Origin: a candidate division WOR-3 bacterium
Lineage (GTDB): Bacteria > Hydrothermota > Tepidihabitantia > Tepidihabitantales > Tepidihabitantaceae
Direction of reading: 5' to 3'
Length of the DNA: 64,000 nt
NCBI GenBank assembly: GCA_039801085.1
Contig: JBDRTY010000001.1
Span: forward strand, 1 to 64,000
In this document: in pieces, positions 1-64,000 of the stretch
Layout of the letters: every line of letters starts with the position of its first letter
Position numbering within the stretch: the first letter of the stretch is position 1
Position numbers and translations under genes: made by a program
The notes under the pieces: model-generated
Database searches by the model: none
Told to the model about the DNA's origin: nothing
Seen by the model: only the letters and a program-made list of their open reading frames with translations

Positions 1-1224
1 GGCGAGGAGCGGACCAACACCACCGACCCGCTGGCAGTCTCAGCCCTGAGCACCATTCCGCCCGGCACCACCATCCCCTGCACCCTGTTTGTCTCCGGCG
101 ACAGCGCCGACTATGCAACGAAGTTTGCAGTTCAGCTGCGGGTAGGGGAACCGCCGCCTCAGCCGGGAACGATCATCTGGGGTCCGAAGGTCTGTCCGGG
201 AATGCCGACCGACTGGGGTTTGTACGGCGTAGCTTATAACACCCGGGACAGTCTGATTTACTGCATCTATTTCTTCAGTGCCCAGGCTTACAAGTATACT
301 TCCGACTCCTTCCTGCAGGCGCGCGGAACGATACCACTGCCCGAGGATTCCTGCACCGATATCGACTACTGCGAGTATGATAATACCTTCTGGGTGGTTG
401 CCAATCCTTCCAAGCGGGTTTATAAAATAACGCCCAGCGGTTCGGTAATCCGTTACTTTTCAGTGACGCAGGCGGATTATCCGGTCGGGGTGACTGAACA
501 TGAGGCGGCTCACCTTGTCTATGTCAGCGACCGCCGGAGTACGACCAATCAGCAGCGGATTTTTGTGTTTGATACGCTGGGAAATCTTCAGACGACAATT
601 ACTCATCCGGTTTCCGGATATTACGGGACAAGGTGTCTGGCGCTTGACTACCATCGTCCCGGGAATCCGCCTTCACTGCTGAATATCTTTACCTGGTTTG
701 ATGCGGGTGGCACAGCGCTTGAATCCTGCGCGGTTACCGAGATTGACCGGGCGAGCGGTGCGCTGCTGAACCGGTTCCGTTTTGTCAATACCGAATGGAA
801 TATCCGGGGTGTTGAGTATGACCCGCGGGATGGTTCGTACTGGGTGACGATTATGCAGTATACCTCCGGTTCCAATAATATGATTTTCAAGATGGTAGGC
901 TTCAACTATGGCGTCGGCGTGGCTGAAGGACCCGGGACCGGGCGGCTGGAGCGGGTGCAGCTGCAGGTGCGTCCGAATCCCTTCCGTGAGCAGACGGTCA
1001 TGGCGATAAGGCTGACAGAACCGTCAGCGGTTGATCTCGAGATCTATGACCGCAGCGGCCGGCTGGTCCGGAATCTGGGACGGGCAGTCCCGGTGGTCAC
1101 CCAGACGGAGTTCATCTGGGACGGTACGGATGACTTTCACCGCAGTGTTGCCCCGGGAATATACTTTTACCGGATTCGGGATGGTCAGCGTGAACTGTGG
1201 GGGAAAATGGTGCTTACCCGCTGA
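1..1224 (+). CDS. Secreted/surface protein with C-terminal sorting domain, 5'-truncated
   Basis: The frame is open from the first base of the window, so only the last 407 residues are visible and the N-terminus lies upstream. The first ATG in frame, at 202, is therefore probably not the start. The middle part is rich in short beta-strand-like stretches and aromatic residues and could be a beta-propeller, but I recognise no specific family. The last about 85 residues begin with the RPNPF motif, continue with the IYDRSGRLVR strand and end in an APGIYFYRI...GKMVLTR pattern. This is the FlgD-Ig-like / T9SS type A sorting-domain pattern, which implies export to the cell surface. The catalytic function, if any, is unknown. 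tRNA genes follow after a 63-base promoter-containing gap. Confidence 0.75.
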   Translation, partial: GEERTNTTDPLAVSALSTIPPGTTIPCTLFVSGDSADYATKFAVQLRVGEPPPQPGTIIWGPKVCPGMPTDWGLYGVAYNTRDSLIYCIYFFSAQAYKYTSDSFLQARGTIPLPEDSCTDIDYCEYDNTFWVVANPSKRVYKITPSGSVIRYFSVTQADYPVGVTEHEAAHLVYVSDRRSTTNQQRIFVFDTLGNLQTTITHPVSGYYGTRCLALDYHRPGNPPSLLNIFTWFDAGGTALESCAVTEIDRASGALLNRFRFVNTEWNIRGVEYDPRDGSYWVTIMQYTSGSNNMIFKMVGFNYGVGVAEGPGTGRLERVQLQVRPNPFREQTVMAIRLTEPSAVDLEIYDRSGRLVRNLGRAVPVVTQTEFIWDGTDDFHRSVAPGIYFYRIRDGQRELWGKMVLTR

Positions 1225-1245
1225 AGGGGACGGTGATTGTAAAAC

Positions 1246-1273
1246 TTGACGGGACGACGAAATAGGGTATATT
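1246..1273 (+). promoter_or_regulatory. Promoter for the tRNA/tuf cluster
   Basis: TTGACG at 1246-1251 and TATATT at 1268-1273 are separated by 16 bases. The -10 box ends 14 bases before the first tRNA-Thr gene. This is the natural sigma-70-type start for the stable RNA cluster. Confidence 0.65.
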
Positions 1274-1287
1274 ATTAACTTGGAATT

Positions 1288-1360
1288 GCCGACATAGCTC
1301 AGCCGGTAGAGCAGAGGTTTTGTAAACCTCAGGTCGGGGGTTCGACTCCCTCTGTCGGCT
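1288..1360 (+). tRNA. tRNA-Thr (anticodon TGT)
   Basis: A 73-base cloverleaf with a 7-bp acceptor stem (GCCGACA with TGTCGGC) and discriminator T. The anticodon stem is GAGGT/ACCTC around loop TTTGTAA, giving anticodon TGT (codon ACA). The T-arm GGTTCGACTCC is normal. No CCA is encoded at the 3' end, so it must be added by tRNA nucleotidyltransferase. It is the equivalent of E. coli thrU by position and anticodon. Confidence 0.96.
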
Positions 1361-1369
1361 GAAAAAGAT

Positions 1370-1452
1370 GGACGGGTTCCCGAGTGGTTAAAGGGGGCAG
1401 ACTGTAAATCTGCTGGCGAACGCCTACGGAGGTTCGAATCCTTCCCCGTCCA
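1370..1452 (+). tRNA. tRNA-Tyr (anticodon GTA)
   Basis: An 83-base class II tRNA with a long variable arm. Acceptor GGACGGG pairs with CCCGTCC and the discriminator is A. Anticodon stem GCAGA/TCTGC encloses CTGTAAA, giving GTA. No encoded CCA. It lies 9 bases after tRNA-Thr(TGT), the same order as E. coli thrU-tyrU. Confidence 0.96.
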
Positions 1453-1472
1453 TTTGCATTTTTTAAGCCCGT

Positions 1473-1543
1473 GCGGGCGTGGTGTAATGGTAGCACAACA
1501 GCCTTCCAAGCTGTTTGCGTGGGTTCGACTCCCATCGCCCGCT
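1473..1543 (+). tRNA. tRNA-Gly (anticodon TCC)
   Basis: A 71-base tRNA with acceptor GCGGGCG/CGCCCGC and discriminator T. Anticodon stem ACAGC/GCTGT encloses CTTCCAA, giving TCC, which reads GGA and GGG. No encoded CCA. It corresponds by position to E. coli glyT. Confidence 0.96.
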
Positions 1544-1574
1544 AAGCGGAGAGATTTTGGATTGAAAGAAATTG

Positions 1575-1602
1575 TTGACAAGAAATAAGTTATAATTATA
1601 AT
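1575..1602 (+). promoter_or_regulatory. Consensus promoter upstream of tRNA-Thr(GGT)-tuf
   Basis: A perfect TTGACA at 1575-1580 and a perfect TATAAT at 1597-1602 are 16 bases apart, in an AT-rich stretch. The -10 box ends 12 bases before tRNA-Thr(GGT). This second, stronger promoter inside the tRNA cluster would drive tRNA-Thr(GGT), tuf and the following translation/transcription genes separately from the upstream tRNAs. Confidence 0.8.
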
Positions 1603-1614
1603 TATTGAACTTTT

Positions 1615-1687
1615 GCCCATGTAGCTCAGTCGGCAGAGCACTTCCTTGGTAAGGAAGAGGTCGCCGGTTCAATTCCGGCCGTGGGCT
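1615..1687 (+). tRNA. tRNA-Thr (anticodon GGT)
   Basis: A 73-base tRNA with acceptor GCCCATG/CGTGGGC (one T-G pair) and discriminator T. Anticodon stem CTTCC/GGAAG encloses TTGGTAA, giving GGT (codons ACC/ACT). No encoded CCA. It directly precedes tuf, as thrT precedes tufB in E. coli. Confidence 0.96.
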
Positions 1688-1759
1688 GAATAATCAGTTA
1701 AAGCGGTTTGTGTTTAAGTGAGAGAAAAATAAGGATTTGAATACAAGGAGGAAAGGACC

Positions 1760-2962
1760 ATGGCTAAGGCAAAGTTTGAACGGAAGAAACCGCATGTCAA
1801 TGTCGGGACGATCGGTCATGTGGACCACGGTAAAACGACCTTGACATCGGCGATTACCAAGGTGCTCGCAACCAAGGGGCTGGCGACCTATACAACCTAT
1901 GATCAGGTGGCAAAAGCCAGCGAAGCCCACGGCCGGCGGGATGAGACGAAGATTCTGACAATCGCAGTTTCGCATGTGGAGTATGAGAGTGAGAAAAGAC
2001 ATTACGCCCATATCGACTGTCCGGGGCACGCTGATTACATCAAGAACATGATCACCGGCGCCGCCCAGATGGACGGGGCGATTCTGGTGGTTTCGGCAGC
2101 GGACGGCCCGATGCCGCAGACAACCGAGCACATTCTGCTGGCACGGCAGGTTAATGTGCCGGCGGTCGTGGTCTATCTGAATAAAGTGGATCTGGTTGAC
2201 GATCCGGATCTCATTGAACTGGTTTCTGAAGAAATCAAGGACATTCTGAATAAATACGGATTCCCGGGAGATAAGACACCGATTATCAGGGGCAGTGCAC
2301 TGAAGGCACTGCAGGAGGATTCCGGACCGAATGTGGACTCAATCTGGGAGCTGATCAAGGCGCTGGATGATTTCATTCCGGAGCCGGTCCGGGACATCGA
2401 CAAGCCGTTCCTGATGCCGATCGAGGACATTTTCTCAATTACCGGACGCGGTACGGTAGTTACCGGCAGAGTGGAACGGGGAATCCTCAAACCCGGCAGT
2501 GAAGTGGAAATCATCGGCTTTGGCAAGCATGATAAGGTGGTAGTTACCAGCATTGAGATGTTCCGCAAGGTTCTGGATGATGCGCGGGCTGGTGACAATG
2601 TCGGTCTCCTGCTGCGGGGTGTGAGCAAGGAGGAAGTGGAACGGGGTATGGTTGTGGCAGCGCCGGGTTCGATCAAACCCTACAAGAAATTCAAAGCCGA
2701 GGTTTATGTTCTGACCAAGGAGGAAGGTGGAAGGCATACACCGTTCTTCCCCGGTTACCGGCCGCAGTTTTATATCCGCACGACCGATGTCACCGGCACG
2801 GTTCAGCTGCCCCCCGGTGTGGAGATGGTGATGCCTGGTGACCATGTGACGATGGAGATTGAGCTGATTACGCCCGTTGCGCTGGAGCAGAATTCCAAAT
2901 TCGCAATTCGCGAGGGTGGCCGGACAGTGGGTGCAGGAACGGTAGTCGAGATTATTGAGTAA
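1760..2962 (+). CDS. tuf: Elongation factor Tu
   Basis: A 400-residue GTPase that delivers aminoacyl-tRNA to the ribosome. The P-loop is GHVDHGKT (residues 19-26), followed by DCPGH (86-90) and NKVD (141-144). The beta-barrel domains 2 and 3 follow, ending in the conserved [14 protein letters not shown] strong GGAGG lies 8-9 bases before the ATG. The gene follows tRNA-Thr(GGT), as tufB does in E. coli. Switch I is unusual: the near-universal EEKARGITI segment is replaced by residues 54-68, reading [15 protein letters not shown]. This keeps the Mg-coordinating threonine (T67) but adds about five residues and loses the RG pair. From memory, planctomycete EF-Tu proteins have a comparable RDATKTVTI form. 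The rest of the protein is ordinary EF-Tu. Confidence 0.97.
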
Positions 2963-2964
2963 AG

Positions 2965-3111
2965 ATGCGTATATTTGTTACCCTGGCTTGTGCAGAGTGC
3001 AAGAGTCGGAATTATCATACGGACAAGAATAAAAAGAAAACTCAGCGGATGGAATTGAAGAAATTCTGTCCCAGCTGTAAAAAACATACAGTTCACAAGG
3101 AGGTTAAATAG
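2965..3111 (+). CDS. rpmG: 50S ribosomal protein L33
   Basis: A 48-residue protein starting two bases after the tuf stop codon. It has the zinc-binding arrangement of L33: a CAEC pair (residues 9-12) and a CPSC pair (35-38), joined by the typical NYHTDKNKK stretch. L33 sits near the E-site side of the 50S subunit. The stop codon TAG at 3109-3111 overlaps the first two bases of the following tRNA-Trp gene, so mRNA and tRNA must come from the same transcript or compete for it. The tuf-rpmG-trnW-secE order is widespread in bacteria. Confidence 0.93.
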
Positions 3112-3182
3112 GCCAGTAGCTCTAACGGTAGAGCGGCGGACTCCAAATCCGTAGGTTGGGGGTTCAAATCCCTCCTGGCCTG
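3110..3182 (+). tRNA. tRNA-Trp (anticodon CCA)
   Basis: A 73-base tRNA with acceptor AGGCCAG/CTGGCCT and discriminator G, as expected for tRNA-Trp. Anticodon stem GCGGA/TCCGT encloses CTCCAAA, giving CCA. No 3' CCA is encoded. Its first two bases are the last two of the rpmG stop codon, and its 3' end lies only 8 bases before the secE start codon. Confidence 0.95.
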
Positions 3183-3190
3183 TAAGAAAA

Positions 3191-3382
3191 ATGAATATCT
3201 GGAAAAAAATTAAAGAGTACATCAAGGATGTAATCAGTGAACTGAAAAAAGTAAGCTGGGTAAAACCGCGTGAACTCTGGACTACCACACTGGTGGTTAT
3301 TGCTTTTTCGGCGGTACTGGGCGGGTTCATCGGTTTGTGTGACTTTATTTTCTCCCGTTTGCTGGCACTGATTCTGCGGTAA
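3191..3382 (+). CDS. secE: Preprotein translocase subunit SecE
   Basis: A 63-residue single-span membrane protein that stabilises SecY in the SecYEG channel. It has the short bacterial form: an amphipathic helix with the conserved ELKKVSWVKPREL (about residues 17-29), then one transmembrane helix of about 20 residues. It is followed by nusG, its usual partner. No Shine-Dalgarno sequence precedes it: only TAAGAAAA separates the ATG from the end of tRNA-Trp. After tRNA 3' processing the mRNA would have an almost absent leader. Confidence 0.95.
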   Translation: MNIWKKIKEYIKDVISELKKVSWVKPRELWTTTLVVIAFSAVLGGFIGLCDFIFSRLLALILR

Positions 3383-3400
3383 TCAAATGGGAAAGGCGCG

Positions 3401-3925
3401 ATGAAGTTTTTTGTGGTTCATACCTACACCGGCAGAGAGAAGAAGGTGAAAGAGCTGCTGGAGAAGGCGATCAAGATGCAGGGTAAGGAGGAACTTTTCG
3501 GACGGGTGATTCTGCCGGCAGAGAAGGTTGCCCGGGTGCGCAAGTCAAAGATTGTTACGGAAGAAAAGCGGTTGTATCCAGGATATATTGTCGTCGAGAT
3601 GGAGCCGGTTGAGGAGGCGCTTAAGCTGGTAACATCAATTCCCGGGGTTACACATATTCTCGGGACAAAACAGCGACCGCTGGCGCTGTCGGAAGATGAG
3701 GTAACGGCAATCTGTGAACAGATTGAGCAGGGCAAGGACCGGATTGAACCGGAGGCGCCGTTTGAGAAAGGGGAGACGGTAAAGGTAACAAAGGGACCGT
3801 TTGCGGGGTTTACCGGGACGGTGGAGGAGATTATACCGGAACGGCGCCGGGTCAAGGTGATGGTTACCATTTTCGGACGCCCAACGCCAATTGACCTCGA
3901 TTTTCTCGAGGTCCAGCCAATTTAG
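3401..3925 (+). CDS. nusG: Transcription termination/antitermination protein NusG
   Basis: A 174-residue protein that binds RNA polymerase and couples it to the ribosome or Rho. The NGN domain starts [14 protein letters not shown] and includes [10 protein letters not shown] (about residues 60-70). The C-terminal KOW domain has [18 protein letters not shown]. Length and domain order are those of ordinary bacterial NusG, without a lineage-specific insertion. It sits between secE and rplK as in most bacteria. Confidence 0.96.
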
Positions 3926-3937
3926 GGAGGATTTGTT

Positions 3938-4369
3938 ATGATGACGAAGAAAGTTCTCGCAGTAGTTAAATTACAGATTCCCGCAGGTCAGGCGACTGCA
4001 GCACCACCAGTTGGTCCGGCACTGGGGCAGCACGGTGTGAATATTGCGGAGTTTATCCGGGCTTTCAATGAGGCAACAAAGCGGGAGCCGCCAGGAATGC
4101 TGATTCCGGTGATTGTTACGATTTACGCCGACCGGAAATTTACATTCGTGACCAAAAGTCCGCCGGCATCGGTGCTGTTGAAGCAGGCAGCCGGACTGGC
4201 AAAGGGTTCGGCTGAACCCAACCGGGTAAAGGTGGGTGTGGTAACCAGAAAGGCGATCCGGGAAATTGCGGAAAAGAAGATGAAGGACCTGAATGCCAGC
4301 AGTCTGGAGGCGGCAATAAAAATCATCGAAGGGACCGCCCGTTCGATGGGACTTACAGTGGAGGGTTAA
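3938..4369 (+). CDS. rplK: 50S ribosomal protein L11
   Basis: A 143-residue protein with the L11 N-terminal signature ([20 protein letters not shown], about residues 12-31) and a C-terminal rRNA-binding domain ending in [11 protein letters not shown]11 forms the GTPase-associated centre with 23S rRNA. Two adjacent ATG codons are possible. The first, 7 bases after GGAGG, is used here; the second would remove one methionine. The stop codon is followed at once by rplA: its last base is the first base of the rplA ATG. Confidence 0.96.
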
Positions 4370-5079
4370 TGAGACACAGTAAACGATATCGTCAACTGCG
4401 GGAGAAGATCGACCGCTTGAAAAGTTATTCACTCGCTGAGGCGGTCCGGCTGGTCAAGGAAAACGCCAATGCCAAATTTGATGAATCGGTAGAGGTGGCG
4501 GTCAGGCTGGGGATTGATCCGAAAAAGCAGGAACAGGCGGTTGCCGGGACGGTGACGCTTCCGCATGGCACCGGTAAAAAGGTGAGGGTACTTGCCTTTG
4601 TCAAGGGAGATAAGGTGGATGAAGCCCGGGCCGCCGGGGCCGATTATGTGGGGTTTGAGGATCTGGTGGAGAAAATCAGTTCTGGCTGGACCGATTTTGA
4701 TATCGCAGTGGCAACCCCGGACACCATGCCTGCGGTCGGAAAACTGGGTAAGATTTTAGGACCGAAAGGATTGATGCCATCCCCGAAAACCCAGACCGTG
4801 ACCTTTGATATCGGGAATGCAATCCGTGCTCTTAAGGCGGGAAGAATCAATTATCGAAATGACAAAACCGGAAATGTCCATGCGGTGGTCGGGAAGGTCT
4901 CATTTGCACCGGAACAGCTGATTGACAATATCCAAACCTTTGTCCGGGAGCTGATGAAGAACAAACCCTCAACCGCCAAGGGGCAGTTTATCCGCAAAGT
5001 GGTTATTTCCTCGACTATGGGGGTGGGGATTAGAGTTGACACCAAGGAATTCAGTGAAGCGGTGAAACGCGAGGTTTAA
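4369..5079 (+). CDS. rplA: 50S ribosomal protein L1
   Basis: A 236-residue L1 stalk protein. It has the standard features: [12 protein letters not shown] near the N-terminus, the [11 protein letters not shown] signature in the middle, and [17 protein letters not shown]. In many bacteria L1 represses its own rplKA mRNA; I did not identify a matching operator here. One base is shared with rplK, and rplJ starts 1 base after the stop, so translational coupling is likely. Confidence 0.96.
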
Positions 5080-5080
5080 A

Positions 5081-5614
5081 ATGCCCAAGGAAGAAAAGGT
5101 TAAATTTATTGAAGATCTGCAGTCAAAAATCAAGGCAGCGACTGCACTCTATTTTCTCGACTTCAGCGGACTGCCGGCGAATGACTTTAATGAGTTCCGG
5201 CGCAGCGCCCGGGAGCAGAATATGATGGTGAAGGTAGTAAAGAATCAGCTCGCACTGAGGGCGCTGAAGGCATCGGGCGTTCCCGATGGGATTGATCAAG
5301 TCCTCCGCGGTCCGACCTCCATGATTTTTGCAGTTGATGATCCGGTTGCGCCCGCACGTTTCCTGAAGGATATGGGTAAACGGATACCCAACATCAGGTT
5401 CAAGGGTGCCTATCTGGAAAATACAGTTTACACCGCCGAGCAGTTCGACCTTTTGGCGAATCTGCCGACCAAGCAGGACCTGCGCGCCGAACTGGTGGGC
5501 GTTCTTGCCGGCCCCATATCAGGACTTGCTGGAGTGCTGGAGGGTATGCTGGCAGAGCTGGTTTGGGTGCTTGAGCAACTGGAGCAGAAAAAAAGTACCG
5601 TGTCCGGGAGTTAA
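5081..5614 (+). CDS. rplJ: 50S ribosomal protein L10
   Basis: A 177-residue L10. The N-terminal domain, with ALYFLDFSGLPANDFNEFR, binds 23S rRNA. The C-terminal helix (about residues 135-172) would carry L7/L12 dimers. It starts one base after rplA, so there is no room for the separate L10 leader found before rplJ in E. coli. Any autoregulation must act further upstream or in the gap before rplL. Confidence 0.94.
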   Translation: MPKEEKVKFIEDLQSKIKAATALYFLDFSGLPANDFNEFRRSAREQNMMVKVVKNQLALRALKASGVPDGIDQVLRGPTSMIFAVDDPVAPARFLKDMGKRIPNIRFKGAYLENTVYTAEQFDLLANLPTKQDLRAELVGVLAGPISGLAGVLEGMLAELVWVLEQLEQKKSTVSGS

Positions 5615-5695
5615 TCATGGCGTCCCGGGATATTGATCCAAGATTGCTGCTTCTAAGCAAAATGGCTGAAAAATTTCTAAATTAAGGAGGAAAAA

Positions 5696-6091
5696 ATGTC
5701 TGAGGATAAAGTTCAGCAGTTAATTGCTACGATTGAAGGGTTGACCGTGACCGAACTGGCAGCACTGGTAAAGGAGTTGAAGGAGAAATTCGGGGTGACA
5801 GCTCCCGCATTTGTTGCCGGGGTGGCAGCTCCTCAAGCTGCGGCCGGTGGTGCAGCAACGGATACCAAGGCAGAGGAAAAGACCGAGTTCACCGTTACCC
5901 TGGTTTCAGTTGGTGACAAGAAGATCCAGGTGCTCAAGGAGCTGCGTGCTCTGACTCAGCTGGGTTTGAAGGAGGCAAAGGATATTATTGAGAAGACACC
6001 AAGTGTTATTAAGGAGAATGTCAGTCGGGAGGAGGCGGAGCGCCTGAAGGCGAAGCTGGAAGAAGTCGGTGCCAAGGTGGAAATTAAGTAA
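5696..6091 (+). CDS. rplL: 50S ribosomal protein L7/L12
   Basis: A 131-residue acidic stalk protein that recruits translational GTPases. It has the N-terminal dimerisation helices ([19 protein letters not shown]), an alanine-rich hinge (about residues 42-62) and the C-terminal domain with [20 protein letters not shown] and KEAKDIIE. A strong AAGGAGG lies 6 bases before the ATG. The 81-base gap after rplJ holds no other gene; the very strong ribosome-binding site suits a protein needed in four or more copies per ribosome. Confidence 0.96.
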
Positions 6092-6098
6092 GATTTCC

Positions 6099-6129
6099 CT
6101 GGTCCGCGGTTGTGCAGCAGAGGAACCAG
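6099..6129 (+). promoter_or_regulatory. Possible RNA hairpin between rplL and rpoB
   Basis: CTGGTCC at 6099-6105 can pair with GGAACCAG at 6122-6129, with one bulged A, forming a 7-bp stem around a 16-base loop. No T-run follows, so this is not an intrinsic terminator. In E. coli the same gap carries an attenuator and an RNase III site that set the ribosomal protein to RNA polymerase ratio. A similar role here is inference only. Confidence 0.3.
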
Positions 6130-6181
6130 CGGTTGAGCGGTTTATTTAGCACGGGTGGAGCGTAAACAGGAAAGAGAGTAA

Positions 6182-9100
6182 ATGAGTATAAAACAGAAAA
6201 ACTTTGCAAAGAGTCGGACGGTCCTTGAAATTCCCAATCTGCTTTCGCTCCAGTGGGAGTCGTTTGCCGAATTTACCCAGTTCAATGTCGCACCGGAACA
6301 ACGCAAGGTGCAGGGGCTGGAAGCGGTGTTCCGGGAGATGTTTCCGGTTGTTGATGAACACAAGAACTTCCGTCTTGAGTATGTGCGCTACGAATTTGGC
6401 GAGCCTCGCTATTCTCCCGAAGAGGCGATTGCGCGGGGAACTACTTATGCCCTGCCGCTCAAGGTGATCTTCCGTCTGGTCAGAACCGGATGGAAAAAAG
6501 ATAAATTGCGGGATACCGACGTTGGTGAACCGGAAGTGAAGGATGTAATCGAACAGGAGGTATATTTCTGTGAGCTCCCTTGGATGACGGTAAACGGCTC
6601 ATTCATTATTAACGGGGTTGAAAGAGTAGTCGTAAGCCAGCTGCATCGTTCCCCCGGAGTCTATTTCTCAGAGGAAGAGGAAGAATTGTCGGCACTGCTG
6701 GTTCCATTGCGGGGAGCCTGGTTTGAGCTGGTCGTAGATAAGAATCAGACGCTGATGGTAGTCCTTGATCGTAAGAAACGGGTATCTGCCGGGACATTCC
6801 TTCAAGCCTTGGGATATACCCATGCTGATGTGCTCAGAAAGCTGTTCAAGGTAGAGCGACGGAAACTGCAGCTGGGAGATGTTCTTGCGGAAGATATAAA
6901 AATAGAGGATACAGATGTTACCGAGGCGAAACGGGAGCCAGTAGTTTTAGCAAGGGCGGCAGAGCGTATTACCGAAGGTCTTTATGAATATCTCACTGCC
7001 AAGGGGATTGAGGAGGCGGAAATTGTCGTTTCCGGTCAGCCGGGTATCGATATTATTGTGAATACACTCGAAACCGACAAGGCCAGTTCCAAGGATGATG
7101 CGGTAAAAAGGATATATCTGCGCTTGCGAAACATCGTACCGCATTCGCTGGAAGTTGCGGAAAATATGATTGCGGCGATGCTGTTTGATCCGCGGCGATT
7201 TGACCTGGGCCGGGTCGGGCGTCTCAAGCTGAATCAGCGGCTCTGGCTCAGGACCAGTCCGAATCAGACTGCGCTTGATATCAATGATATCTTTTCAATT
7301 ATTGACCGAATCCTGCGAATCGCGGCAGAAGCGCAGCTGGCAGTACTCAAGATCGAATGCAAAGACAGGCATGATGTAGATACGATTGTCAATCTATTGA
7401 CAGAGAGTGGCGCTGCTCCTGATAAATACGAGTTTTTTGATCGTAATCGCATAGTGGAACTGTGGTTTAAATCTGAGGATTTGGGAAAGCTGGCGCGCGA
7501 GATTTTACATCGGGCGGGCTACAAATCAGATTTGCAGATGTTCCGATACGGGCTGGATGATGTTGATCATCTGGGCAGCAGGCGGGTAAGAAGAGTCGGG
7601 GAGCTGCTGGAGAACCAGTTCCGGCTCGCATTGACCCAGCTTGCTCAAAATGTCCGGGAAAGGGCAGCGTTTGTTGACGATGCGCAGCTGGTGCCTCAGG
7701 AGTTGGTGAATACTCGGGTAGTTGCAAATGCGGTCATGCAGTTTTTTACCCAGAGCCAGCTGTGTCAGTTTATGGAGCAGACCAACCCGCTTGCTGAGTT
7801 GACGCATAAGCGGCGGGTTTCGACTCTTGGTCCCGGAGGATTAACCAAGGAGACGGCCGGCTTTGAAGTCCGCGATGTGCATTATTCTCATTACGGCCGG
7901 CTCTGTCCGATTGAAACTCCTGAAGGTCCGAATATCGGTTTAATTGCCACGGTTGCCACTTACGCCCGTATTGATCCTTACGGATTTATTAGTACTCCTT
8001 ACTGGCAGGTAAAGGATGGCAGGGTGATCATGGGGAAGGGAAAGGAGGTTTACCTAACGCCTGATGAGGAGGACCGTTATACTATTGCTCAAGCGACCTC
8101 GGAACTCCTTCCCGATGGCAGTTTTGCCAAATCGGAGGTTATCTGTCGTCGACGGGGCGATGTAGTGGTAGTCCCGGTGGAAGAAGTTGATTTTATAGAT
8201 GTTTCTCCGAAGCAGCTGTTTGCTCCTTCAACAGTTATGATTCCGTTTCTGGAGCATGACGATGCTGACCGGGCATTAATGGGTGCCAACATGCAGCGGC
8301 AGGCGGTTCCGCTCCTCGTGCCTCAGAAACCATTAGTGGCTACCGGAGTTGAAGAGAAATTTGCGACTGAATCGGGTGCAGTGGTTATTGCTCAGGAGGA
8401 TGGAATTGTTACAAAAGTTGATGCCAGACGGATCATTGTTCGCACTGAAAAGGGGCTGGTAGAACACCGGTTGATAAAATACCGGAAATCCAATCAGTAT
8501 ACCTGTCTGAACCAGCGGCCGGTAGTCCGGGTTGGTGATGAGGTGAAAAAAGGAGATCTGCTCGCCGACGGACCGGCGACAGATGAGGGCCAGCTGGCGC
8601 TGGGGAGGAATGTGCTGGTGGCGTTTGTGCCCTGGCGGGGATATAATTACGAAGATGCGATTATCGTTTCCGAAGATTTATTAAAAGAAGACGCGTTTAC
8701 ATCTATTCAGATTCTGGAGTTTGAAATCCAAGCCCGGGAGACGCGGTTAGGCCCGGAGCAGATTACTCGTGATATTCCCGGAGCAACTGAAGACGAGCTG
8801 AGGAATCTGGATGAGTTTGGAATTGTGCGGATCGGAGCGGAGGTTGGTCCTGGTGATATCCTTGTGGGCAGGATTACCCCCAAGGGGGAAACTGAATACA
8901 CTCCAGAAGAACGGCTTTTGAGAGCGATTTTCGGAGAGAAGGCAGCAAATGTAAAGGATACATCATTACGGGTGGAACCCGGGGTTTTTGGGACAGTAAT
9001 TGATCGGCGAATTCTCTCCCGGAAACTTAATGACCGACTTTCCCGCCGGCTGGAAAAGGAACGGGTGAATGAGGCAGAAAATCGTTATGAGGTGAAGAAA

Positions 9101-10189
9101 GAGTTTTTCCGCCAGCGGCGCGATGAGAAGTTGAGGGCATTACTTAAAGGGCATAAGGCAGCAGCCAATGCCCGGACAAGCAAGGGGAAGATTGTTCATA
9201 AAGCCGGGCTGGTAATGGATGATGAGTTTCTTAATTCGGAAGAATTTTCCAATGTTGTTAACTTTGAGCAGCTGTTGGTCAATCCCAGACTCCAGGATGA
9301 AATACGGCAGGTACTGAAGGAATATGATGACGCGCTAACCAAGGCTCAGGCGGAAAAGAGAAATGAAGAGGAAAGGGCAACGCGGGGTGACGAACTGCCT
9401 CATGGTGTATTGCAGTCCGTGACGATTTTTATTGCCCAGAAGCGGCGACTGGCGGTTGGTGACAAATTCGCCGGGCGGCATGGTAACAAGGGAGTGGTCT
9501 CCAAAATTTTGCCGGTTGAAGATATGCCCTATGTTGCTGTTAATCCCCAGGAAGCCGAGAGCAATACGATCAAAGAAATGCGTGGATTGCCAGTTGATAT
9601 GGTCCTGAATCCGCTGGGCGTGCCGTCGCGAATGAACTTAGGGCAGGTTTTAGAGGCACATCTGGGCTGGGCGGCACGGGTTCTGGGATATCAGGCGGTG
9701 TGTCCGGTTTTTGAAAGCGCAACCCCCGAGGAAATCAAAGAGGAGTTGAAGAGAGCCGGATTGCCGGCAGATGGTAAGATTGTCTTGTACGACGGCCGAA
9801 CCGGAGAGCCGTTCAAGGGAAAGGTTACGGTAGGTGTAATGTACATGATGAAGCTGATTCATATGGTAGATGATAAAATCCATGCCCGCTCAACCGGTAA
9901 ATATTCATTAATTACTCAGCAGCCGCTGGGTGGTAAGGCGCAATTTGGCGGACAGCGTTTTGGCGAGATGGAAGTATGGGCTCTTGAGGCTTATGGTGCA
10001 GCGCATGCTTTACAGGAGATGCTGACGATTAAGTCTGATGATGTGGAGGGGAGAAGCGCACTTTATGAGGCACTGATCCGGGGCAAAAACCCACCGCGTC
10101 CCAAGGCGCCAGCTTCATTTGCGGTTCTGATTAAGGAGTTACAGGGTTTGGGATTGGAACTGATTCCGGAAAGGGAAAAGAAAATATAA
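6182..10189 (+). CDS. rpoB: DNA-directed RNA polymerase subunit beta
   Basis: A 1335-residue beta subunit, part of the catalytic core of RNA polymerase. Conserved blocks include SPGVYF, the rifampicin region (about residues 520-550, followed by ALGPGGL-like TLGPGGL), PIETPEGPNIGLI, and RHGNKGV, with a normal C-terminus (LLIKELQ-like VLIKELQGLGLELI). Compared with E. coli, the rifampicin pocket has Glu at residue 532 (E. coli Asp516) and Cys at 528 (E. coli Ser512). The start has a purine-rich AGGAAAGAGAG upstream. rpoC follows after 33 bases. Confidence 0.97.
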   Translation: MSIKQKNFAKSRTVLEIPNLLSLQWESFAEFTQFNVAPEQRKVQGLEAVFREMFPVVDEHKNFRLEYVRYEFGEPRYSPEEAIARGTTYALPLKVIFRLVRTGWKKDKLRDTDVGEPEVKDVIEQEVYFCELPWMTVNGSFIINGVERVVVSQLHRSPGVYFSEEEEELSALLVPLRGAWFELVVDKNQTLMVVLDRKKRVSAGTFLQALGYTHADVLRKLFKVERRKLQLGDVLAEDIKIEDTDVTEAKREPVVLARAAERITEGLYEYLTAKGIEEAEIVVSGQPGIDIIVNTLETDKASSKDDAVKRIYLRLRNIVPHSLEVAENMIAAMLFDPRRFDLGRVGRLKLNQRLWLRTSPNQTALDINDIFSIIDRILRIAAEAQLAVLKIECKDRHDVDTIVNLLTESGAAPDKYEFFDRNRIVELWFKSEDLGKLAREILHRAGYKSDLQMFRYGLDDVDHLGSRRVRRVGELLENQFRLALTQLAQNVRERAAFVDDAQLVPQELVNTRVVANAVMQFFTQSQLCQFMEQTNPLAELTHKRRVSTLGPGGLTKETAGFEVRDVHYSHYGRLCPIETPEGPNIGLIATVATYARIDPYGFISTPYWQVKDGRVIMGKGKEVYLTPDEEDRYTIAQATSELLPDGSFAKSEVICRRRGDVVVVPVEEVDFIDVSPKQLFAPSTVMIPFLEHDDADRALMGANMQRQAVPLLVPQKPLVATGVEEKFATESGAVVIAQEDGIVTKVDARRIIVRTEKGLVEHRLIKYRKSNQYTCLNQRPVVRVGDEVKKGDLLADGPATDEGQLALGRNVLVAFVPWRGYNYEDAIIVSEDLLKEDAFTSIQILEFEIQARETRLGPEQITRDIPGATEDELRNLDEFGIVRIGAEVGPGDILVGRITPKGETEYTPEERLLRAIFGEKAANVKDTSLRVEPGVFGTVIDRRILSRKLNDRLSRRLEKERVNEAENRYEVKKEFFRQRRDEKLRALLKGHKAAANARTSKGKIVHKAGLVMDDEFLNSEEFSNVVNFEQLLVNPRLQDEIRQVLKEYDDALTKAQAEKRNEEERATRGDELPHGVLQSVTIFIAQKRRLAVGDKFAGRHGNKGVVSKILPVEDMPYVAVNPQEAESNTIKEMRGLPVDMVLNPLGVPSRMNLGQVLEAHLGWAARVLGYQAVCPVFESATPEEIKEELKRAGLPADGKIVLYDGRTGEPFKGKVTVGVMYMMKLIHMVDDKIHARSTGKYSLITQQPLGGKAQFGGQRFGEMEVWALEAYGAAHALQEMLTIKSDDVEGRSALYEALIRGKNPPRPKAPASFAVLIKELQGLGLELIPEREKKI

Positions 10190-10222
10190 TAATGCGGGGA
10201 ATTTTTGAGGTGAGGAGGTCGG

Positions 10223-13200
10223 ATGAGCAGTGAAAGAGAATTCGTGTATGATTTTGATTCACTTCGGTTAAGACTTGCGTCACCAGAAACAATAAGGAGC
10301 TGGTCGAGTGGTGAGGTAATTAAACCGGAAACGATTAATTATCGCACTCAGAAGCCGGAAAAGGATGGTCTGTTCTGTGAGCGAATTTTTGGACCCGTAA
10401 AAGATTATGAATGCAACTGCGGTAAGTACAAGCGAGTTAGGTACAAAGGTATTGTCTGTGACCGATGTGGAGTGGAGGTGACGCTTTCTTCGGTGCGGCG
10501 CCATCGCATGGGACATATCGAACTGGCGGTACCGGTTGCACATACGCTCTTTTATCAGGTGCCGCCATCGAAGATTGGATTAATACTGGATTTGACGATT
10601 AATCAGGTGGAGACAATTCTTAATTATGAAGTCTACATCGTCATTCAGCCAGGTGCTTCACCTTTCAAAAAAATGGATCTCTTAGATGAAGAACAATACC
10701 GGGAGGCACTCGAAAGAAGGTACGACGGATTTGAAGCTGATACTGGTGCAGTTGCGCTTAAAAAGCTGCTTGCTTTGATTGAGCTTGATGATTTAGCAGC
10801 TGATTTGAGGGCAAGAATAAAGCACGAGACTTCGCGGCGGTTCAGCCTGCTGCGCCGTCTGCGGGTAGTGGAGGCATTTCGTAATTCGGGAGCCAGACCG
10901 GAATGGATGATTCTGGATGTTCTTCCAGTGATTCCGCCAGACTTGCGACCACTGGTGCCACTGGAGGGGGGGCGTTATGCGACTTCAGATTTGAATGATC
11001 TCTATAAGCGGGTCATAGTGCGTAACAACCGGCTGAAACATCTTATGTCCATTCGGACTCCTGAGATTATTCTCAAGAATGAAAAGCGGATGCTCCAGGA
11101 TGCAGTTGATGCGCTATTTTTGAATGAATCGCGTCCCAAACCGGTGAGGGGTAAAGCCGGGCGTCCCTTGAAATCACTCTGCGAAGCATTGCGGGGTAAG
11201 CAGGGAAGATTCCGGCGCAATCTGCTCGGTAAAAGGGTTGATTACTCAGGGAGATCGGTAATTGTGGTTGACCCGACTTTAAAGTTGCATCAATGCAGTC
11301 TTCCCAAGGAGATGGCACTGGAGCTCTTTAAACCGATGATTCTGAGACGACTGGAAGAACGTAAGCTTGCCGACAGTGAACGGGGTGCCAAACTTATGTA
11401 TCGGCAGGAGGCACCGGAAGTGTGGGAAGTACTGGAGGAGGTTACAAAGGACCATCCTGTGCTGCTGAACCGGGCACCCACACTGCATCGTGTTTCAATC
11501 GAGGCCTTTTATCCGGTGTTATCTGAACATCGAGCGATTGGGATTCATCCCCTGGTTTGTCCGCCGTTTAATGCTGATTTTGATGGTGATACGATGTCGG
11601 TGCATGTTCCTGTGACTCCTGAAGGGATTCTGGAAGCAGCAGTTTTGATGCTGGCACCGCATAATATTCTGTCCCCAGCACACGGAAAACCATTGATGGT
11701 TCCATCACAGGATATTGTTGCCGGGATATACTATATTACTAAAACAAAACCCGGAGAACCCAAACCTGCTGGTTCGTTTGATGATTTTCATACCGTGCGC
11801 TCGGCATTTGATCTCAACGAATTTGATCTCCACGAATGGATTAATTTTCGATATCAGGGTAAGCTTATTCTGACAACAATAGGCCGTGTGCTGTTTAATG
11901 CCGTACTGCCCGAAGGGCTTCGATTTGTAAATGATACCGTTCCCAAGGAAAAACTCGTTGGGCTAATCGACCGGTGTGCACGGACACTGGGGCTTGATGT
12001 TACTGTAAAGCTTCTGGATGATCTGAAGGATCTGGGTTTTGAGATGGCAACTAAATCCGGATTGTCGATTGGAATGGATGATGTTGTGGTGCCAAAGGAA
12101 AAGCAGAAGATACTGGAACGCAGTGACGAAGAAGTAAGGAAGGTCCAGAAGGCGTATGATCGGGGATTGATGACTGAATCAGAAAAATACAACAAGATTG
12201 TTAACATCTGGACACTAGCGACTGCGGAGGTTGAGGAAGCACTGATGGGGAGATTGCGTCAGGACCAGGATGGTTTTAACCCAGTCTTTATGCTGATTGA
12301 TTCCGGGGCACGCGGTTCCCGGACGCAGGCAGCGCAGCTGGGTGGAATGCGAGGGTTGATGGCAAAGCCTCAGAGGAGAACCGTGGGAGAGGAAGTTATA
12401 GAAACGCCAATCAAAAGTTCCTTCCGTGAAGGGCTCTCAGTGTGGGAGTACTTCATTTCCACCCATGGTGCACGCAAGGGATTGACCGACACTGCCCTAA
12501 AGACGGCGGAAGCGGGGTATCTCACCCGCAGGCTCGTTGATGTAGCACAGGATGTGGTCATTACAATGGAGGATTGCGGGACAATTGTCGGCCAAGAGGT
12601 CACTGCGCTGCGTGAAGGAACTGATATTATTGAGCCGCTGAATGAGCGGATTGCCGGTCGTTTTGCGCTGGATGATATCGTGAATCCGGTGACCAAGGAG
12701 GTAATTGTCCGGGCCGGTGAGGAAATCACTGATCAGGCAGCTGAGGAAATCGAAAATTGCGGTATTGAAATGGTAAGGGTGCGTTCCGTTCTAACCTGTG
12801 AGGCTCCCAATGGTTTGTGTGTGAAGTGTTATGGTCGCAACATGGCGACAGGGAGAATCGTTGAAATCGGCGAGGCAGTTGGTATTGTGGCAGCGCAGTC
12901 AATCGGTGAGCCCGGGACACAGTTAACGCTGAAGACTTTCCATGTTGGTGGTGTAGCCGCACGGGTTGCTGAACAGACAAAGGCATTTGCACGTTTCGCG
13001 GGGAAAATCAAATTTGAGAATCTGACTGTCAGCAGACGCAGCGATGGGGAATCGACAACTTTGGTGCAGGGGAAGATAATGTTACTGTCAGCGGAGCGTC
13101 AGATCCCATACAGCGTGCCGGTGGGAGCGCTGATTCGAGTGGAAGATGGACAGGAAGTTAAGGAAGGTGATGTTTTGTTTGAATGGGAACCTTATTCCAT

Positions 13201-14239
13201 TTCGCTTCTTGCCCAAGTTAAAGGGAAGATAAAATTTAGAGATATCGAAGTAGGGAGAACACTCAGGGAAGATATAGATGAACAGACCGATCGAATGCAG
13301 AGGATAATTATCGAAGACCGGTTGCGGAAACTGCACCCAATGATTGAGCTTGTGGATGAACGGGGTAAGGTGGCAGATCGATGCCCGCTCCCGGCCGGGT
13401 CATATTTAATGGTTGAAGAGGGGCAGAGTGTGTTGCCGGGTGATGTGCTGGCGAGGCTCGTCCGGGAGATGGCGCGAACCCGGGATATTACTGGCGGTCT
13501 TCCCAAAGTAGCGGAGCTGTTCGAGGCAAAGAGAGTTAAATCGCCAGCGGTAATTTCAGAAATCGATGGGACGGTTGAGGTTGGTGAACCCAAAGAAGGT
13601 AAGCGACTGGTTAGAGTGCTTTCGGATGGCGGGGCAGTGAAGGAGTATGAGATACCTTACGGAAAATATCTCCTCGTCCAGACAGGAGATCGAGTTAAAG
13701 CCGGGGACAAGTTGTGTGAAGGCTCAGTTGATCCTCATGATGTGCTTAAAGTAAAAGGGTGGCTTGCCGTGCAGGAGTTCTTGACTAACCAGATTCAGGC
13801 GGTTTATCGGTTGCAGAAGGTAAAAATCAACGATAAGCATATTTCAATAATAGTGCGGCAGATGCTACGCAAAGTGCGAATTGAAGACGCCGGAGATTCC
13901 AACTTTATTGAGGGAGAAATTGTCGAACGGCGTCGAGTACTGGAAGAGAATGAAAGGCTGCTGGCTGAAGGTTTGCGACCGGCAAGCTACCAACCGATTT
14001 TGCTTGGTATTACCCGAGCCGCTCTCCTGACGGAAAGTTTCCTCTCGGCAGCCTCATTTCAGGAGACAACGCGCGTGCTTTCCGAAGCTGCGATTCAGGG
14101 ACGAGAAGATAAGCTCCGTGGCTTAAAAGAAAATGTAATAGTCGGAAGATTGATTCCTGCCGGGACCGGTTTCCGCGAGTTCAGCAGAATCAAACTGGTG
14201 ACAGCCGAAGAAGAAAAACAGCAAGAGGAGGCGGCTTAG
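10223..14239 (+). CDS. rpoC: DNA-directed RNA polymerase subunit beta'
   Basis: A 1338-residue beta' subunit. The N-terminal zinc site is visible as CNCGKYKR and CDRCGVEV. The catalytic Mg-binding NADFDGD is at residues 450-456. The second zinc site is CEAPNGLC...CYGRN in the C-terminal half, followed by the bridge/trigger regions ([16 protein letters not shown]). GGAGG precedes the ATG by 6 bases. No large lineage-specific insertion was noticed. rpoB and rpoC are surely cotranscribed. Confidence 0.97.
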
Positions 14240-14255
14240 TAGATTATGGTGTGGC

Positions 14256-14284
14256 TTGTAATCGGGATTAATTTGGTGTATAAT
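14256..14284 (+). promoter_or_regulatory. Promoter for rpsL-rpsG
   Basis: TTGTAA at 14256-14261 and a perfect TATAAT at 14279-14284 are exactly 17 bases apart in the rpoC-rpsL gap. The expected start would be near 14291, at the AAGGAG ribosome-binding site, leaving a leader of only about 11 bases. This would let the two ribosomal proteins be expressed independently of rpoBC. Confidence 0.5.
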
Positions 14285-14301
14285 TCTATAAAGGAGATAA
14301 T

Positions 14302-14685
14302 ATGCCGACGATTAATCAGTTGGTGAGGAAACCGCGTAAGAAAGTTAGGGCGAAATCGAAGACCCCGGCACTGCTGGGTAATCCTCAGAAGCGGGGAGTA
14401 TGTACTCGTGTATACACAACTACCCCCAAGAAACCGAATTCAGCATTGCGTAAGGTTTGCAAGGTGCGTCTTACTTCGGGATATGAGGTGACTGCTTACA
14501 TCCCCGGTGAAGGACATAATCTGCAGGAACATTCAATCGTTCTTGTCCGGGGGGGGCGTGTAAAAGATTTACCCGGTGTTCGTTATCATGTAGTTAGAGG
14601 AGTTTATGATTGCAGCGGTGTGGAAGGAAGAAAGCAGGCACGCAGTCAATACGGTGTAAAGCGGCCCAAGCAATCTGCAGGATAA
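14302..14685 (+). CDS. rpsL: 30S ribosomal protein S12
   Basis: A 127-residue decoding-centre protein. It contains the streptomycin-site motifs [13 protein letters not shown] and [14 protein letters not shown] in wild-type form, so no classic resistance substitution is visible. AAGGAG lies 5 bases before the ATG. The rpsL-rpsG pair follows rpoC as in many bacteria, but the usual fusA and tuf do not come next: a convergent recJ gene ends the cluster. Confidence 0.97.
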
Positions 14686-14695
14686 AGGGAGAATT

Positions 14696-15166
14696 ATGGC
14701 AAGGAGAGGCAAATACAAAGTTCATACCGTAGCTCCTGATCCGAAGTACAATTCGGTACTGGTTGCTAAATTTATCAATAAATTAATGTGGGACGGCAAG
14801 AAGACGGTTGCGCAAAAGATATTTTATGAGGCGCTGGCTCTGGCAGAAAAGAAAGCCGGCGAGGACGGTTATTCGATTTTCCAAAAGGCAATTAACAATG
14901 TAAAGCCGGTACTTGAGGTTAGACCCCGTCGAGTCGGAGGGGCTACTTATCAGATTCCAATGGAAGTCTCACCGCGGCGCAGGGATGCTTTGGCAATTAA
15001 ATGGCTAGTAGAAGCAGCTCGTGCCCGGGGAGAGTATACTATGATTGAACGTCTGGCAAATGAATTGATTGATGCCAGTAAAAAACAGGGCGCAGCATTT
15101 AAGAAAAAGGAAGATACTCATAAGATGGCGGAAGCCAACCGAGCATTTGCTCATTATCGCTGGTGA
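14696..15166 (+). CDS. rpsG: 30S ribosomal protein S7
   Basis: A 156-residue primary binding protein of the 30S head. It has the conserved [15 protein letters not shown] segment (about residues 76-90) and an ordinary C-terminus. It starts 10 bases after rpsL with a GGGAG site. This is the last gene of the + strand translation/transcription cluster. No intrinsic terminator could be recognised in the 37 bases before recJ ends on the other strand. Confidence 0.96.
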
Positions 15167-15203
15167 ACTGGAATTGAATAAAATAACAGAGTTTTTAACA
15201 GGA

Positions 15204-16943
15204 TCAATCAGATAGATTGTTGTTCCCGGCAGTTCTCAAGTCTAAAAGTTTCAATTGGACTCTGTTATTGCTGTTGAATGTGCCGTTTGCCAGAGTATAA
15301 CAGATATCAAGATACCCCGGCTGACCGATGCGAAGATTGAGTATGTCTCTGCTTCGGTTCCAGGCTATAACCGATACAACAGTGTTACCGGAGCGCACTT
15401 TGAATTTGAGGTGTTCTTTATTTCTGCCGATACGCTGAGGATAACCTACGATTTCCAGACCGGTTGATGCAAATACGGGTTCAGGATTGTCCAGCCCGAA
15501 TGGCTGGAGCTGAGCAAGGTGTTGAAGCAATTCAGGAGTAATTTCATCGAGGTTGGCTATGGCATCGATTTTCAAGGTGGGCTGAAAAGTTGACTCCGGC
15601 AGTAGGGAAGCGTACTGATTTATTGCATTCTCAAACAACGGAATTAGGTCGCGGTTTATTTTGATTCCCGCTGCATAGCAATGTCCCCCAAAACTAATGA
15701 GGTGATCCTTGGTTTTTTCCAGTGCTTCGTAGAGATTGAAACCAGAAATTGACCGTCCGGAGCCCTTACCGATTTCCGCGTTAAGGGAAATCAGGATGCA
15801 GGGACGCCAGAATTCTTCTGCCAGTTTGGAGGCGACGATTCCAATTACTCCTTCGTTCCACCCTGGCCGGGCAAGCACCAGTACCCTCTGTTCATGTTTT
15901 GCTCCATCGATAATGAGGCGTCGAGCTTCGGTGAAAATAATATCCTCGAGCCGTTGACGAAAGCGGTTGAACTCCTCCAATTGATATGCCAGATTAATGG
16001 CGGTGTCGTCATCTTCAGTCAGAAGAAGCTCAAGGGCAAGTTGCGCGTGACTTACTCGCCCCGCTGCATTGATACGTGGAGCGACGACGAATGCAATGTC
16101 ACGGGCCGAAAGTTTTCGAGAGTAAAGGCGGCTGGTTGCAAGTAGTGCCTTTATTCCTGGGCGGTTAGTTTTACTTAACGCAAGAAGTCCAAGGCGGGCG
16201 ATGATTCGGTTTTCTCCCACAAGCGGGACTACATCAGCGATAGTTGCCATTCCGACTAAGTCAAGTAACGCGATTAATTCTTCTTTAGGAGATTTTAAAG
16301 AAGCCAGCAGCTGCCATGCCAGTTTGAAGGCAACACCAGCACCGGAGAGTTCTCGAAATGGATAATCGGAATCTGGGCGTTTTGGATTTACAAACGCAAG
16401 AGTGGGGAGCGAAGTTGTATTTGGTTCATGATGGTCGGTGACGATCACATCAATGCCGGCATCTCGTGCTAGTTTAAGATTTTCAATATCAGCTGAGCCG
16501 CAGTCAGTAGTAATAATTAACCTGATGCCATGTTTGATTGCGTGTTCAATTCCGGCACGAGAAATACCATACCCTTCATTCTGACGGTGAGGCAGGTAGT
16601 AAGTAACCACGCCGCCCAATTTTTTCAAGGTGGAGACGAGAATTGCCGTGCCGCAAATACCGTCGACGTCATAATCACCATAGACCAGTATCGCTTCTTG
16701 ATTTTTGATCGCTGAGATAATTCGTTCAGTGGCGAGATTGATATCGGGCAGAGTATCAGGACGATGTAAACGCGCTGCCGAAGGATTGATGAATTCTCTG
16801 CACTCCTCAGCAGTTCGGCAACCGCGATGGTAAAGCAGCTGGATAATTATTGGGGGAAGATTGGTAGTTCGGACGAGTTCCTGAATCCTTTCTTCTTCAG
16901 TTATAGGCAGCTGCCATTGATGGTTCTGGAAAATTGCAGACAC
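15204..16943 (-). CDS. recJ: Single-stranded-DNA-specific exonuclease RecJ
   Basis: A 579-residue 5'-3' exonuclease of recombination and mismatch repair. The DHH-family motifs are present: VYGDYDVDGICG (about residues 80-91), DCGSAD, and DHHEP. The DHHA1 domain has GKGSGRSISGFN and GGHCYAAG, and a C-terminal OB-fold follows. Length is normal. It is the last gene of a - strand series that begins at 23127 and is convergent with rpsG. Confidence 0.95.
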   Translation of the reverse strand: MSAIFQNHQWQLPITEEERIQELVRTTNLPPIIIQLLYHRGCRTAEECREFINPSAARLHRPDTLPDINLATERIISAIKNQEAILVYGDYDVDGICGTAILVSTLKKLGGVVTYYLPHRQNEGYGISRAGIEHAIKHGIRLIITTDCGSADIENLKLARDAGIDVIVTDHHEPNTTSLPTLAFVNPKRPDSDYPFRELSGAGVAFKLAWQLLASLKSPKEELIALLDLVGMATIADVVPLVGENRIIARLGLLALSKTNRPGIKALLATSRLYSRKLSARDIAFVVAPRINAAGRVSHAQLALELLLTEDDDTAINLAYQLEEFNRFRQRLEDIIFTEARRLIIDGAKHEQRVLVLARPGWNEGVIGIVASKLAEEFWRPCILISLNAEIGKGSGRSISGFNLYEALEKTKDHLISFGGHCYAAGIKINRDLIPLFENAINQYASLLPESTFQPTLKIDAIANLDEITPELLQHLAQLQPFGLDNPEPVFASTGLEIVGYPQRIGRNKEHLKFKVRSGNTVVSVIAWNRSRDILNLRIGQPGYLDICYTLANGTFNSNNRVQLKLLDLRTAGNNNLSD

Positions 16944-16995
16944 GGTATGTTTATAGCGAGATGAGGACGGAAGTCAAACGAATTGCAAATCACAA

Positions 16996-18804
16996 TCAAC
17001 GAATTTCATGCTTAATATAAGAAAGTGCTGAACGGGCAGCTTCATGATCGGGATCGAGTTGCAAACTTAAGGACAGGTATTTCTGAGCGTTAAGTAGATC
17101 GCCTATGCTAACATAAACAAGTCCAGTTAAGTAATATGCTTCCGGGTTAAGTGGGTTGATTTGTATTGCAAAATGATAATGGCGAAGTGCACTGATAAAG
17201 TCACGGCGCGCGACGGCAATCCGCGCTGCAGCGAGATGATGTATTTCCCGGGCTTCCGGAGAAAATCTTTGTAATTGCTCAAATTCGTGTTCAGCCTCAG
17301 CTATCCGGCGCATTCCGGCATAAAGTTCGATCAGACTGTAACGGGTTGAGTAGTTGTTCGGGTCATATTGCAGTGCTTTATTAAAAGCTTGAAGGGCAGG
17401 CATTGCATATTTCCGTTCTAAGTAGATGTTTCCCAGTTGAGTCCAGGCCTGAGCAGAATAATGGTTGCGATTCACCGGTATCAGATTACTTACTAGGTAA
17501 ATTGCAAGACTGATTGGGAGCCACCGAATCCCGACTGATACACGTCGGTTTTTGTAAAAATGGTAGAGTTCGAGAAAGGTATAACTGGCAAATGGAAGAA
17601 ATAACGGAATAGTGGGTGCGCGGAGTCGGGATAAAACATAAAACACGAGTGCGGAGATGAAATATCCACCTATGAAGACGTACAGAAGCCAGCGTTGCCG
17701 CCACTGTCTCCCAGCAAGGATGATACCGGGTATTCCAAGGGCTATGATTATGCCCCAGTTCAACCGGGCGAATTTGAGCACCCAGGAGAACGGTAATACC
17801 GTCTCAAAGTAATAATTGTTTGGCACTTCATAATTACAAAAGAATAATAGTAGTTTGCGCCACAAAAGCTTCAGGAACTTTCCCGGGGATGATGTGATGA
17901 ATTTTAATCCCTGCTTGAACCACCATGATGATGCCTGTGACCAGGAGACTTCCTGTCCGTTTACAGTTTTAGCAATTTGTTTCAAGCGCTGGTGAGAAAA
18001 ACCGAATCCGAGGTTCATATCCTTAACCGGCTGCCAGGTCCCATCAGCTTCCGAGTTGTTACCGAAATAGAAATTAATGCCTGAGTGGGCAGTAAACAGT
18101 ACCGGGTCACGGGCAACCAGATAGTTGCGTAACGGCATGAGACCAACAACCACGATGTTTGCAACCGCAAATGAAATTGCAGAATTAACATGTACTTTGT
18201 GAAATTTAACAATACCCCAGATGAGAAGTGGTAAAAGGATAAGCAATTCTGGGCGGCAGATAACCAGCAGGCCGAAGCTAATCCCAGCCAGCAGGGCATG
18301 CCACCAGCGGTTTATTTTCAATAGTAACAAAATGGTCAAGAGTGTAAAAAAAACTGTTATTTCCACATAAAGCAGTGTACCGGTGTAGAAAATCAGAACA
18401 CCGCATAATGCGAATCCCAGACCTGCAATAACTGCAGTTTTAAGATTGAACAGTCGCTCGGTAATTTTCATCAGCATGAAGCAGGAGATTACTGCCAACA
18501 GGGTCTGAAATATCTGTACTGGGACAACTTGGGGACCGAAAAGGCGATAGATAGTTGCCAGTAAATAAGGGTAAAGTGGACGCAGAAAGAACACCTCAGT
18601 TCCCCAGAAATTACCCTTAATAATTTCCAATGCCCAACGATGGTAAAACCAGGAATCAATTACTTGGGGTGTCAGGGATGAGAAAGGATGATGCCGCATT
18701 TCCAGAATAAACCACAATCGGACCAATAATGTAGCCGACAGGGGGAGCAGAATCGATAAAATTTTTTTTGATTTATTAAGCAATGGTGTGTGTTTTTCCT
18801 TCAT
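16996..18804 (-). CDS. GT-C (PMT_2-like) membrane glycosyltransferase with C-terminal TPR repeats
   Basis: A 602-residue protein when started at the ATG at 18804, which has AGGA four bases upstream and lies 20 bases after the previous gene; a longer frame would overlap that gene. About ten transmembrane helices cover residues 15-420. The first loop has the ExD-like region of GT-C enzymes replaced by a PQVIDSWFYH segment, followed by FLRPLYPYLLA, which resembles the PP.Y region of PMT_2/GT39 proteins. From about residue 450 there are TPR-like repeats (WTQLGNIYLERKYAMPALQA, YYLTGLVYVSIGDLLNAQKY). A lipid-linked sugar donor and an envelope acceptor are likely but unproven. The TPR part should bind a protein partner. 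Confidence 0.7.
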   Translation of the reverse strand: MKEKHTPLLNKSKKILSILLPLSATLLVRLWFILEMRHHPFSSLTPQVIDSWFYHRWALEIIKGNFWGTEVFFLRPLYPYLLATIYRLFGPQVVPVQIFQTLLAVISCFMLMKITERLFNLKTAVIAGLGFALCGVLIFYTGTLLYVEITVFFTLLTILLLLKINRWWHALLAGISFGLLVICRPELLILLPLLIWGIVKFHKVHVNSAISFAVANIVVVGLMPLRNYLVARDPVLFTAHSGINFYFGNNSEADGTWQPVKDMNLGFGFSHQRLKQIAKTVNGQEVSWSQASSWWFKQGLKFITSSPGKFLKLLWRKLLLFFCNYEVPNNYYFETVLPFSWVLKFARLNWGIIIALGIPGIILAGRQWRQRWLLYVFIGGYFISALVFYVLSRLRAPTIPLFLPFASYTFLELYHFYKNRRVSVGIRWLPISLAIYLVSNLIPVNRNHYSAQAWTQLGNIYLERKYAMPALQAFNKALQYDPNNYSTRYSLIELYAGMRRIAEAEHEFEQLQRFSPEAREIHHLAAARIAVARRDFISALRHYHFAIQINPLNPEAYYLTGLVYVSIGDLLNAQKYLSLSLQLDPDHEAARSALSYIKHEIR

Positions 18805-18823
18805 CAGTCCTGCGGTACTAACA

Positions 18824-20749
18824 TCATGGAGCAAAGGGCAGTTGGATAAGAAGAATGATTGTGGCGATGAGGAGGGTAATAACCGTAATGACAATTCCAG
18901 TGCCAATCCACTGGCCGAAATTGATCGACCGCCCGGTATACTTTTCATACGCACCGATTGCCACCAGGTTGGCACTGGAGCCGATCATTGTCAGATTGCC
19001 CCCGTAGCATCCTCCAATTAACAGACTCCACCAGAGAATTTTGCTATGAGGCAGGCCAATCTGTACCAGCGTTTTAACAATCGGAACAAGTGCAGCAACA
19101 ATCGGCATATTATCAACAAAGCCTGAAGTTATGCCAGAAAACCAGAGAAGAAGTATGAGGCTTGAGCCTGTCAGTCCAGACTGTCCAAGCCATTGAGTAA
19201 AAGGCAGGTTTTGGGCAATCCGTAACAAAAGATACCCCAGTTTTGTAGTGACACCGGTGTGTTCTAAACAGGCGGCATTGGCAAAAAGAAACATAAAAAA
19301 GAGGATGGTCCACCAATCAATACCACGTTCAATCAGCATTTTCCCCCGTTCCTGCATGACGAATATGACAAAGGCAAGAGCAGTGATCGGGGCAGCAACA
19401 AGCACAGTTCCCTCCTTAAGATTTAGCCAATGTTCCAGTCGGGCGTGGAGGATAATGAGTGTTATTACCGCAACAAATACAATCCAGCCGAGTTGCAGTT
19501 CTGATGGTTTGACTGAGAGAGTGTCACTGATTTTCATCTGTGGGTGTGCAGGAAGATGTCGGCGAAAGAGTGATAAACAGATGATAACGGTAACGACACA
19601 CGCTACAAGCGATACCGGCGTTGCCCAGCGCAGAAAGTCTTCAAATGTCAATCCTCCAGCGAAGGCTATATAGACACCGATTGGATTGCCAACAAGTGTT
19701 AGCGCTGACCCTACATTGGTAGCAAAGACCAATGCTAACAGGTAAGGGAAGGGGGAGGTTCGGTTCTGGCGGGCAATCTCCAATGCCAACCCAAAGGTCA
19801 CAAGAATTCCGGATACTTCTCCCGCAAAACCGGAGAGGATAGTGGAAAAAAGCATTAGAACAGCAAGCATTAGTCCTGAGGAGTTTCCTATTCGTCGGGC
19901 AACAGCTGTGACAATTATCCGGAAGAAACCGATGTTTTCCAGCCATTTGATTAAAGCCATCATCGCCATAATGAAGATTACTGTAGGTATGGACATATAT
20001 TCTACAGCAAGTTCGACATTCATTACCCTAAGAAATAACAGCAGCGCAATGCTCACTGCCGCCAACGCCACTCGAAACCGCCAGAAGAACAAAGTTCCGA
20101 GAATCATTCCAACGAAGATAGCTGTTGTCAATGCCTGACGGGAGACCCACGGTTCCGAATTAAATTTGAGCAACTCCAATTTTTCGTATATTCCCGTAGC
20201 CGGCAGATCCAAAATAGGGAAGAATGCTCGGCCAAGAAAATAAGTCCCCAGGATTGCCAGCAGCAGGAATAATAATGTCCGGTAGCGCTGGAATATTCCG
20301 GGTTTTACTTCAGCAGTCAAGAGACGGAAAATTTCTTCGGGATTCCGGGCTTTAAGTATCTGTTGACGGCGATGGTAATCGTGAAATACACGGGCAATTT
20401 CCGCAAGAAGCTGGAGATATTCATTGCGGTGCTGCTCAGCGGCAATGACAATGAATATAAGTTGGACCGGTTTAGTGTCTTCCGCGTGCCACTTGATTCC
20501 CTTGCGTACCCGGATAAAGATAGCCAGTGGTGCCGGGAGTGCTTCAGGTATAATGGCATGAGGGATGGCAACCCCCTCGCCCAGACTGGTGGAACCGGAT
20601 TGTTCTCGGATAACAAGGTGACGCACAATCTGGTCGGACACAGAATTCAGGGGGGCGATCCGGCTGACAGCGATTTTAAAGACGGTTTCCGGTGAATCTG
20701 CTTCTTCTAAGTCAATTACGTACTCCGGTCGAAAATATTTCTGAAGCAT
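18824..20749 (-). CDS. PTS EIIA-like domain fused to an ion-transporter (SLC13/ArsB/NhaD-like) permease, copy 2
   Basis: A 641-residue fusion. Residues 1-150 look like a PTS EIIA type 2 (PtsN-like) domain, with GVAIPHA carrying the phosphorylatable His64. From about residue 160 there are some 12-13 membrane helices of the ion-transporter superfamily. Its two inverted repeats are marked by TNVGSALTLVGNPIG and GGNLTMIGSSANLVAIG. The substrate cannot be told from sequence (Na+/H+, dicarboxylate or oxyanion are possible). The EIIA domain suggests control by phosphorelay. It is a close paralogue of 21187-23127, and a UspA-like gene lies between the two. Confidence 0.78.
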   Translation of the reverse strand: MLQKYFRPEYVIDLEEADSPETVFKIAVSRIAPLNSVSDQIVRHLVIREQSGSTSLGEGVAIPHAIIPEALPAPLAIFIRVRKGIKWHAEDTKPVQLIFIVIAAEQHRNEYLQLLAEIARVFHDYHRRQQILKARNPEEIFRLLTAEVKPGIFQRYRTLLFLLLAILGTYFLGRAFFPILDLPATGIYEKLELLKFNSEPWVSRQALTTAIFVGMILGTLFFWRFRVALAAVSIALLLFLRVMNVELAVEYMSIPTVIFIMAMMALIKWLENIGFFRIIVTAVARRIGNSSGLMLAVLMLFSTILSGFAGEVSGILVTFGLALEIARQNRTSPFPYLLALVFATNVGSALTLVGNPIGVYIAFAGGLTFEDFLRWATPVSLVACVVTVIICLSLFRRHLPAHPQMKISDTLSVKPSELQLGWIVFVAVITLIILHARLEHWLNLKEGTVLVAAPITALAFVIFVMQERGKMLIERGIDWWTILFFMFLFANAACLEHTGVTTKLGYLLLRIAQNLPFTQWLGQSGLTGSSLILLLWFSGITSGFVDNMPIVAALVPIVKTLVQIGLPHSKILWWSLLIGGCYGGNLTMIGSSANLVAIGAYEKYTGRSINFGQWIGTGIVITVITLLIATIILLIQLPFAP

Positions 20750-20758
20750 CGATGAGAA

Positions 20759-21172
20759 TTATGAGTTGTTTATCAATAAAATGGGGCAGGGTAAATTGGG
20801 GAGCAGTTCTTCTGGTAGATGGTAATCATGGTCAGCGAGAATGCTGACAGGCAGAATTATCAGATCGCAATGCGTACTATTGGCAAGAAACTGCAGATTA
20901 TCAAGGGTCGTCAGATGAGCGATTACTGATGCTCGAATACCGGATTGTTTGAGGTCTTCTTCGACCCGGTAAATACTGCGCCAGCACTGGCGTTCATAGT
21001 TCTCCGCCCGGACCGCTTGGCGGGTCGCACCTTCAGTTCGAGGAGGTGGACATCCGTCAAGAGGACTGACTCCGGAAACAAGCACTGTACTGTTATGCTG
21101 GCGTGCAAAGCTCATGACAATTTCCTTTTCTTCCTGCTTTTCACTTATTATGTAGAGGATACGGTCGAACAT
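20759..21172 (-). CDS. UspA-like universal stress protein
   Basis: A 137-residue protein starting at the ATG at 21172, which has AAGGAG six bases upstream; a longer in-frame start would overlap the preceding gene. It begins MFDRILYIISEKQE and ends with LPCPILLINNS, the beta-alpha-beta pattern of Usp domains. The canonical G-x2-G-x9-G-S/T nucleotide loop is not clear, so it may not bind ATP. Its position between two permease fusions suggests a cytoplasmic regulator of the transporters. Family assignment is moderate. Confidence 0.6.
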   Translation of the reverse strand: MFDRILYIISEKQEEKEIVMSFARQHNSTVLVSGVSPLDGCPPPRTEGATRQAVRAENYERQCWRSIYRVEEDLKQSGIRASVIAHLTTLDNLQFLANSTHCDLIILPVSILADHDYHLPEELLPNLPCPILLINNS

Positions 21173-21186
21173 ATTTTTCTCCTTTT

Positions 21187-23127
21187 TTACGGTGCCAGAT
21201 TTATTTGGCAAAAGATGGCAATGGAAGAAACAATGAGAGTAACAGTTGTTATGATTATACCGAACTTGAACCATTCCCGAAATCGGATATGGCGACCGCT
21301 GGCCCGTTCAAAGGCTCCTACCGCAACGAGGTTGGCGGTTGAGCCGATGACGGTCAGATTTCCCCCGAAACATCCTCCGAAGAGCAGTGCCCACCATAGG
21401 ATTGAGGCATGTGGTAGTCCGATGCGAATAAGGTCTTTGACAACCGGCGCAAGTGCGGCAACAATCGGGAGATTGTCGACGAATCCCGATAAAATACCAG
21501 ATATCCAGAGAAAGGAAAGAGCAGCAGGCAGAGTGAGACTGCAGTTGCCGGTTCCGGCGATTTTCCCGGCGAAATTTAAGAGCAGGTAACCTAACTTTGT
21601 TGTGACTCCGGTATATTCAAGACAGGCAGCGTTAGCAAATAAAAACATGAAAAAAAGTAACGTCCACCAATCAATCCCCCGTTCAACCAGTACTCTGCCT
21701 TTTTCTTGTTCGTAAAAGACAATAAAACCCGTAACTGCTAATGCACTTGCAACCAAAGCAGTGCCGTCACTTAATCCAAGCCAAACTTCAAATCTTCGGT
21801 GTAATGCTATCAGGATGATAATAATGAAGAAGGTGATTAGGCCAACCCGGAGCTTGACCGGATCAATATTACCGGCGGTCTTTTCGAGTTGCTGCACATC
21901 AAGGTGATATCGAGTATTGAAAAAGTGTCGGCGGTATAGAATTAAACAGAGGAGAGCGACGATAATCGCAGTAATAGCTGAAACCGGAGTTGCCCAGCGC
22001 AGAAAGTCTTCAAATGATAAGCCACCGGCAAAGGCAATGTATACTCCGATCGGATTGCCGACAAGTGTAAGAGCAGACCCAACATTAGTAGCAAATACCA
22101 AGGACAGCAAAAAGGGCACAAGCGGGGCTTTTGTTCGGCGTGATACTTCCAGCGCGAGACCAAAGGTTACCAGGATGGCTGAAACTTCATCAGCAAATCC
22201 CCCCAGAATAACCGAGAATGCCATAAGCAGCAGAAGTAAAAGCCAGGGGATACCTTTTACCTGCTCGATTGCCTTCAGTACAATAAACCGGAATACGCCG
22301 ATATTCTGCAGCCAGCGGACAATTACCATCATCGCCATAATAAACAGAATGGTCGGAATGGACATGAATCTAACGGTGTGTTCCAAATCCATTACTCCGG
22401 CAATTAGTAATGTGCCCAATGCTGCTGCAGCAATAGCGACCCGGAAACGCCAGAAAAGCAGTGTCCCGATGACCATGGCGAGAAAGAGAGTGATTGTCAG
22501 TTGTTGCCGCAGAATCCATACCGACTCATTGAAACGTAAATAACCCAGTTCCTGATAGATACCGACAGCTGGAAGACGAATATGCGAAAGGATGCTTCCT
22601 GCCCCGACGAATATCAGCGCAACCAATCCGAAAAATAAGATGAGCCGACGATTGCGCTTAAAAAAATTCTGATGAGGCGGAGAGGCGATGATGCGCGAAG
22701 CCGATGTCGCATCCTGTGCTGCAAGTGCAGCTGTGCGTAATTGCGGGGTATTTAGACTGCGGGCAATCTCGGCCAGGAGGGAAAGATAAAGGTTCCGTTC
22801 TTTTTCTGGAGCTACTAAACATACTATCAGTTTTACCGGTTCCTCGTCGATTGAATTCCAAGGAACTGGTTGTTTTAGCCGAACTACGAGAGCGGCGGGC
22901 TGATTTATATTATCCCCGATGAAATGCGGGAGCGCAATACCATAACCGACACCAGTTGAGCCGAGGTTTTCCCTTTCCCGGAGCTGATTGACTAAAAATG
23001 TTTCATCGGTAGCTACTCCCGCATCTATAAGTTGACGGGCAATGCGATGAAAAATTTCATCTTGGGTTAATTTTTCGTCAATATCCAACGCCCAATCGCT
23101 TAGAATAAACTTTTTGGGATCAATCAT
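21187..23127 (-). CDS. PTS EIIA-like domain fused to an ion-transporter (SLC13/ArsB/NhaD-like) permease, copy 1
   Basis: A 646-residue protein with the same architecture as 18824-20749: an EIIA type 2 domain (residues 1-150, GYGIALPHF with His68), then a permease with TNVGSALTLVGNPIG and GGNLTVIGSTANLVAVG. Both halves of the pair keep the histidine and both permease repeats, so both look functional. It heads the - strand unit: a promoter-like TTGACT/TATTTT pair lies upstream and AGGA precedes the ATG. Divergence is spread along the whole length, which suggests an old duplication. Confidence 0.78.
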   Translation of the reverse strand: MIDPKKFILSDWALDIDEKLTQDEIFHRIARQLIDAGVATDETFLVNQLRERENLGSTGVGYGIALPHFIGDNINQPAALVVRLKQPVPWNSIDEEPVKLIVCLVAPEKERNLYLSLLAEIARSLNTPQLRTAALAAQDATSASRIIASPPHQNFFKRNRRLILFFGLVALIFVGAGSILSHIRLPAVGIYQELGYLRFNESVWILRQQLTITLFLAMVIGTLLFWRFRVAIAAAALGTLLIAGVMDLEHTVRFMSIPTILFIMAMMVIVRWLQNIGVFRFIVLKAIEQVKGIPWLLLLLLMAFSVILGGFADEVSAILVTFGLALEVSRRTKAPLVPFLLSLVFATNVGSALTLVGNPIGVYIAFAGGLSFEDFLRWATPVSAITAIIVALLCLILYRRHFFNTRYHLDVQQLEKTAGNIDPVKLRVGLITFFIIIILIALHRRFEVWLGLSDGTALVASALAVTGFIVFYEQEKGRVLVERGIDWWTLLFFMFLFANAACLEYTGVTTKLGYLLLNFAGKIAGTGNCSLTLPAALSFLWISGILSGFVDNLPIVAALAPVVKDLIRIGLPHASILWWALLFGGCFGGNLTVIGSTANLVAVGAFERASGRHIRFREWFKFGIIITTVTLIVSSIAIFCQINLAP

Positions 23128-23153
23128 TAATTCGTTTCCTAATTATGAATTTC

Positions 23154-23181
23154 AAAATAAACCAAATTTTTGCGAAGTCAA
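23154..23181 (-). promoter_or_regulatory. Promoter for the EIIA-permease/UspA/recJ unit
   Basis: On the - strand TTGACT (23176-23181) and TATTTT (23154-23159) are 16 bases apart, 26 bases upstream of the ATG at 23127. It separates this unit from the long series ending in the PIN-TRAM gene. Confidence 0.5.
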
Positions 23182-23204
23182 AATGTCCCACTTTTCGAGT
23201 CTGT

Positions 23205-23774
23205 TCAGTGGAGTTCGATGAACTTCGGTTTTGCAAATAACACCTGTCCAACATCAGTGTCAATGCCGCCCTGTATTATAACATCAACCTCCTGTCCTAC
23301 GGAATTCCCACCATTTTCGACAACGACTTTAATTCCCCCTTCAAGATAACCGATGCCTTCATTCCGTTCTTTTCCTCTTTTGGAAATTTTTACTCTCAAA
23401 GTCGTACCGGGCAGATAAGCTGGACGGAAAAGCTCAAAAAGCTCGGCAGTAGTGATTACCGGAAAGCCGTTTGCGGCATGTTTCAGTTCTGATCGAATAG
23501 TTATTAGGGTGGCATGGTACCTCTGGGCAATATTCATCAATTCATCTGTCGACTTGATCGGGAGAATTTTTAACTTAAGCGTAGGGATGCGTTTCAGTTG
23601 TTCGATGTGTTCTTTTGCTCTTTGAAGTGAATATTCGGATTCGTCCGGTTGTATGCCTGGTTGCGGTAGAAAAAGCCTGCCTGTCAGCAGTCCCAGTTGC
23701 AGAAATTTCACGACTCTGGGGTCAGCAAGAGTATCGGAATCGATAATAAAGGCTTTGGTTTTTCGAAACAACAT
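23205..23774 (-). CDS. PIN-TRAM domain protein (YacL-like, without membrane part)
   Basis: A 189-residue protein; the ATG at 23774 has GGAGG five bases upstream and is preferred to a TTG four codons earlier. Residues 5-115 align with the PIN domain of YacL-type proteins (KAFIIDSDTLADPRVVKF, then LPGTTLRVKI as the boundary). The C-terminal TRAM domain has GIGYLEGGIKVVVENGG and VLFAKP. The N-terminal membrane helices of YacL are absent. The first PIN aspartate (D12) is present, but the later acidic position (TND in YacL) reads TIR-S, so nuclease activity is doubtful. RNA binding through TRAM is plausible. It follows radA, a common neighbour of YacL-type genes. Confidence 0.7.
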   Translation of the reverse strand: MLFRKTKAFIIDSDTLADPRVVKFLQLGLLTGRLFLPQPGIQPDESEYSLQRAKEHIEQLKRIPTLKLKILPIKSTDELMNIAQRYHATLITIRSELKHAANGFPVITTAELFELFRPAYLPGTTLRVKISKRGKERNEGIGYLEGGIKVVVENGGNSVGQEVDVIIQGGIDTDVGQVLFAKPKFIELH

Positions 23775-23803
23775 GAAAACCTCCAAATTTTAAAAATTTA
23801 AGT

Positions 23804-25162
23804 TCATTTTTTCACTCCCAAGTATTTCAGAGCGGCGTTGATTGTTTCCACCGGGACAAGTTCGATATTCAATTTTTTAAATTTAGTAAAATTCGGAGGC
23901 AACAGTGCGCGTTTAAACCCCAGTCTTTGTGCTTCATTCAATCGTGCTTCAATCCGGCTGACAGTTCTGATTTCTCCTGCCAACCCAACTTCGCCGATGA
24001 CTACTGTATTCTCAGGCAGAGGTGCATTGCGCAAGGCCGATGCCAATGTGCAGATAACACCCAAATCGACAGCCGGTTCAGTTAGTTTTAAGCCTCCGGC
24101 AACATTAAGAAAAATATCACGGTTACCTGTGCTGATACCGGCGCGGCGTTCAAGTATTCCCAGTAGAAGCGATAGTCGACGCAGGTCAAACCCTGTCGCT
24201 ATTCGCTGAGGTAACGGAAACGGTGTGGGGGCAGCCAGAGCCTGAATTTCGACTAATAGAGGTCTTGTCCCTTCCAGTGTTGCCACTACAACCGAACCGG
24301 AAACATTGAGACGCCGATCAGAAAGAAAAAGTTCCGACGGATTGGGAACTTCCTTCAGACCAATATCGGTCATTTCAAAGACGCCGATTTCGTTCGTGGG
24401 ACCATAGCGATTTTTGACTGTGCGGATGATACGGTAGTTGTAGGTTGTTTCCCCTTCAAAATAAAGCACCGTGTCTACCATATGTTCTAGTGTTTTCGGT
24501 CCCGCAATTACGCCGAATTTCGTGACATGACCGACAATGAACGTAGTGATGCACTGTGTTTTAGCCAGTCTTAATAATTCAGCAGTACAATCACGAACCT
24601 GGGCAACACTTCCTGGTGTACTGGTAAGTTCGGGGTTTGTCAATGTTTGAATTGAGTCAATAACCAGTATCTTGGGATTTACCTGATTAACTCCATGGAC
24701 AACATCCTCCAGTGATATCGTACAAAGGACGAATATATCAAGTAGTGATGAATTAAGGCGTTCAGCCCGCAGGCGAACCTGTTCAGCTGATTCTTCTCCT
24801 GTAACATATAACACTGGAATTTTATTCCGGGCGAGATTTCTGCAAACTTGTAAAAGCAGCGTTGATTTACCGATACCGGGTTCACCTCCGAGTAGCAGCA
24901 GGGATCCGGGTACAATTCCTCCTCCTAGCACACGATCCAATTCACCAATTCCGGTTTTTAACCGCTGGACCGGAGTCAGAGACAGTTCTGCCAGCCTTTT
25001 GGGAGATGCACAGGTGTCTGATGAGTGTTTTGATCTCGGTAATTTTTTAGGGATAACTTCCTCTTCAGTGAGTGTATTCCAAGATTCGCAGTTGGGGCAA
25101 CGGCCCAGCCAGCGGAGTGATTCGTAACCGCAGTTCTGGCATACAAAATGAACCTTTCTCAT
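23804..25162 (-). CDS. radA: DNA repair protein RadA
   Basis: A 452-residue branch-migration helicase of recombination. It has the N-terminal C4 zinc finger (CQNCGY...CPNC, residues 10-27), Walker A GGEPGIGKST, the RadA-specific KNRYG motif, and a C-terminal Lon-like domain (GGLKLTEPAVDLGV). The stop codon of dnaB directly abuts its ATG, so translation is probably coupled. Confidence 0.96.
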   Translation of the reverse strand: MRKVHFVCQNCGYESLRWLGRCPNCESWNTLTEEEVIPKKLPRSKHSSDTCASPKRLAELSLTPVQRLKTGIGELDRVLGGGIVPGSLLLLGGEPGIGKSTLLLQVCRNLARNKIPVLYVTGEESAEQVRLRAERLNSSLLDIFVLCTISLEDVVHGVNQVNPKILVIDSIQTLTNPELTSTPGSVAQVRDCTAELLRLAKTQCITTFIVGHVTKFGVIAGPKTLEHMVDTVLYFEGETTYNYRIIRTVKNRYGPTNEIGVFEMTDIGLKEVPNPSELFLSDRRLNVSGSVVVATLEGTRPLLVEIQALAAPTPFPLPQRIATGFDLRRLSLLLGILERRAGISTGNRDIFLNVAGGLKLTEPAVDLGVICTLASALRNAPLPENTVVIGEVGLAGEIRTVSRIEARLNEAQRLGFKRALLPPNFTKFKKLNIELVPVETINAALKYLGVKK

Positions 25163-26584
25163 TTAACTTTCTGATTCCGCTTCGTTGTCTTCGGGCAGGG
25201 TTGAGTAATTATACCTTGATTCAATATTTTCGAAGCGCATAAACTGGTATAGGTAGACCAGTTTAATACTTCGGGTGGGGCCATTGCGATGCTTGGCAAT
25301 GATTAAATCAGTATCTTTTTTCTGTTCCTCAGAAAGTGCGTCCCAGTTTTTTTTATTATATTCGGCATCGCGGTACAGGAAAATAACAACATCCGCATCC
25401 TGTTCTAATGCACCCGATTCACGAAGGTCGGACAATAACGGTTTTTTGTCTTCTCGTCGATCTGGTGCCCGTGACAGCTGAGAAAGGGCAATTACAGGAA
25501 TATTGAGTTCTTTTGCCATTGCTTTCAGTGCCCGGGAGATTTCTGTGATTTCCTGCTGGCGGCTGTATTCGCGGCGTCCCCCGCTATGAGGTTCCATCAA
25601 TTGCAGGTAGTCGATGATTATCAACCCGAGATCAGGGTGATCCCCTTTGAGGCGCCGGGCACGGGCACGAATTTCTAAAGCGTTTAATGCTGCAGAATCA
25701 TCGATATAAAGTTTTGCTTCCGACAGCCGTCCAACAGCAGCTGCAATCCGGGCATATTCGGGATTGTTGAGCATTCCCCGGCGCAGTTGATTGATTGTAA
25801 CCCGCGCCTCGGCACAAATCAGGCGTTGGATAAGACTGTCGGTTGACATCTCGAGACTGAAGATTGCAACCGGCACCGGCTTCTTTACCCGGGTCGTAGT
25901 ATTGACAGCAATATTAAGCGCAAAGGCAGTTTTTCCCATTCCCGGACGTCCGGCAATGATAATGAAATCCCCGGGTTGAAAACCACTGGTAAGATCATCA
26001 AGTTCCAGAAAACCCGTTTCCACCCCAGTGATATGCTGTTTTCTAGTTCGGGCTTGTTCTATCCGGTCCATTTCCTGAAGGAGTCGTTCGCGAACAAGCG
26101 TAAATCCGCGTCGCTCGCCTGCCTGACGCAGCTGAAATATCTTGCTCTCGGCCTTTTCCAGTAGTTCTTCGGCTGAAAACTCTTCATTGTAGGCGTCCTG
26201 AACGATTTCGGTAGCAGTCTGAATTAATTGTCGTTGTAACGCTTTCTCCAGTACCAGCCGGGCATGTTCTTCACAATTAGCTGAGGTCAATACTGTGTCC
26301 TGCAGTGCCGAGAGAAACGGTTGTCCTCCGATACTGTCAAGTTCCTTCATGCGCCGCAGCTCATCGGTAACTGTGATGATGTCATAAGGTTTCTTGGCTT
26401 CAAAAAGATTCAACATCGCTTCATAAACGCGCCGATGAGCAAGTGAATAAAAGTGATCTGGCTTTAAAAATTGCATCACCCGAGGTAATGCTTCCTGATC
26501 AATTAGAATGGCACCAAGAACCGCAGCTTCCGCTTCAAGCGCCTGGGGTGGTTTTTTTTCTCCTCTTTCAGAGCGGGTGGACAT
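25163..26584 (-). CDS. dnaB: Replicative DNA helicase DnaB
   Basis: A 473-residue hexameric helicase of the replication fork. The N-terminal helical domain starts PPQALEAEAAVLGAIL. The RecA-like domain has Walker A AGRPGMGKTA (about residues 210-219), Walker B LIIIDYLQLM, and the conserved LSQLSRAPDRREDKKPLLSDLRESGALEQDAD region in pieces. No intein is present. It overlaps coaBC by 17 bases and abuts radA. Confidence 0.96.
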   Translation of the reverse strand: MSTRSERGEKKPPQALEAEAAVLGAILIDQEALPRVMQFLKPDHFYSLAHRRVYEAMLNLFEAKKPYDIITVTDELRRMKELDSIGGQPFLSALQDTVLTSANCEEHARLVLEKALQRQLIQTATEIVQDAYNEEFSAEELLEKAESKIFQLRQAGERRGFTLVRERLLQEMDRIEQARTRKQHITGVETGFLELDDLTSGFQPGDFIIIAGRPGMGKTAFALNIAVNTTTRVKKPVPVAIFSLEMSTDSLIQRLICAEARVTINQLRRGMLNNPEYARIAAAVGRLSEAKLYIDDSAALNALEIRARARRLKGDHPDLGLIIIDYLQLMEPHSGGRREYSRQQEITEISRALKAMAKELNIPVIALSQLSRAPDRREDKKPLLSDLRESGALEQDADVVIFLYRDAEYNKKNWDALSEEQKKDTDLIIAKHRNGPTRSIKLVYLYQFMRFENIESRYNYSTLPEDNEAESES

Positions 26585-27797
26585 GATTAGTGTTACCTTT
26601 TTTGTTTCGGTGATAAATTGTTCCGACTATTTTTACCAGCTCCCTGGCAAAATCTACTTTACTCATTTCCTCGAGACGGCGGGTTTTGCCTGAACGGTAG
26701 ATAATGACTGGACGAATAGTGGCGGAGCCGGCAGTCTGTACTGGATTGGCAACGATTAACGCCGGCTTTTTTTCCCGGAGTTTTTTGCGTGCCATTTCTA
26801 CTGAATCGTCCTGAGAAAATGCCACGGTGAACGGTCGATATTTTGATGCGCTTACGATTTTGAGTATGTCAGGTGTCCGTCTGAATGCGACCGTCAGACT
26901 TGGTGCGTGAAGTTTAGCGCGTGCTGTTTTCACGGGCTGATAATCTGCCACTGCAGCACACATGACAAGAATATCAGTTTCCGGCAGCTTATTTTCAACT
27001 GCAGTTGCCATCTCAGCAGCGGTCCGGACCCGGATGGTATCTGGAGGCAGCTGGACGGTTACTTCCCCAGCAATGAGTGTCACCGTGCTTCCGGCGGCTT
27101 TGAATGCCTTGGCGATTTCCAGTCCCATTATTCCAGAAGAGCGGTTGGTAATAACGCGTACCGGATCCAAAGGTTCTTCAGTTCTACCGGTAGTTACTAA
27201 AACACGAACACCTGTAAAATCTGGTAATCTGGTCAAACAGGCACAGCATGTTTCAAGAATTGATTCCGGTGATGCCATTCTTCCCGTACCGACCATTCCA
27301 CAAGCCAATTCACCAGTTTCGGGATTGATAAAGCGATAACCAAACGCAGCAAGTCGCCTGATATTCTCCTGGACGATCGGATTTGACCACATATTGGAGT
27401 TCATCGCCGGTGCAATAAGAACTCTGCCGGAACCTACCTTTTCGGATGGTATTGCAAGCAGAATCGTGGAGAGCAGGTCATCCGCAATACCATGGGCAAG
27501 TTTGCCGATGATATTAGCAGTTGCCGGTGCAATTACTGTCAGGTCTGGTTGTACAGCAAGGTCGATGTGATGGATAGAATCATGGGGTATTCGATATTTT
27601 GGAAAGAGGTCCCCCCCCACTTCCCGCCCGCTTAAAGCACGAAAGGTGTCTATGCCGGTTAGTTTGGCAGCGGCGCGGGTGAGAACGACGGTTACGTTCC
27701 AGCCTTTTTTACGGAATAATCGCAGCAGTTCAAGTGATTTATAGGCAGCAATACTTCCAGTAACTCCCAGCAGTATTTCAACAGGTTTTGCCAACAC
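26568..27797 (-). CDS. coaBC: Bifunctional phosphopantothenoylcysteine decarboxylase / phosphopantothenate-cysteine ligase
   Basis: A 409-residue enzyme making 4'-phosphopantetheine for coenzyme A. The N-terminal flavoprotein CoaC half has GVTGSIAAYKSLELLR, PAMNSNMW and the catalytic cysteine in GELACGMVGTGRM. The C-terminal CoaB half starts with VLVTTGRTEEPLDPVRVITN. The start is uncertain: the GTG at 27797 lies only two bases after GGAGG, while the TTG in the next codon is better spaced. The gmk-rpoZ-coaBC order is common. coaE, another gene of the pathway, is at 35498. Confidence 0.95.
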   Translation of the reverse strand: MLAKPVEILLGVTGSIAAYKSLELLRLFRKKGWNVTVVLTRAAAKLTGIDTFRALSGREVGGDLFPKYRIPHDSIHHIDLAVQPDLTVIAPATANIIGKLAHGIADDLLSTILLAIPSEKVGSGRVLIAPAMNSNMWSNPIVQENIRRLAAFGYRFINPETGELACGMVGTGRMASPESILETCCACLTRLPDFTGVRVLVTTGRTEEPLDPVRVITNRSSGIMGLEIAKAFKAAGSTVTLIAGEVTVQLPPDTIRVRTAAEMATAVENKLPETDILVMCAAVADYQPVKTARAKLHAPSLTVAFRRTPDILKIVSASKYRPFTVAFSQDDSVEMARKKLREKKPALIVANPVQTAGSATIRPVIIYRSGKTRRLEEMSKVDFARELVKIVGTIYHRNKKGNTNHVHPL

Positions 27798-27825
27798 CGC
27801 CTCCGGAGTGAGGACCGTAAGTTAT

Positions 27826-28155
27826 TTATGAACGCGTGCGGCTGGTCCCGGGTTTACTGCCGGATTCGATTTTGGAGATGCCGGTTTCGGATGCTGTGCT
27901 CAAATCAGCTTTTCTGGTCTCGGTTGCGAGTCGGTTGGCATTCAGCGCCTCGAGCTCTGCTTCGGTAAGTGGGGCATATTTTAATTCACCCCGCAACAGG
28001 CGATGGAGAGCATATTCATAAGGATTGGTGGGTAATTGTATTTCGTCCCGGCTGATTGCATCGATCAGTCGACGCGTCTCCAGCGCTGCAATATTTAAAG
28101 CCAGATATTTGTTTGGATACACATGCCACAGCTGTTCAATTGACACAAACTTCAT
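27826..28155 (-). CDS. rpoZ: DNA-directed RNA polymerase subunit omega
   Basis: A 109-residue protein. Residues 1-70 carry the omega-like pattern (NKYLALNIAALETRRLIDAI, corresponding to the N.y.l...AA.RA..L of omega). The rest is a polar, probably disordered tail. Omega stabilises beta' in the core enzyme. Similarity is weak by eye, but the place between gmk and coaBC is the standard one for rpoZ. Its start overlaps the gmk stop by four bases. Confidence 0.8.
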   Translation of the reverse strand: MKFVSIEQLWHVYPNKYLALNIAALETRRLIDAISRDEIQLPTNPYEYALHRLLRGELKYAPLTEAELEALNANRLATETRKADLSTASETGISKIESGSKPGTSRTRS

Positions 28156-28766
28156 TCAATCCTCCTTTTATTACGGTGAATTTTACGGCCGGTCCGGAGC
28201 CGTTCACTGCGAATAATTCCCAAGACGTCCCGGATCGCCTTTTCCAGTTTATCATTAATTACAAGATAGTCAAATTCATGAATACAGGCCAGTTCTTTTT
28301 CTAATGCTTCCCGACGCTGTTGCAGTTCCTCATCCTTTTCGGTTCCCCGGTGGGCAAGTCGGCGCTGCAGTTCTTTTATGCTCGGGGGGAGGATGAAGAT
28401 GCTAACCGTTCCGGGCAATTTCTGCTTGCAGGAGCGCATTCCTTGAATATCCAGATCGGCAATAACATCCTTACCAGCGCGGAAAGCTTTAATTACCGGT
28501 GTTTTGGGTGTTCCGTAAAGATGGCTGTAAACCTCGGCATACTCCAGCAGTTCGTTCCGGTTGATCATTTGCCGGAATTGTGTTTCTGATACAAACAGGT
28601 AACTTTTCCCATTGATTTCTCCTTTCCGGGGAGGACGAGTAGTGGCGGAAACAGAATAGAAAATTTTTTTATCCCGTTTGACAATTTCTCGGCAGATTGT
28701 AGTTTTCCCCGCACCGGATGGTGAGGAGAGGACGATCATGAAAGGTTGGTGAGTTTTATTCCACAT
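28152..28766 (-). CDS. gmk: Guanylate kinase
   Basis: A 204-residue kinase converting GMP to GDP. The P-loop is SSPSGAGKTT, followed by the GMP-binding region with SVSATTRPPRKGEINGKSY. The ATG at 28766 is chosen because it gives the family's usual length; it overlaps the last codons of the yicC-like gene by 11 bases. A longer in-frame start at 28811 would overlap further. The yicC-gmk-rpoZ-coaBC order is widespread. Confidence 0.95.
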   Translation of the reverse strand: MWNKTHQPFMIVLSSPSGAGKTTICREIVKRDKKIFYSVSATTRPPRKGEINGKSYLFVSETQFRQMINRNELLEYAEVYSHLYGTPKTPVIKAFRAGKDVIADLDIQGMRSCKQKLPGTVSIFILPPSIKELQRRLAHRGTEKDEELQQRREALEKELACIHEFDYLVINDKLEKAIRDVLGIIRSERLRTGRKIHRNKRRIE

Positions 28767-29631
28767 TGCGTACCTGTTCCTTGAGTTTTTCAATTTCGCC
28801 TTTAATTTCAATTGCCCGTCGCGAGATTACTACATCCCGAGCTTTGGCAGCCAGCGTGTCGGTTTCGCGGAGCATTTCCTGAGCAATGAAATCAAGTTTC
28901 TTTCCTGAAGTGCTGCTGCTTCTCAGCGCCCGGAGAAACATACTGCAATGGCTTCGAAGACGGACACATTCTTCATGAATATCAAGCCGCTCAGTGATAT
29001 AGGCGACTTCTTCCAGAATCCGCTTGGAATTTGCCTGGATATTCAAGTTAGCCAGCTGTTCAATCAAATTTTCGCGTCGCTCAGCAACCCGTTTGGGAAC
29101 TCTTTCCCTTATGCAATGAAGCGCCCGGCGGATTTTATTTATGCGCCGGCGCAGATCTTTTACTAATGCAGTTCCCTCAGTTTCTCTCATATGAATCAGC
29201 TGGTGAATCGCTTCGCCAATAATTTTCCGGCTCGCACGCCAGAGGCGGTTCTGTCCGGGAGTTAATTTGCTCGTGGTAATGACGCCCGGGAGCGTCAGCA
29301 ATGCGTTCAAATCAACTTCTCCCGATAAATTAAACCGCCGTTTCAGTTGCCGGATAAGTGTTAAGTACCTTTTTGCCGCTTCCCAGTCGATTTTGATACA
29401 GGTGGCAGTACTGGGTTCGTCGATTGTCAATTGAAGTTGAATATAACCGCGTCGGATTTTCCTTCGGACAATTTCGTAAATGTCCCGTTCATAGCTGACA
29501 AGCTGAGGCGGCAGTTTTGACACCAATTCAAAGTATTTATGATTTACGGAGCGGATATCAACGGCAATTCGGGTTCCGGATTCAGCTACAACTCCTTCTG
29601 CACGGCCAACGCCGGTCATGCTTCTAATCAT
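28756..29631 (-). CDS. YicC family endoribonuclease-like protein
   Basis: A 291-residue protein of the YicC/YloC family. It begins MIRSMTGVGRAEG, the family's N-terminal signature, and ends with the conserved EMLRETDTLAAKA...IKGEIEKLKEQVRNVE. Members have been reported as endoribonucleases acting on structured RNA; the exact substrate here is unknown. It shares four bases (ATGA) with dtd and overlaps gmk. Confidence 0.92.
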   Translation of the reverse strand: MIRSMTGVGRAEGVVAESGTRIAVDIRSVNHKYFELVSKLPPQLVSYERDIYEIVRRKIRRGYIQLQLTIDEPSTATCIKIDWEAAKRYLTLIRQLKRRFNLSGEVDLNALLTLPGVITTSKLTPGQNRLWRASRKIIGEAIHQLIHMRETEGTALVKDLRRRINKIRRALHCIRERVPKRVAERRENLIEQLANLNIQANSKRILEEVAYITERLDIHEECVRLRSHCSMFLRALRSSSTSGKKLDFIAQEMLRETDTLAAKARDVVISRRAIEIKGEIEKLKEQVRNVE

Positions 29632-30068
29632 TGTTCCTCCAACAGAATGGTAACTGGTCCGCTGTTAATTAGATCCACATCCATGCGAGCGCCGAATTTA
29701 CCGGTCTGAACTGAGACGCCGAGATAGCGCAATTCATCGACAAATCGTTGATAAAGAGCTTCAGCACGCGATGGTTCGCAGGCTTGAGAAAATGACGGTC
29801 TAAGTCCATGTTGAGTATCGGCATACAAAGTGAATTGCGAAACGACCAGAGCTGAGCCGGTGACGTCCAGAAGAGAGCGGTTCATTTTCCCTTGTTCATC
29901 GTCAAAGATTCGCAACCGGACGATCCTGGACGCCAGCTTTCGACCGGTTATTTCGTCATCCAGTTTTCCAATTCCAATAAATATTACCAGTCCCGGTCCG
30001 ATTTCGCCGAGGATATTACCATCAACAATTACCCGCGCCCGGCTTACGCGCTGTAACAATGCCCTCAT
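29628..30068 (-). CDS. dtd: D-aminoacyl-tRNA deacylase
   Basis: A 146-residue enzyme that hydrolyses D-amino acids (and glycine mischarged on tRNA-Ala) from tRNA. It begins MRALLQRVSRARV. The two active-site motifs are present: SQFTLYAD (about residues 77-84) and GPVTILLE near the C-terminus. Length is typical. It overlaps its neighbours on both sides by four bases. Confidence 0.95.
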   Translation of the reverse strand: MRALLQRVSRARVIVDGNILGEIGPGLVIFIGIGKLDDEITGRKLASRIVRLRIFDDEQGKMNRSLLDVTGSALVVSQFTLYADTQHGLRPSFSQACEPSRAEALYQRFVDELRYLGVSVQTGKFGARMDVDLINSGPVTILLEEQ

Positions 30069-30673
30069 CGTTTTACCGTTCTAAGTATTGCTGCCAGTCG
30101 TCTGATTGCTTTACCGGTATACTCAGCCTTGGAAGTGGTGATGATGTTCTTGTCCTGAACGATGTCAGCAAAATAGTGGCGGGCGCCATTTTGTTTCAGA
30201 ATACCGATGGAATAGAAGTCAGGATATACGGTGGCCTGCCGGCCTTTTAATAACCCCGCCTTGGCCAAGATAATTGGTGCCAGTTCTATGGCAACAATAA
30301 TGCGTCCGGCATCGGCAAACTCCCGGCATTGGTGCCAGATAGTACTGTCATTCCAATATGGCGCAATTCCCGAACCGTTGATCAGCACTAACGCAGAAAA
30401 CCGATCGGCTTTAACTTCACTTATTAGTCGCTGCGGTTTGATAATCAGTCCATCAATACCTTGCGCAGCAGTTGTATCGGTGGATATGAGGAGCAGGGGT
30501 ATTTCATACTTTTCTAAGAGCCGTACTGTCGTGTTTAACTCGTCGTCGCGAAACAGATTCGAGGGAACAAAAATGGCAACAGTTTCTGATTCTATTGGGT
30601 TCAATTCCATAGAACTGTTGCTGCTTCCCAACGGCGCTAACAAGATGCCCGTCAATGATAACAGGTAGTACAC
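30065..30673 (-). CDS. DJ-1/PfpI family protein lacking the nucleophilic cysteine, probably exported
   Basis: A 202-residue protein with a GTG start. Residues 1-20 are hydrophobic and could be a signal peptide. The body follows the DJ-1/PfpI fold: VAIFVPSNLFRDDEL, ALVLINGSG, and LAKAGLLKGRQATVYPD. The catalytic elbow, normally AICHGP, reads AIELAP with Glu130-Leu131 in place of Cys-His, so the usual glyoxalase/deglycase chemistry is not expected. A promoter (TTGACA/TATTTT) ends 10 bases before the GTG and there is no clear ribosome-binding site. It heads a nine-gene series reaching radA and the PIN-TRAM gene. Confidence 0.72.
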   Translation of the reverse strand: MYYLLSLTGILLAPLGSSNSSMELNPIESETVAIFVPSNLFRDDELNTTVRLLEKYEIPLLLISTDTTAAQGIDGLIIKPQRLISEVKADRFSALVLINGSGIAPYWNDSTIWHQCREFADAGRIIVAIELAPIILAKAGLLKGRQATVYPDFYSIGILKQNGARHYFADIVQDKNIITTSKAEYTGKAIRRLAAILRTVKR

Positions 30674-30683
30674 CTTAATTATT

Positions 30684-30711
30684 AAAATAGCCTTTTAGTA
30701 ATTGATGTCAA
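30684..30711 (-). promoter_or_regulatory. Promoter for the DJ-1-like/dtd/yicC/gmk/rpoZ/coaBC/dnaB/radA series
   Basis: On the - strand a perfect TTGACA (30706-30711) and TATTTT (30684-30689) are 16 bases apart. The GTG start lies 10 bases after the -10 box, so the transcript would have a leader of only about 4 bases. Confidence 0.6.
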
Positions 30712-30769
30712 GAAAATGCAGTTCCGTATTTTGTAAGTATTTGATTTACCGGCTGTTATACGATAGACC

Positions 30770-31459
30770 TCATGATTGCCGGTTCTGTTTTTTATCGATG
30801 CCGAATGAAAGAACTAATTTTGGGTGTTGGGTGTAAAGGTTTTGCAGATGCCGGTTTTCCTTCCCCGGAAGGCAGAAATGACCGGGAAGAAATTCGTGGA
30901 ATCCCTGGTGTGTCAGTTTGGACCGAGTATCCGGGTTTGGGGGGAGAATGTAGATGTGGTCCGGGGAGAGAGAGAATAGCTGATGAAGAAGATTTTCGGA
31001 GAGTTGCTCATTTGGAGGAGACTGGTATTCAAAACCTACAGAATTGAAGCCGGCATTGCGCAAGATTATGAAATCCTCCTTGGGAATTGATGAACTGTTT
31101 ATTCTGATAGTGAGTTGATCAAAGCCAGACTCGCGCAGGATTTTCGCTTTGTCCGGATCGACGGTTTTGGGGAGTATTAGCATCGTCTGTTCCAGGGGGG
31201 TTATGGTCAGGGAGTCATATAGGGCTTGCAGGATGCGGTAAAGTTGATCAAGGGTAAGTAAAGACGGTCCCCAACCACCGAAGAAAATCGTAGTAAAGGT
31301 TACTCCGCGATAGCGACGGGCGCATGATTTGATATCATTGACCAGTTGCGCTACCAACCTTTCAGCCTTTTCAAATGTATAAGGTTCGGGTTTTATTCTG
31401 AACCGGAGGTCAATTTTGTCTCCGAGGGGGATGATGATATTTATTCCGTTATTCCCCAC
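30770..31459 (-). CDS. HemW/HemN-like radical-SAM relative without cluster cysteines
   Basis: A 229-residue protein with a GTG start, 9 bases after lepB. It aligns by eye with HemW: INIIIPLGDKIDLRFR at the place of the IPFC...C..C segment, then TTIFFGGWGPSLLTLDQL (HemW: TIFFGGGTPSLL), then LTIRINSSS and an NSVGFEYQ strand. All three iron-sulfur cysteines are missing and the GGGTPS motif is altered to GGWGPS. The protein is also shorter than HemW (about 380). No stop or frameshift was seen within it. It is either a repurposed fold or a decaying gene that is still open. Confidence 0.55.
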   Translation of the reverse strand: MGNNGINIIIPLGDKIDLRFRIKPEPYTFEKAERLVAQLVNDIKSCARRYRGVTFTTIFFGGWGPSLLTLDQLYRILQALYDSLTITPLEQTMLILPKTVDPDKAKILRESGFDQLTIRINSSSIPKEDFIILRNAGFNSVGFEYQSPPNEQLSENLLHQLFSLSPDHIYILPPNPDTRSKLTHQGFHEFLPGHFCLPGKENRHLQNLYTQHPKLVLSFGIDKKQNRQS

Positions 31460-31468
31460 AAGATGTTT

Positions 31469-32293
31469 TTACCGGACGAGTCTGCCGATGCGATTGAACC
31501 GTATTGCCCACGGTGAGAGGAGGATGCGGGCGATATTGGGAGCGGCACCTGAGGAAAAATAGAGGATCAGCGGTTTTCCGCGGATATACCGGAGCGCCAA
31601 TGGTCCCCAAAATCTTGAGTCTTCGGAATTGTCGCGATTGTCCCCCATCGCAAAGATATGTCCTGGTGGGACAACGACCGGTCCGAAGTTGTCCCGGACA
31701 TAAGGGGAGAGTTCTGAGCGATAAAAGCTGCGGTTAAGCCACAGACGTTGAAACTCCGATTTCATTTCCCCGGGCAGAGGAGGCAGAGTATAAGGAAACT
31801 TGTGAACTGCATAAGGCGAAACTTCCCTTTTGCCGTTAATATACAGTCCTTTATTTCTGATTTCTACAGTATCACCGGCAACGGCAACGCAGCGTTTGAT
31901 GAAATTACGGGGAACATACCAAGTAAAAAAATGGCGCTGAGTATCCCAGAATAACGGCAGGAGCGGAAGCCAAGAGGGGAATATCCGCTTGTATCTGCCA
32001 GGATTTGCAGAATCCTCAGGAACGTCTCCGTCCAGAGGAAAACGGAATACGACAATGTCCCCCCGTTTGGGCTGAGAAAATCCAATCAAGGTGTTATCGG
32101 TAAATGGAAGTTTTATTCCGTAGACAAACTTGTTCACGAGCATAAAGTCACCGATGGCAATGGTATCTTCCATTGAGCCGGTCGGGACGAGAAATGCTTC
32201 AACGAGAAACGAACGGATGAGAAGAACGGCAATAATTACCAGCACCCATTCCCGAAGGAATCGCTTGAGACCTTTACTGAATTTCCCGGGCAT
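31469..32293 (-). CDS. lepB: Signal peptidase I
   Basis: A 274-residue membrane serine protease that removes signal peptides of Sec-exported proteins. One N-terminal transmembrane helix (residues 15-35) is followed by VPTGSMEDTI with the nucleophile Ser40, the general base Lys133 in FIKRCVAVAGD, and GDNRDNSEDSRFWG. The start codon lacks a ribosome-binding site and lies 8 bases after a -10 box. The enzyme would serve the many exported proteins in the 45-59 kb region. Confidence 0.95.
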   Translation of the reverse strand: MPGKFSKGLKRFLREWVLVIIAVLLIRSFLVEAFLVPTGSMEDTIAIGDFMLVNKFVYGIKLPFTDNTLIGFSQPKRGDIVVFRFPLDGDVPEDSANPGRYKRIFPSWLPLLPLFWDTQRHFFTWYVPRNFIKRCVAVAGDTVEIRNKGLYINGKREVSPYAVHKFPYTLPPLPGEMKSEFQRLWLNRSFYRSELSPYVRDNFGPVVVPPGHIFAMGDNRDNSEDSRFWGPLALRYIRGKPLILYFSSGAAPNIARILLSPWAIRFNRIGRLVR

Positions 32294-32301
32294 GAATTTT
32301 C

Positions 32302-32329
32302 AGTTTAGGGGGATCGGTGCGTAAGTCAA
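32302..32329 (-). promoter_or_regulatory. Promoter for lepB
   Basis: TTGACT (32324-32329) and TAAACT (32302-32307) on the - strand are 16 bases apart. The ATG begins 8 bases after the -10 box, which predicts a transcript with almost no leader. Confidence 0.45.
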
Positions 32330-32339
32330 GGAGATTGCC

Positions 32340-33020
32340 TTATTTCAGAAAGATAATTCCGAGCAACAATACGACGAGCAGTGCGGGGAGTAAATTTAGT
32401 ACCTTTAACCGTTTGATTTCAAGAAGGTTAATTCCCAGTCCAATGAGAATGAGTCCGCCGACTGCCGTTAGTTCGTTTGTCATTGTCGGCGTGAGCAGCG
32501 TAGTGAGTCCTCGGGCGAGCAGAGTGAGTCCTGTCTGATAAACAAACAGCGGCAGGGATGCGAACATTACCCCGATGCCTAAGCCGGCAGTGAGGGCGAT
32601 GGCAGCAAAACCATCAAGAAGGGATTTAGCAAAAAAAAGACTTGGTGTTTTACCTAGTCCTTCCTCAATAGCTCCCAATATGGTCATTGACCCCATGCAG
32701 AAGATCAGAAAGGCGGTTACGAGACCTTCGGTAAAGCGTTCGGTACCGAGCCGGAGGCGAGATTTCAACCATTCACTCCAGCGGTTCAGTTGGTAATCGA
32801 GGTCAAACAGTTCTCCAAGAATGGAGCCGGAGACAATAGAGAAAATCATAAACAGAATTTTCTCAGTACGAAGTGCCATTGAGAAGCCGAGAAACAGAGT
32901 AAAGATACCGATTGCCTGAAACGCCATGCGCGTCAGGCGGGCAGGCAGACGGGTATGAAATAACAGCCCCAGCAGACTGCCGGCGATCACCGCAATGGTA
33001 TTAACGATTGTCCCCAGCAT
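32340..33020 (-). CDS. DUF554 family membrane protein
   Basis: A 226-residue protein with six to seven hydrophobic helices. It begins MLGTIVNTIAVIAGSLLGLL, the usual start of the YdfK/YqgA-type DUF554 family, and has the glycine-rich FCMGSMTILGAIEEGL segment. Function in the family is not established; a small-molecule or ion transporter is often suggested. No ribosome-binding site precedes the ATG, which lies six bases after a -10-like box. Confidence 0.85.
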   Translation of the reverse strand: MLGTIVNTIAVIAGSLLGLLFHTRLPARLTRMAFQAIGIFTLFLGFSMALRTEKILFMIFSIVSGSILGELFDLDYQLNRWSEWLKSRLRLGTERFTEGLVTAFLIFCMGSMTILGAIEEGLGKTPSLFFAKSLLDGFAAIALTAGLGIGVMFASLPLFVYQTGLTLLARGLTTLLTPTMTNELTAVGGLILIGLGINLLEIKRLKVLNLLPALLVVLLLGIIFLK

Positions 33021-33026
33021 TAGTTA

Positions 33027-33054
33027 ATATTACTGATTAGCCTGGCGCCGGCAA
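33027..33054 (-). promoter_or_regulatory. Possible promoter for the DUF554 gene
   Basis: TTGCCG (33049-33054) and TAATAT (33027-33032) on the - strand are 16 bases apart. Six bases separate the -10 box from the ATG. The boxes are weaker than in the other cases. Confidence 0.35.
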
Positions 33055-33093
33055 ATTTTATCCACTGGCAGATGGGACAGAGCTCAGCGGTGC

Positions 33094-33121
33094 TTGACTT
33101 TGTATCCAATATCCATATAGT
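33094..33121 (+). promoter_or_regulatory. Promoter for acpP-fabF
   Basis: TTGACT (33094-33099) and TATAGT (33116-33121) are 16 bases apart, giving a leader of about 40 bases ending in an AAGGAGG site before acpP. Confidence 0.6.
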
Positions 33122-33168
33122 TTAGAAGTATTTCATCGTTGGTAATCTAAGTCTAAGGAGGATATGGA

Positions 33169-33435
33169 ATGGCATTAATTGATGAAGTAAAGGCAATAAT
33201 TGCTGAGAAGCTGCCGGATGCGGCAGGAAAACTCACCCCGGATGCCCGGTTCCAAGAAGACTTGGGAGCGGATTCGTTGGATATCGTGGAACTTGTGTTG
33301 GCATTTGAGGATAAATTCGGTATCAAGATCCCCGATGAGGATTCCCAGCAACTGACTACCGTCGGTAAGGCGGTTGAATATTTGGAGAGGAAGCTGGCGG
33401 AGAAGAAGGCGGCTGAAGGCAGTCCGCAGGAATAG
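33169..33435 (+). CDS. acpP: Acyl carrier protein
   Basis: An 88-residue carrier of fatty-acid intermediates. The phosphopantetheine attachment site is Ser36 in LGADSLDIVELV. The acidic helix II and the IPDEDSQQLTTVGKAVEYL tail are typical. AAGGAGG lies 7 bases before the ATG. fabF follows after 29 bases, as in many bacteria. The C-terminal KAAEGSPQE tail is slightly longer than usual. Confidence 0.95.
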   Translation: MALIDEVKAIIAEKLPDAAGKLTPDARFQEDLGADSLDIVELVLAFEDKFGIKIPDEDSQQLTTVGKAVEYLERKLAEKKAAEGSPQE

Positions 33436-33464
33436 CCTTCCCCTGAAATTGTAAGGGAACGGTG

Positions 33465-34706
33465 ATGACCAAGCGCAGAGTTGTAGTTACCGGTTTAGGT
33501 GCAGTTACCCCGCTCGGCAACGATGTGAAGACCTACTGGGAGAATCTCCTTGCCGGTGTGAGTGGTATAAAAAGAATCAGTGCTTTTGATCCTTCAGATC
33601 TGGCAGTACAGATTGCTGGTGAAGTAAGGAATTTTAATCCGCTGGAGCGGCTAGATGCCAAGTTGGTGAAGCGGGCAGACCGGTTTACCCAGTTTGCTCT
33701 GTGGGCGGCAGTGGAGGCTCTGAAGGATGCAGGTATCGATTTAAATCAGGAGGATTGTAATCGAGTCGGTGTTATTGTCGGATCCGGGATGGGGGGTATT
33801 GCAACTTGGGAGCAGCAGCATGAAATTTTTATTACTCGGGGCCCGAGACCTGTTTCACCTTTGCTGATTCCGATGATGATTCCGGATATGGCGTCCGGAC
33901 AGATATCAATTGTCTACGGGTTAAGGGGGCCGAATTACTGCTCGGTTTCAGCATGTGCCTCTGGAGCCCATGCTACCGGCGTCGCCTTGCGTCACATTCA
34001 GAATGGAGATGCGGATGTGATGATTACCGGCGGGAGTGAGGCACCGATTACCAAGTTTACCGTTGCCGCATTCGCAAATATGGGGGCACTGTCCAAGCGT
34101 AATGACCAGCCCGAGAAGGCATCACGGCCGTTTGATCGTCAGCGGGACGGTTTCGTGATTGCCGAGGGGTGTGGAATTTACATCTTGGAGGAGCTGGAGC
34201 ATGCGTTAAAGCGGGGGGCAAAAATCTACTGCGAGCTGTCTGGTTACGGTGCGAGCGCTGATGGTTACCATATCACCGCTCCAGATCCGGATGCGCTGGG
34301 CGCGGCACTGGCGATGAGGCGGGCGCTGGAGGATGCGGGATTGAAGCCCGAGGACATCGATTACATCAATGCCCATGGAACATCGACCCCGTTAAATGAT
34401 GCGGCCGAAGTGAAGGCCATCACGATGGTATTTGGCGAGCACAGTCGGCAGCTGGCAGTGAATTCCACCAAGTCGATGATCGGTCATGGGCTGGGAGCGG
34501 CTGGAGCAATGGAGTTTGTGGCAACCGTGCTGTCAGTGAGCGAGGGTAAGCTGCACCGCACGGCAAATCTTGAGGAACCGGATGAGGGGGTCGAATTGGA
34601 TTTTGTCAGGGAGGGATCAAGGGAGAGAAGGGTGCGGGCTGCGCTGTCAAATTCATTCGGATTTGGAGGTCATAACTGTTGTCTTTGTGTTAAGGCATGG
34701 GAGTAG
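33465..34706 (+). CDS. fabF: 3-oxoacyl-[acyl-carrier-protein] synthase II
   Basis: A 413-residue condensing enzyme of fatty-acid elongation. The active-site Cys164 lies in SVSACASGAHA, and the two histidines are in NAHGTSTPLND and STKSMIGHGLGAAGA. The start is the ATG at 33465; a GTG one codon earlier is also possible. The enzyme would use the AcpP encoded just upstream. Confidence 0.96.
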   Translation: MTKRRVVVTGLGAVTPLGNDVKTYWENLLAGVSGIKRISAFDPSDLAVQIAGEVRNFNPLERLDAKLVKRADRFTQFALWAAVEALKDAGIDLNQEDCNRVGVIVGSGMGGIATWEQQHEIFITRGPRPVSPLLIPMMIPDMASGQISIVYGLRGPNYCSVSACASGAHATGVALRHIQNGDADVMITGGSEAPITKFTVAAFANMGALSKRNDQPEKASRPFDRQRDGFVIAEGCGIYILEELEHALKRGAKIYCELSGYGASADGYHITAPDPDALGAALAMRRALEDAGLKPEDIDYINAHGTSTPLNDAAEVKAITMVFGEHSRQLAVNSTKSMIGHGLGAAGAMEFVATVLSVSEGKLHRTANLEEPDEGVELDFVREGSRERRVRAALSNSFGFGGHNCCLCVKAWE

Positions 34707-34709
34707 GGT

Positions 34710-35498
34710 ATGAATATAATCTGCTGTCTTAAACAGGTACCGTCGACCGAGACCAAGATCAGAATAAATCCCCAGACGGGTCTGGTGGATACAAATGAGG
34801 TGGAGTGGGTAATTAATCCGTATGACGAGTATGCACTGGAGATGGCGTTGCGGATCCGGGAGACGCTCGGCAGGGGCAAAATTACCGTAATCAGCCTCGG
34901 ACCGGAAAGAGTGAAAATGGCACTGCGCACTGCCTTGGCGATGGGGGTTGATGAGGCGGTGCAATTATGGGATAGCGAGTTTGAAGGACTGGACGGGCTG
35001 AGTATCGGACGGGTGCTGGCTGCGGCAGTGAAGAAACTGGGGTTTGATCTGGTTTTGACCGGCAAGCAGGCAATTGATGATGATCTTGCCTGGGTACCGC
35101 AGACAATCGCCCATTTTCTGAATATTCCGCACTGCGCGGTCGTGCCGGAGGTGGAACTTAACCGGCTGGACCAAAGAGAACTTGTGTGCCATCGGGAGAT
35201 TGAAGGAGCAACGGAGATTGTTGAAGTAAAGCTCCCCTGTCTGGTAACGGTACAGAAGGGAAAGTTTCAGCCCCGGTATCCGACACTGAAGCTGATGATG
35301 GCAGCGAAAAAGAAGGAGATTCCGGTGTGGGACAGAAATACACTGGGGGTTGATTCTTCCCAGCTGACGCGGCGCGTCGAGTGTATGGGCCACCGGTTAC
35401 CGCCCGAGCGCAAGCCCGGGAAGATACTGGAGGGGGATGTGAATCAGGTTGTGCCGGAGCTGGTCCGGTTGCTACGCGATGAGGCAAAGGTTGTCTGA
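34710..35498 (+). CDS. etfB: Electron transfer flavoprotein subunit beta
   Basis: A 262-residue EtfB/FixA-type protein. It starts MNIICCLKQVPSTETKIRI and has VINPYDEYALEMALRIRE and the AMP-binding-region-like LVLTGKQAIDDDLAWVPQ. EtfB normally works only as a heterodimer with EtfA, which is not in this window. An ETF would shuttle electrons between a flavin dehydrogenase and the quinone pool, or would bifurcate electrons. Candidate partner oxidases include the GlcD-type protein at 43710. The gene starts three bases after fabF and shares one base with coaE. Confidence 0.92.
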   Translation: MNIICCLKQVPSTETKIRINPQTGLVDTNEVEWVINPYDEYALEMALRIRETLGRGKITVISLGPERVKMALRTALAMGVDEAVQLWDSEFEGLDGLSIGRVLAAAVKKLGFDLVLTGKQAIDDDLAWVPQTIAHFLNIPHCAVVPEVELNRLDQRELVCHREIEGATEIVEVKLPCLVTVQKGKFQPRYPTLKLMMAAKKKEIPVWDRNTLGVDSSQLTRRVECMGHRLPPERKPGKILEGDVNQVVPELVRLLRDEAKVV

Positions 35499-36160
35499 TG
35501 TTTGACCGGCAACTCGCTCAGGAGCGGCTGCTGATCGGGATCGGTGGAAACTTAGGATCGGGTAAGACAACAGTTGTCAATGAACTCAGGCGTTACGGGG
35601 CAAAGGTGATTGATGCGGACAGCATCGGCCGAAGTCTGCTGCGTAAGGGTACGACGGAATATCAGAAACTGGTTCGTGCGTTTGGCCGGGAGATTCTGAA
35701 ACGTTCAGGGGAAATTGACCGTAAAACTTTGGCAAAAAAGGCATTTTCCTCACCAGCAGCGCTGAAAAAGCTTAACGGGATCATGCACCCCCCGCTGCTG
35801 AAAAAAATCAAGGAAGAAATTGCCAACTGTCGGGAGGGGCTGGTGGTGGTGGATGCAGCGCTGTTGTTTGCTTGGAAATTGCACCGGCAGATGGATATTT
35901 CAATTCTGGTCACTGCACCGGATGAGCTGCGGCTTGCCCGACTGAAAAAGAGCGGTCTGAGTCTGGAAGATGCCCGACAGCGGCTGAAGATGCAGGCTTC
36001 AGATACGAAATTCTGGTCCGAAGCCGATTTTGTGCTCGAGAACTGCGGTTCGCTGGCAGAACTTAAACGGAAAATCCGGGCACTTTGGAATTATTTCTAT
36101 TCCAACCGGTTGGAACGCCTGAAAGCGAAAAGAAGCAGTTCTTTTGCTCACGGAGACTGA
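35498..36160 (+). CDS. coaE: Dephospho-CoA kinase
   Basis: A 220-residue kinase for the last step of coenzyme A synthesis. The P-loop is GIGGNLGSGKTTVVNEL (about residues 13-29), followed by GAKVIDADSIGR and VVDAALLFAWKLH. Its one-base overlap with etfB (ATG sharing the last A of TGA) suggests coupling. coaBC is encoded at 26568, so two pathway steps are in the window. Confidence 0.94.
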   Translation: MFDRQLAQERLLIGIGGNLGSGKTTVVNELRRYGAKVIDADSIGRSLLRKGTTEYQKLVRAFGREILKRSGEIDRKTLAKKAFSSPAALKKLNGIMHPPLLKKIKEEIANCREGLVVVDAALLFAWKLHRQMDISILVTAPDELRLARLKKSGLSLEDARQRLKMQASDTKFWSEADFVLENCGSLAELKRKIRALWNYFYSNRLERLKAKRSSSFAHGD

Positions 36161-36164
36161 ACCG

Positions 36165-37217
36165 GTGAGGTGGAGTCAGGTTCCGCTGCGGGAATTGGAG
36201 CTTGAGGACCGACTGGTCCGGGCGGTAACCCCTTACATACTTGAGTTTCGAGAAGTGCATGAAATGGTAGTAGATTTTTTCGGGATTTATCAACAGCTGG
36301 TGAATCCGGAGGCGACTGGAGTCGGGCCTCCGGAACGGGAGGCCAATGCGGAGAGTTATTGCATTTCCGGTCTCCAAGGGGAAGTTGGACGCTTTCATGT
36401 AATCTATGATCTGGAAGAGACCCGGCTGGCGATCGAGCTGCCGGCTGAGGAGGCAAGCAAAGTTTACCGGCTGTTGCGCGAGCAGAGGATTGTTGTCCCG
36501 GATCTGGAACTGGTTCGGAAAGTCATGTCCGGCAACCTGGCGGAAACGGTGGCTGCGATCTTCTGGCAGGTGGGCGCCATAAAGGTAAGCCTCGGTGATC
36601 TGCGACCGCTGTTTAAGGTGGATGAGAACCGGAATTACAGTCCGATTTACATTGATGTCAAGGGAATTTCCTACTATCCCGCGGTCTTGGATTTTGTATT
36701 GTCGGCAAGCGCCCTTTTAGTTCGTAATCTCAATTTTGATGTCATCTGCGGCATTGAAGCCGGCAGTATTGCACTCGCTGCGTTGCTAGCGCAGAAACTG
36801 AATAAGCCGATGTTTTTTGCCCGGCGTCATTTGCGTTACCCGGAGGCAAGTCCGTTTGAAGGGGTGAAGCAGCATGAGCTGTTCCGGAAGCGTGTGCTGC
36901 TCGTGGATGATACACTGGTGCATGGCTGGACCAAGACGCAGGTTGTCGAGGTGATCCGTCACTGGGGTGCGCAGGTTGATGCCTGTTTCGTGATCTTTGA
37001 CCGCCAGCAGGGTGGGGAGGAGGAGCTGGCGCATGCCGGGGTCAGGCTGTATTCGCTGACCAACCGGGAGGCGGCGCTGTCCGAAAAGATACCGCGCGAG
37101 ATCAGCTGTCTTACTGATGGGGAGTATGCCGAGGTCTGTTCCTATTTTGCCGATCCCCAGGAATGGCACCGGCGCCGGGGGTTGAATTTTACCCCGATAA
37201 TGAAAAACTTGACATAG
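36165..37217 (+). CDS. Orotate-phosphoribosyltransferase-like protein with N-terminal extension
   Basis: A 350-residue protein if started at the GTG at 36165, which has GGAG nine bases upstream; a TTG at 36144 inside coaE is the alternative. The C-terminal 200 residues look like a type I phosphoribosyltransferase of the OPRT kind: PIYIDVKGISYYPAVLDFV, FDVICGIEAGSIALAALLA, and the PRPP loop VLLVDDTLVHG (residues 244-254; usual form VDDVITTG). The N-terminal about 150 residues match no domain I know. Pyrimidine synthesis is one option. The altered loop leaves room for another phosphoribosyl reaction. Confidence 0.65.
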   Translation: MRWSQVPLRELELEDRLVRAVTPYILEFREVHEMVVDFFGIYQQLVNPEATGVGPPEREANAESYCISGLQGEVGRFHVIYDLEETRLAIELPAEEASKVYRLLREQRIVVPDLELVRKVMSGNLAETVAAIFWQVGAIKVSLGDLRPLFKVDENRNYSPIYIDVKGISYYPAVLDFVLSASALLVRNLNFDVICGIEAGSIALAALLAQKLNKPMFFARRHLRYPEASPFEGVKQHELFRKRVLLVDDTLVHGWTKTQVVEVIRHWGAQVDACFVIFDRQQGGEEELAHAGVRLYSLTNREAALSEKIPREISCLTDGEYAEVCSYFADPQEWHRRRGLNFTPIMKNLT

Positions 37218-37234
37218 AGTTTTTAGTTTATAAC
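37209..37234 (+). promoter_or_regulatory. Possible promoter for the zinc/HNH-like gene
   Basis: A perfect TTGACA (37209-37214) overlaps the stop codon of the OPRT-like gene and TATAAC follows at 37229-37234. The 14-base spacing is short, so the assignment is weak. Confidence 0.3.
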
Positions 37235-37269
37235 AATTTATCTGAGGCTTAATTTCCAAAGGAGGTAAG

Positions 37270-38118
37270 ATGCTGTGGCATTACCATTGTCCTGACTGCG
37301 GTCACCCACTTGAGGTGGAGTGGGCGCGGCATAGGGAAGAAACAGTATGCCGGAAGTGCCGTTTGCGTCATTATCCTCCGACCCCGGATGAGGATCCCTT
37401 TGCCTACATTGCGGGAGCCAAGTGGCCGCCGGAACTGGAGCAGATTGTCATTGCCCACAAGGGATCGGTGTGCTCTGCACCGGGTTGTTTCCGGAGTTAC
37501 AATACGTTGACCCTCAAGAAGCCGATTTCCAAGGGTGGCAGGATTTCGGTTGATAATCTGATCCCGGTATGCACGCATCACGCCCGTGACAAGGGAGAGC
37601 AGGATTATGAGGAGTGGATTCAGAACCTGAAAGAACGGGAGTTGAATGAGCAGTTGGCAGCAGTTCCACCGCCGATGATTCAAGCGAAAGCGCCGCCCGC
37701 GGAATCGGCTGAAGCGGTTCCCCTTGCTGGTTATGTTCAGCTGATTTCCCGGGAGAGTAATACTAGGCTGATGCCTTTACCTGAGAACCGGCCGGTGGTA
37801 ATGGCGCCGTTTCTGCGTGGGGCAGTCCGACGTCTGGTGTTTGACTACGAGTGGGAAGCAAAGGGCGGGGGTGAGGTGAAGGTCTATCTGGTTGCTTGGC
37901 CGAGAGGCGAAGAGCCGCGTCTGGATTTTCTAGAGAGTGAAGAATTTGCGGGCCTGAAGGCGGTAAAGGAGCACTGGGCAGAGCGGGATGCGCGCGGGGA
38001 GGGTTGTGTTACGCTGGAACTCCCGCCGGCACCAATGGGACGCTGGACAGCTGCGGTAGTGATGGAGGGAAATGGTGCGTTTGCAATTAAGGAGTTCGTG
38101 CTGGCAGGTTGTGATTAG
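37270..38118 (+). CDS. Zinc-ribbon / degenerate HNH-like protein with C-terminal beta domain
   Basis: A 282-residue protein with GGAGG 5 bases before the ATG. A zinc ribbon lies at the N-terminus (CPDC at residues 7-10 and CRKC at 27-30). Residues 65-120 look like a treble-clef HNH fold: Cys68 and Cys73, then ISKGGRISVDNLIPVC and THH. The catalytic DH dyad expected before the ISKGG segment is replaced by Lys83-Lys84, so nuclease activity is unlikely. Residues 165-280 form a predicted beta-rich domain (VFDYEWEAKGGGEVKVYLVAW) of unknown type. I cannot give a function. It is convergent with hisS and their stop codons overlap in TTAG. Confidence 0.55.
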   Translation: MLWHYHCPDCGHPLEVEWARHREETVCRKCRLRHYPPTPDEDPFAYIAGAKWPPELEQIVIAHKGSVCSAPGCFRSYNTLTLKKPISKGGRISVDNLIPVCTHHARDKGEQDYEEWIQNLKERELNEQLAAVPPPMIQAKAPPAESAEAVPLAGYVQLISRESNTRLMPLPENRPVVMAPFLRGAVRRLVFDYEWEAKGGGEVKVYLVAWPRGEEPRLDFLESEEFAGLKAVKEHWAERDARGEGCVTLELPPAPMGRWTAAVVMEGNGAFAIKEFVLAGCD

Positions 38119-39368
38119 GCAGCGAGCAGGGGTTTAAGTCTGGAGATTAATTCAGGAGCAGGAATTTCGATTTGTTCCCCGGTAATAAGGTTTTTGAGTC
38201 CATAGACGCCCCGTTTCAGTTCTTCCTCGCCGACAATGACAGCAAAGGCGGCATCTGCAAGGTCGGCAAGATGCAGCTGACGCTTGAGTTTCGGGCTGTC
38301 AAAGCTGAGCTGCGCAGGTATGCCGGCTTCGCGGAGCCGATCGACAAGGTCGACTGCGGGCCGGAGTTCGTTTTCTGATGTCCAGATGACAAATGCCAGT
38401 TGCCGTCTGTCGGTCTTTGCTTCCGATTGAGGCATTGCGAGCATGGTCCGTTCAAGCCCGATTGCCAGTCCGCTCGCGGGGGTGGGGGGGCCGCCGAGTT
38501 CTTCAATCAGGTAGTCATAGCGTCCGCCGCCGCCAAGGCTGTTCTGGGCACCAAGTTTATCGGAAATAAACTCAAAGGTCGTGCGGTTGTAGTAGTCCAA
38601 GCCGCGGACCAGATGGTCGTCGATCCTGTAGGGGAGCTGGCGGACAGCGAGTTCATTGATGACAATATTAAAGTGTGTCTGGCAGTCGGAGCAGAGGTAC
38701 TCCCGGGGGACCGGAGCCTTCTGGAGCAGGGTCTGACAGTGATCATTTTTGCAGTCGAGGACCCGCAGGGGGTTTAATTCAATCCGCTGCTGACAGTCCG
38801 GGCACAGCGCCTCCCGGTTGAGACGCAGAAAGGTAAGCAGTTTTTCGCGATAATCCTGCCGGCAGGTGCGGCAGCCGATTGAGTTTACCATTACTGTGAG
38901 ACTGGTGATATTCAGCCGGGAGAAGAAGCGGACGCCGAAATGGATCAGTTCGGCATCGGTGCGGGCACTGGCTTCACCGAGTGCCTCAATGCCCAGCTGG
39001 TAGAACTCCCGGTATCGGCCTTTCTGAGGCCGGCTGTAGCGGAAACAGGGGGTGATATAATAAAGCCGGCAAGGAAGAGCAAGGCGGTTTTCCAGAACCG
39101 CACGAATTACACCAGGCGTACCTTCGGGTTTAAGGGTGAGGCTGCGCTGGGAACGGTCCTGAAATGAGTACATCTCCTTGATTACAATGTCGGAGCCGGT
39201 GCCCGAGGATTTGATGAACAGTTCAGTATGTTCGAACGTGGGGGTTATGATCTCCTGAAAGCCGTGGATTACGGCAAGCTGACGGAATGTGTTTTCCACC
39301 AGCAGTTTCTGCTGGCTGAGGGGTGGGATGAAATCCTGAGTGCCTTTGGGGCGGGTATGGCGGAGCAC
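38115..39368 (-). CDS. hisS: Histidine-tRNA ligase
   Basis: A 417-residue class II synthetase. It has PRGTQDF-like PKGTQDFIPP at the start, PEGTPGVIRAVLEN (motif 2), GLDYYNRTTFEF, and GGGGRYDYLIEELGG with GLAIGLERTMLAM (motif 3). A cysteine-rich insert with CRTC, CPDC, DCKND and CSDC pairs is typical of many HisRS proteins. The C-terminal anticodon-binding domain is present. It lies two bases after a VanZ-like gene. Confidence 0.96.
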   Translation of the reverse strand: MLRHTRPKGTQDFIPPLSQQKLLVENTFRQLAVIHGFQEIITPTFEHTELFIKSSGTGSDIVIKEMYSFQDRSQRSLTLKPEGTPGVIRAVLENRLALPCRLYYITPCFRYSRPQKGRYREFYQLGIEALGEASARTDAELIHFGVRFFSRLNITSLTVMVNSIGCRTCRQDYREKLLTFLRLNREALCPDCQQRIELNPLRVLDCKNDHCQTLLQKAPVPREYLCSDCQTHFNIVINELAVRQLPYRIDDHLVRGLDYYNRTTFEFISDKLGAQNSLGGGGRYDYLIEELGGPPTPASGLAIGLERTMLAMPQSEAKTDRRQLAFVIWTSENELRPAVDLVDRLREAGIPAQLSFDSPKLKRQLHLADLADAAFAVIVGEEELKRGVYGLKNLITGEQIEIPAPELISRLKPLLAA

Positions 39369-39370
39369 GG

Positions 39371-39727
39371 TTACTTCAACCGCGTTGAGAGTTCATATGA
39401 AACCAGACCGAGTCCAAGTCCGATGAGGTTGGAGAGCAGGTCGACCAGATTATATTCTCTACCGGTGGGGAGTAAACGCTGAAGGTATTCGACACCGGCA
39501 GCAAGGGGCAGTGTGAGCAAAAGCGAAGTCCATGGCATTGCCGCTTGGCCGAGAACCCCCATGACCGTAAAAAGCGCAGTGTGAATAGTTTTGTCCAGGC
39601 CGCGCTGGATCAGTCGTGGCGGTCTGCCAGTAGGCAGCAGCAGGGCGATGACGGTAATGACAATCCAGAGAACGAAGAGAATCTTGGCGGGGCGGCGTTT
39701 AGCCACGGGTTTCCTCGCCTCGGACAA
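39371..39727 (-). CDS. VanZ-like family membrane protein
   Basis: A 118-residue protein with three to four hydrophobic helices and the VanZ-family pattern: LDKTIHTALFTVMGVLG, then GVEYLQRLLPTGREYNLVDLLSNLIG. VanZ-like proteins are widespread, and most have no known role beyond teicoplanin tolerance for VanZ itself. Its start overlaps the end of the V-ATPase D gene by 29 bases, and hisS follows after two bases, so all three are one unit. Confidence 0.85.
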   Translation of the reverse strand: MSEARKPVAKRRPAKILFVLWIVITVIALLLPTGRPPRLIQRGLDKTIHTALFTVMGVLGQAAMPWTSLLLTLPLAAGVEYLQRLLPTGREYNLVDLLSNLIGLGLGLVSYELSTRLK

Positions 39728-40331
39728 TTTCCTTGATCCGCATTAACCGGGTGAGTTCTTGGCGTTCAGCTTCAGCCAGCCGGAAGGTGATCACCCGGAC
39801 CGCATCTTCCAGAGCGGGGATAAGGACGAATTCGAGGGCGTTGACCCGGCGCCGGGTGCGTTCCAGCTCGGTTGCCAGAATTTCAACCGCCTTTTCCTTT
39901 TCGGCGAGGACGAGCAGAGAATCGAGGAGCTGTTCCATCCGGAGCAGGGCGATGTCCAGTTCGCCCGAGGTAGTGGCAAAGCCGTAGCAACGGAGCACAC
40001 CACTGACTTTCTTGGTAAAAACCGGCACCCGGATGTTCATGATTGTCTGGGTCGAGACGGCAATTTCCACCTGGCGGGTCGGTTTCATTACCGCTTCCCG
40101 GAGAAACTCTCCGGGGTAAGAGTTGCGGGCGAGGGCGAAGCGGGCAAGGACACTGCGCGTTTCTTCCTGTACCCGTTGGCGATGCTCCCGGATTTCCTCG
40201 ACCAGTTTCAGCAGCCGCCGCATGAGTTCCTGTTGTTTATCCTTGAGGAGTTTGTGGCCGCGCCGGGCAATTGCCAGCCGGCGGCGCAGACGCATCAACT
40301 CCATTCGGGTAGCGTTGACCGCGAGTCGCAT
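39699..40331 (-). CDS. V-type ATP synthase subunit D (orphan)
   Basis: A 210-residue, largely coiled-coil protein. It starts MRLAVNATRMELMRLRRRLAIARRGHKLLKDKQ and ends in ALEFVLIPALEDAVRVI, the two conserved ends of V/A-ATPase subunit D (the central-stalk rotor). No other V-ATPase subunit lies in the window, so the rest of the complex must be elsewhere or this copy has another role. A TTGACA/TAAAAT promoter ends seven bases before the ATG and there is no ribosome-binding site. Confidence 0.88.
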   Translation of the reverse strand: MRLAVNATRMELMRLRRRLAIARRGHKLLKDKQQELMRRLLKLVEEIREHRQRVQEETRSVLARFALARNSYPGEFLREAVMKPTRQVEIAVSTQTIMNIRVPVFTKKVSGVLRCYGFATTSGELDIALLRMEQLLDSLLVLAEKEKAVEILATELERTRRRVNALEFVLIPALEDAVRVITFRLAEAERQELTRLMRIKEIVRGEETRG

Positions 40332-40338
40332 CAGGTGA

Positions 40339-40366
40339 ATTTTATAAAATCAGGCGCCAATGTCAA
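40339..40366 (-). promoter_or_regulatory. Promoter for V-ATPase D-vanZ-hisS
   Basis: On the - strand a perfect TTGACA (40361-40366) and TAAAAT (40339-40344) are 16 bases apart; the ATG starts seven bases after the -10 box, predicting a leaderless transcript. Confidence 0.65.
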
Positions 40367-40432
40367 AGTTCTGGCATTTTAGTTTCTGATGCGGGAATCA
40401 GCTTACTCGGGGAAATGGCAGCGTGCGTGCTT

Positions 40433-41536
40433 TTAATGTTTGACCTGCCAGTCCAGCTCGAGGACCGCAATATCTTTTGTTTGCCGGACAACATCGGCGG
40501 CAACCAGCAGTTTACCATTGGTTGCAATTGAAACCCCCTTGGTCTGAGTGTCGAGTTTTAACTGGCGCTCCCAGATGGAACTGGCGTTGGGCAGGTATTC
40601 AAATACCAGCAGCTGGTGCTGTTTCGGGCTGAGCAGGGTACCGCAGATGATAATTGTGCCGTCCGGGCTGATACCGATGTCGTTGCCTTCAGCCTGGGCA
40701 TTTTCACCATAGGCAACTTTGCGCACTGCGCCACCATCAGCGGTGTATTCAAGAATTACGCAACGGGTGGAATCTCCAATCCGGGCGGTGCCGACCGCAA
40801 TGATGTTGCCAAATTGATCAAGAGCGATATTCCCCGGCTCATCATTTCCGCCGGAGTCATAGTGCCGGGTCCAGAGTGTTTCTCCACCGGGTTTCAGCCG
40901 CATGAGGAAAATATCCGGCCCGGAACAGAATCTGCCGAGCACGGTTAGGTTACCTTGAGCGTCTGCCTTGATCTTCCAGCCCTCAGCCGGTTCAGTAAAA
41001 GAATAGGTGCGTGTCCAGCGGGTGGTGCCAAAGGAATCCAGGACTGCGATAAATAGCTGGTTACCCTCTGCCGTGCTGATGCCACCGGTGATCGCAACTC
41101 CATCCTTCAATGAACAGATGCCGTTTGCCCATGATGCTTCTGCCAGTGACAGTCCTTTCTTCCACCGGGTTCTGCCATCATTACCCACACGGATCACGAG
41201 GCAGATTGTAGTATCATAGAGGCGGGTGTACCCGCAGAGATAGAGGTTTTTTTGATGGTCAAGGGCAGCATCTTTCAGGATATTGTAACTGCCCTCGGCA
41301 AAGTTCAGTTTTCTTCTTAACCTGCCATGCTGGTCAAGAAACTGGACTAGTCCGACCGACCTGCCCGTTGTCTCCCGTCCCAGATTGGCAACAAGAAGCA
41401 GATTTTCATCAGCAGTAAGCAGTTTCACGCACCGTTCATCGGTTCCGGTGTCAATCCAGGTCTGCCAGACCACCGGCGGTCTTCCGCAGAGAGCAAAAAT
41501 TAACACCCAGGACAGTAACAGGACACGGCGTTTCAT
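40433..41536 (-). CDS. Exported beta-propeller-like protein
   Basis: A 367-residue protein with an N-terminal signal-like segment (MKRRVLLLSWVLIFALCG). The cysteine there is not in a good lipobox. The rest has about six repeats of roughly 45 residues with DxxGNLTVLG-like strands (for example ALDQFGNIIAVGTAR, SPDGTIIICGTLL, TNGKLLVAAD), as in SBBP/PQQ-like propellers. It has no sorting domain. Role unknown; extracellular or periplasmic location is inferred. A TTGACA/TATTGT promoter and an AAGGAGG site precede it. Confidence 0.6.
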   Translation of the reverse strand: MKRRVLLLSWVLIFALCGRPPVVWQTWIDTGTDERCVKLLTADENLLLVANLGRETTGRSVGLVQFLDQHGRLRRKLNFAEGSYNILKDAALDHQKNLYLCGYTRLYDTTICLVIRVGNDGRTRWKKGLSLAEASWANGICSLKDGVAITGGISTAEGNQLFIAVLDSFGTTRWTRTYSFTEPAEGWKIKADAQGNLTVLGRFCSGPDIFLMRLKPGGETLWTRHYDSGGNDEPGNIALDQFGNIIAVGTARIGDSTRCVILEYTADGGAVRKVAYGENAQAEGNDIGISPDGTIIICGTLLSPKQHQLLVFEYLPNASSIWERQLKLDTQTKGVSIATNGKLLVAADVVRQTKDIAVLELDWQVKH

Positions 41537-41564
41537 TTCTGACCTCCTTGCAGGTTAACAGATA

Positions 41565-41593
41565 ACAATAGCCACGGATACGGGGTTTGTCAA
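41565..41593 (-). promoter_or_regulatory. Promoter for the beta-propeller-like gene
   Basis: TTGACA (41588-41593) and TATTGT (41565-41570) on the - strand are 17 bases apart, with a leader of about 20 bases holding AAGGAGG before the ATG at 41536. Confidence 0.6.
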
Positions 41594-41684
41594 CTCAGCC
41601 ATTTGCACGATGTTTCTGATTGATTCAGCATTTACTTTACGGATCGGATGGTGAATACACCCGGTAATAACCCACCACAAGGTT

Positions 41685-41709
41685 TAGTGTTTTAATAGTT
41701 TCAACACTA
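41685..41709. repeat. Inverted repeat in the divergent promoter region
   Basis: TAGTGTT (41685-41691) and AACACTA (41703-41709) form perfect 7-base inverted arms around 11 bases, in the 280-base gap between two divergent promoters. It could be an operator for a dimeric regulator. Apart from this and the two promoters I see nothing in the gap. Confidence 0.3.
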
Positions 41710-41780
41710 TATATAGACCGAAGGTGGAATGGGGTTTAAGTGTGGATAAGGCGTTGTTTACTGTGTTTCGGACAGCAGAT

Positions 41781-41809
41781 TTGACTTTTGAGCGCCGGGT
41801 TCATATACT
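41781..41809 (+). promoter_or_regulatory. Promoter for the 41819-43341 unit
   Basis: TTGACT (41781-41786) and TATACT (41804-41809) are exactly 17 bases apart. The ATG at 41819 begins nine bases after the -10 box and has no Shine-Dalgarno sequence, predicting a leader of about 2-3 bases. Confidence 0.6.
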
Positions 41810-41818
41810 ATTTTGACG

Positions 41819-42508
41819 ATGAGATGGGCGGCATTTGTGGTAAGCTTTGCGGTCGGTATTTTACGGTTGAGTGCGCAGGAACCTGAAGCTTGGCTGGTGC
41901 CGTTCGGATGTGCATTTGAGCATGATATTCAGGGGTTTAATCAGGTGTTTGTCCGGAATAATCTTCCTGAGTTCAGCAGGAGAATTTACGGCTGGGGTGT
42001 GGAACTGCGTTCCCTTGCCGGAGGTAACATTCTTATCGGTCCGATGTATTTCCGGGTACAGGAGCAGGTGAGAAATGACTCTTTCCAGCTGCGAACTGAA
42101 ACTTGGAGCATTATGGGGGAAGCCGGTTTGAAACTGCCGATCTTTGGTTTCATGACGGTGACGCCGATGATCGGGTTGGGCGGTGTCCAGCCTGCTTTTC
42201 AGGTAAAGCAGTTAAAAGGCGATGTTGAGTTGGACAGTTTGCTCAGGGTACCGGGAAGGATGGCGAGTTTTTCTCCAGGGATCAAGCCTGCCGGGCTGGC
42301 GGCATTGGAAATCAGTCTGAATCTGCCGACCAAAGCCGGGAAATACGGGGTGGCGCTGAGGGGCGGGTATCTTTATTCGCCATTTGCATTGAGGTGGTGT
42401 CTGCTCGACGGGAGCGAGGTGCTCGGGACACCAGATTCTAGGATTCGCGGGTTCTGGGTTTCAGCGGGGTTCACGATCATTCCTGCGCCCGAGGTTGAGA
42501 CCGAATGA
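41819..42508 (+). CDS. Exported, probably beta-barrel outer-membrane protein
   Basis: A 229-residue protein starting at the ATG at 41819 (a TTG two codons earlier is less likely). It has a signal peptide with a likely cleavage after RLSA. The rest alternates hydrophobic and polar residues with many glycines and aromatics (GVELRSLAGGNILIGPMYFRV, cut short here; GVALRGGYLYSPFALRW), as in small outer-membrane barrels. No family is recognised. It overlaps the DUF4097 gene by four bases (ATGA), suggesting a joint envelope role. Confidence 0.5.
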   Translation: MRWAAFVVSFAVGILRLSAQEPEAWLVPFGCAFEHDIQGFNQVFVRNNLPEFSRRIYGWGVELRSLAGGNILIGPMYFRVQEQVRNDSFQLRTETWSIMGEAGLKLPIFGFMTVTPMIGLGGVQPAFQVKQLKGDVELDSLLRVPGRMASFSPGIKPAGLAALEISLNLPTKAGKYGVALRGGYLYSPFALRWCLLDGSEVLGTPDSRIRGFWVSAGFTIIPAPEVETE

Positions 42509-43341
42509 GAAACCGGATGGGTCTGCTTGCAGGTGCCGGGCTACTGGCGCTTTTTGCCTGTCTTTATACCTACAAGGCTGATGCTACCGGTACATTTTCC
42601 CGGGCGGTTGAAAGTTTCCGGGAGGTAAATGTCGAGACCAAAAATGGTGCGGTAACGGTCAGTCCGAGTGCCGAAAGTGTTGCTCAGATTCAGATTGTCC
42701 GATATGCCTATGGCAAGGACCGGGAGGATGCCCAGCGTCGTCTGGAGCAGATTGCGGTTGTGGAGAGCGTTACCGGAGAGGAGTGGCATTTACGGGTGAA
42801 TTTTCCGGCAAGTTCGGTGCCGCAGGGTGCGAATGTTACTGCCAGCCTTCCTGAGAATGCAGGAGTGAGTATCACCACCAGCAATGGAAGTGTTTCCGTT
42901 GCCGGCATTACTGGAGGGGTGACGGTGATTACGAGTAACGGGGCGGTGGAATTTACCGGTACCGGTGGGGACGGATACATCTCGACGACGAATGCGGATG
43001 TGCATGTGCGGGTTCATGAGGGGGGGGTGGCCGTTAATACATCAAATGGTGAAGTTGAATGTGATCTGAGTGATCTGCCGGCGGTCAAGAGCGTAAGTCT
43101 GAATACGAGCAACGGCAGGGTGGTGCTGAGTTTGCCACCGGATGTCTCCTGCCGGATTACTGCCAGCACCAGTAACGGTACAGTGGTGATTACCGGTTTT
43201 CATGCTGAATATGAAGAGCAGAGTCAGAGCCGGGTTCGAGCCAGGATAGGTTCAGGTGCCTCCAGCGTGACCGTCACCACTACCAATGGTGATATTTTGA
43301 TTCAGAACCGGAGTCACACTACCGGTGGTCTAATTTATTAA
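42505..43341 (+). CDS. DUF4097-type putative adhesin / beta-solenoid protein
   Basis: A 278-residue protein with an N-terminal hydrophobic segment that could be a signal peptide or anchor. From residue about 40 it is made of repeating strands with the core TSNGxV or TTNGDI (for example ITTSNGSVSV, VITSNGAVEF, VNTSNGEVEC, LNTSNGRVVL, ASTSNGTVVI, VTTTNGDILI), spaced about 20-25 residues. This is the pattern of the DUF4097 family, thought to form a beta-helix at the cell surface or in the periplasm. Function is unproven. A thioredoxin gene follows after 16 bases. Confidence 0.75.
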   Translation: MRNRMGLLAGAGLLALFACLYTYKADATGTFSRAVESFREVNVETKNGAVTVSPSAESVAQIQIVRYAYGKDREDAQRRLEQIAVVESVTGEEWHLRVNFPASSVPQGANVTASLPENAGVSITTSNGSVSVAGITGGVTVITSNGAVEFTGTGGDGYISTTNADVHVRVHEGGVAVNTSNGEVECDLSDLPAVKSVSLNTSNGRVVLSLPPDVSCRITASTSNGTVVITGFHAEYEEQSQSRVRARIGSGASSVTVTTTNGDILIQNRSHTTGGLIY

Positions 43342-43357
43342 ATAAAATGGAGGATAT

Positions 43358-43693
43358 ATGGCAGATAATCAGAATGTTTTGCAGCTGACCGATAACAATT
43401 TTGAGATCGAGGTGTCCGGTTCCACCGTACCGATGCTGGTTGATTTCTGGGCACCGTGGTGCGGACCGTGCAGGATGATTGCACCGGTGATTGACCGGCT
43501 GGCAGAAAAGTATGCCCCGAGACTGAAGGTGGGGAAGGTAAATGTGGATGAGAATCCCCAGACCGCCGGCAAGTTCGGCATCATGAGCATTCCGACGCTG
43601 GTGTTCTTCAAAGAAGGCAAGGAGGTTGACCGGATTATCGGGGCGTTGCCCGAAGCGGTGCTGAGTGCCAAAATTGAGGAACTGCTGCGATAA
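43358..43693 (+). CDS. trxA: Thioredoxin
   Basis: A 111-residue cytoplasmic disulfide reductase. The active site WCGPC is at residues 34-38, with the cis-proline in SIPTLVFF. It has no signal peptide. GGAGG lies 5 bases before the ATG. Length and sequence are those of classic thioredoxin. Confidence 0.95.
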
Positions 43694-43709
43694 CCTCCGG
43701 TCTTATTAA

Positions 43710-45125
43710 TTGATATTCAAGAATAACAGGCTGAAACCCGAGGCGGTTGACAGGCTGTTAGAGATTGTTTCTTCCGATCGGCTGATCACCGAGACTGAGC
43801 TGCTGATGGATTACAGTCACGATGAAAGTCCGTACCCTCCATGTGTCCCCGTTGCGGTGGTCAAGCCGGTAAGCGTCGAGGAGGTTGCCAGGATTGTTCA
43901 ATTTGCCCGCGGCGAGAGGATACCGTTGACACCGCGCGGGCTCGGCACCGGTCTGGCAGGCGGTTCGGTGCCGGTTCACGGCGGGCTGGTGGTCAGTATG
44001 GAGTTGATGAACCGGATTCTGGAGATTGATACTGAAAATCTCATGGTCCGGACCGAACCAGGAGTTGTTACCGCGAGGTTACAGGAGGCATGCGCTGCTC
44101 ACGGTCTCTATTATCCCGTTGACCCGGCTTCGCTTGACGACTGTTCAATCGGCGGTAATGTGGCGACAAATGCCGGTGGCGCCCGGGCGTTCAAGTATGG
44201 TGTTACCGGTGACTATGTTACCGGAGTTCAGGCGGTACTTGCCGATGGTTCGGTGATCAATTATGGCGGCAAGCTGCGCAAGAATGCCACCGGCTATGAT
44301 TTGAACCGGTTGCTGGTTGGTTCGGAAGGAACTCTAGGAATTGTGACTGAGATTACCTTCCGGCTTGTGCCCAAGCCGGCTTATCAGGTGGATCTGCTCG
44401 TCCCCTGTCGGACTATGACACAGGCGGTGGAGCTGGTAATCCGGCTGGTGCAGGAACGGCGGGTGATGCCCGCAGTAGTGGAGTTTTTTGATAAGAAGGG
44501 AACTGATGCCAGCATCAGGGTGCTGGAAGAAAATCTGCCATTTCCTGATGCGCCAGTTCAGGTGCTGATTGAACTGGAGGGGAATGACCGGGAGGTGGTA
44601 AGTGAAGATGCGTTGAGGCTGGGGGAGATGGCGATGGCGCTGGGCACGGACGAACCGCTGGTTGCCGAGGATGCATCAAGCCAGGGACGGCTGTGGAAGA
44701 CACGCCGTTCGCTGGCAAAGACATTGAAACAGTTTTACCCGGAGGTGATTGCTGAGGATATTGTTGTTCCGGTCAGCCGGCTGGCAGAGACGGTTGAGTT
44801 TATCTGTCAGCTGGAATCCCGGTTTGGACTGGTGATTGTGCCTTTCGGGCATATCGGTGACGGTAATATCCATACTGACTTCTGCCGGAATGAGTCTGAC
44901 CGGGCGGGCTGGCAGGAGCGGGTGAACCGGGCAGTTGATGAACTGATTGATTTTGTGGTCCGGGCTGGCGGTCAGATAACCGCCGAGCACGGAATCGGTG
45001 CCCTGAAAAAGAGATTGATGAAGAAGGGACTGGGGGAGGCAGAGCTCAGGCTGATGCGTCACCTGAAGCAGACACTGGATCCGGATAATATCCTGAATCC
45101 GGGCAAGGTACTGCCTGATGATTAG
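43710..45125 (+). CDS. FAD-binding oxidase of the GlcD / D-lactate dehydrogenase type
   Basis: A 471-residue flavoprotein. The FAD-binding type 4 domain has RIPLTPRGLGTGLAGGSVP and DDCSIGGNVATNAGGARAF. The C-terminal domain has FGHIGDGNIHTD and ITAEHGIG. The family oxidises 2-hydroxyacids such as glycolate or D-lactate; the substrate here is open. The start is a TTG at 43710 without a clear ribosome-binding site, 16 bases after trxA. It could pass electrons to an ETF such as the one including EtfB (34710). Its stop codon directly abuts the stop of the convergent peptidase gene. Confidence 0.88.
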   Translation: MIFKNNRLKPEAVDRLLEIVSSDRLITETELLMDYSHDESPYPPCVPVAVVKPVSVEEVARIVQFARGERIPLTPRGLGTGLAGGSVPVHGGLVVSMELMNRILEIDTENLMVRTEPGVVTARLQEACAAHGLYYPVDPASLDDCSIGGNVATNAGGARAFKYGVTGDYVTGVQAVLADGSVINYGGKLRKNATGYDLNRLLVGSEGTLGIVTEITFRLVPKPAYQVDLLVPCRTMTQAVELVIRLVQERRVMPAVVEFFDKKGTDASIRVLEENLPFPDAPVQVLIELEGNDREVVSEDALRLGEMAMALGTDEPLVAEDASSQGRLWKTRRSLAKTLKQFYPEVIAEDIVVPVSRLAETVEFICQLESRFGLVIVPFGHIGDGNIHTDFCRNESDRAGWQERVNRAVDELIDFVVRAGGQITAEHGIGALKKRLMKKGLGEAELRLMRHLKQTLDPDNILNPGKVLPDD

Positions 45126-47264
45126 TTAATGCAGGCGGACTTTGGCAATCCTGCCGGTTTTCCTGAAGTTTTTTCCCTGAACGACCACGATGTAGACACC
45201 ATCGGCAACTTCCCGGTTCTGCTCGTTGGTGCCGCTCCACTGAATTTCCCGGTTTTGAACCCGGGAGAATTTCTTTACCAGAGTGCCGGAAAGGGTGTAG
45301 ATGAAGACATCCGGTATCTCCTCCGGCGGAAAATCGAGGATTAACCGGCAGGGTCCGGTAAAGGGTGCCGGCAGGGTATAGGGTTCTGCCCAGCTGGTGA
45401 TTCTGACGGAATAGTACTGGCTGACACGGGAGCGGTTGCCGAATGAGTCAATCGCAATCACTAGAAAGTAATAGCCTGAGGTGTCGCGGGCGAGGTTAAA
45501 AAGATAGGCGGTAGTATCACTGGTGGTCAATGCCCGGCGCAGGCGGGCAAACCGCTCAATTCTGATGTCATCGATAAAGACGCCGAGCCGGTTGATTTCG
45601 GCGTCAGTCTGATATCGGAATCTCAGATAGAGTTGCGGAGTGGCGGGCAGAAGATAGCGGAATTCCTGCCATTTTTCGCCATCACCATAGATTGAGTCCA
45701 GCGGCTGCCAGGTGGTTCTGTCGCTAGACCATTCAACATAGCAGACATCCCGGCGGATATTGCCGGTTGAATCTTCGGTCTCCTGAGTGGAGTAGAATCC
45801 ATAAAATGAGAGCAGTCCTCCCTGCGGCAGATGGAGCGGGTCTTTCAGTTCCAGTCGGCAGTTCAGATTGCTGGCTGATCCCGAGAAGAACGCCCGGGCT
45901 GGGGATCGGAAGTAGCGGGTGGACAGACTCCAGCCGTCACTTTCCCAGTTGTTCAGGCTGTCTCCATGGTCAAGGAGTATGATTTCCGGTTCGGTTACCT
46001 GATACAGTTCGTAAGTTAGCGATGCCAGATCCCAGCTTTTCCGCCACCAGAGCCGGATGTCCCCTCGTCCACCAGTTCGGTGCCGGGTGATTTCCGGAGC
46101 CTCAGGTTTCACATCATCACAGCCGAAGTAGCTGTTGAGAAATTTCAGCCACGGTATGGAATCGGCAAAGGTCAGCCGGCGGTATTCGCTGATTTTGGTT
46201 TTAAAATCAAGATAGCCGAAAGGAAACCAGACGGCAGCGCCTTTAGCATTGCCCAAGCTGCCGCCAGTGGCGTTGGCGACAACCAGCGGATTGAGCGTTG
46301 AACGCAGGTATTTCAGACCAGTACCGGGTGCCAGTTCCCAGAAGTGAATAAAGTCAATCTGCTCGTCCCGGACAGAAGGAGGACGGACCGCATCGGTGGG
46401 GAAAGTCTGAACACCGGTTCGTGCCAGCCGGTAGCCGGTTGCCTGCGGATTCAGGCTGTCCTGCAGGGCCGGACCCAGAATTTTCAATACCCGTTCGAAC
46501 TGGCGCAGGTCAAGAGCGGAAAGGCAGACATTCTCCCCCGGGAAAGAGCTGATATAGTCGGTACAGAATTCCGGGAGAAATTCCTCCGGTGTTGAGTTCG
46601 GTCGTGCGGTCAGACGCCCGAGGAAAAGATCATAGGGGAAACCATCCCACTCAACCACCGCCTCGGATGCCAGGAGGTAATCGGCAAAGGGCATCAGTTC
46701 AGCTGCGATTTCAACTGAACCCATGAGACAGGCGTCAAATCCGATGATGGTGAGTTTCCGCCCAAGCTGTTCAACGCCGTTTTTAATTGCCTTCCGGAGT
46801 TCCCCTCCGGCAACACCCATCATGTGGCCATGGGATTCGTCAATGAATACCGCCCTCTGCGGTCCATAGCCGGCACGCCAGCCATTACCATGGTCCCAGA
46901 GGATCAGCAGGTAGTTTGAAGCCGGATAGCGGGTGCCTAGGAATTCGATGAAATCTGCCAGCACGGCGGTGTCTGCCATGTCAACTTCCCCCAAGTCCGC
47001 AAGCAGGTCCAGCACCGATTTCCGCACATAATAACGACGGCAACCCGGATTGGTGTCCCGGGCGGCGTTGTCAACCTGAACGATGATGTTGACTTCGCTG
47101 GTCGAACCGATTGTAAGCATTTCCCGGAGATCTTCATATGCCTGTTCGCTCATGCCGTTGTCGGCACACATGTAGATACCCACGGTCCACTGGGCACCGT
47201 AGACAGGACACAGAAGTAAAAGCAGGGGGATGGTTAGCCATCCCCCTGCTTGTCGGATCGCCAT
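45126..47264 (-). CDS. Clostripain (C11) family cysteine peptidase with sorting domain
   Basis: A 712-residue exported protein. The signal peptide ends near VYGA (residue 24). The C11 domain follows: TVGIYMCADNGMSEQ, catalytic His125 in WDHGNGW and catalytic Cys179 in GFDACLMGS. After about residue 400 come beta-sandwich regions, and the last 75 residues form a FlgD/T9SS-like sorting domain (VFIYTLSGTLVKKF, then ADGVYIVVV, ending RIAKVRLH). A surface peptidase that cuts after basic residues and may self-process is likely. It lies 17 bases after the PorV-like gene, which suggests that PorV handles it during export. Confidence 0.88.
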   Translation of the reverse strand: MAIRQAGGWLTIPLLLLLCPVYGAQWTVGIYMCADNGMSEQAYEDLREMLTIGSTSEVNIIVQVDNAARDTNPGCRRYYVRKSVLDLLADLGEVDMADTAVLADFIEFLGTRYPASNYLLILWDHGNGWRAGYGPQRAVFIDESHGHMMGVAGGELRKAIKNGVEQLGRKLTIIGFDACLMGSVEIAAELMPFADYLLASEAVVEWDGFPYDLFLGRLTARPNSTPEEFLPEFCTDYISSFPGENVCLSALDLRQFERVLKILGPALQDSLNPQATGYRLARTGVQTFPTDAVRPPSVRDEQIDFIHFWELAPGTGLKYLRSTLNPLVVANATGGSLGNAKGAAVWFPFGYLDFKTKISEYRRLTFADSIPWLKFLNSYFGCDDVKPEAPEITRHRTGGRGDIRLWWRKSWDLASLTYELYQVTEPEIILLDHGDSLNNWESDGWSLSTRYFRSPARAFFSGSASNLNCRLELKDPLHLPQGGLLSFYGFYSTQETEDSTGNIRRDVCYVEWSSDRTTWQPLDSIYGDGEKWQEFRYLLPATPQLYLRFRYQTDAEINRLGVFIDDIRIERFARLRRALTTSDTTAYLFNLARDTSGYYFLVIAIDSFGNRSRVSQYYSVRITSWAEPYTLPAPFTGPCRLILDFPPEEIPDVFIYTLSGTLVKKFSRVQNREIQWSGTNEQNREVADGVYIVVVQGKNFRKTGRIAKVRLH

Positions 47265-47280
47265 TGCGGCGAATACGTTT

Positions 47281-48333
47281 TTAGAACCCGACCGTCAGCA
47301 TAAGCCGGTGTGCCGGCTTGATGTACTGATAATACCGGAAGGAGTAGTCAAGACCAAGCTCCAGTCCTTCCGCCGGTTTACCCCTGATGCCGACGCCGGC
47401 ACACAGACCGGTGAGCATTCCCAGTTTCTGCTGATAGTTCTGGTCAACATTCAGAATATACCCGCCGCGCAGGAAGAGCATTTCTGACAGTCCGTATTCG
47501 AGACCGAAGTTAACCGTTTCGTTGATATCGGATGGATGAACGATATCAATTGCCGCTGTCAGCCGGTGCGGGCAGGTCTGAACGAGATCCATTGCCACAC
47601 CGAACCGGAAAGCAGTGGGGAGAGGAGCGGGTGTAGTTTTGTAGGAGCCCTGAAGCTGGCTCGGTCCCGAATCAGGCCAGTAGAAGTTATAATCGAGATG
47701 CGGACCGGAAAATGCCAGCTGAGTGCCGAAGTTGGTTACTGCAGCACCGAGTCGGAGCGATTTGAAGCCGGTGTTGTAGAACAGTCCGAGGTCGAGGCCG
47801 ATTGCCGATGCACCCATATCCCAGATGGTCTGCTGGACACCCTTGACCGTGAGACCGAATGAGAGCTTGTCAGTGATAATGCGGGCGTAGCTGATTCCAA
47901 AGGCGATGTCGTTGGCGCCGATCGTAAGCCCGGTGCCTTCGTCTTCCCGGACCGGTGTCTTCGGATCATCAACAGTCGTCTGTTCAATTTCCCCCATCGT
48001 CAGAGCGTTCGCCCAAATGCCGACAGTGCCGAAGTTGGTTACTGGCAGGATAACCGTAAGGTAGTCATGGTTGAGGTCGGCAAACCAGTTTGCGTGATTT
48101 ACCTGTGCCTGGCGCTTGATGTGTGCCAGACCGGCGGGGTTGAACCAGGTGGCGGAAGCATCATCCGCAAGTGCGGTAAAGGCATCGCCCATCCCGGAAG
48201 CCCGGCCGACACTGATTTTCAGAAAGTTAGCGCCGGTGGTTGCCACCTTGCTGAATGCAGCCTGGGCAACGGAAAAGGCGCCAACCGACACAAACAGCAG
48301 GCTGATAACGCCGATTTTTAATCCTTTTTTCAT
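47281..48333 (-). CDS. PorV/PorQ family outer-membrane protein
   Basis: A 350-residue protein with a signal peptide (cleavage near AQAA, residue 26). It continues with FLKISVGRASGMGDAFTALADD and WFNPAGLAHI, the conserved N-terminal signature of PorV/PorQ and related FadL-like barrels. The remainder alternates as expected for beta-strands and ends in a barrel-type MLTVGF. In type IX secretion PorV shuttles sorting-domain cargo to the attachment complex. Here it sits between two sorting-domain genes, which fits. GGAGG lies 6 bases before the ATG. Confidence 0.85.
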   Translation of the reverse strand: MKKGLKIGVISLLFVSVGAFSVAQAAFSKVATTGANFLKISVGRASGMGDAFTALADDASATWFNPAGLAHIKRQAQVNHANWFADLNHDYLTVILPVTNFGTVGIWANALTMGEIEQTTVDDPKTPVREDEGTGLTIGANDIAFGISYARIITDKLSFGLTVKGVQQTIWDMGASAIGLDLGLFYNTGFKSLRLGAAVTNFGTQLAFSGPHLDYNFYWPDSGPSQLQGSYKTTPAPLPTAFRFGVAMDLVQTCPHRLTAAIDIVHPSDINETVNFGLEYGLSEMLFLRGGYILNVDQNYQQKLGMLTGLCAGVGIRGKPAEGLELGLDYSFRYYQYIKPAHRLMLTVGF

Positions 48334-48345
48334 CTCTGCCTCCCT

Positions 48346-51228
48346 TTAATGGATGAACATGAACTTGCCGGTATATTCTCCAGCAGGGGACTCAACATGG
48401 AAGATGTAGACACCAGAGGCAATCAACTGTCCATAGTCATTGACCAGATCCCAGGTGGCGGTGCCACCTTCATCCAGCGGCTGTTTATTTGTATCACGGT
48501 GTTCAATCACCTTTACCAAGTCACCGGAGGTGGTATAGATTCTGATCGTGCAACGGTTGGGCAGATGGGTAAACTTGATCACCCGCTGGTCAGATGTTTT
48601 CTCCCAGCCGTTAAATACGATATAGGGATTGGGGACCACTTTGACCTGCAGTTTGCGTTTGGTGGTTGTGTCAGCGTAACCGGTGGTAGAGACCAGACGC
48701 AGAATGTTGTAGAAAGCAGCCGAACCTTCAGTCCGATGGCCGGTCAGGAGCCAGACATCACCATCCTGAATTGAGTTCATGAGACTGCGTAGGCTGTCGC
48801 CCGAGGGTTTCAGTCCGAGGTAACCGCCGCCGATGTAGATGTTGGCGATCGTGCCTTTCAGAGTGTCGGTTGGAGAACGGAACAGCCGGTCAACAAAGCA
48901 CCAGCCATTGGCGTTCTGAGGTCCGGTACCGGCGGTAGTGAATTTAGAGAAGGGAACTTCAATGTTGCCGTTGGTAATGTCATAGACTTGGGCAGTGAGA
49001 TAGCCGTCACGGTTCTTCCATTCAATCCGATAATCGGAACCTCTGAATGCCCAGTATGCCTGCGCCGGTGCACTGCCGACCTTCAGTGATTCCGCCGGAT
49101 AGCTGCCACTGAGTACACTCACCGCATCAAAAGGTGTGGCCGGGATTTTCATGTTCATAACCATTTTCAGTCCGATACCGTTGATTACCGGCAGGTTGAT
49201 TATCATCTTCTTTGCCGGCGAGGCAATTTCATAGACGAAGGATGTGGTGTCAACCACGAGCGAATCATTAAGGCTGGTATTGACCACATAGTAGGAGTAT
49301 TTGGGTTTTGATGTGGAACCGGACCATTGAGGACCGAGGAACCGGATTTCGTAGACATCGCTGTTAACCAAGAACGGAACCGCAACCGTAGTTGTGCAGG
49401 ACAGCGCGCTGTTTAATGTGTCGCCAGCCACCTTGACAATTCGGGCTTCGGGGAAGACATAGTTAGGGGCATCCCAGCGGGGGACCGTGGAGAAGTTGGA
49501 GACAATTCCGGAACGGAGGATCAGCGTATCCCAGGCGACCGGTTGACCCTGAGCATTGGTGTCGGTGGTAACATAGTTCCAGTCGTAGGCGGTAACACAG
49601 TAGTAGTAGGTGAAGCCGTTGATCACATTCTTATCCAAGAGTGTGTAATAGATGCCACTGTCGGTCGCCTTGATCCAGAGACTGTCGGGAAGCGTGGAGT
49701 CACCGCCTGGAGGATAAGTGAAAGTGATGGAATCAGCCAAGTCACACTGTCCGATAATTTGCCAGTTTGCACCATCGCGCGATTTGTAGATGATGTAGCC
49801 CTGAAAGTCGTAACCGCGATACATCGGGTCATAACCCGGCTCACCAGGACGGCTTGCCACCTTTTCCCAGTAGCGATCCGGAGTTCTTTCCGGCAGATCA
49901 TCCCAGACGATCCGCACCTGTTTGTCCCCCGGAACCAGAATGATATTGGGGGCAACCGGAGGTCCGGGCAGGAGCCATCCCTGGTCAAAGATGAACTGGG
50001 CGGAGTTTGCTACCTTGGCAAGGTGAACCAGTGAGTCCTTGGGTCGGTCTGCCCATGGCTGGTTCGGTCCGCCAAATGGAGCACCGATTGCAGCAACAAC
50101 GAGCCTTTCAACCTGTCCGGGGGCAAGGTCGAATGGACCGGAGCACATGATGAAGCGCTTGTCTGCCGGCGAGACATCAACTGAATCGTATGCGGAGTAG
50201 ACGCCAGTGCGATAGTCGTAGCCCGCCATGGTCAGATACTGGGCAGGGTCGGTGACCGGGTCGATGTCAATCGTGAATTTCTTGAATGCGGTCATACCCA
50301 GCGGTACTTTAATTGTGTCTCCTGTCGAAGTGATTGAGTCGCGTTTGGGGCTGTCGAGGAACTTGTAGGCAAAGACACCAGGTGTGCCCGTTTCCCAAGT
50401 TGTGCCCGGACTTTCGTTATTATCATAGTCACCAGCATAGCCGACATTGCGCACCCAGCCAGCGCCCGGGATGGAGTCGTAGAGAATAAAGCCCACCATG
50501 TCGTCAGTGGCGTTGCCGATGTCCGGATCCATGACCGCACCGATGAAGCACCGTTTGAGCGTGTCAGTCCCGGAATTGCGGACATTGTAGATTATGAAGA
50601 AGATGTCCTGATTGGAGGGGTAGTTCCAGGCATAGACCACCTGATAGACATCAATGTTTTGAGGTTTGCCCGGCGCGATGTGGTTCTCCGGAGCACCGTC
50701 CGAGTAGACGCACCACATGTCTTGGAGTGAGAATGCCTCATAAGGAATAAGCACGCTGTCCAGTTTAGAATCGCCGGTCTGCCAGCGATCACGGGGAGCT
50801 GGGGGCCAGTCGTTCGGATAGACGAAGATCCGGTCTTCAGCAGCACCAGCTCCTTCAGGAGCATGGGCAACTGTGGTGGGCGTCATTTCCGTTCCACCGG
50901 AATTGGGGTTGTAGCCGAACGAGACGAGAGTGTCAATTTTTTCATCCGCGCGGGGTTTTAATGAGCCAAACCACATACCCGCACCAAAGATGTAGCAGTT
51001 GTGGAGCGGCTGGGGCCAAGAACCGCCCGCCTGACCGGTGCCGACCGTAACATCAATTCCGTAGCGGCCGTCGTTGTAGAACGGACACTTCCAGCGGTTG
51101 ATGTTCAGCCATTTCATATCATAAATCCGCTTACCCGATTTCACCGGGGTGGCGGATCTGGCAAGCACCGGTGTAAGAAGCGCCAGCAACAACAGGCTGG
51201 CGATGGTTAAATTAAGCAATTTCTTCAC
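48346..51228 (-). CDS. Large secreted sorting-domain protein, unrecognised family
   Basis: A 960-residue protein with a GTG start at 51228 that has GGAGG five bases upstream; the earlier in-frame ATG at 51261 would overlap the previous gene. A signal peptide ends near VLARS. The mature start has YDMKWLNINRWKCPFYNDGR (residues about 37-56), then GIDVTVG and GGSWPQPLHNCYIFGAG, which recur almost unchanged in 55417-56802. The middle holds fibronectin-like parts (VRIVWDDLPE, YYYCVTAYDWNYV). The end is a sorting domain (VVPNPYIVFNGW, IRIYTTSGDLVKV, ASGVYIFHVE, GKFMFIH). Function unknown; a surface or outer structure is likely. Confidence 0.7.
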   Translation of the reverse strand: MKKLLNLTIASLLLLALLTPVLARSATPVKSGKRIYDMKWLNINRWKCPFYNDGRYGIDVTVGTGQAGGSWPQPLHNCYIFGAGMWFGSLKPRADEKIDTLVSFGYNPNSGGTEMTPTTVAHAPEGAGAAEDRIFVYPNDWPPAPRDRWQTGDSKLDSVLIPYEAFSLQDMWCVYSDGAPENHIAPGKPQNIDVYQVVYAWNYPSNQDIFFIIYNVRNSGTDTLKRCFIGAVMDPDIGNATDDMVGFILYDSIPGAGWVRNVGYAGDYDNNESPGTTWETGTPGVFAYKFLDSPKRDSITSTGDTIKVPLGMTAFKKFTIDIDPVTDPAQYLTMAGYDYRTGVYSAYDSVDVSPADKRFIMCSGPFDLAPGQVERLVVAAIGAPFGGPNQPWADRPKDSLVHLAKVANSAQFIFDQGWLLPGPPVAPNIILVPGDKQVRIVWDDLPERTPDRYWEKVASRPGEPGYDPMYRGYDFQGYIIYKSRDGANWQIIGQCDLADSITFTYPPGGDSTLPDSLWIKATDSGIYYTLLDKNVINGFTYYYCVTAYDWNYVTTDTNAQGQPVAWDTLILRSGIVSNFSTVPRWDAPNYVFPEARIVKVAGDTLNSALSCTTTVAVPFLVNSDVYEIRFLGPQWSGSTSKPKYSYYVVNTSLNDSLVVDTTSFVYEIASPAKKMIINLPVINGIGLKMVMNMKIPATPFDAVSVLSGSYPAESLKVGSAPAQAYWAFRGSDYRIEWKNRDGYLTAQVYDITNGNIEVPFSKFTTAGTGPQNANGWCFVDRLFRSPTDTLKGTIANIYIGGGYLGLKPSGDSLRSLMNSIQDGDVWLLTGHRTEGSAAFYNILRLVSTTGYADTTTKRKLQVKVVPNPYIVFNGWEKTSDQRVIKFTHLPNRCTIRIYTTSGDLVKVIEHRDTNKQPLDEGGTATWDLVNDYGQLIASGVYIFHVESPAGEYTGKFMFIH

Positions 51229-51238
51229 CTTTCCTCCC

Positions 51239-54067
51239 TTAGAACGACAGGCTGACACCAAAGCGAATCTTGCGTGAGGAACCGAAATAGGTCGGTGCCT
51301 TCACATAATCCTCTCTTGCCCGCATGTAGGACTCATAGAGTTCCATCTGTGACAGGTAGCCGTCATGATTGAAATCCCGCGCCGGATGATAGTAAAGGTC
51401 CCCGAAGCGGATTCCGGGCGAAAATTCCTGCGGAGTAAAGATCCTGCCGTCGTAATCCGGCTTGCCGGTGGCAGAATAGACGCTGGTGACGACCCGGGTG
51501 TTGAGGAGGTTGGTGATATCACAGGAAAGTGCCAGATTGAGACCGCCCAGTTTTATATCCTTGCCGAAGCGCATATCAATAGTGAAACTTGACGGCATGC
51601 GTGCCGAGTTTTCCGGTCCGGTCCGGTTGCCGCGGATGTCGGTCGGGGTGTAGGGCAATCCGGAACCGTAGTTAGCCACCGCTGAGGTGTTGAAATCCCG
51701 CAGTGGGATGAAGATGAAGTCTGAAGGGAAGGAAAGTCCGATGCTGCCATGGAGTGAGTGGCGCTGGTCCTGATCAAGATAGTAATCGACCTGGAGCGGT
51801 TTTTCGCGCTGGTACTGGTCGGTCGCGGTAGAAGCGGTGCCCTTGGCAATCTGGAAGGTGTAGCCGAGCTGAGCGTTCCAGTAGTCGGAAAGTGCCTTAG
51901 TCATCGTTGCTTCAAATCCCTGGATCCGGGCGTATTCAACATTATAATACATCGTATAGGGCTGAGGCAGGGCGGAGACAACGCGGACACCGGAAAGGTC
52001 AAATACATCCTTATAGAAAGCGGTAAGGTCAAAGGCGAAAACATCTGTTAGCTGGGCATCAAAACCGATTTCGTAGGCGATTGTTTTTTCCGCACTCATG
52101 TTCGGATTGCCGACGATGATGTTGCCCCGGCCGCGGAGTTCAGCTGCCGGGCGCTCGGCATACTCGTAAAGGTTTGCAAATACCGGGTTCTTGAAGAAAT
52201 GACCGTAGGAGAAGCGGAATTTGATCCGTTCGGTAATCGGATAGGAAATACCGAGTCGGGGTGAAAGCCGAAACTTTGGCGGTACCGGCAGGAAGCTGTC
52301 GGATATCTCCGGCGTGGAACCGAGTGATTCGGGAAATGCACGGACCTTCGCCTTCGCATCCAGATAGTCAAACCGGACACCGGCGCGCACTACGAGGTCT
52401 TCGAAATCAGCCCGATCCTGAACATAGGCGGCTGCCACGAGCGGTTTGTAATTATAGGCATCCCAGAATGGATTGGCATCCCAAGGGAGCGAATTGTCAT
52501 ACATTGAAACTGAGTACTGGGTGATGTCGACACCGGTTTTTATTTCGTGGACCTTGGAGATCGTCCGGGTCAGGTCAAACTTGAAGAGGGCGTGATTTGT
52601 CGCCCGGTAATGCCAGACCCGGTTGTCGCCCTCGGTCACGAACAGTCCTGGTACACCGAGTGGATAATCAAGCAGGGCATAAGCCTGCATGAAGTTTTTC
52701 TTCTGTGCCTTGTGAGCATAAACTGTGTCGCCATTCGGCGCCAGCCAGTAAGAACGGTAGAGCTGAAGCACCGCTTCCTTCTTGCTCAATCCTTCCGGAT
52801 TGTTGAATACCCAGTCCTCTGCCCGGAAGAAATACCGGTCCCAGATGCCGGTTTTGCGCAGAAAACCCCAGAAACCGGTGGTATCAGCTGCTTCGGCGTC
52901 AAAGTTGCGCACCGTACGGATGAGCGAGGTCTGGAAGATGCCGAATTTTGCCTCGTAGACGGTGGTCGGGGAAAGCATATGGTTCAGAGTGATGTTGGAT
53001 TTGTAACTGCGCACCCGGTTGGCATACATCGCCTGCAGGTAATACTTGTAGGTATTGGACCAGGTCTGCCACTGATAATTGGAGTGATAGCCATCGATCG
53101 TCAATTTCATACCTTCCCGGGTGAGGAAAAATTCTTTCGGGAATTGCAGGGTGAGTTTGCCCTCGACCGCATATTCGCCCCTGGGGGCATTAACTTTGTA
53201 AAGGCAGTTTCGGTCGTCGTCAGTTTTGAAGTATTCAGTGGAAATGAAGTAGCGAAGCCGGTTCCAGAAGGTCGGACCGCCGATGGAGAATGTAACCCGG
53301 TTATAACCGAAGTTCAAATCGGGATTGGGAAAGACCTCGTCGGTCAGATAGCCGAGTTTACCCGAGGTTCTGGTACCGCCTTCCTTCGTAACCGCCTTGA
53401 TGATACCCGACATTGCCGAGCCGTATTCCGCATCAAAGCCGCCGGTGACTACAACTACTGAAGCCAGAGCATCACTTGTCGGTTTGGGACTGGACCAGAG
53501 GGTACCGACTACCGCATCCTGGGCAGCAACACCATCGACGAGATATGCGACATCATCGTATCTGCCACCACGGATGTGGGTCCAGCCGCGGCCTGCGGTC
53601 TGGGTTACACCCGCCTGCAGGCCGACCAGTTCGGAGAGCTGGACTACCGGGAGTCGCTTGAACTCTTCGTCTGTGATAACCCTTTCCACAGTAACCGTAC
53701 CCCGGTTCACCATCGGACGCTCTGCCTTTACTTCCACCGTTCCCACTTCAATCGCGGTAGGTGTCAGCTGGAAATCAATCACCGTCACCTGATCCTGCAC
53801 TACCAGTACATCAGTGACCGTCATTTCATTATAGGAGATATAGGAGGCACTCAGCTTATATCTGCCCGGGGGAACGTTGTTGATTTCATACTCTCCGTTA
53901 GCGTCGGTTGCGGCACCCAGTTCGGTTCCGACAACGATCACATTGGCACCGATTAATGGTTCTCGAGTCCGTTTATCAATAACTTTCCCCCTGATTCTGC
54001 CGACCACACCGGCAAAGGCGGCCGGAACGGTCAGCAGGAGGATCAGGAAAAGCGTCAATTTCTTCAT
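51239..54067 (-). CDS. TonB-dependent-receptor-like outer-membrane protein
   Basis: A 942-residue protein with a signal peptide (cleavage near AFAG). Residues 25-115 are a carboxypeptidase-regulatory-like domain (GKVIDKRTREPLIGANVIV, NGEYEINNVPPGRYKLS). Next comes a plug domain (QLSELVGLQAGV, IRGGRYDDVAYLVDGV, GFDAEYGSAMSGII), then about 600 residues of barrel ending in RFGVSLSF. A TonB box was not identified. The ligand is unknown. Its place between a lipoprotein gene and a large secreted protein resembles SusC/D-like arrangements, but no SusD family protein is present. Confidence 0.85.
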   Translation of the reverse strand: MKKLTLFLILLLTVPAAFAGVVGRIRGKVIDKRTREPLIGANVIVVGTELGAATDANGEYEINNVPPGRYKLSASYISYNEMTVTDVLVVQDQVTVIDFQLTPTAIEVGTVEVKAERPMVNRGTVTVERVITDEEFKRLPVVQLSELVGLQAGVTQTAGRGWTHIRGGRYDDVAYLVDGVAAQDAVVGTLWSSPKPTSDALASVVVVTGGFDAEYGSAMSGIIKAVTKEGGTRTSGKLGYLTDEVFPNPDLNFGYNRVTFSIGGPTFWNRLRYFISTEYFKTDDDRNCLYKVNAPRGEYAVEGKLTLQFPKEFFLTREGMKLTIDGYHSNYQWQTWSNTYKYYLQAMYANRVRSYKSNITLNHMLSPTTVYEAKFGIFQTSLIRTVRNFDAEAADTTGFWGFLRKTGIWDRYFFRAEDWVFNNPEGLSKKEAVLQLYRSYWLAPNGDTVYAHKAQKKNFMQAYALLDYPLGVPGLFVTEGDNRVWHYRATNHALFKFDLTRTISKVHEIKTGVDITQYSVSMYDNSLPWDANPFWDAYNYKPLVAAAYVQDRADFEDLVVRAGVRFDYLDAKAKVRAFPESLGSTPEISDSFLPVPPKFRLSPRLGISYPITERIKFRFSYGHFFKNPVFANLYEYAERPAAELRGRGNIIVGNPNMSAEKTIAYEIGFDAQLTDVFAFDLTAFYKDVFDLSGVRVVSALPQPYTMYYNVEYARIQGFEATMTKALSDYWNAQLGYTFQIAKGTASTATDQYQREKPLQVDYYLDQDQRHSLHGSIGLSFPSDFIFIPLRDFNTSAVANYGSGLPYTPTDIRGNRTGPENSARMPSSFTIDMRFGKDIKLGGLNLALSCDITNLLNTRVVTSVYSATGKPDYDGRIFTPQEFSPGIRFGDLYYHPARDFNHDGYLSQMELYESYMRAREDYVKAPTYFGSSRKIRFGVSLSF

Positions 54068-55107
54068 TGTCCGCCTCCTTTGACATTAATTGGAATTCCC
54101 CAGATGGTGGCGGTCAGTTCTCCACCGGCATCGTAAAGCACGGGGAACGGAATCTGCTCAATATAGAGCCACTGTACCCCGGTCTGATTCAGCTTCAGCC
54201 GGCTGCCGGACCAGAGCCGGTAGCGGGTATTGTTGTAAAAGAGGAAATTCTGAGCATCGGTAACTGCAGTATAGAGCCCGGTTACCCAGACACTGTCATT
54301 CACTGAGTAGGAAAGCAGTCCATCCGGATAATCATAGAACCGCTGACAGCCGAAGTGCAGTGTGTCCGGACGCAGGAAGAAGGTGTCAACGCGAACACCG
54401 TTGGTCAGATAGGCTTGAATAAAATAGGGCGCATCATCAGGGTTGGGAGCGTAGAACCTCGGGCCGCCGGTAATCTTCCAGAAGCGCCACTCGCCATTTT
54501 CCTTCTTCAGAACGCAGCCGTTGATGACGACACCATTGATCGGTTTTTCCACAATCATTGAAGTGTCGGTGAACAGCGTGTCATGAAATTTAAGCCGGAT
54601 GGTCTCCGAAGGGGTGATGATAATGGAATCACGGAGAAAACGGGTGTATTTCCGGGCGTGCAGTCTTAGTAGCCCGGGGATAGTTTCGACAACGGTTACA
54701 GTTGCGGTGGTTTCTTTGGAAACGGTATCAGCAACGGCGACGAATTTATACGCCCATTTCCGGCCCGTGCTGTCAAACCAGTGCTGCATTGAGTCACAGA
54801 TATAACGCTGCTTGAAAGCGTTGTCCTTGATTGCCTTTTTCAGAATCGAGTCCGAAATCAACCAGTCAAAATACTGGAGTTCCCCTTCATTAAAATTAAC
54901 CGTAAGCAGATTCCGGTTTGCTTCGATTACCGCTGCGATTGCGGTGCTGTCGGCTGCGCTCGGCTGCCAGATCGCCGGCGGGGGCATGCGGCCACAACCG
55001 GTGAGGGCAACTGTTATCAGCAGGAAACCGGCAGCCAGAAGAACCAGCCAGTTTCTTCCTGATGCCGGAGGCGCAGCCGGGTGGTTTTTACCAACTATGA
55101 TCCGCAC
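54064..55107 (-). CDS. Predicted lipoprotein of unknown family
   Basis: A 347-residue protein with a GTG start and GGAGG six bases upstream. A hydrophobic stretch ends in a good lipobox, ALTGC, with the lipidated cysteine near residue 38. An N-terminal run of about 20 residues before the hydrophobic stretch is longer than usual. The rest shows no family I recognise. Segments such as LKKENGEWRFWKITGG and VWVTGLYTAV suggest an NTF2-like or beta-rich fold. It overlaps the receptor-like gene by four bases and heads the operon, so it may be the surface partner of that receptor. Confidence 0.65.
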   Translation of the reverse strand: MRIIVGKNHPAAPPASGRNWLVLLAAGFLLITVALTGCGRMPPPAIWQPSAADSTAIAAVIEANRNLLTVNFNEGELQYFDWLISDSILKKAIKDNAFKQRYICDSMQHWFDSTGRKWAYKFVAVADTVSKETTATVTVVETIPGLLRLHARKYTRFLRDSIIITPSETIRLKFHDTLFTDTSMIVEKPINGVVINGCVLKKENGEWRFWKITGGPRFYAPNPDDAPYFIQAYLTNGVRVDTFFLRPDTLHFGCQRFYDYPDGLLSYSVNDSVWVTGLYTAVTDAQNFLFYNNTRYRLWSGSRLKLNQTGVQWLYIEQIPFPVLYDAGGELTATIWGIPINVKGGGQ

Positions 55108-55169
55108 AGTCTGCCTCCTTTTATTTTTCCTGATTTATGAGTTTCGTTGTCTGCTCTCATATGCGTTAT

Positions 55170-55188
55170 ACCGAAATTAAACTTCGGT
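55170..55188 (-). promoter_or_regulatory. Inverted repeat in the leader of the lipoprotein operon
   Basis: ACCGAA (55170-55175) and TTCGGT (55183-55188) form perfect 6-base arms around a 7-base loop. It falls in the predicted 5' leader of the - strand operon and could be an RNA hairpin or an operator. Confidence 0.3.
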
Positions 55189-55196
55189 TTTGTTGA

Positions 55197-55224
55197 ATAT
55201 TAACAGAATACTTAAAAGTGTCAA
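55197..55224 (-). promoter_or_regulatory. Promoter for the surface-protein operon 55107-45126
   Basis: On the - strand a perfect TTGACA (55219-55224) and TAATAT (55197-55202) are 16 bases apart. The predicted leader of about 80 bases holds an inverted repeat and a GGAGG site before the GTG at 55107. Confidence 0.5.
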
Positions 55225-55362
55225 AAGGAATGACCCGGCCCACGACAGGTCCGAATTCGGATTGTTTATCAATTACCAAGGTATATTAAAATTAGCCAAA
55301 GACCGGTCTGGTGTCAAGCAAATCAGGTATCTGTGCTGAGGATAGGCAGAGTTTTAGGCAGA

Positions 55363-55391
55363 TTGACAGAACCGATAATCCCATTTATAAT
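55363..55391 (+). promoter_or_regulatory. Consensus promoter for gene 55417
   Basis: A perfect TTGACA (55363-55368) and perfect TATAAT (55386-55391) are 17 bases apart, the ideal sigma-70-type promoter. A leader of about 19 bases with AAAGGAGG follows. It is divergent to the operon promoter at 55197-55224. Confidence 0.8.
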
Positions 55392-55416
55392 TTTACGGGC
55401 AGCAAAAGGAGGTTTT

Positions 55417-56802
55417 ATGAAAAGGCTGCTGTTTGTGGTAATCCTGCCGAGGCTTGTCTTGGGAATCTATGACATGAAGTGGTTTGATCTCAATAGCTGG
55501 CGGTGTCCGTTCTATAATGATGGCCGCTGGGGAATTGATGTGACCGCCGGTCCCGGTGCACCCGGCGGTTCCTGGCCTCAGCCATTGCGGAATTTCTATA
55601 TCTTCGGCGCCGGTGTCTGGATTGGTACGATTGTCGGTAATGACACTCTTACTACCTGCGGGTATAATCCCAACACCGGGGGAACCGAGATGTTCCCGGC
55701 GTTGTGCCGGTACTGGCGGCAGACACCCCTGGATTCTGCCGATCGGGTTTATAAATATCCGGGTGACTGGCCACCACCGGCAGCCAGATTTCCGATGGCA
55801 CCACAGCAGGCGCGTTCGGAAATGGATCTCTGGATGTGTTTTAGTGACTCGGAGCCGGGTAGCCATAACGCGCCGGGGAGACCGCTGGGGGTTGATGTCT
55901 ATCTAACCGTTTACGGGTTCTCAGACTCATTTTCGCGCGACATGTTCATCCTGAAATATGAACTTGTCAACGCCTCAGGAGGGGTGCTGAATCAGATGTA
56001 TGCCGGTCTGGTGGTTGATGCCGATATCGGTTATCCCGGTGATGACATGACCGGACTGATTCTCGATCGGCAGTTTGTAGTCGGTACTGACACATTCCGG
56101 GTAAAGAACACTGGTTTCTTCTATGATTACAATAACATTGAGACGTCCAGTTCGGTCTGGGAATCAGGAACACCCGGTGCAGTGGCGGTACGGCTGCTAC
56201 TGGCGCCCAATGGTCTTAACTTGAGCGCTTTCAAGCGGTTTACCATTGAGATTGATCCGGTCCGGGATGCAGAACAGTATCTGACGCTAAAAGGTTATAA
56301 TTACCGGACGGGCAATTATGAGCCTTATGATTCTCTTGATTCTGAGCCAGGCGATAAACGGGCACTGCTGGCGGTCGGACCGGTGGATCTGCCGGCAGGC
56401 GGCGAGGCAACTTTTTACTTTGCGGTAATCGCTTCCCCATATGGCAGTCAGGGACAGACGCCGGAGGAACGTGATACTACCGAACTGGCGCTGCGGTGCT
56501 GGTGGGCAGAACGGCTGCTTGCCCGAATTCTGGGCATTGAGGAGGCACAGGAGGTCGGGTTTAAGCGATGGTTGACGGTTTATCCCAATCCCTGCCGACT
56601 GGGAACTGTGATGACCGTTACTGGTGCTGATGGTGTCCGGATTTATGATCTTCAGGGTAGACTGGTGAAGGAGCTGAGCGGAAGTGATTCCCGCTGGGAC
56701 GGAAGAGACAGGCAGGGCAGACTGGTGTCAGCTGGAGTTTATTTCTTCAGACCGGTTAAGAATCGGACGGAGGTCAGCAAGGTGCTGCTGGTCCGAGAGT
56801 AA
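55417..56802 (+). CDS. Secreted sorting-domain protein, short paralogue of 48346-51228
   Basis: A 461-residue protein; the ATG at 55417 has AGGAGG five bases upstream and is preferred over a GTG/TTG-type start further upstream. A short signal peptide ends near VLG. The mature start IYDMKWFDLNSWRCPFYNDG and the following GIDVT, GGSWPQPLRNFYIFGAG closely match the 960-residue protein, as do MTGLILDRQF and RFTIEIDPV. The fibronectin-like middle of the longer protein is missing. A sorting domain ends it (TVYPNPCRLGT, VRIYDLQGRLVKEL, SAGVYFFRP, SKVLLVRE). It has its own consensus promoter. Role unknown. Confidence 0.72.
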   Translation: MKRLLFVVILPRLVLGIYDMKWFDLNSWRCPFYNDGRWGIDVTAGPGAPGGSWPQPLRNFYIFGAGVWIGTIVGNDTLTTCGYNPNTGGTEMFPALCRYWRQTPLDSADRVYKYPGDWPPPAARFPMAPQQARSEMDLWMCFSDSEPGSHNAPGRPLGVDVYLTVYGFSDSFSRDMFILKYELVNASGGVLNQMYAGLVVDADIGYPGDDMTGLILDRQFVVGTDTFRVKNTGFFYDYNNIETSSSVWESGTPGAVAVRLLLAPNGLNLSAFKRFTIEIDPVRDAEQYLTLKGYNYRTGNYEPYDSLDSEPGDKRALLAVGPVDLPAGGEATFYFAVIASPYGSQGQTPEERDTTELALRCWWAERLLARILGIEEAQEVGFKRWLTVYPNPCRLGTVMTVTGADGVRIYDLQGRLVKELSGSDSRWDGRDRQGRLVSAGVYFFRPVKNRTEVSKVLLVRE

Positions 56803-56818
56803 ATAGGTGCCGGCTGTC

Positions 56819-58213
56819 TTATTGGCGCCGTTCGAGATAAAAATCCTGCTGAATTAGTTGTCCGGGCGGTAAGTCAAGGGTGCAGGACTGGGGGATATAA
56901 GGTGCCGGTACGCGAACTGATATTAGGTACCTGCCGCTTGGGAGGTTTCTGATTGTATACATTCCGAGATCAGGGTCGGTCTCCTGTTCTCCATACACTG
57001 CACCCTTATAGATGACAGTGCCGGACACAGGTTTTTTCGTTATCGCATCATAGATAGTGCCGGTAATCATAGAGTAGCGCACCGGCTGGAGTGCAATGAC
57101 CGCTGACTGTTCGCGATCACCGATGATGAACATGGTATCTGTGCGCGCCTGATAGTCTTTGCGGAAGGTATGAATAATAAGGCGTCCGGGTACAAGTCCG
57201 GTGATCAACAGTTCGCCGGCCCGGTTTGTTTCGCCGATGAATTCCCGGACACCCTGAAGTTTGATACTGCCCCAGATCCGTTCACGGGTCAGAGCGTCAA
57301 TTACCCGGATGCGCAGACTGCCATGACCGTAGCGCGGAAGGTTAAGTCGAATGCCGAGTCGGTGAACTGTGCCCAGTTTACCGTAGCCTGAGAGCGAATA
57401 ATCAAGCGCAAGGTTTGTTAGATTGACACCGATGCCTGCAGTCAGCCCGCTGAGCGCTCCGAGCTCATTGAGGTCCTGAGGACCGGTCCGGTAGCCGGCA
57501 CGCAGGCTCAGCTCGGTGATCGGCTGATACTCAATCCCCAGCCGGAGATGAAACTGCCGGTCATGGGGGTAAACGCCGTCAAGAAGCAGTCGTAATCTGC
57601 TCGCAGTCCAGGCAAGTCCAAGGATGAGCTCGGCAGGCAGCGTTTCCAGCCGGCTGTACTTCATTAAGCCCAGATTGCGCAGTGCCAGCCCGGTTTTGAG
57701 AAACTCAAAAGGTTCGGCAGCGAAGCCGATATCAAAAGCAGTGCCATAGCCGTAACCGGTATAAAGATTTTCATAGCACCCCTTCAATCCGGCACCGACA
57801 AAGTACTTTTGTGCGACCGGCAGTCCGTAGCCGAGAGCAAGGATACCGTTCCAGGTACTAAAGGTATCTCCGGGCTGGTTCTGTTCGTTCCAGAATTCGA
57901 TTCCGGGCGTCGCGGAATAGATCAGACTGAATCCGAGAACACCCCGATTAGCGGGCAGGGCAAAATGCAGAAGTTCATCGTTGGTGCCGTTATACCAGAT
58001 CTGATGAGAAAAAGACAGGGCATAATCTCTGATTTTTCCCAGCCGGCCGCAGTTCCAATAAAGGGCGGTGGCATCATCAACAGTTGCGGTCAGCGCTTCT
58101 CCCAGCGCGGCGCCCCGCGGGCCCTCTGCCAGTCTGATCAGCGGTAAAACCGAAGTTCCCGGTCCCGGATCGGTAAAAAAGAGGGAGATTGCCACTAATA
58201 ACAATATGCTCAT
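56819..58213 (-). CDS. PorV/PorQ-like barrel fused to two carboxypeptidase-regulatory-like domains
   Basis: A 464-residue protein starting at the ATG at 58213, which overlaps the previous stop as ATGA. A signal peptide is followed by LAEGPRGAALGEALTATVDD and ALYWNCGRLGKI, the PorV-like signature in altered form (NCG instead of NPAG). Barrel-like strands run to about residue 300. Two regulatory-like beta domains follow (LRIRVIDALTRERIWGSIK ... LLITGLVPGRLIIH; ITGTIYDAITKKPVSGTVI ... YTIRNLPSGRYLISV). This fusion is unusual: such domains normally sit at the N-terminus of receptors. It may anchor or recognise secreted partners. Confidence 0.65.
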   Translation of the reverse strand: MSILLLVAISLFFTDPGPGTSVLPLIRLAEGPRGAALGEALTATVDDATALYWNCGRLGKIRDYALSFSHQIWYNGTNDELLHFALPANRGVLGFSLIYSATPGIEFWNEQNQPGDTFSTWNGILALGYGLPVAQKYFVGAGLKGCYENLYTGYGYGTAFDIGFAAEPFEFLKTGLALRNLGLMKYSRLETLPAELILGLAWTASRLRLLLDGVYPHDRQFHLRLGIEYQPITELSLRAGYRTGPQDLNELGALSGLTAGIGVNLTNLALDYSLSGYGKLGTVHRLGIRLNLPRYGHGSLRIRVIDALTRERIWGSIKLQGVREFIGETNRAGELLITGLVPGRLIIHTFRKDYQARTDTMFIIGDREQSAVIALQPVRYSMITGTIYDAITKKPVSGTVIYKGAVYGEQETDPDLGMYTIRNLPSGRYLISVRVPAPYIPQSCTLDLPPGQLIQQDFYLERRQ

Positions 58214-58986
58214 CGGCGGTTGACTACCAGTTTTTTCTTTATCCGGTGAACCCTTTCTCCCTGTTTCCATTCTAAAAGGTAGTCATAAGTTCCAGAGGCA
58301 ACCGGTCGATTGCGGTCATTGCGGGCGTTCCAGCCGACCAGATGGACACCGGTGGCAAGGGGCTCGTGCTGCAGGATAGTGCAGATGCGTTTGCCAGCGC
58401 GATTGAAGATGAACAGACTGACTTCGCCATTATCCGGAATACCGATCACAAAAGTAGTCTGGTCTTCAAGAGGATTGGGGAAGTTGTGAATCAGTAATCC
58501 CGGGATAAGTCTGATATTCAACCGGACACTGTCCCGGACAAGGCTGTCATTATCAAGGAAGGCGGTGATGACTACTGCTGCGCTGTCCAGCTTTCCGGTG
58601 TCGCCGCTCAAGTCAGTCGGAGCTTCAATCCGGAGTGTGAAATAGTGCGGTCTGCCCGGCTGGACAAACCCGAGTTCGGGGAAGCCGTCGCGGTCATCGT
58701 CCGTCAGCAGCAAGGTGTTTGCCGAATCGTATAACTGACCGTTCCAGCCGGCGGGCAGAAATGGCGGCAGAAACTCTACAATTGAACCGGAATCTCCCGA
58801 CAGATTGACAAAAAAGCGGTAATTCTTTTTTTCGCCGGTTTGGAGCTGGTCGTTCTGATCCGGAGCAATTTCCAGCTGAAGCAGCGGACGGTCGGTGATG
58901 TTCTGCCTGAGGTTCAGCTGGGATCGGGCCGGGGTCAATGTGATAAGCAGAACCCCGAGCACGCTCCACCTGCAGCTGCGGCTCAC
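58210..58986 (-). CDS. Exported protein with FlgD-Ig-like C-terminal domain
   Basis: A 258-residue protein with a GTG start. A signal peptide ends near ARSQ. The first 150 residues are a beta-sandwich-like region (NYRFFVNLSGDSGSIVEFL), and the last 90 form a FlgD/sorting-like domain (NFPNPLEDQTTFVIGIP, VSLFIFNRAGKRI, ASGTYDYLLEW, KKKLVVNRR). It has no ribosome-binding site, and the GTG begins six bases after a TTGACA/TAAAAT promoter. It overlaps the PorV-like gene by four bases. Confidence 0.65.
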   Translation of the reverse strand: MSRSCRWSVLGVLLITLTPARSQLNLRQNITDRPLLQLEIAPDQNDQLQTGEKKNYRFFVNLSGDSGSIVEFLPPFLPAGWNGQLYDSANTLLLTDDDRDGFPELGFVQPGRPHYFTLRIEAPTDLSGDTGKLDSAAVVITAFLDNDSLVRDSVRLNIRLIPGLLIHNFPNPLEDQTTFVIGIPDNGEVSLFIFNRAGKRICTILQHEPLATGVHLVGWNARNDRNRPVASGTYDYLLEWKQGERVHRIKKKLVVNRR

Positions 58987-58992
58987 ATTAAG

Positions 58993-59020
58993 ATTTTAGC
59001 AATACCGTGGTGATTGTCAA
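58993..59020 (-). promoter_or_regulatory. Promoter for the 58986-56819 unit
   Basis: On the - strand a perfect TTGACA (59015-59020) and TAAAAT (58993-58998) are 16 bases apart. The GTG start follows after six bases, at the expected transcription start itself. Confidence 0.65.
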
Positions 59021-59054
59021 AAAACTGGTTACCGGTTCTATAACCGAAACGTAA

Positions 59055-60575
59055 TTAATCCGGACGCCTTAATATCACAACGCCGATCGGTTTGGCAAAC
59101 TCGGTAATTCCCTTCAGTTTGATTGGGAAATGGCGGGAAGGGGGGCTCCAGTGGTAATCAATCAATTCCATTTTCAAGGGGAAGAGGGCCTGCAGCCGTT
59201 CCCAGTCCTGTGGATAAAGGCTGATCAGTCGCTGATAGTAATAGTACTTGAGCAAAATGGCACCGATAGTGCTGTCAGCCAGTACTCCGGAATGAAGCCG
59301 GTAAGTGCCGGGTTCAAACAGTTCCCGGACCTGAAGCTGCCTGCCGGCACGGCGTGCGAGGTATTCTACCAGTGTGAGGTGCGAGGTGGCAACGGTGGTG
59401 TTAGGTTCAATTTGTCCGACAGCTTCCTCAAATGAGGCGTGGGTGCCCCGGTTGCAGTAGAGAAAATAGCCGGCATAGAGATTATCGAGACAGAGTAGCG
59501 TCAGGAGGCACAACCCGGTGCGGCGCAGGGTCCGGCCGGTGCCGGCTGCCAGCAGCGTCAGTCCGCCGTTAAAAAGTACCAGCAGGGCAGTAGGGAGCAG
59601 ATAATAGTCGAACTTCCGCGAGAAGAAGAAAAAAAATGGCAGATGAACGATCAGATAGATCAGTACCAGCCGGCTGAACGGGTTTTTATCCTTTACCCCT
59701 TTTATGAGTGCAATCAGCAAAAGGATGGATACCGCCGGTACCAGGAGGATGAAAATCAGGATCTCCCAGGGGTAAAACAGGCGGGGAACGAGGTTGTAGC
59801 CCAGATTGGCGCCCAGGGCGATGAGGTTGCCGAGCGGGTTCAGTTGCAGCATATTGATGTCATAACCGCGACTTGCCATGATTTCAAAAAGCAGGTTCCG
59901 ACCGGTGAAGATGCTGAGGATGAAAAGGAGTAGTGCCGGTGGTGCAAGTCCGAGCAGAAATTTCCCCAGCATCTGCCAGCGTGACTGGGATGATGTGAGA
60001 ATGAAGATCACCGCCACTGCTGTGGCGCCGAGCGCTGTCTCCTTGGTCCAGAGCCCGAGTCCGAGTATCACCCCGGCACGGATGGCATCGGAGCCTTTTC
60101 CGCTGCGTAGCGCACGGAGCAAAAAAAGGATGCTGAGGATGATGAAGAACAGCATCGTTATTTCTACCTGGCCCAGCCGGCTGTAGAGGCGGAGGCTGAA
60201 CAGGGGCAGGGTCAGAAGTAATGTCGGCAGTGCGGTTGCCGGCGGATAAAGAAGCCGGGCGGTGAGATACAGGACCGGCAGAATTGCCGCACCGGTGAGG
60301 GCCGAGATCAGCCGGACTGAGGTCAGCAGCTCCATTCCCAGCAACTGGAGCAGAGCAGACAGGTAGACAAAAAGCGGGGGAAAGAACATGATGTCATTGC
60401 TGATGATGGTTCTGTTATCAATCAGCGAGCGGGCACAGCGGGCATAGTTGATTTCATCCGGAAGCGGGCTCCAGTAATTCAGCCGGATGAGATTGGCGGT
60501 CAGTATCAATGCGAAGAAGAGCAGGGCGAGCTGATAATCACGACGGGTAAGAGAGGTGGTGTTCGGCTCAGCCAC
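59055..60575 (-). CDS. Membrane glycosyltransferase, GT39/ArnT-like (GT-C fold)
   Basis: A 506-residue protein if started at the GTG at 60575, which overlaps the last codons of the YfhO-like gene; a longer start at 60629 would overlap more. About eleven transmembrane helices are seen. The first loop has SPLPDEINYARCARSLIDN, matching the acidic catalytic site of PMT_2/ArnT-like enzymes, and IMFFPPLFVYLSALLQ. The C-terminal 120 residues are soluble. It probably transfers a sugar from a polyprenyl-phosphate donor to an envelope acceptor. Confidence 0.75.
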   Translation of the reverse strand: MAEPNTTSLTRRDYQLALLFFALILTANLIRLNYWSPLPDEINYARCARSLIDNRTIISNDIMFFPPLFVYLSALLQLLGMELLTSVRLISALTGAAILPVLYLTARLLYPPATALPTLLLTLPLFSLRLYSRLGQVEITMLFFIILSILFLLRALRSGKGSDAIRAGVILGLGLWTKETALGATAVAVIFILTSSQSRWQMLGKFLLGLAPPALLLFILSIFTGRNLLFEIMASRGYDINMLQLNPLGNLIALGANLGYNLVPRLFYPWEILIFILLVPAVSILLLIALIKGVKDKNPFSRLVLIYLIVHLPFFFFFSRKFDYYLLPTALLVLFNGGLTLLAAGTGRTLRRTGLCLLTLLCLDNLYAGYFLYCNRGTHASFEEAVGQIEPNTTVATSHLTLVEYLARRAGRQLQVRELFEPGTYRLHSGVLADSTIGAILLKYYYYQRLISLYPQDWERLQALFPLKMELIDYHWSPPSRHFPIKLKGITEFAKPIGVVILRRPD

Positions 60576-63048
60576 TGCTGGGAGTTGCCTTTTTCCGGTG
60601 CGGTATAAGAGAAATGGCACTGATCGCAATCAGAAGCATGATGGAGATGAGGGTCAGAATGAGGCCCAGTCTGAAATAACGCGGAATGTGGGTGAGTTCA
60701 AGCTGGTGCGTACCGGGTGAGAGCGGAATAGCGCGCAGGGTATGAAACGCCGGCAGCAGGGTTGCGGGGTTGCCGTCAACCCGGACCTGCCAGTCAGGAT
60801 GGTAATTTTCGCTTAAAATCAGCAGTCCGGGCTGGCTGAGCTGTGCCTGAAGGCGGATGATATTCGGATCATAGAAGGTGATGGTACAGCGGGCGGTGGT
60901 GTCGGGAGCGGTTACCGGTGGCAGACCCGGGTCGGCATAGAGCAGCGCGGTGTGCGCCGGATCAAATGCTGAATCCATGAGCCGGGCAAGCAGTTCCTCC
61001 CGGCTATTTACCAGTTGATAATTAAAGACAATAAATGCCCGGGGCAGACAGCGGAGGTTCTGGTAGATCGCATAGCGGGCACCGGTAAAGACCGGCTGGA
61101 ACCAGGGCTGGCTGAAATAGGTTTTAAGCTGGCTGATAATCTGCCGGGTCTGGGCATCATAGCGGGACAGGTCTTCGGGCAGGTTGAGGGTAATCACATA
61201 CTTGACATTAAGCAGGTTCATGAAGTTGGGGTTGAGGAGATTGTTAGCCTGGAACATGACACTTTTGCCTGCGCCGATGAAGTCCTGATAGCTCTGAAGC
61301 GGATTGGGCATCTGGCCGCCCGTGGAATGGATATTATGGAGCCAGAGTTCGCCTTCATCGGAACGTTCGTAATTCAGGGGCAGAACCCGGAAGTAGGAGG
61401 AGTCACGACTCAGGAAGCGGACCACCTCATCCGGGGTAAAGTATTCCTGCGGTGGCGGCATGGCGCGGATGTAGCCACGACTGTTGTCCCAGAGCCGGAG
61501 TGCAATTCCGGTGTCCATGGTCATCACAAGTGCAGTGAGCAGGGTAAACAGCTGGGGCTGGAGCCGGTTCCGGGTAACCAGAACAACCAGTCCGGTGCCG
61601 ATGAGCCAGATCAGGAGTGCCAGGACCAGTCCGGTCAGCAGTGCCGGATAGTTGGCTTCAAACTGGGGAAGCCGGGCGCCGGGGTTGAGGAGGGCGGTAG
61701 CAGCATTCCGACCGGCAAGGAAGAAGAGCAGGAGCAGGAGCAGAGCGGCGGCAGCATAAATGAGCAGGCGGAGGTCTTTTTTTCTTTCAGCGGAATGCTG
61801 ACGGTCAAGGAGCCGGTCAATTCCGAAGCCGGCAAGGACACAGATGGAAAAGCCGGCTAAAAAGAAGATCATGCCAGGTCCGCGGAATTTGCTCAACCCG
61901 GGCAGGAGATAATAGGGCAGACGGTAAAACGGGGTGTTGCCTCCCCATGCCATCAGCAGGGCGATGATGAAGGCGAAAAAGAAGAAGCGGGTGCGGGGTT
62001 TTCCCCAGGTGCGGATCAGTCCGAGCAGGGCAAAAAGCAGCGGCAGGATGCCCAGATACTCACTGTGCAGTTTGAACGGGTTTCTGCTCCAGTAGTTTTC
62101 CAGTCCACCCGAGAAGCGGGGAGTCAGCAGGTCAAAAATCTCGGCAATCGGCATTGACCAGGAGGTTGCAAACTCATAGCCCCGTTCCGCTCCACGGGCG
62201 CCATAAGGCAGGTTACCGTAGATCGGCAGATACTGGACCGCTGCCAAGCCGAAGGCGAAGAGCATGGCCAGCACAAAGTATCCGGCAAGGCGCACACCGA
62301 GCCCGGTATTTTTCTCCTGACGGAGGGTGCGGATAAAGCAGAAAATAAACCAGGCGAGGAGGATCAAGCCCGTGTAATAGACCTTCTGAATGTGGCCGGA
62401 GAGCAGTTGCAGTCCGAGGGTCATGCCGGTGAGGGCGAACCAGATAAGCTGGCGCCGGTTGATGCCGCGGGTGATGAAAAAGAGCGCCAGCGGCATCAGT
62501 GAGGAGCCAATCAGTCTGCCGTCATGGCCGGCAAGGGCAAGGGTGAGCAGTGAGCCGGAGAACATATAGGCGACACCGGCGAGGAAGGCGGCAAGGGTGT
62601 GCAGTTTCAGTTCCCGGAGGAACAGGTAGGTGCCGAGTCCGGCAATGAAGGTCTGGAGGAAGAAGGTCCAAGCCCAGACCACATGGACCGGCAGCAAGAG
62701 CCGCAGGAGCATCGTGGGATAGAACAGGTCACCAAAGAAGGCGGCAACCGTGGGCTGGCCTGAGAGAATCTGAGGCTGCCAGAAGGCGACGGTCAGATGT
62801 TTGCGGATGTATTCTGCCATGAACTGGTGAGCGGCATAGCCACCACCGCCGATGAAGTCGGTGCCAAACATCATCACCGTGCCGAAGAGGAATCTGCCGA
62901 AAAAGACCAGCGGCAGAATAAAAAGGAGGGCGACCGCATAACGGTGCAGCCGGTTTTCCGGGACCGGCCCGGAGCGGTTCCGGTCCGCACCTCCTGCGGG
63001 CGTTTTCCCGGGCGGTGTAACTTTCTGCGGATGGTGCTTCTTTGCCAT
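60568..63048 (-). CDS. YfhO family membrane protein (putative glycosyltransferase-like)
   Basis: An 826-residue protein starting at the ATG at 63048, which has GGAGG seven bases upstream. About thirteen transmembrane helices are followed by a soluble C-terminal domain. Typical YfhO features are visible: FWQPQILSGQPTVAAFFGD and the C-terminal LLILSENYHPDWQVRVDG with AFHTLRAIPLSPGTHQL. Family members take part in decorating lipoteichoic acid or other envelope glycans; the exact substrate is unknown. The gene is flanked by a flippase-like and a GT39-like gene. Confidence 0.8.
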   Translation of the reverse strand: MAKKHHPQKVTPPGKTPAGGADRNRSGPVPENRLHRYAVALLFILPLVFFGRFLFGTVMMFGTDFIGGGGYAAHQFMAEYIRKHLTVAFWQPQILSGQPTVAAFFGDLFYPTMLLRLLLPVHVVWAWTFFLQTFIAGLGTYLFLRELKLHTLAAFLAGVAYMFSGSLLTLALAGHDGRLIGSSLMPLALFFITRGINRRQLIWFALTGMTLGLQLLSGHIQKVYYTGLILLAWFIFCFIRTLRQEKNTGLGVRLAGYFVLAMLFAFGLAAVQYLPIYGNLPYGARGAERGYEFATSWSMPIAEIFDLLTPRFSGGLENYWSRNPFKLHSEYLGILPLLFALLGLIRTWGKPRTRFFFFAFIIALLMAWGGNTPFYRLPYYLLPGLSKFRGPGMIFFLAGFSICVLAGFGIDRLLDRQHSAERKKDLRLLIYAAAALLLLLLFFLAGRNAATALLNPGARLPQFEANYPALLTGLVLALLIWLIGTGLVVLVTRNRLQPQLFTLLTALVMTMDTGIALRLWDNSRGYIRAMPPPQEYFTPDEVVRFLSRDSSYFRVLPLNYERSDEGELWLHNIHSTGGQMPNPLQSYQDFIGAGKSVMFQANNLLNPNFMNLLNVKYVITLNLPEDLSRYDAQTRQIISQLKTYFSQPWFQPVFTGARYAIYQNLRCLPRAFIVFNYQLVNSREELLARLMDSAFDPAHTALLYADPGLPPVTAPDTTARCTITFYDPNIIRLQAQLSQPGLLILSENYHPDWQVRVDGNPATLLPAFHTLRAIPLSPGTHQLELTHIPRYFRLGLILTLISIMLLIAISAISLIPHRKKATPSSG

Positions 63049-63052
63049 TTGA

Positions 63053-64000
63053 TTACCTCCGGTGTTTATCCGTTTTCTCATCCTTCAATCTGCGGCTCAG
63101 AACCGGCAGACAGAGAAGTGCCATTGCCAGTTCGGCGGTGCTCATCCAGATTCTGGTGATCAACGCTGATATGATAGCAACTGTTTCCGGCATTACCAGT
63201 TTGAGTATGTAAGTATAGATGCCTTCGCGGATGCCGAGTCCGGCCGGGGCAATCAGGATGACAAATCCCAGAATCCAGGAGATGGCGTACCCGCCCAGCA
63301 GAATCGGCAGCCGGGAAAAGGGGAGGGGATAAAAGGAGTTGAAGAGCACAAAGCAGCCCAGCCCCTGAACAAACCAGTCCAGGACATAGACGCCAAGAAT
63401 AAGCAGTAACCGGGGATAGGAAATTCGGAGTTCAAAGAGGGGCTGCCGGAACAGCCGGAGCAGCGGTTTGAGGATGCGGTTGAGAATCGGGGGATAGGTG
63501 ACCAGCAGAGTGAGGGGAGCAAGGAGGAATGAGTAATAAATGGTGCGGGGAACGACGGTGCGGGGCAGGAGCAAGATGGCAAAGGCGAACAGGAATACCG
63601 CGGCGAGCAGGAGAAAACCGGTTTCAATGACCACACTGGCGAGGCTTCGGGCTTCCGGAACACCTTCCCGGCGGGCAAAGGACATTCTGCCGAGCGTGAA
63701 CCAGACCTTGCCGGGTGCATATTTTCCCAGCTGGGTGACAGTGAGAATGGCGAGTGCCCGTCCGAACGGGAGCCGGGCGTCCAGACCGGCAAGGAGCAGC
63801 TGCCAGCCCCAGGCACCGAGCGGGAAATGAAACAGCAGCAGGATGAGATAGGAGAGAATCAGGAGTCCGGGCTGAAAGCGGATACGGTCAAATGGAATCT
63901 GGTGCCAGTCGCGGATGAGCCGGCTGAGGAGAAAATAGAATGAGACAACGACGATGAGCGTGCCCAGGGTATATCGGAGCCAGTTGAGCTTTTTCTGCGG
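63053..64000 (-). CDS. UPF0104 / lysylphosphatidylglycerol synthase TM-type flippase-like protein, 5'-truncated
   Basis: The frame remains open to the end of the window, so at least 315 residues are coded and the start lies beyond 64000; the ATG at 63685 is internal. Six to seven hydrophobic helices are visible. The motif LGKYAPGKVWFTLGR and the later GYAISWILGFVILIAPAGLGIREG are hallmarks of the UPF0104 (LPG_synthase_TM) family, found in MprF and in lipid or glycolipid flippases. The YfhO-like gene starts four bases after its stop. Confidence 0.85.
   Translation of the reverse strand, partial: PQKKLNWLRYTLGTLIVVVSFYFLLSRLIRDWHQIPFDRIRFQPGLLILSYLILLLFHFPLGAWGWQLLLAGLDARLPFGRALAILTVTQLGKYAPGKVWFTLGRMSFARREGVPEARSLASVVIETGFLLLAAVFLFAFAILLLPRTVVPRTIYYSFLLAPLTLLVTYPPILNRILKPLLRLFRQPLFELRISYPRLLLILGVYVLDWFVQGLGCFVLFNSFYPLPFSRLPILLGGYAISWILGFVILIAPAGLGIREGIYTYILKLVMPETVAIISALITRIWMSTAELAMALLCLPVLSRRLKDEKTDKHRR

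Follow-up and report, generated by a model that had tools for sequence, protein, structure and literature searches.

A conserved TonB-receptor, T9SS-type surface protein and PorV-family barrel gene set, probably for surface uptake, in a candidate division WOR-3 bacterium

A gene set assembled from known kinds of parts, comprising a TonB-dependent receptor (TBDR), a large surface protein (BIG) and a PorV-family barrel, probably encodes a surface uptake complex of a kind for which we found no description. In the reading that we favour, and in which we have roughly even confidence, BIG would leave the cell through the T9SS, be retained at the surface by its own barrel, PorV1, and serve a TonB-energised TBDR as a SusD-like subunit. 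A C11 peptidase would supply the peptides. The sequence shows domains, gene order, co-duplication and the presence of SprA and PorU; we infer export, tethering, complex and ligand. Counted in favour are the conserved triplet, the co-duplication, the Ton genes, the lack of SusD, the prevalence of SprA and BIG, the homology of C-terminal domains (CTDs) and the pairing of PorV with CTD genes. If correct, this is a second solution beside the TonB receptor and surface lipoprotein of Bacteroidota: a T9SS-delivered outer subunit held by its own PorV-type barrel, in many poorly known phyla. The pairing of each cargo with a shuttle of its own, known from PorP/SprF barrels, would then apply to the PorV family too, and many unexplained PorV/PorQ paralogues would gain a testable role. 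No description of the TBDR-BIG-PorV set was found in the open-access literature searched.

The window analysed is the first 64 kb (64,000 nucleotides) of contig C1 in a 1.91-Mb, 96.8% complete MAG of candidate division WOR-3. An earlier note had placed eight genes at 45126-58986: a lipoprotein, a receptor, four CTD proteins including the C11 peptidase, and two PorV/PorQ-like barrels. All eight open reading frames are present at those coordinates and are of the types described (Table 1). As the note had also said, 45126-58986 contains neither SusD nor any T9SS core gene. LIPO, TBDR, BIG, PorV1 and C11 follow one another on the minus strand, overlapping or separated by at most 16 bases. Hence, these five genes (55107-45126) very likely form one operon. 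FLGD258 and PorV2 are a second cargo-PorV pair, separate from the conserved unit.

Table 1. Genes at the locus and the paralogous cassette of the same genome
Feature	Position	Strand	Description
C11 (clostripain-type) peptidase	45126..47264	-	type A sorting domain; last gene of operon; 16 bases past PorV1
PorV1	47281..48333	-	PorV/PorQ-family (FadL-type) barrel; starts 12 bases past BIG; proposed cognate shuttle/anchor
BIG	48346..51261	-	971 aa; all-beta surface protein; Sec signal; seven-strand T9SS-type CTD
TBDR (TonB-dependent receptor)	51239..54067	-	CarboxypepD_reg-like N-terminal domain, plug and barrel; 4-base overlap with LIPO
LIPO lipoprotein	54064..55107	-	first gene of operon; invariant lipobox Cys-Gly; no known family or fold
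SHORT489	55333..56802	+	BIG N-terminal domain and own CTD; divergent from operon; outside conserved unit
PorV2	56819..58270	-	PorV/PorQ-family barrel with extra C-terminal CarboxypepD_reg-like domain
FLGD258	58210..58986	-	small CTD protein; overlaps PorV2; outside conserved unit
Paralogous cassette (L051 648-12581)	C1:764647-776580		ExbB, ExbD, ExbD, TonB, BNR-like CTD protein, lipoprotein, TBDR, BIG paralogue and PorV in a row

In the earlier note all 14 kb, with SHORT489, FLGD258 and PorV2 counted in, had been read as a single export-and-assembly module. Consistent with this, the closest genome (G001) shares the order of all eight genes. However, only there does FLGD258-PorV2 adjoin the operon. 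In G002, from the same genus, and in G003, SHORT489 lies elsewhere and PorV2-FLGD258 is away from the operon, while LIPO-TBDR-BIG is retained. Other genomes likewise have SHORT489 by itself at a separate site (L055, L070). From the arrangement in G002 and G003, a single 14-kb module is thus largely ruled out, and what survives of that claim is the five-gene operon at 45126-55107. Its order is retained across families of the order. With the SprA export translocon encoded ~830 kb away, we find it extremely improbable that all eight genes serve export and assembly together. Export and assembly is in any case less likely than display and uptake, because export can already proceed through SprA and the paralogous copy comes with ExbB-ExbD-ExbD-TonB genes of its own.

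Conservation extends well beyond close relatives. A scan of GTDB genomes, with BIG as the sole query, yielded 43 full-length homologues with enough flanking sequence. Judged by record titles, they belong to WOR-3, Stahlbacteria, Zixibacteria, Calditrichota, Fidelibacterota (Marinimicrobia), Ignavibacteriota, Chlorobiota, Balneolota, Delongbacteria and Bacteroidota MAGs. The nearest named relative, candidate division WOR-3 MAG isolate SKW181, carries a homologue 98% identical to BIG. In 41 of the 43, across about nine phyla, BIG is immediately preceded by TBDR and immediately followed by PorV, all on one strand. The exceptions are L112 and L083; the latter lacks an adjacent PorV, which we count against uptake. 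In L061 and L083, both of genome G012, C11 comes immediately after BIG and the intervening PorV is absent, so that these loci are a natural case of its loss.

BIG could instead be a structural surface or coat protein, or an adhesin, that its PorV displays, with TBDR co-expressed for an unrelated reason. An all-beta protein that matches no enzyme family and is near-universal in the phylum would suit such a role. However, TBDR is the immediate upstream neighbour of BIG in 42/43 cases across those phyla, and the genes share a duplication. Both are hard to explain without a functional link, and we consider a coat protein or adhesin improbable.

The duplication is evident within the genome, where a second copy (L051) lies at C1:764-777 kb. 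We call copies like that in the window, with C11 downstream, type A and the paralogous copies type B. Type A copies form a supported group in trees of PorV, TBDR and BIG (SH-aLRT 95, 99 and 98, respectively; these are quick trees without bootstrap). The three trees thus share one ancient split, and TBDR, BIG and PorV appear to have been duplicated together. Of the 12 type B copies whose upstream sequence is long enough, 11 are directly preceded by ExbB-ExbD-ExbD-TonB. In L051, ExbB, ExbD and TonB were identified by Pfam; the set is also upstream in L056, L068, L091, L093, L095-L098, L118, L121 (where ExbB was not detected) and the more distant L116. One type B copy, L103, has no Ton genes upstream and is counted against uptake. 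The Ton genes ahead of type B copies make it likely that TBDR is TonB-energised.

A route across the outer membrane is available. SprA is full length (482.9 bits against a cut-off of 200, in a frame of 1883 aa that includes neighbours), and BIG would pass through it. SprA was found in 119 of the 120 genomes of the phylum, which shows this T9SS component to be almost ubiquitous in a phylum that accounts of the system usually omit. Two PorU homologues are also present. The full-length one scores 404 bits against a cut-off of 420, and the second copy is in two pieces; one homologue is directly followed by a PorV (L071). At L072 2955-6752, on contig C2, is a second full-length PorU-like protein of 1265 aa with no adjoining PorV. 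The T9SS is therefore present in part. The search proposed earlier for T9SS genes across the genome thus recovered SprA and PorU homologues; PorL and PorM profiles gave no match in this genome, a result without a positive control and so not a demonstration of absence. The same holds for the PorM profile, likewise run without a positive control, in 12 BIG-carrying genomes of other lineages (G123-G134). It is conceivable, and we think highly improbable, that a Ton motor replaces PorL/PorM, so that ExbB-ExbD-ExbD-TonB with TBDR, BIG and PorV would load or release T9SS cargo and export would be TonB-powered in WOR-3 and related phyla. The broader suggestion of a dedicated, T9SS-linked surface module has held up: SprA and PorU are encoded in the genome, and gene order, in relatives and in other phyla, is strongly conserved rather than random.

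BIG itself carries a Sec signal and matched no Pfam family. Its CTD falls below the TIGR04183 cut-off (16.7 against 23 bits), a point against uptake. However, profile comparison gave probabilities of 96% with the C11 CTD and 94% with a PorU CTD of the same genome (shuffled controls, at most 6%). By this comparison the BIG CTD is homologous to those of C11 and PorU. The AlphaFold model is mostly beta, with the CTD as seven strands (residues 881-969); its mean pLDDT of 70.8 is of moderate confidence and likewise counts against uptake. The BIG sequence had no credible match among solved structures. Resemblance of the N-terminal domain to GH94/GH116 beta-sandwiches and YidC was weak (TM ~0.15, rmsd mostly above 10), and naming a ligand from it was ruled out.

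The same CTD raises the possibility that BIG and PorV1 belong to the T9SS machinery. They could form an attachment or processing station like PorZ-PorQ, with C11 trimming cargo CTDs and TBDR acting as a helper or envelope sensor and not as a nutrient importer. The PorZ model picks up the CTD region of BIG with 29.3 bits, and the fold-search matches of BIG include structures of PorZ and PorU. In P. gingivalis, PorV and PorQ barrels hold PorU and PorZ on the surface, and the PorZ CTD is uncleaved (PMC8545088). Relatives of BIG (E up to 1e-10, some partial) occur in 116/120 genomes of the phylum. Such near-universality could be compatible with a housekeeping surface role, which counts against uptake; since SprA is near-universal too, their co-occurrence in the phylum is uninformative. 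However, some genomes have up to seven or eight BIG matches, unlike a single core machine. Two PorU sortases are already encoded here, and an attachment complex needs no TBDR with its own Ton motor. We regard a machinery role as unlikely.

Under the uptake reading, the CTD would instead keep BIG attached to a PorV-family barrel of its own, in the way that PorV and PorQ retain PorU and PorZ, or PorP/SprF retains type B cargo. Both barrels at the locus exceed the 90-bit cut-off of the PorV/PorQ family model NF033709 (PorV1, 187.8 bits; PorV2, 117 bits) and fall below the PorV and PorQ equivalog cut-offs. Against the PorV equivalog NF033710, PorV1 scores 64.2 bits (cut-off 250). Among solved structures, F. 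johnsoniae PorV is a match to PorV1 (6h3i, E 2.3e-10). PorV2 is placed away from PorV1 in the PorV tree. Nine PorV genes of the genome are near or above the family cut-off (a much weaker tenth match was ignored), and the triplet PorVs separate from the seven others, including that linked to PorU (support 94, long branches). PorV1 is far below the equivalog cut-offs and groups apart from the PorU-linked PorV; a generic housekeeping PorV is thus ruled out.

Six of the nine PorV genes directly follow a CTD gene on the same strand. The partners are BIG (twice), PorU, FLGD258, a 570-aa FlgD_ig protein (L076) and an NHL-repeat FlgD_ig protein (L077). Chance is ruled out as the cause by a hand estimate of ~1e-7 (~55 CTD genes in ~1,750 genes, gene number estimated). 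A one-cargo-one-barrel, or cognate, arrangement appears here within the PorV family. At L076 4048-5337, on contig C4, the barrel directly after the 570-aa protein has a weak C-terminal FlgD_ig match (24.8 bits), and so possibly bears a sorting-type domain of its own.

Cognate pairing has precedents. In F. johnsoniae, type A cargo all use one PorV, whereas type B cargo use cognate PorP/SprF barrels, usually encoded directly downstream (PMC12618676). The gene order is alike, with a cargo gene followed by its own shuttle-barrel gene and one pair per cargo. However, the locus here has a PorV/PorQ-family barrel and a type A-like CTD, and a TBDR belongs to the unit. As with PorU-PorV and PorZ-PorQ (PMC8545088), a FadL-family barrel would hold a CTD protein, and the BIG CTD resembles those of PorZ and PorU; the pairing here is known from genes and CTD similarity. 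BIG differs in having neither sortase nor beta-propeller domains, and is accompanied by a TBDR and a lipoprotein. In BamG-BamH of the Bacteroidota BAM (PMC12578637), a FadL-family barrel holds an extracellular partner via its loops. Here there is no BamA link, and a T9SS-type protein takes the place of the surface lipoprotein as partner.

For the receptor, the nearest comparison is with SusCD/RagAB and BtuBG of Bacteroidota, in which a TonB-dependent transporter works with a surface lipoprotein. These likewise set a Ton-energised TBDR, with a CarboxypepD_reg-like N-terminal domain, beside a secreted surface partner. In the window, TBDR has CarbopepD_reg_2, Plug (31.9 bits) and TonB-type barrel (101.8 bits) matches in Pfam, the latter two over curated cut-offs; the genome encodes eight plug-bearing receptors. 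However, TBDR is far from the SusC/RagA model TIGR04056 (66.3 bits against a cut-off of 368), and there is no SusD fold or gene at hand: a search for SusD (PF07980) across the genome found none, and detected the Bacteroides positive control. A classical SusCD system is thus ruled out. In place of a lipid-anchored partner there is one with a T9SS CTD, and a PorV-family barrel is added. Placed over TBDR, BIG would be the extracellular ligand-binding subunit, the role of SusD in Bacteroidota.

The operon's peptidase bears on the ligand. The protein carries a Sec signal. The C11 domain scores 143.5 bits (Pfam), its His and Cys motifs WDHGNGW and FDACLMG are intact, and its sorting domain exceeds the TIGR04183 cut-off (25.7 against 23 bits). 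The presence of C11 in the operon suggests that the ligand of the type A copy is peptides. In this scheme, C11 would cut proteins outside the cell and TBDR would import the peptides with TonB energy. However, C11 is missing from type B copies and most other phyla. Hence, ligands may differ between copies, and peptide uptake is not necessarily general.

The remaining proteins of the locus are less readily placed. Among LIPO homologues the lipobox Cys is invariant; the predicted model has a pLDDT of 82 and a fold search against PDB gave no significant match. SHORT489 is 47% identical to BIG residues 46-407 and passes the TIGR04183 cut-off (24.4 against 23 bits). FLGD258 has FlgD_ig, CHU_C and PorU-CTD matches, all sub-threshold, with additional support from profile comparison. 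Beside the C11 end of the operon, at 41813-45125 in the window, are an OMP-like gene, a DUF4097 toastrack gene, a thioredoxin and a GlcD-type oxidase. These adjoin the C11 end in several relatives as well.
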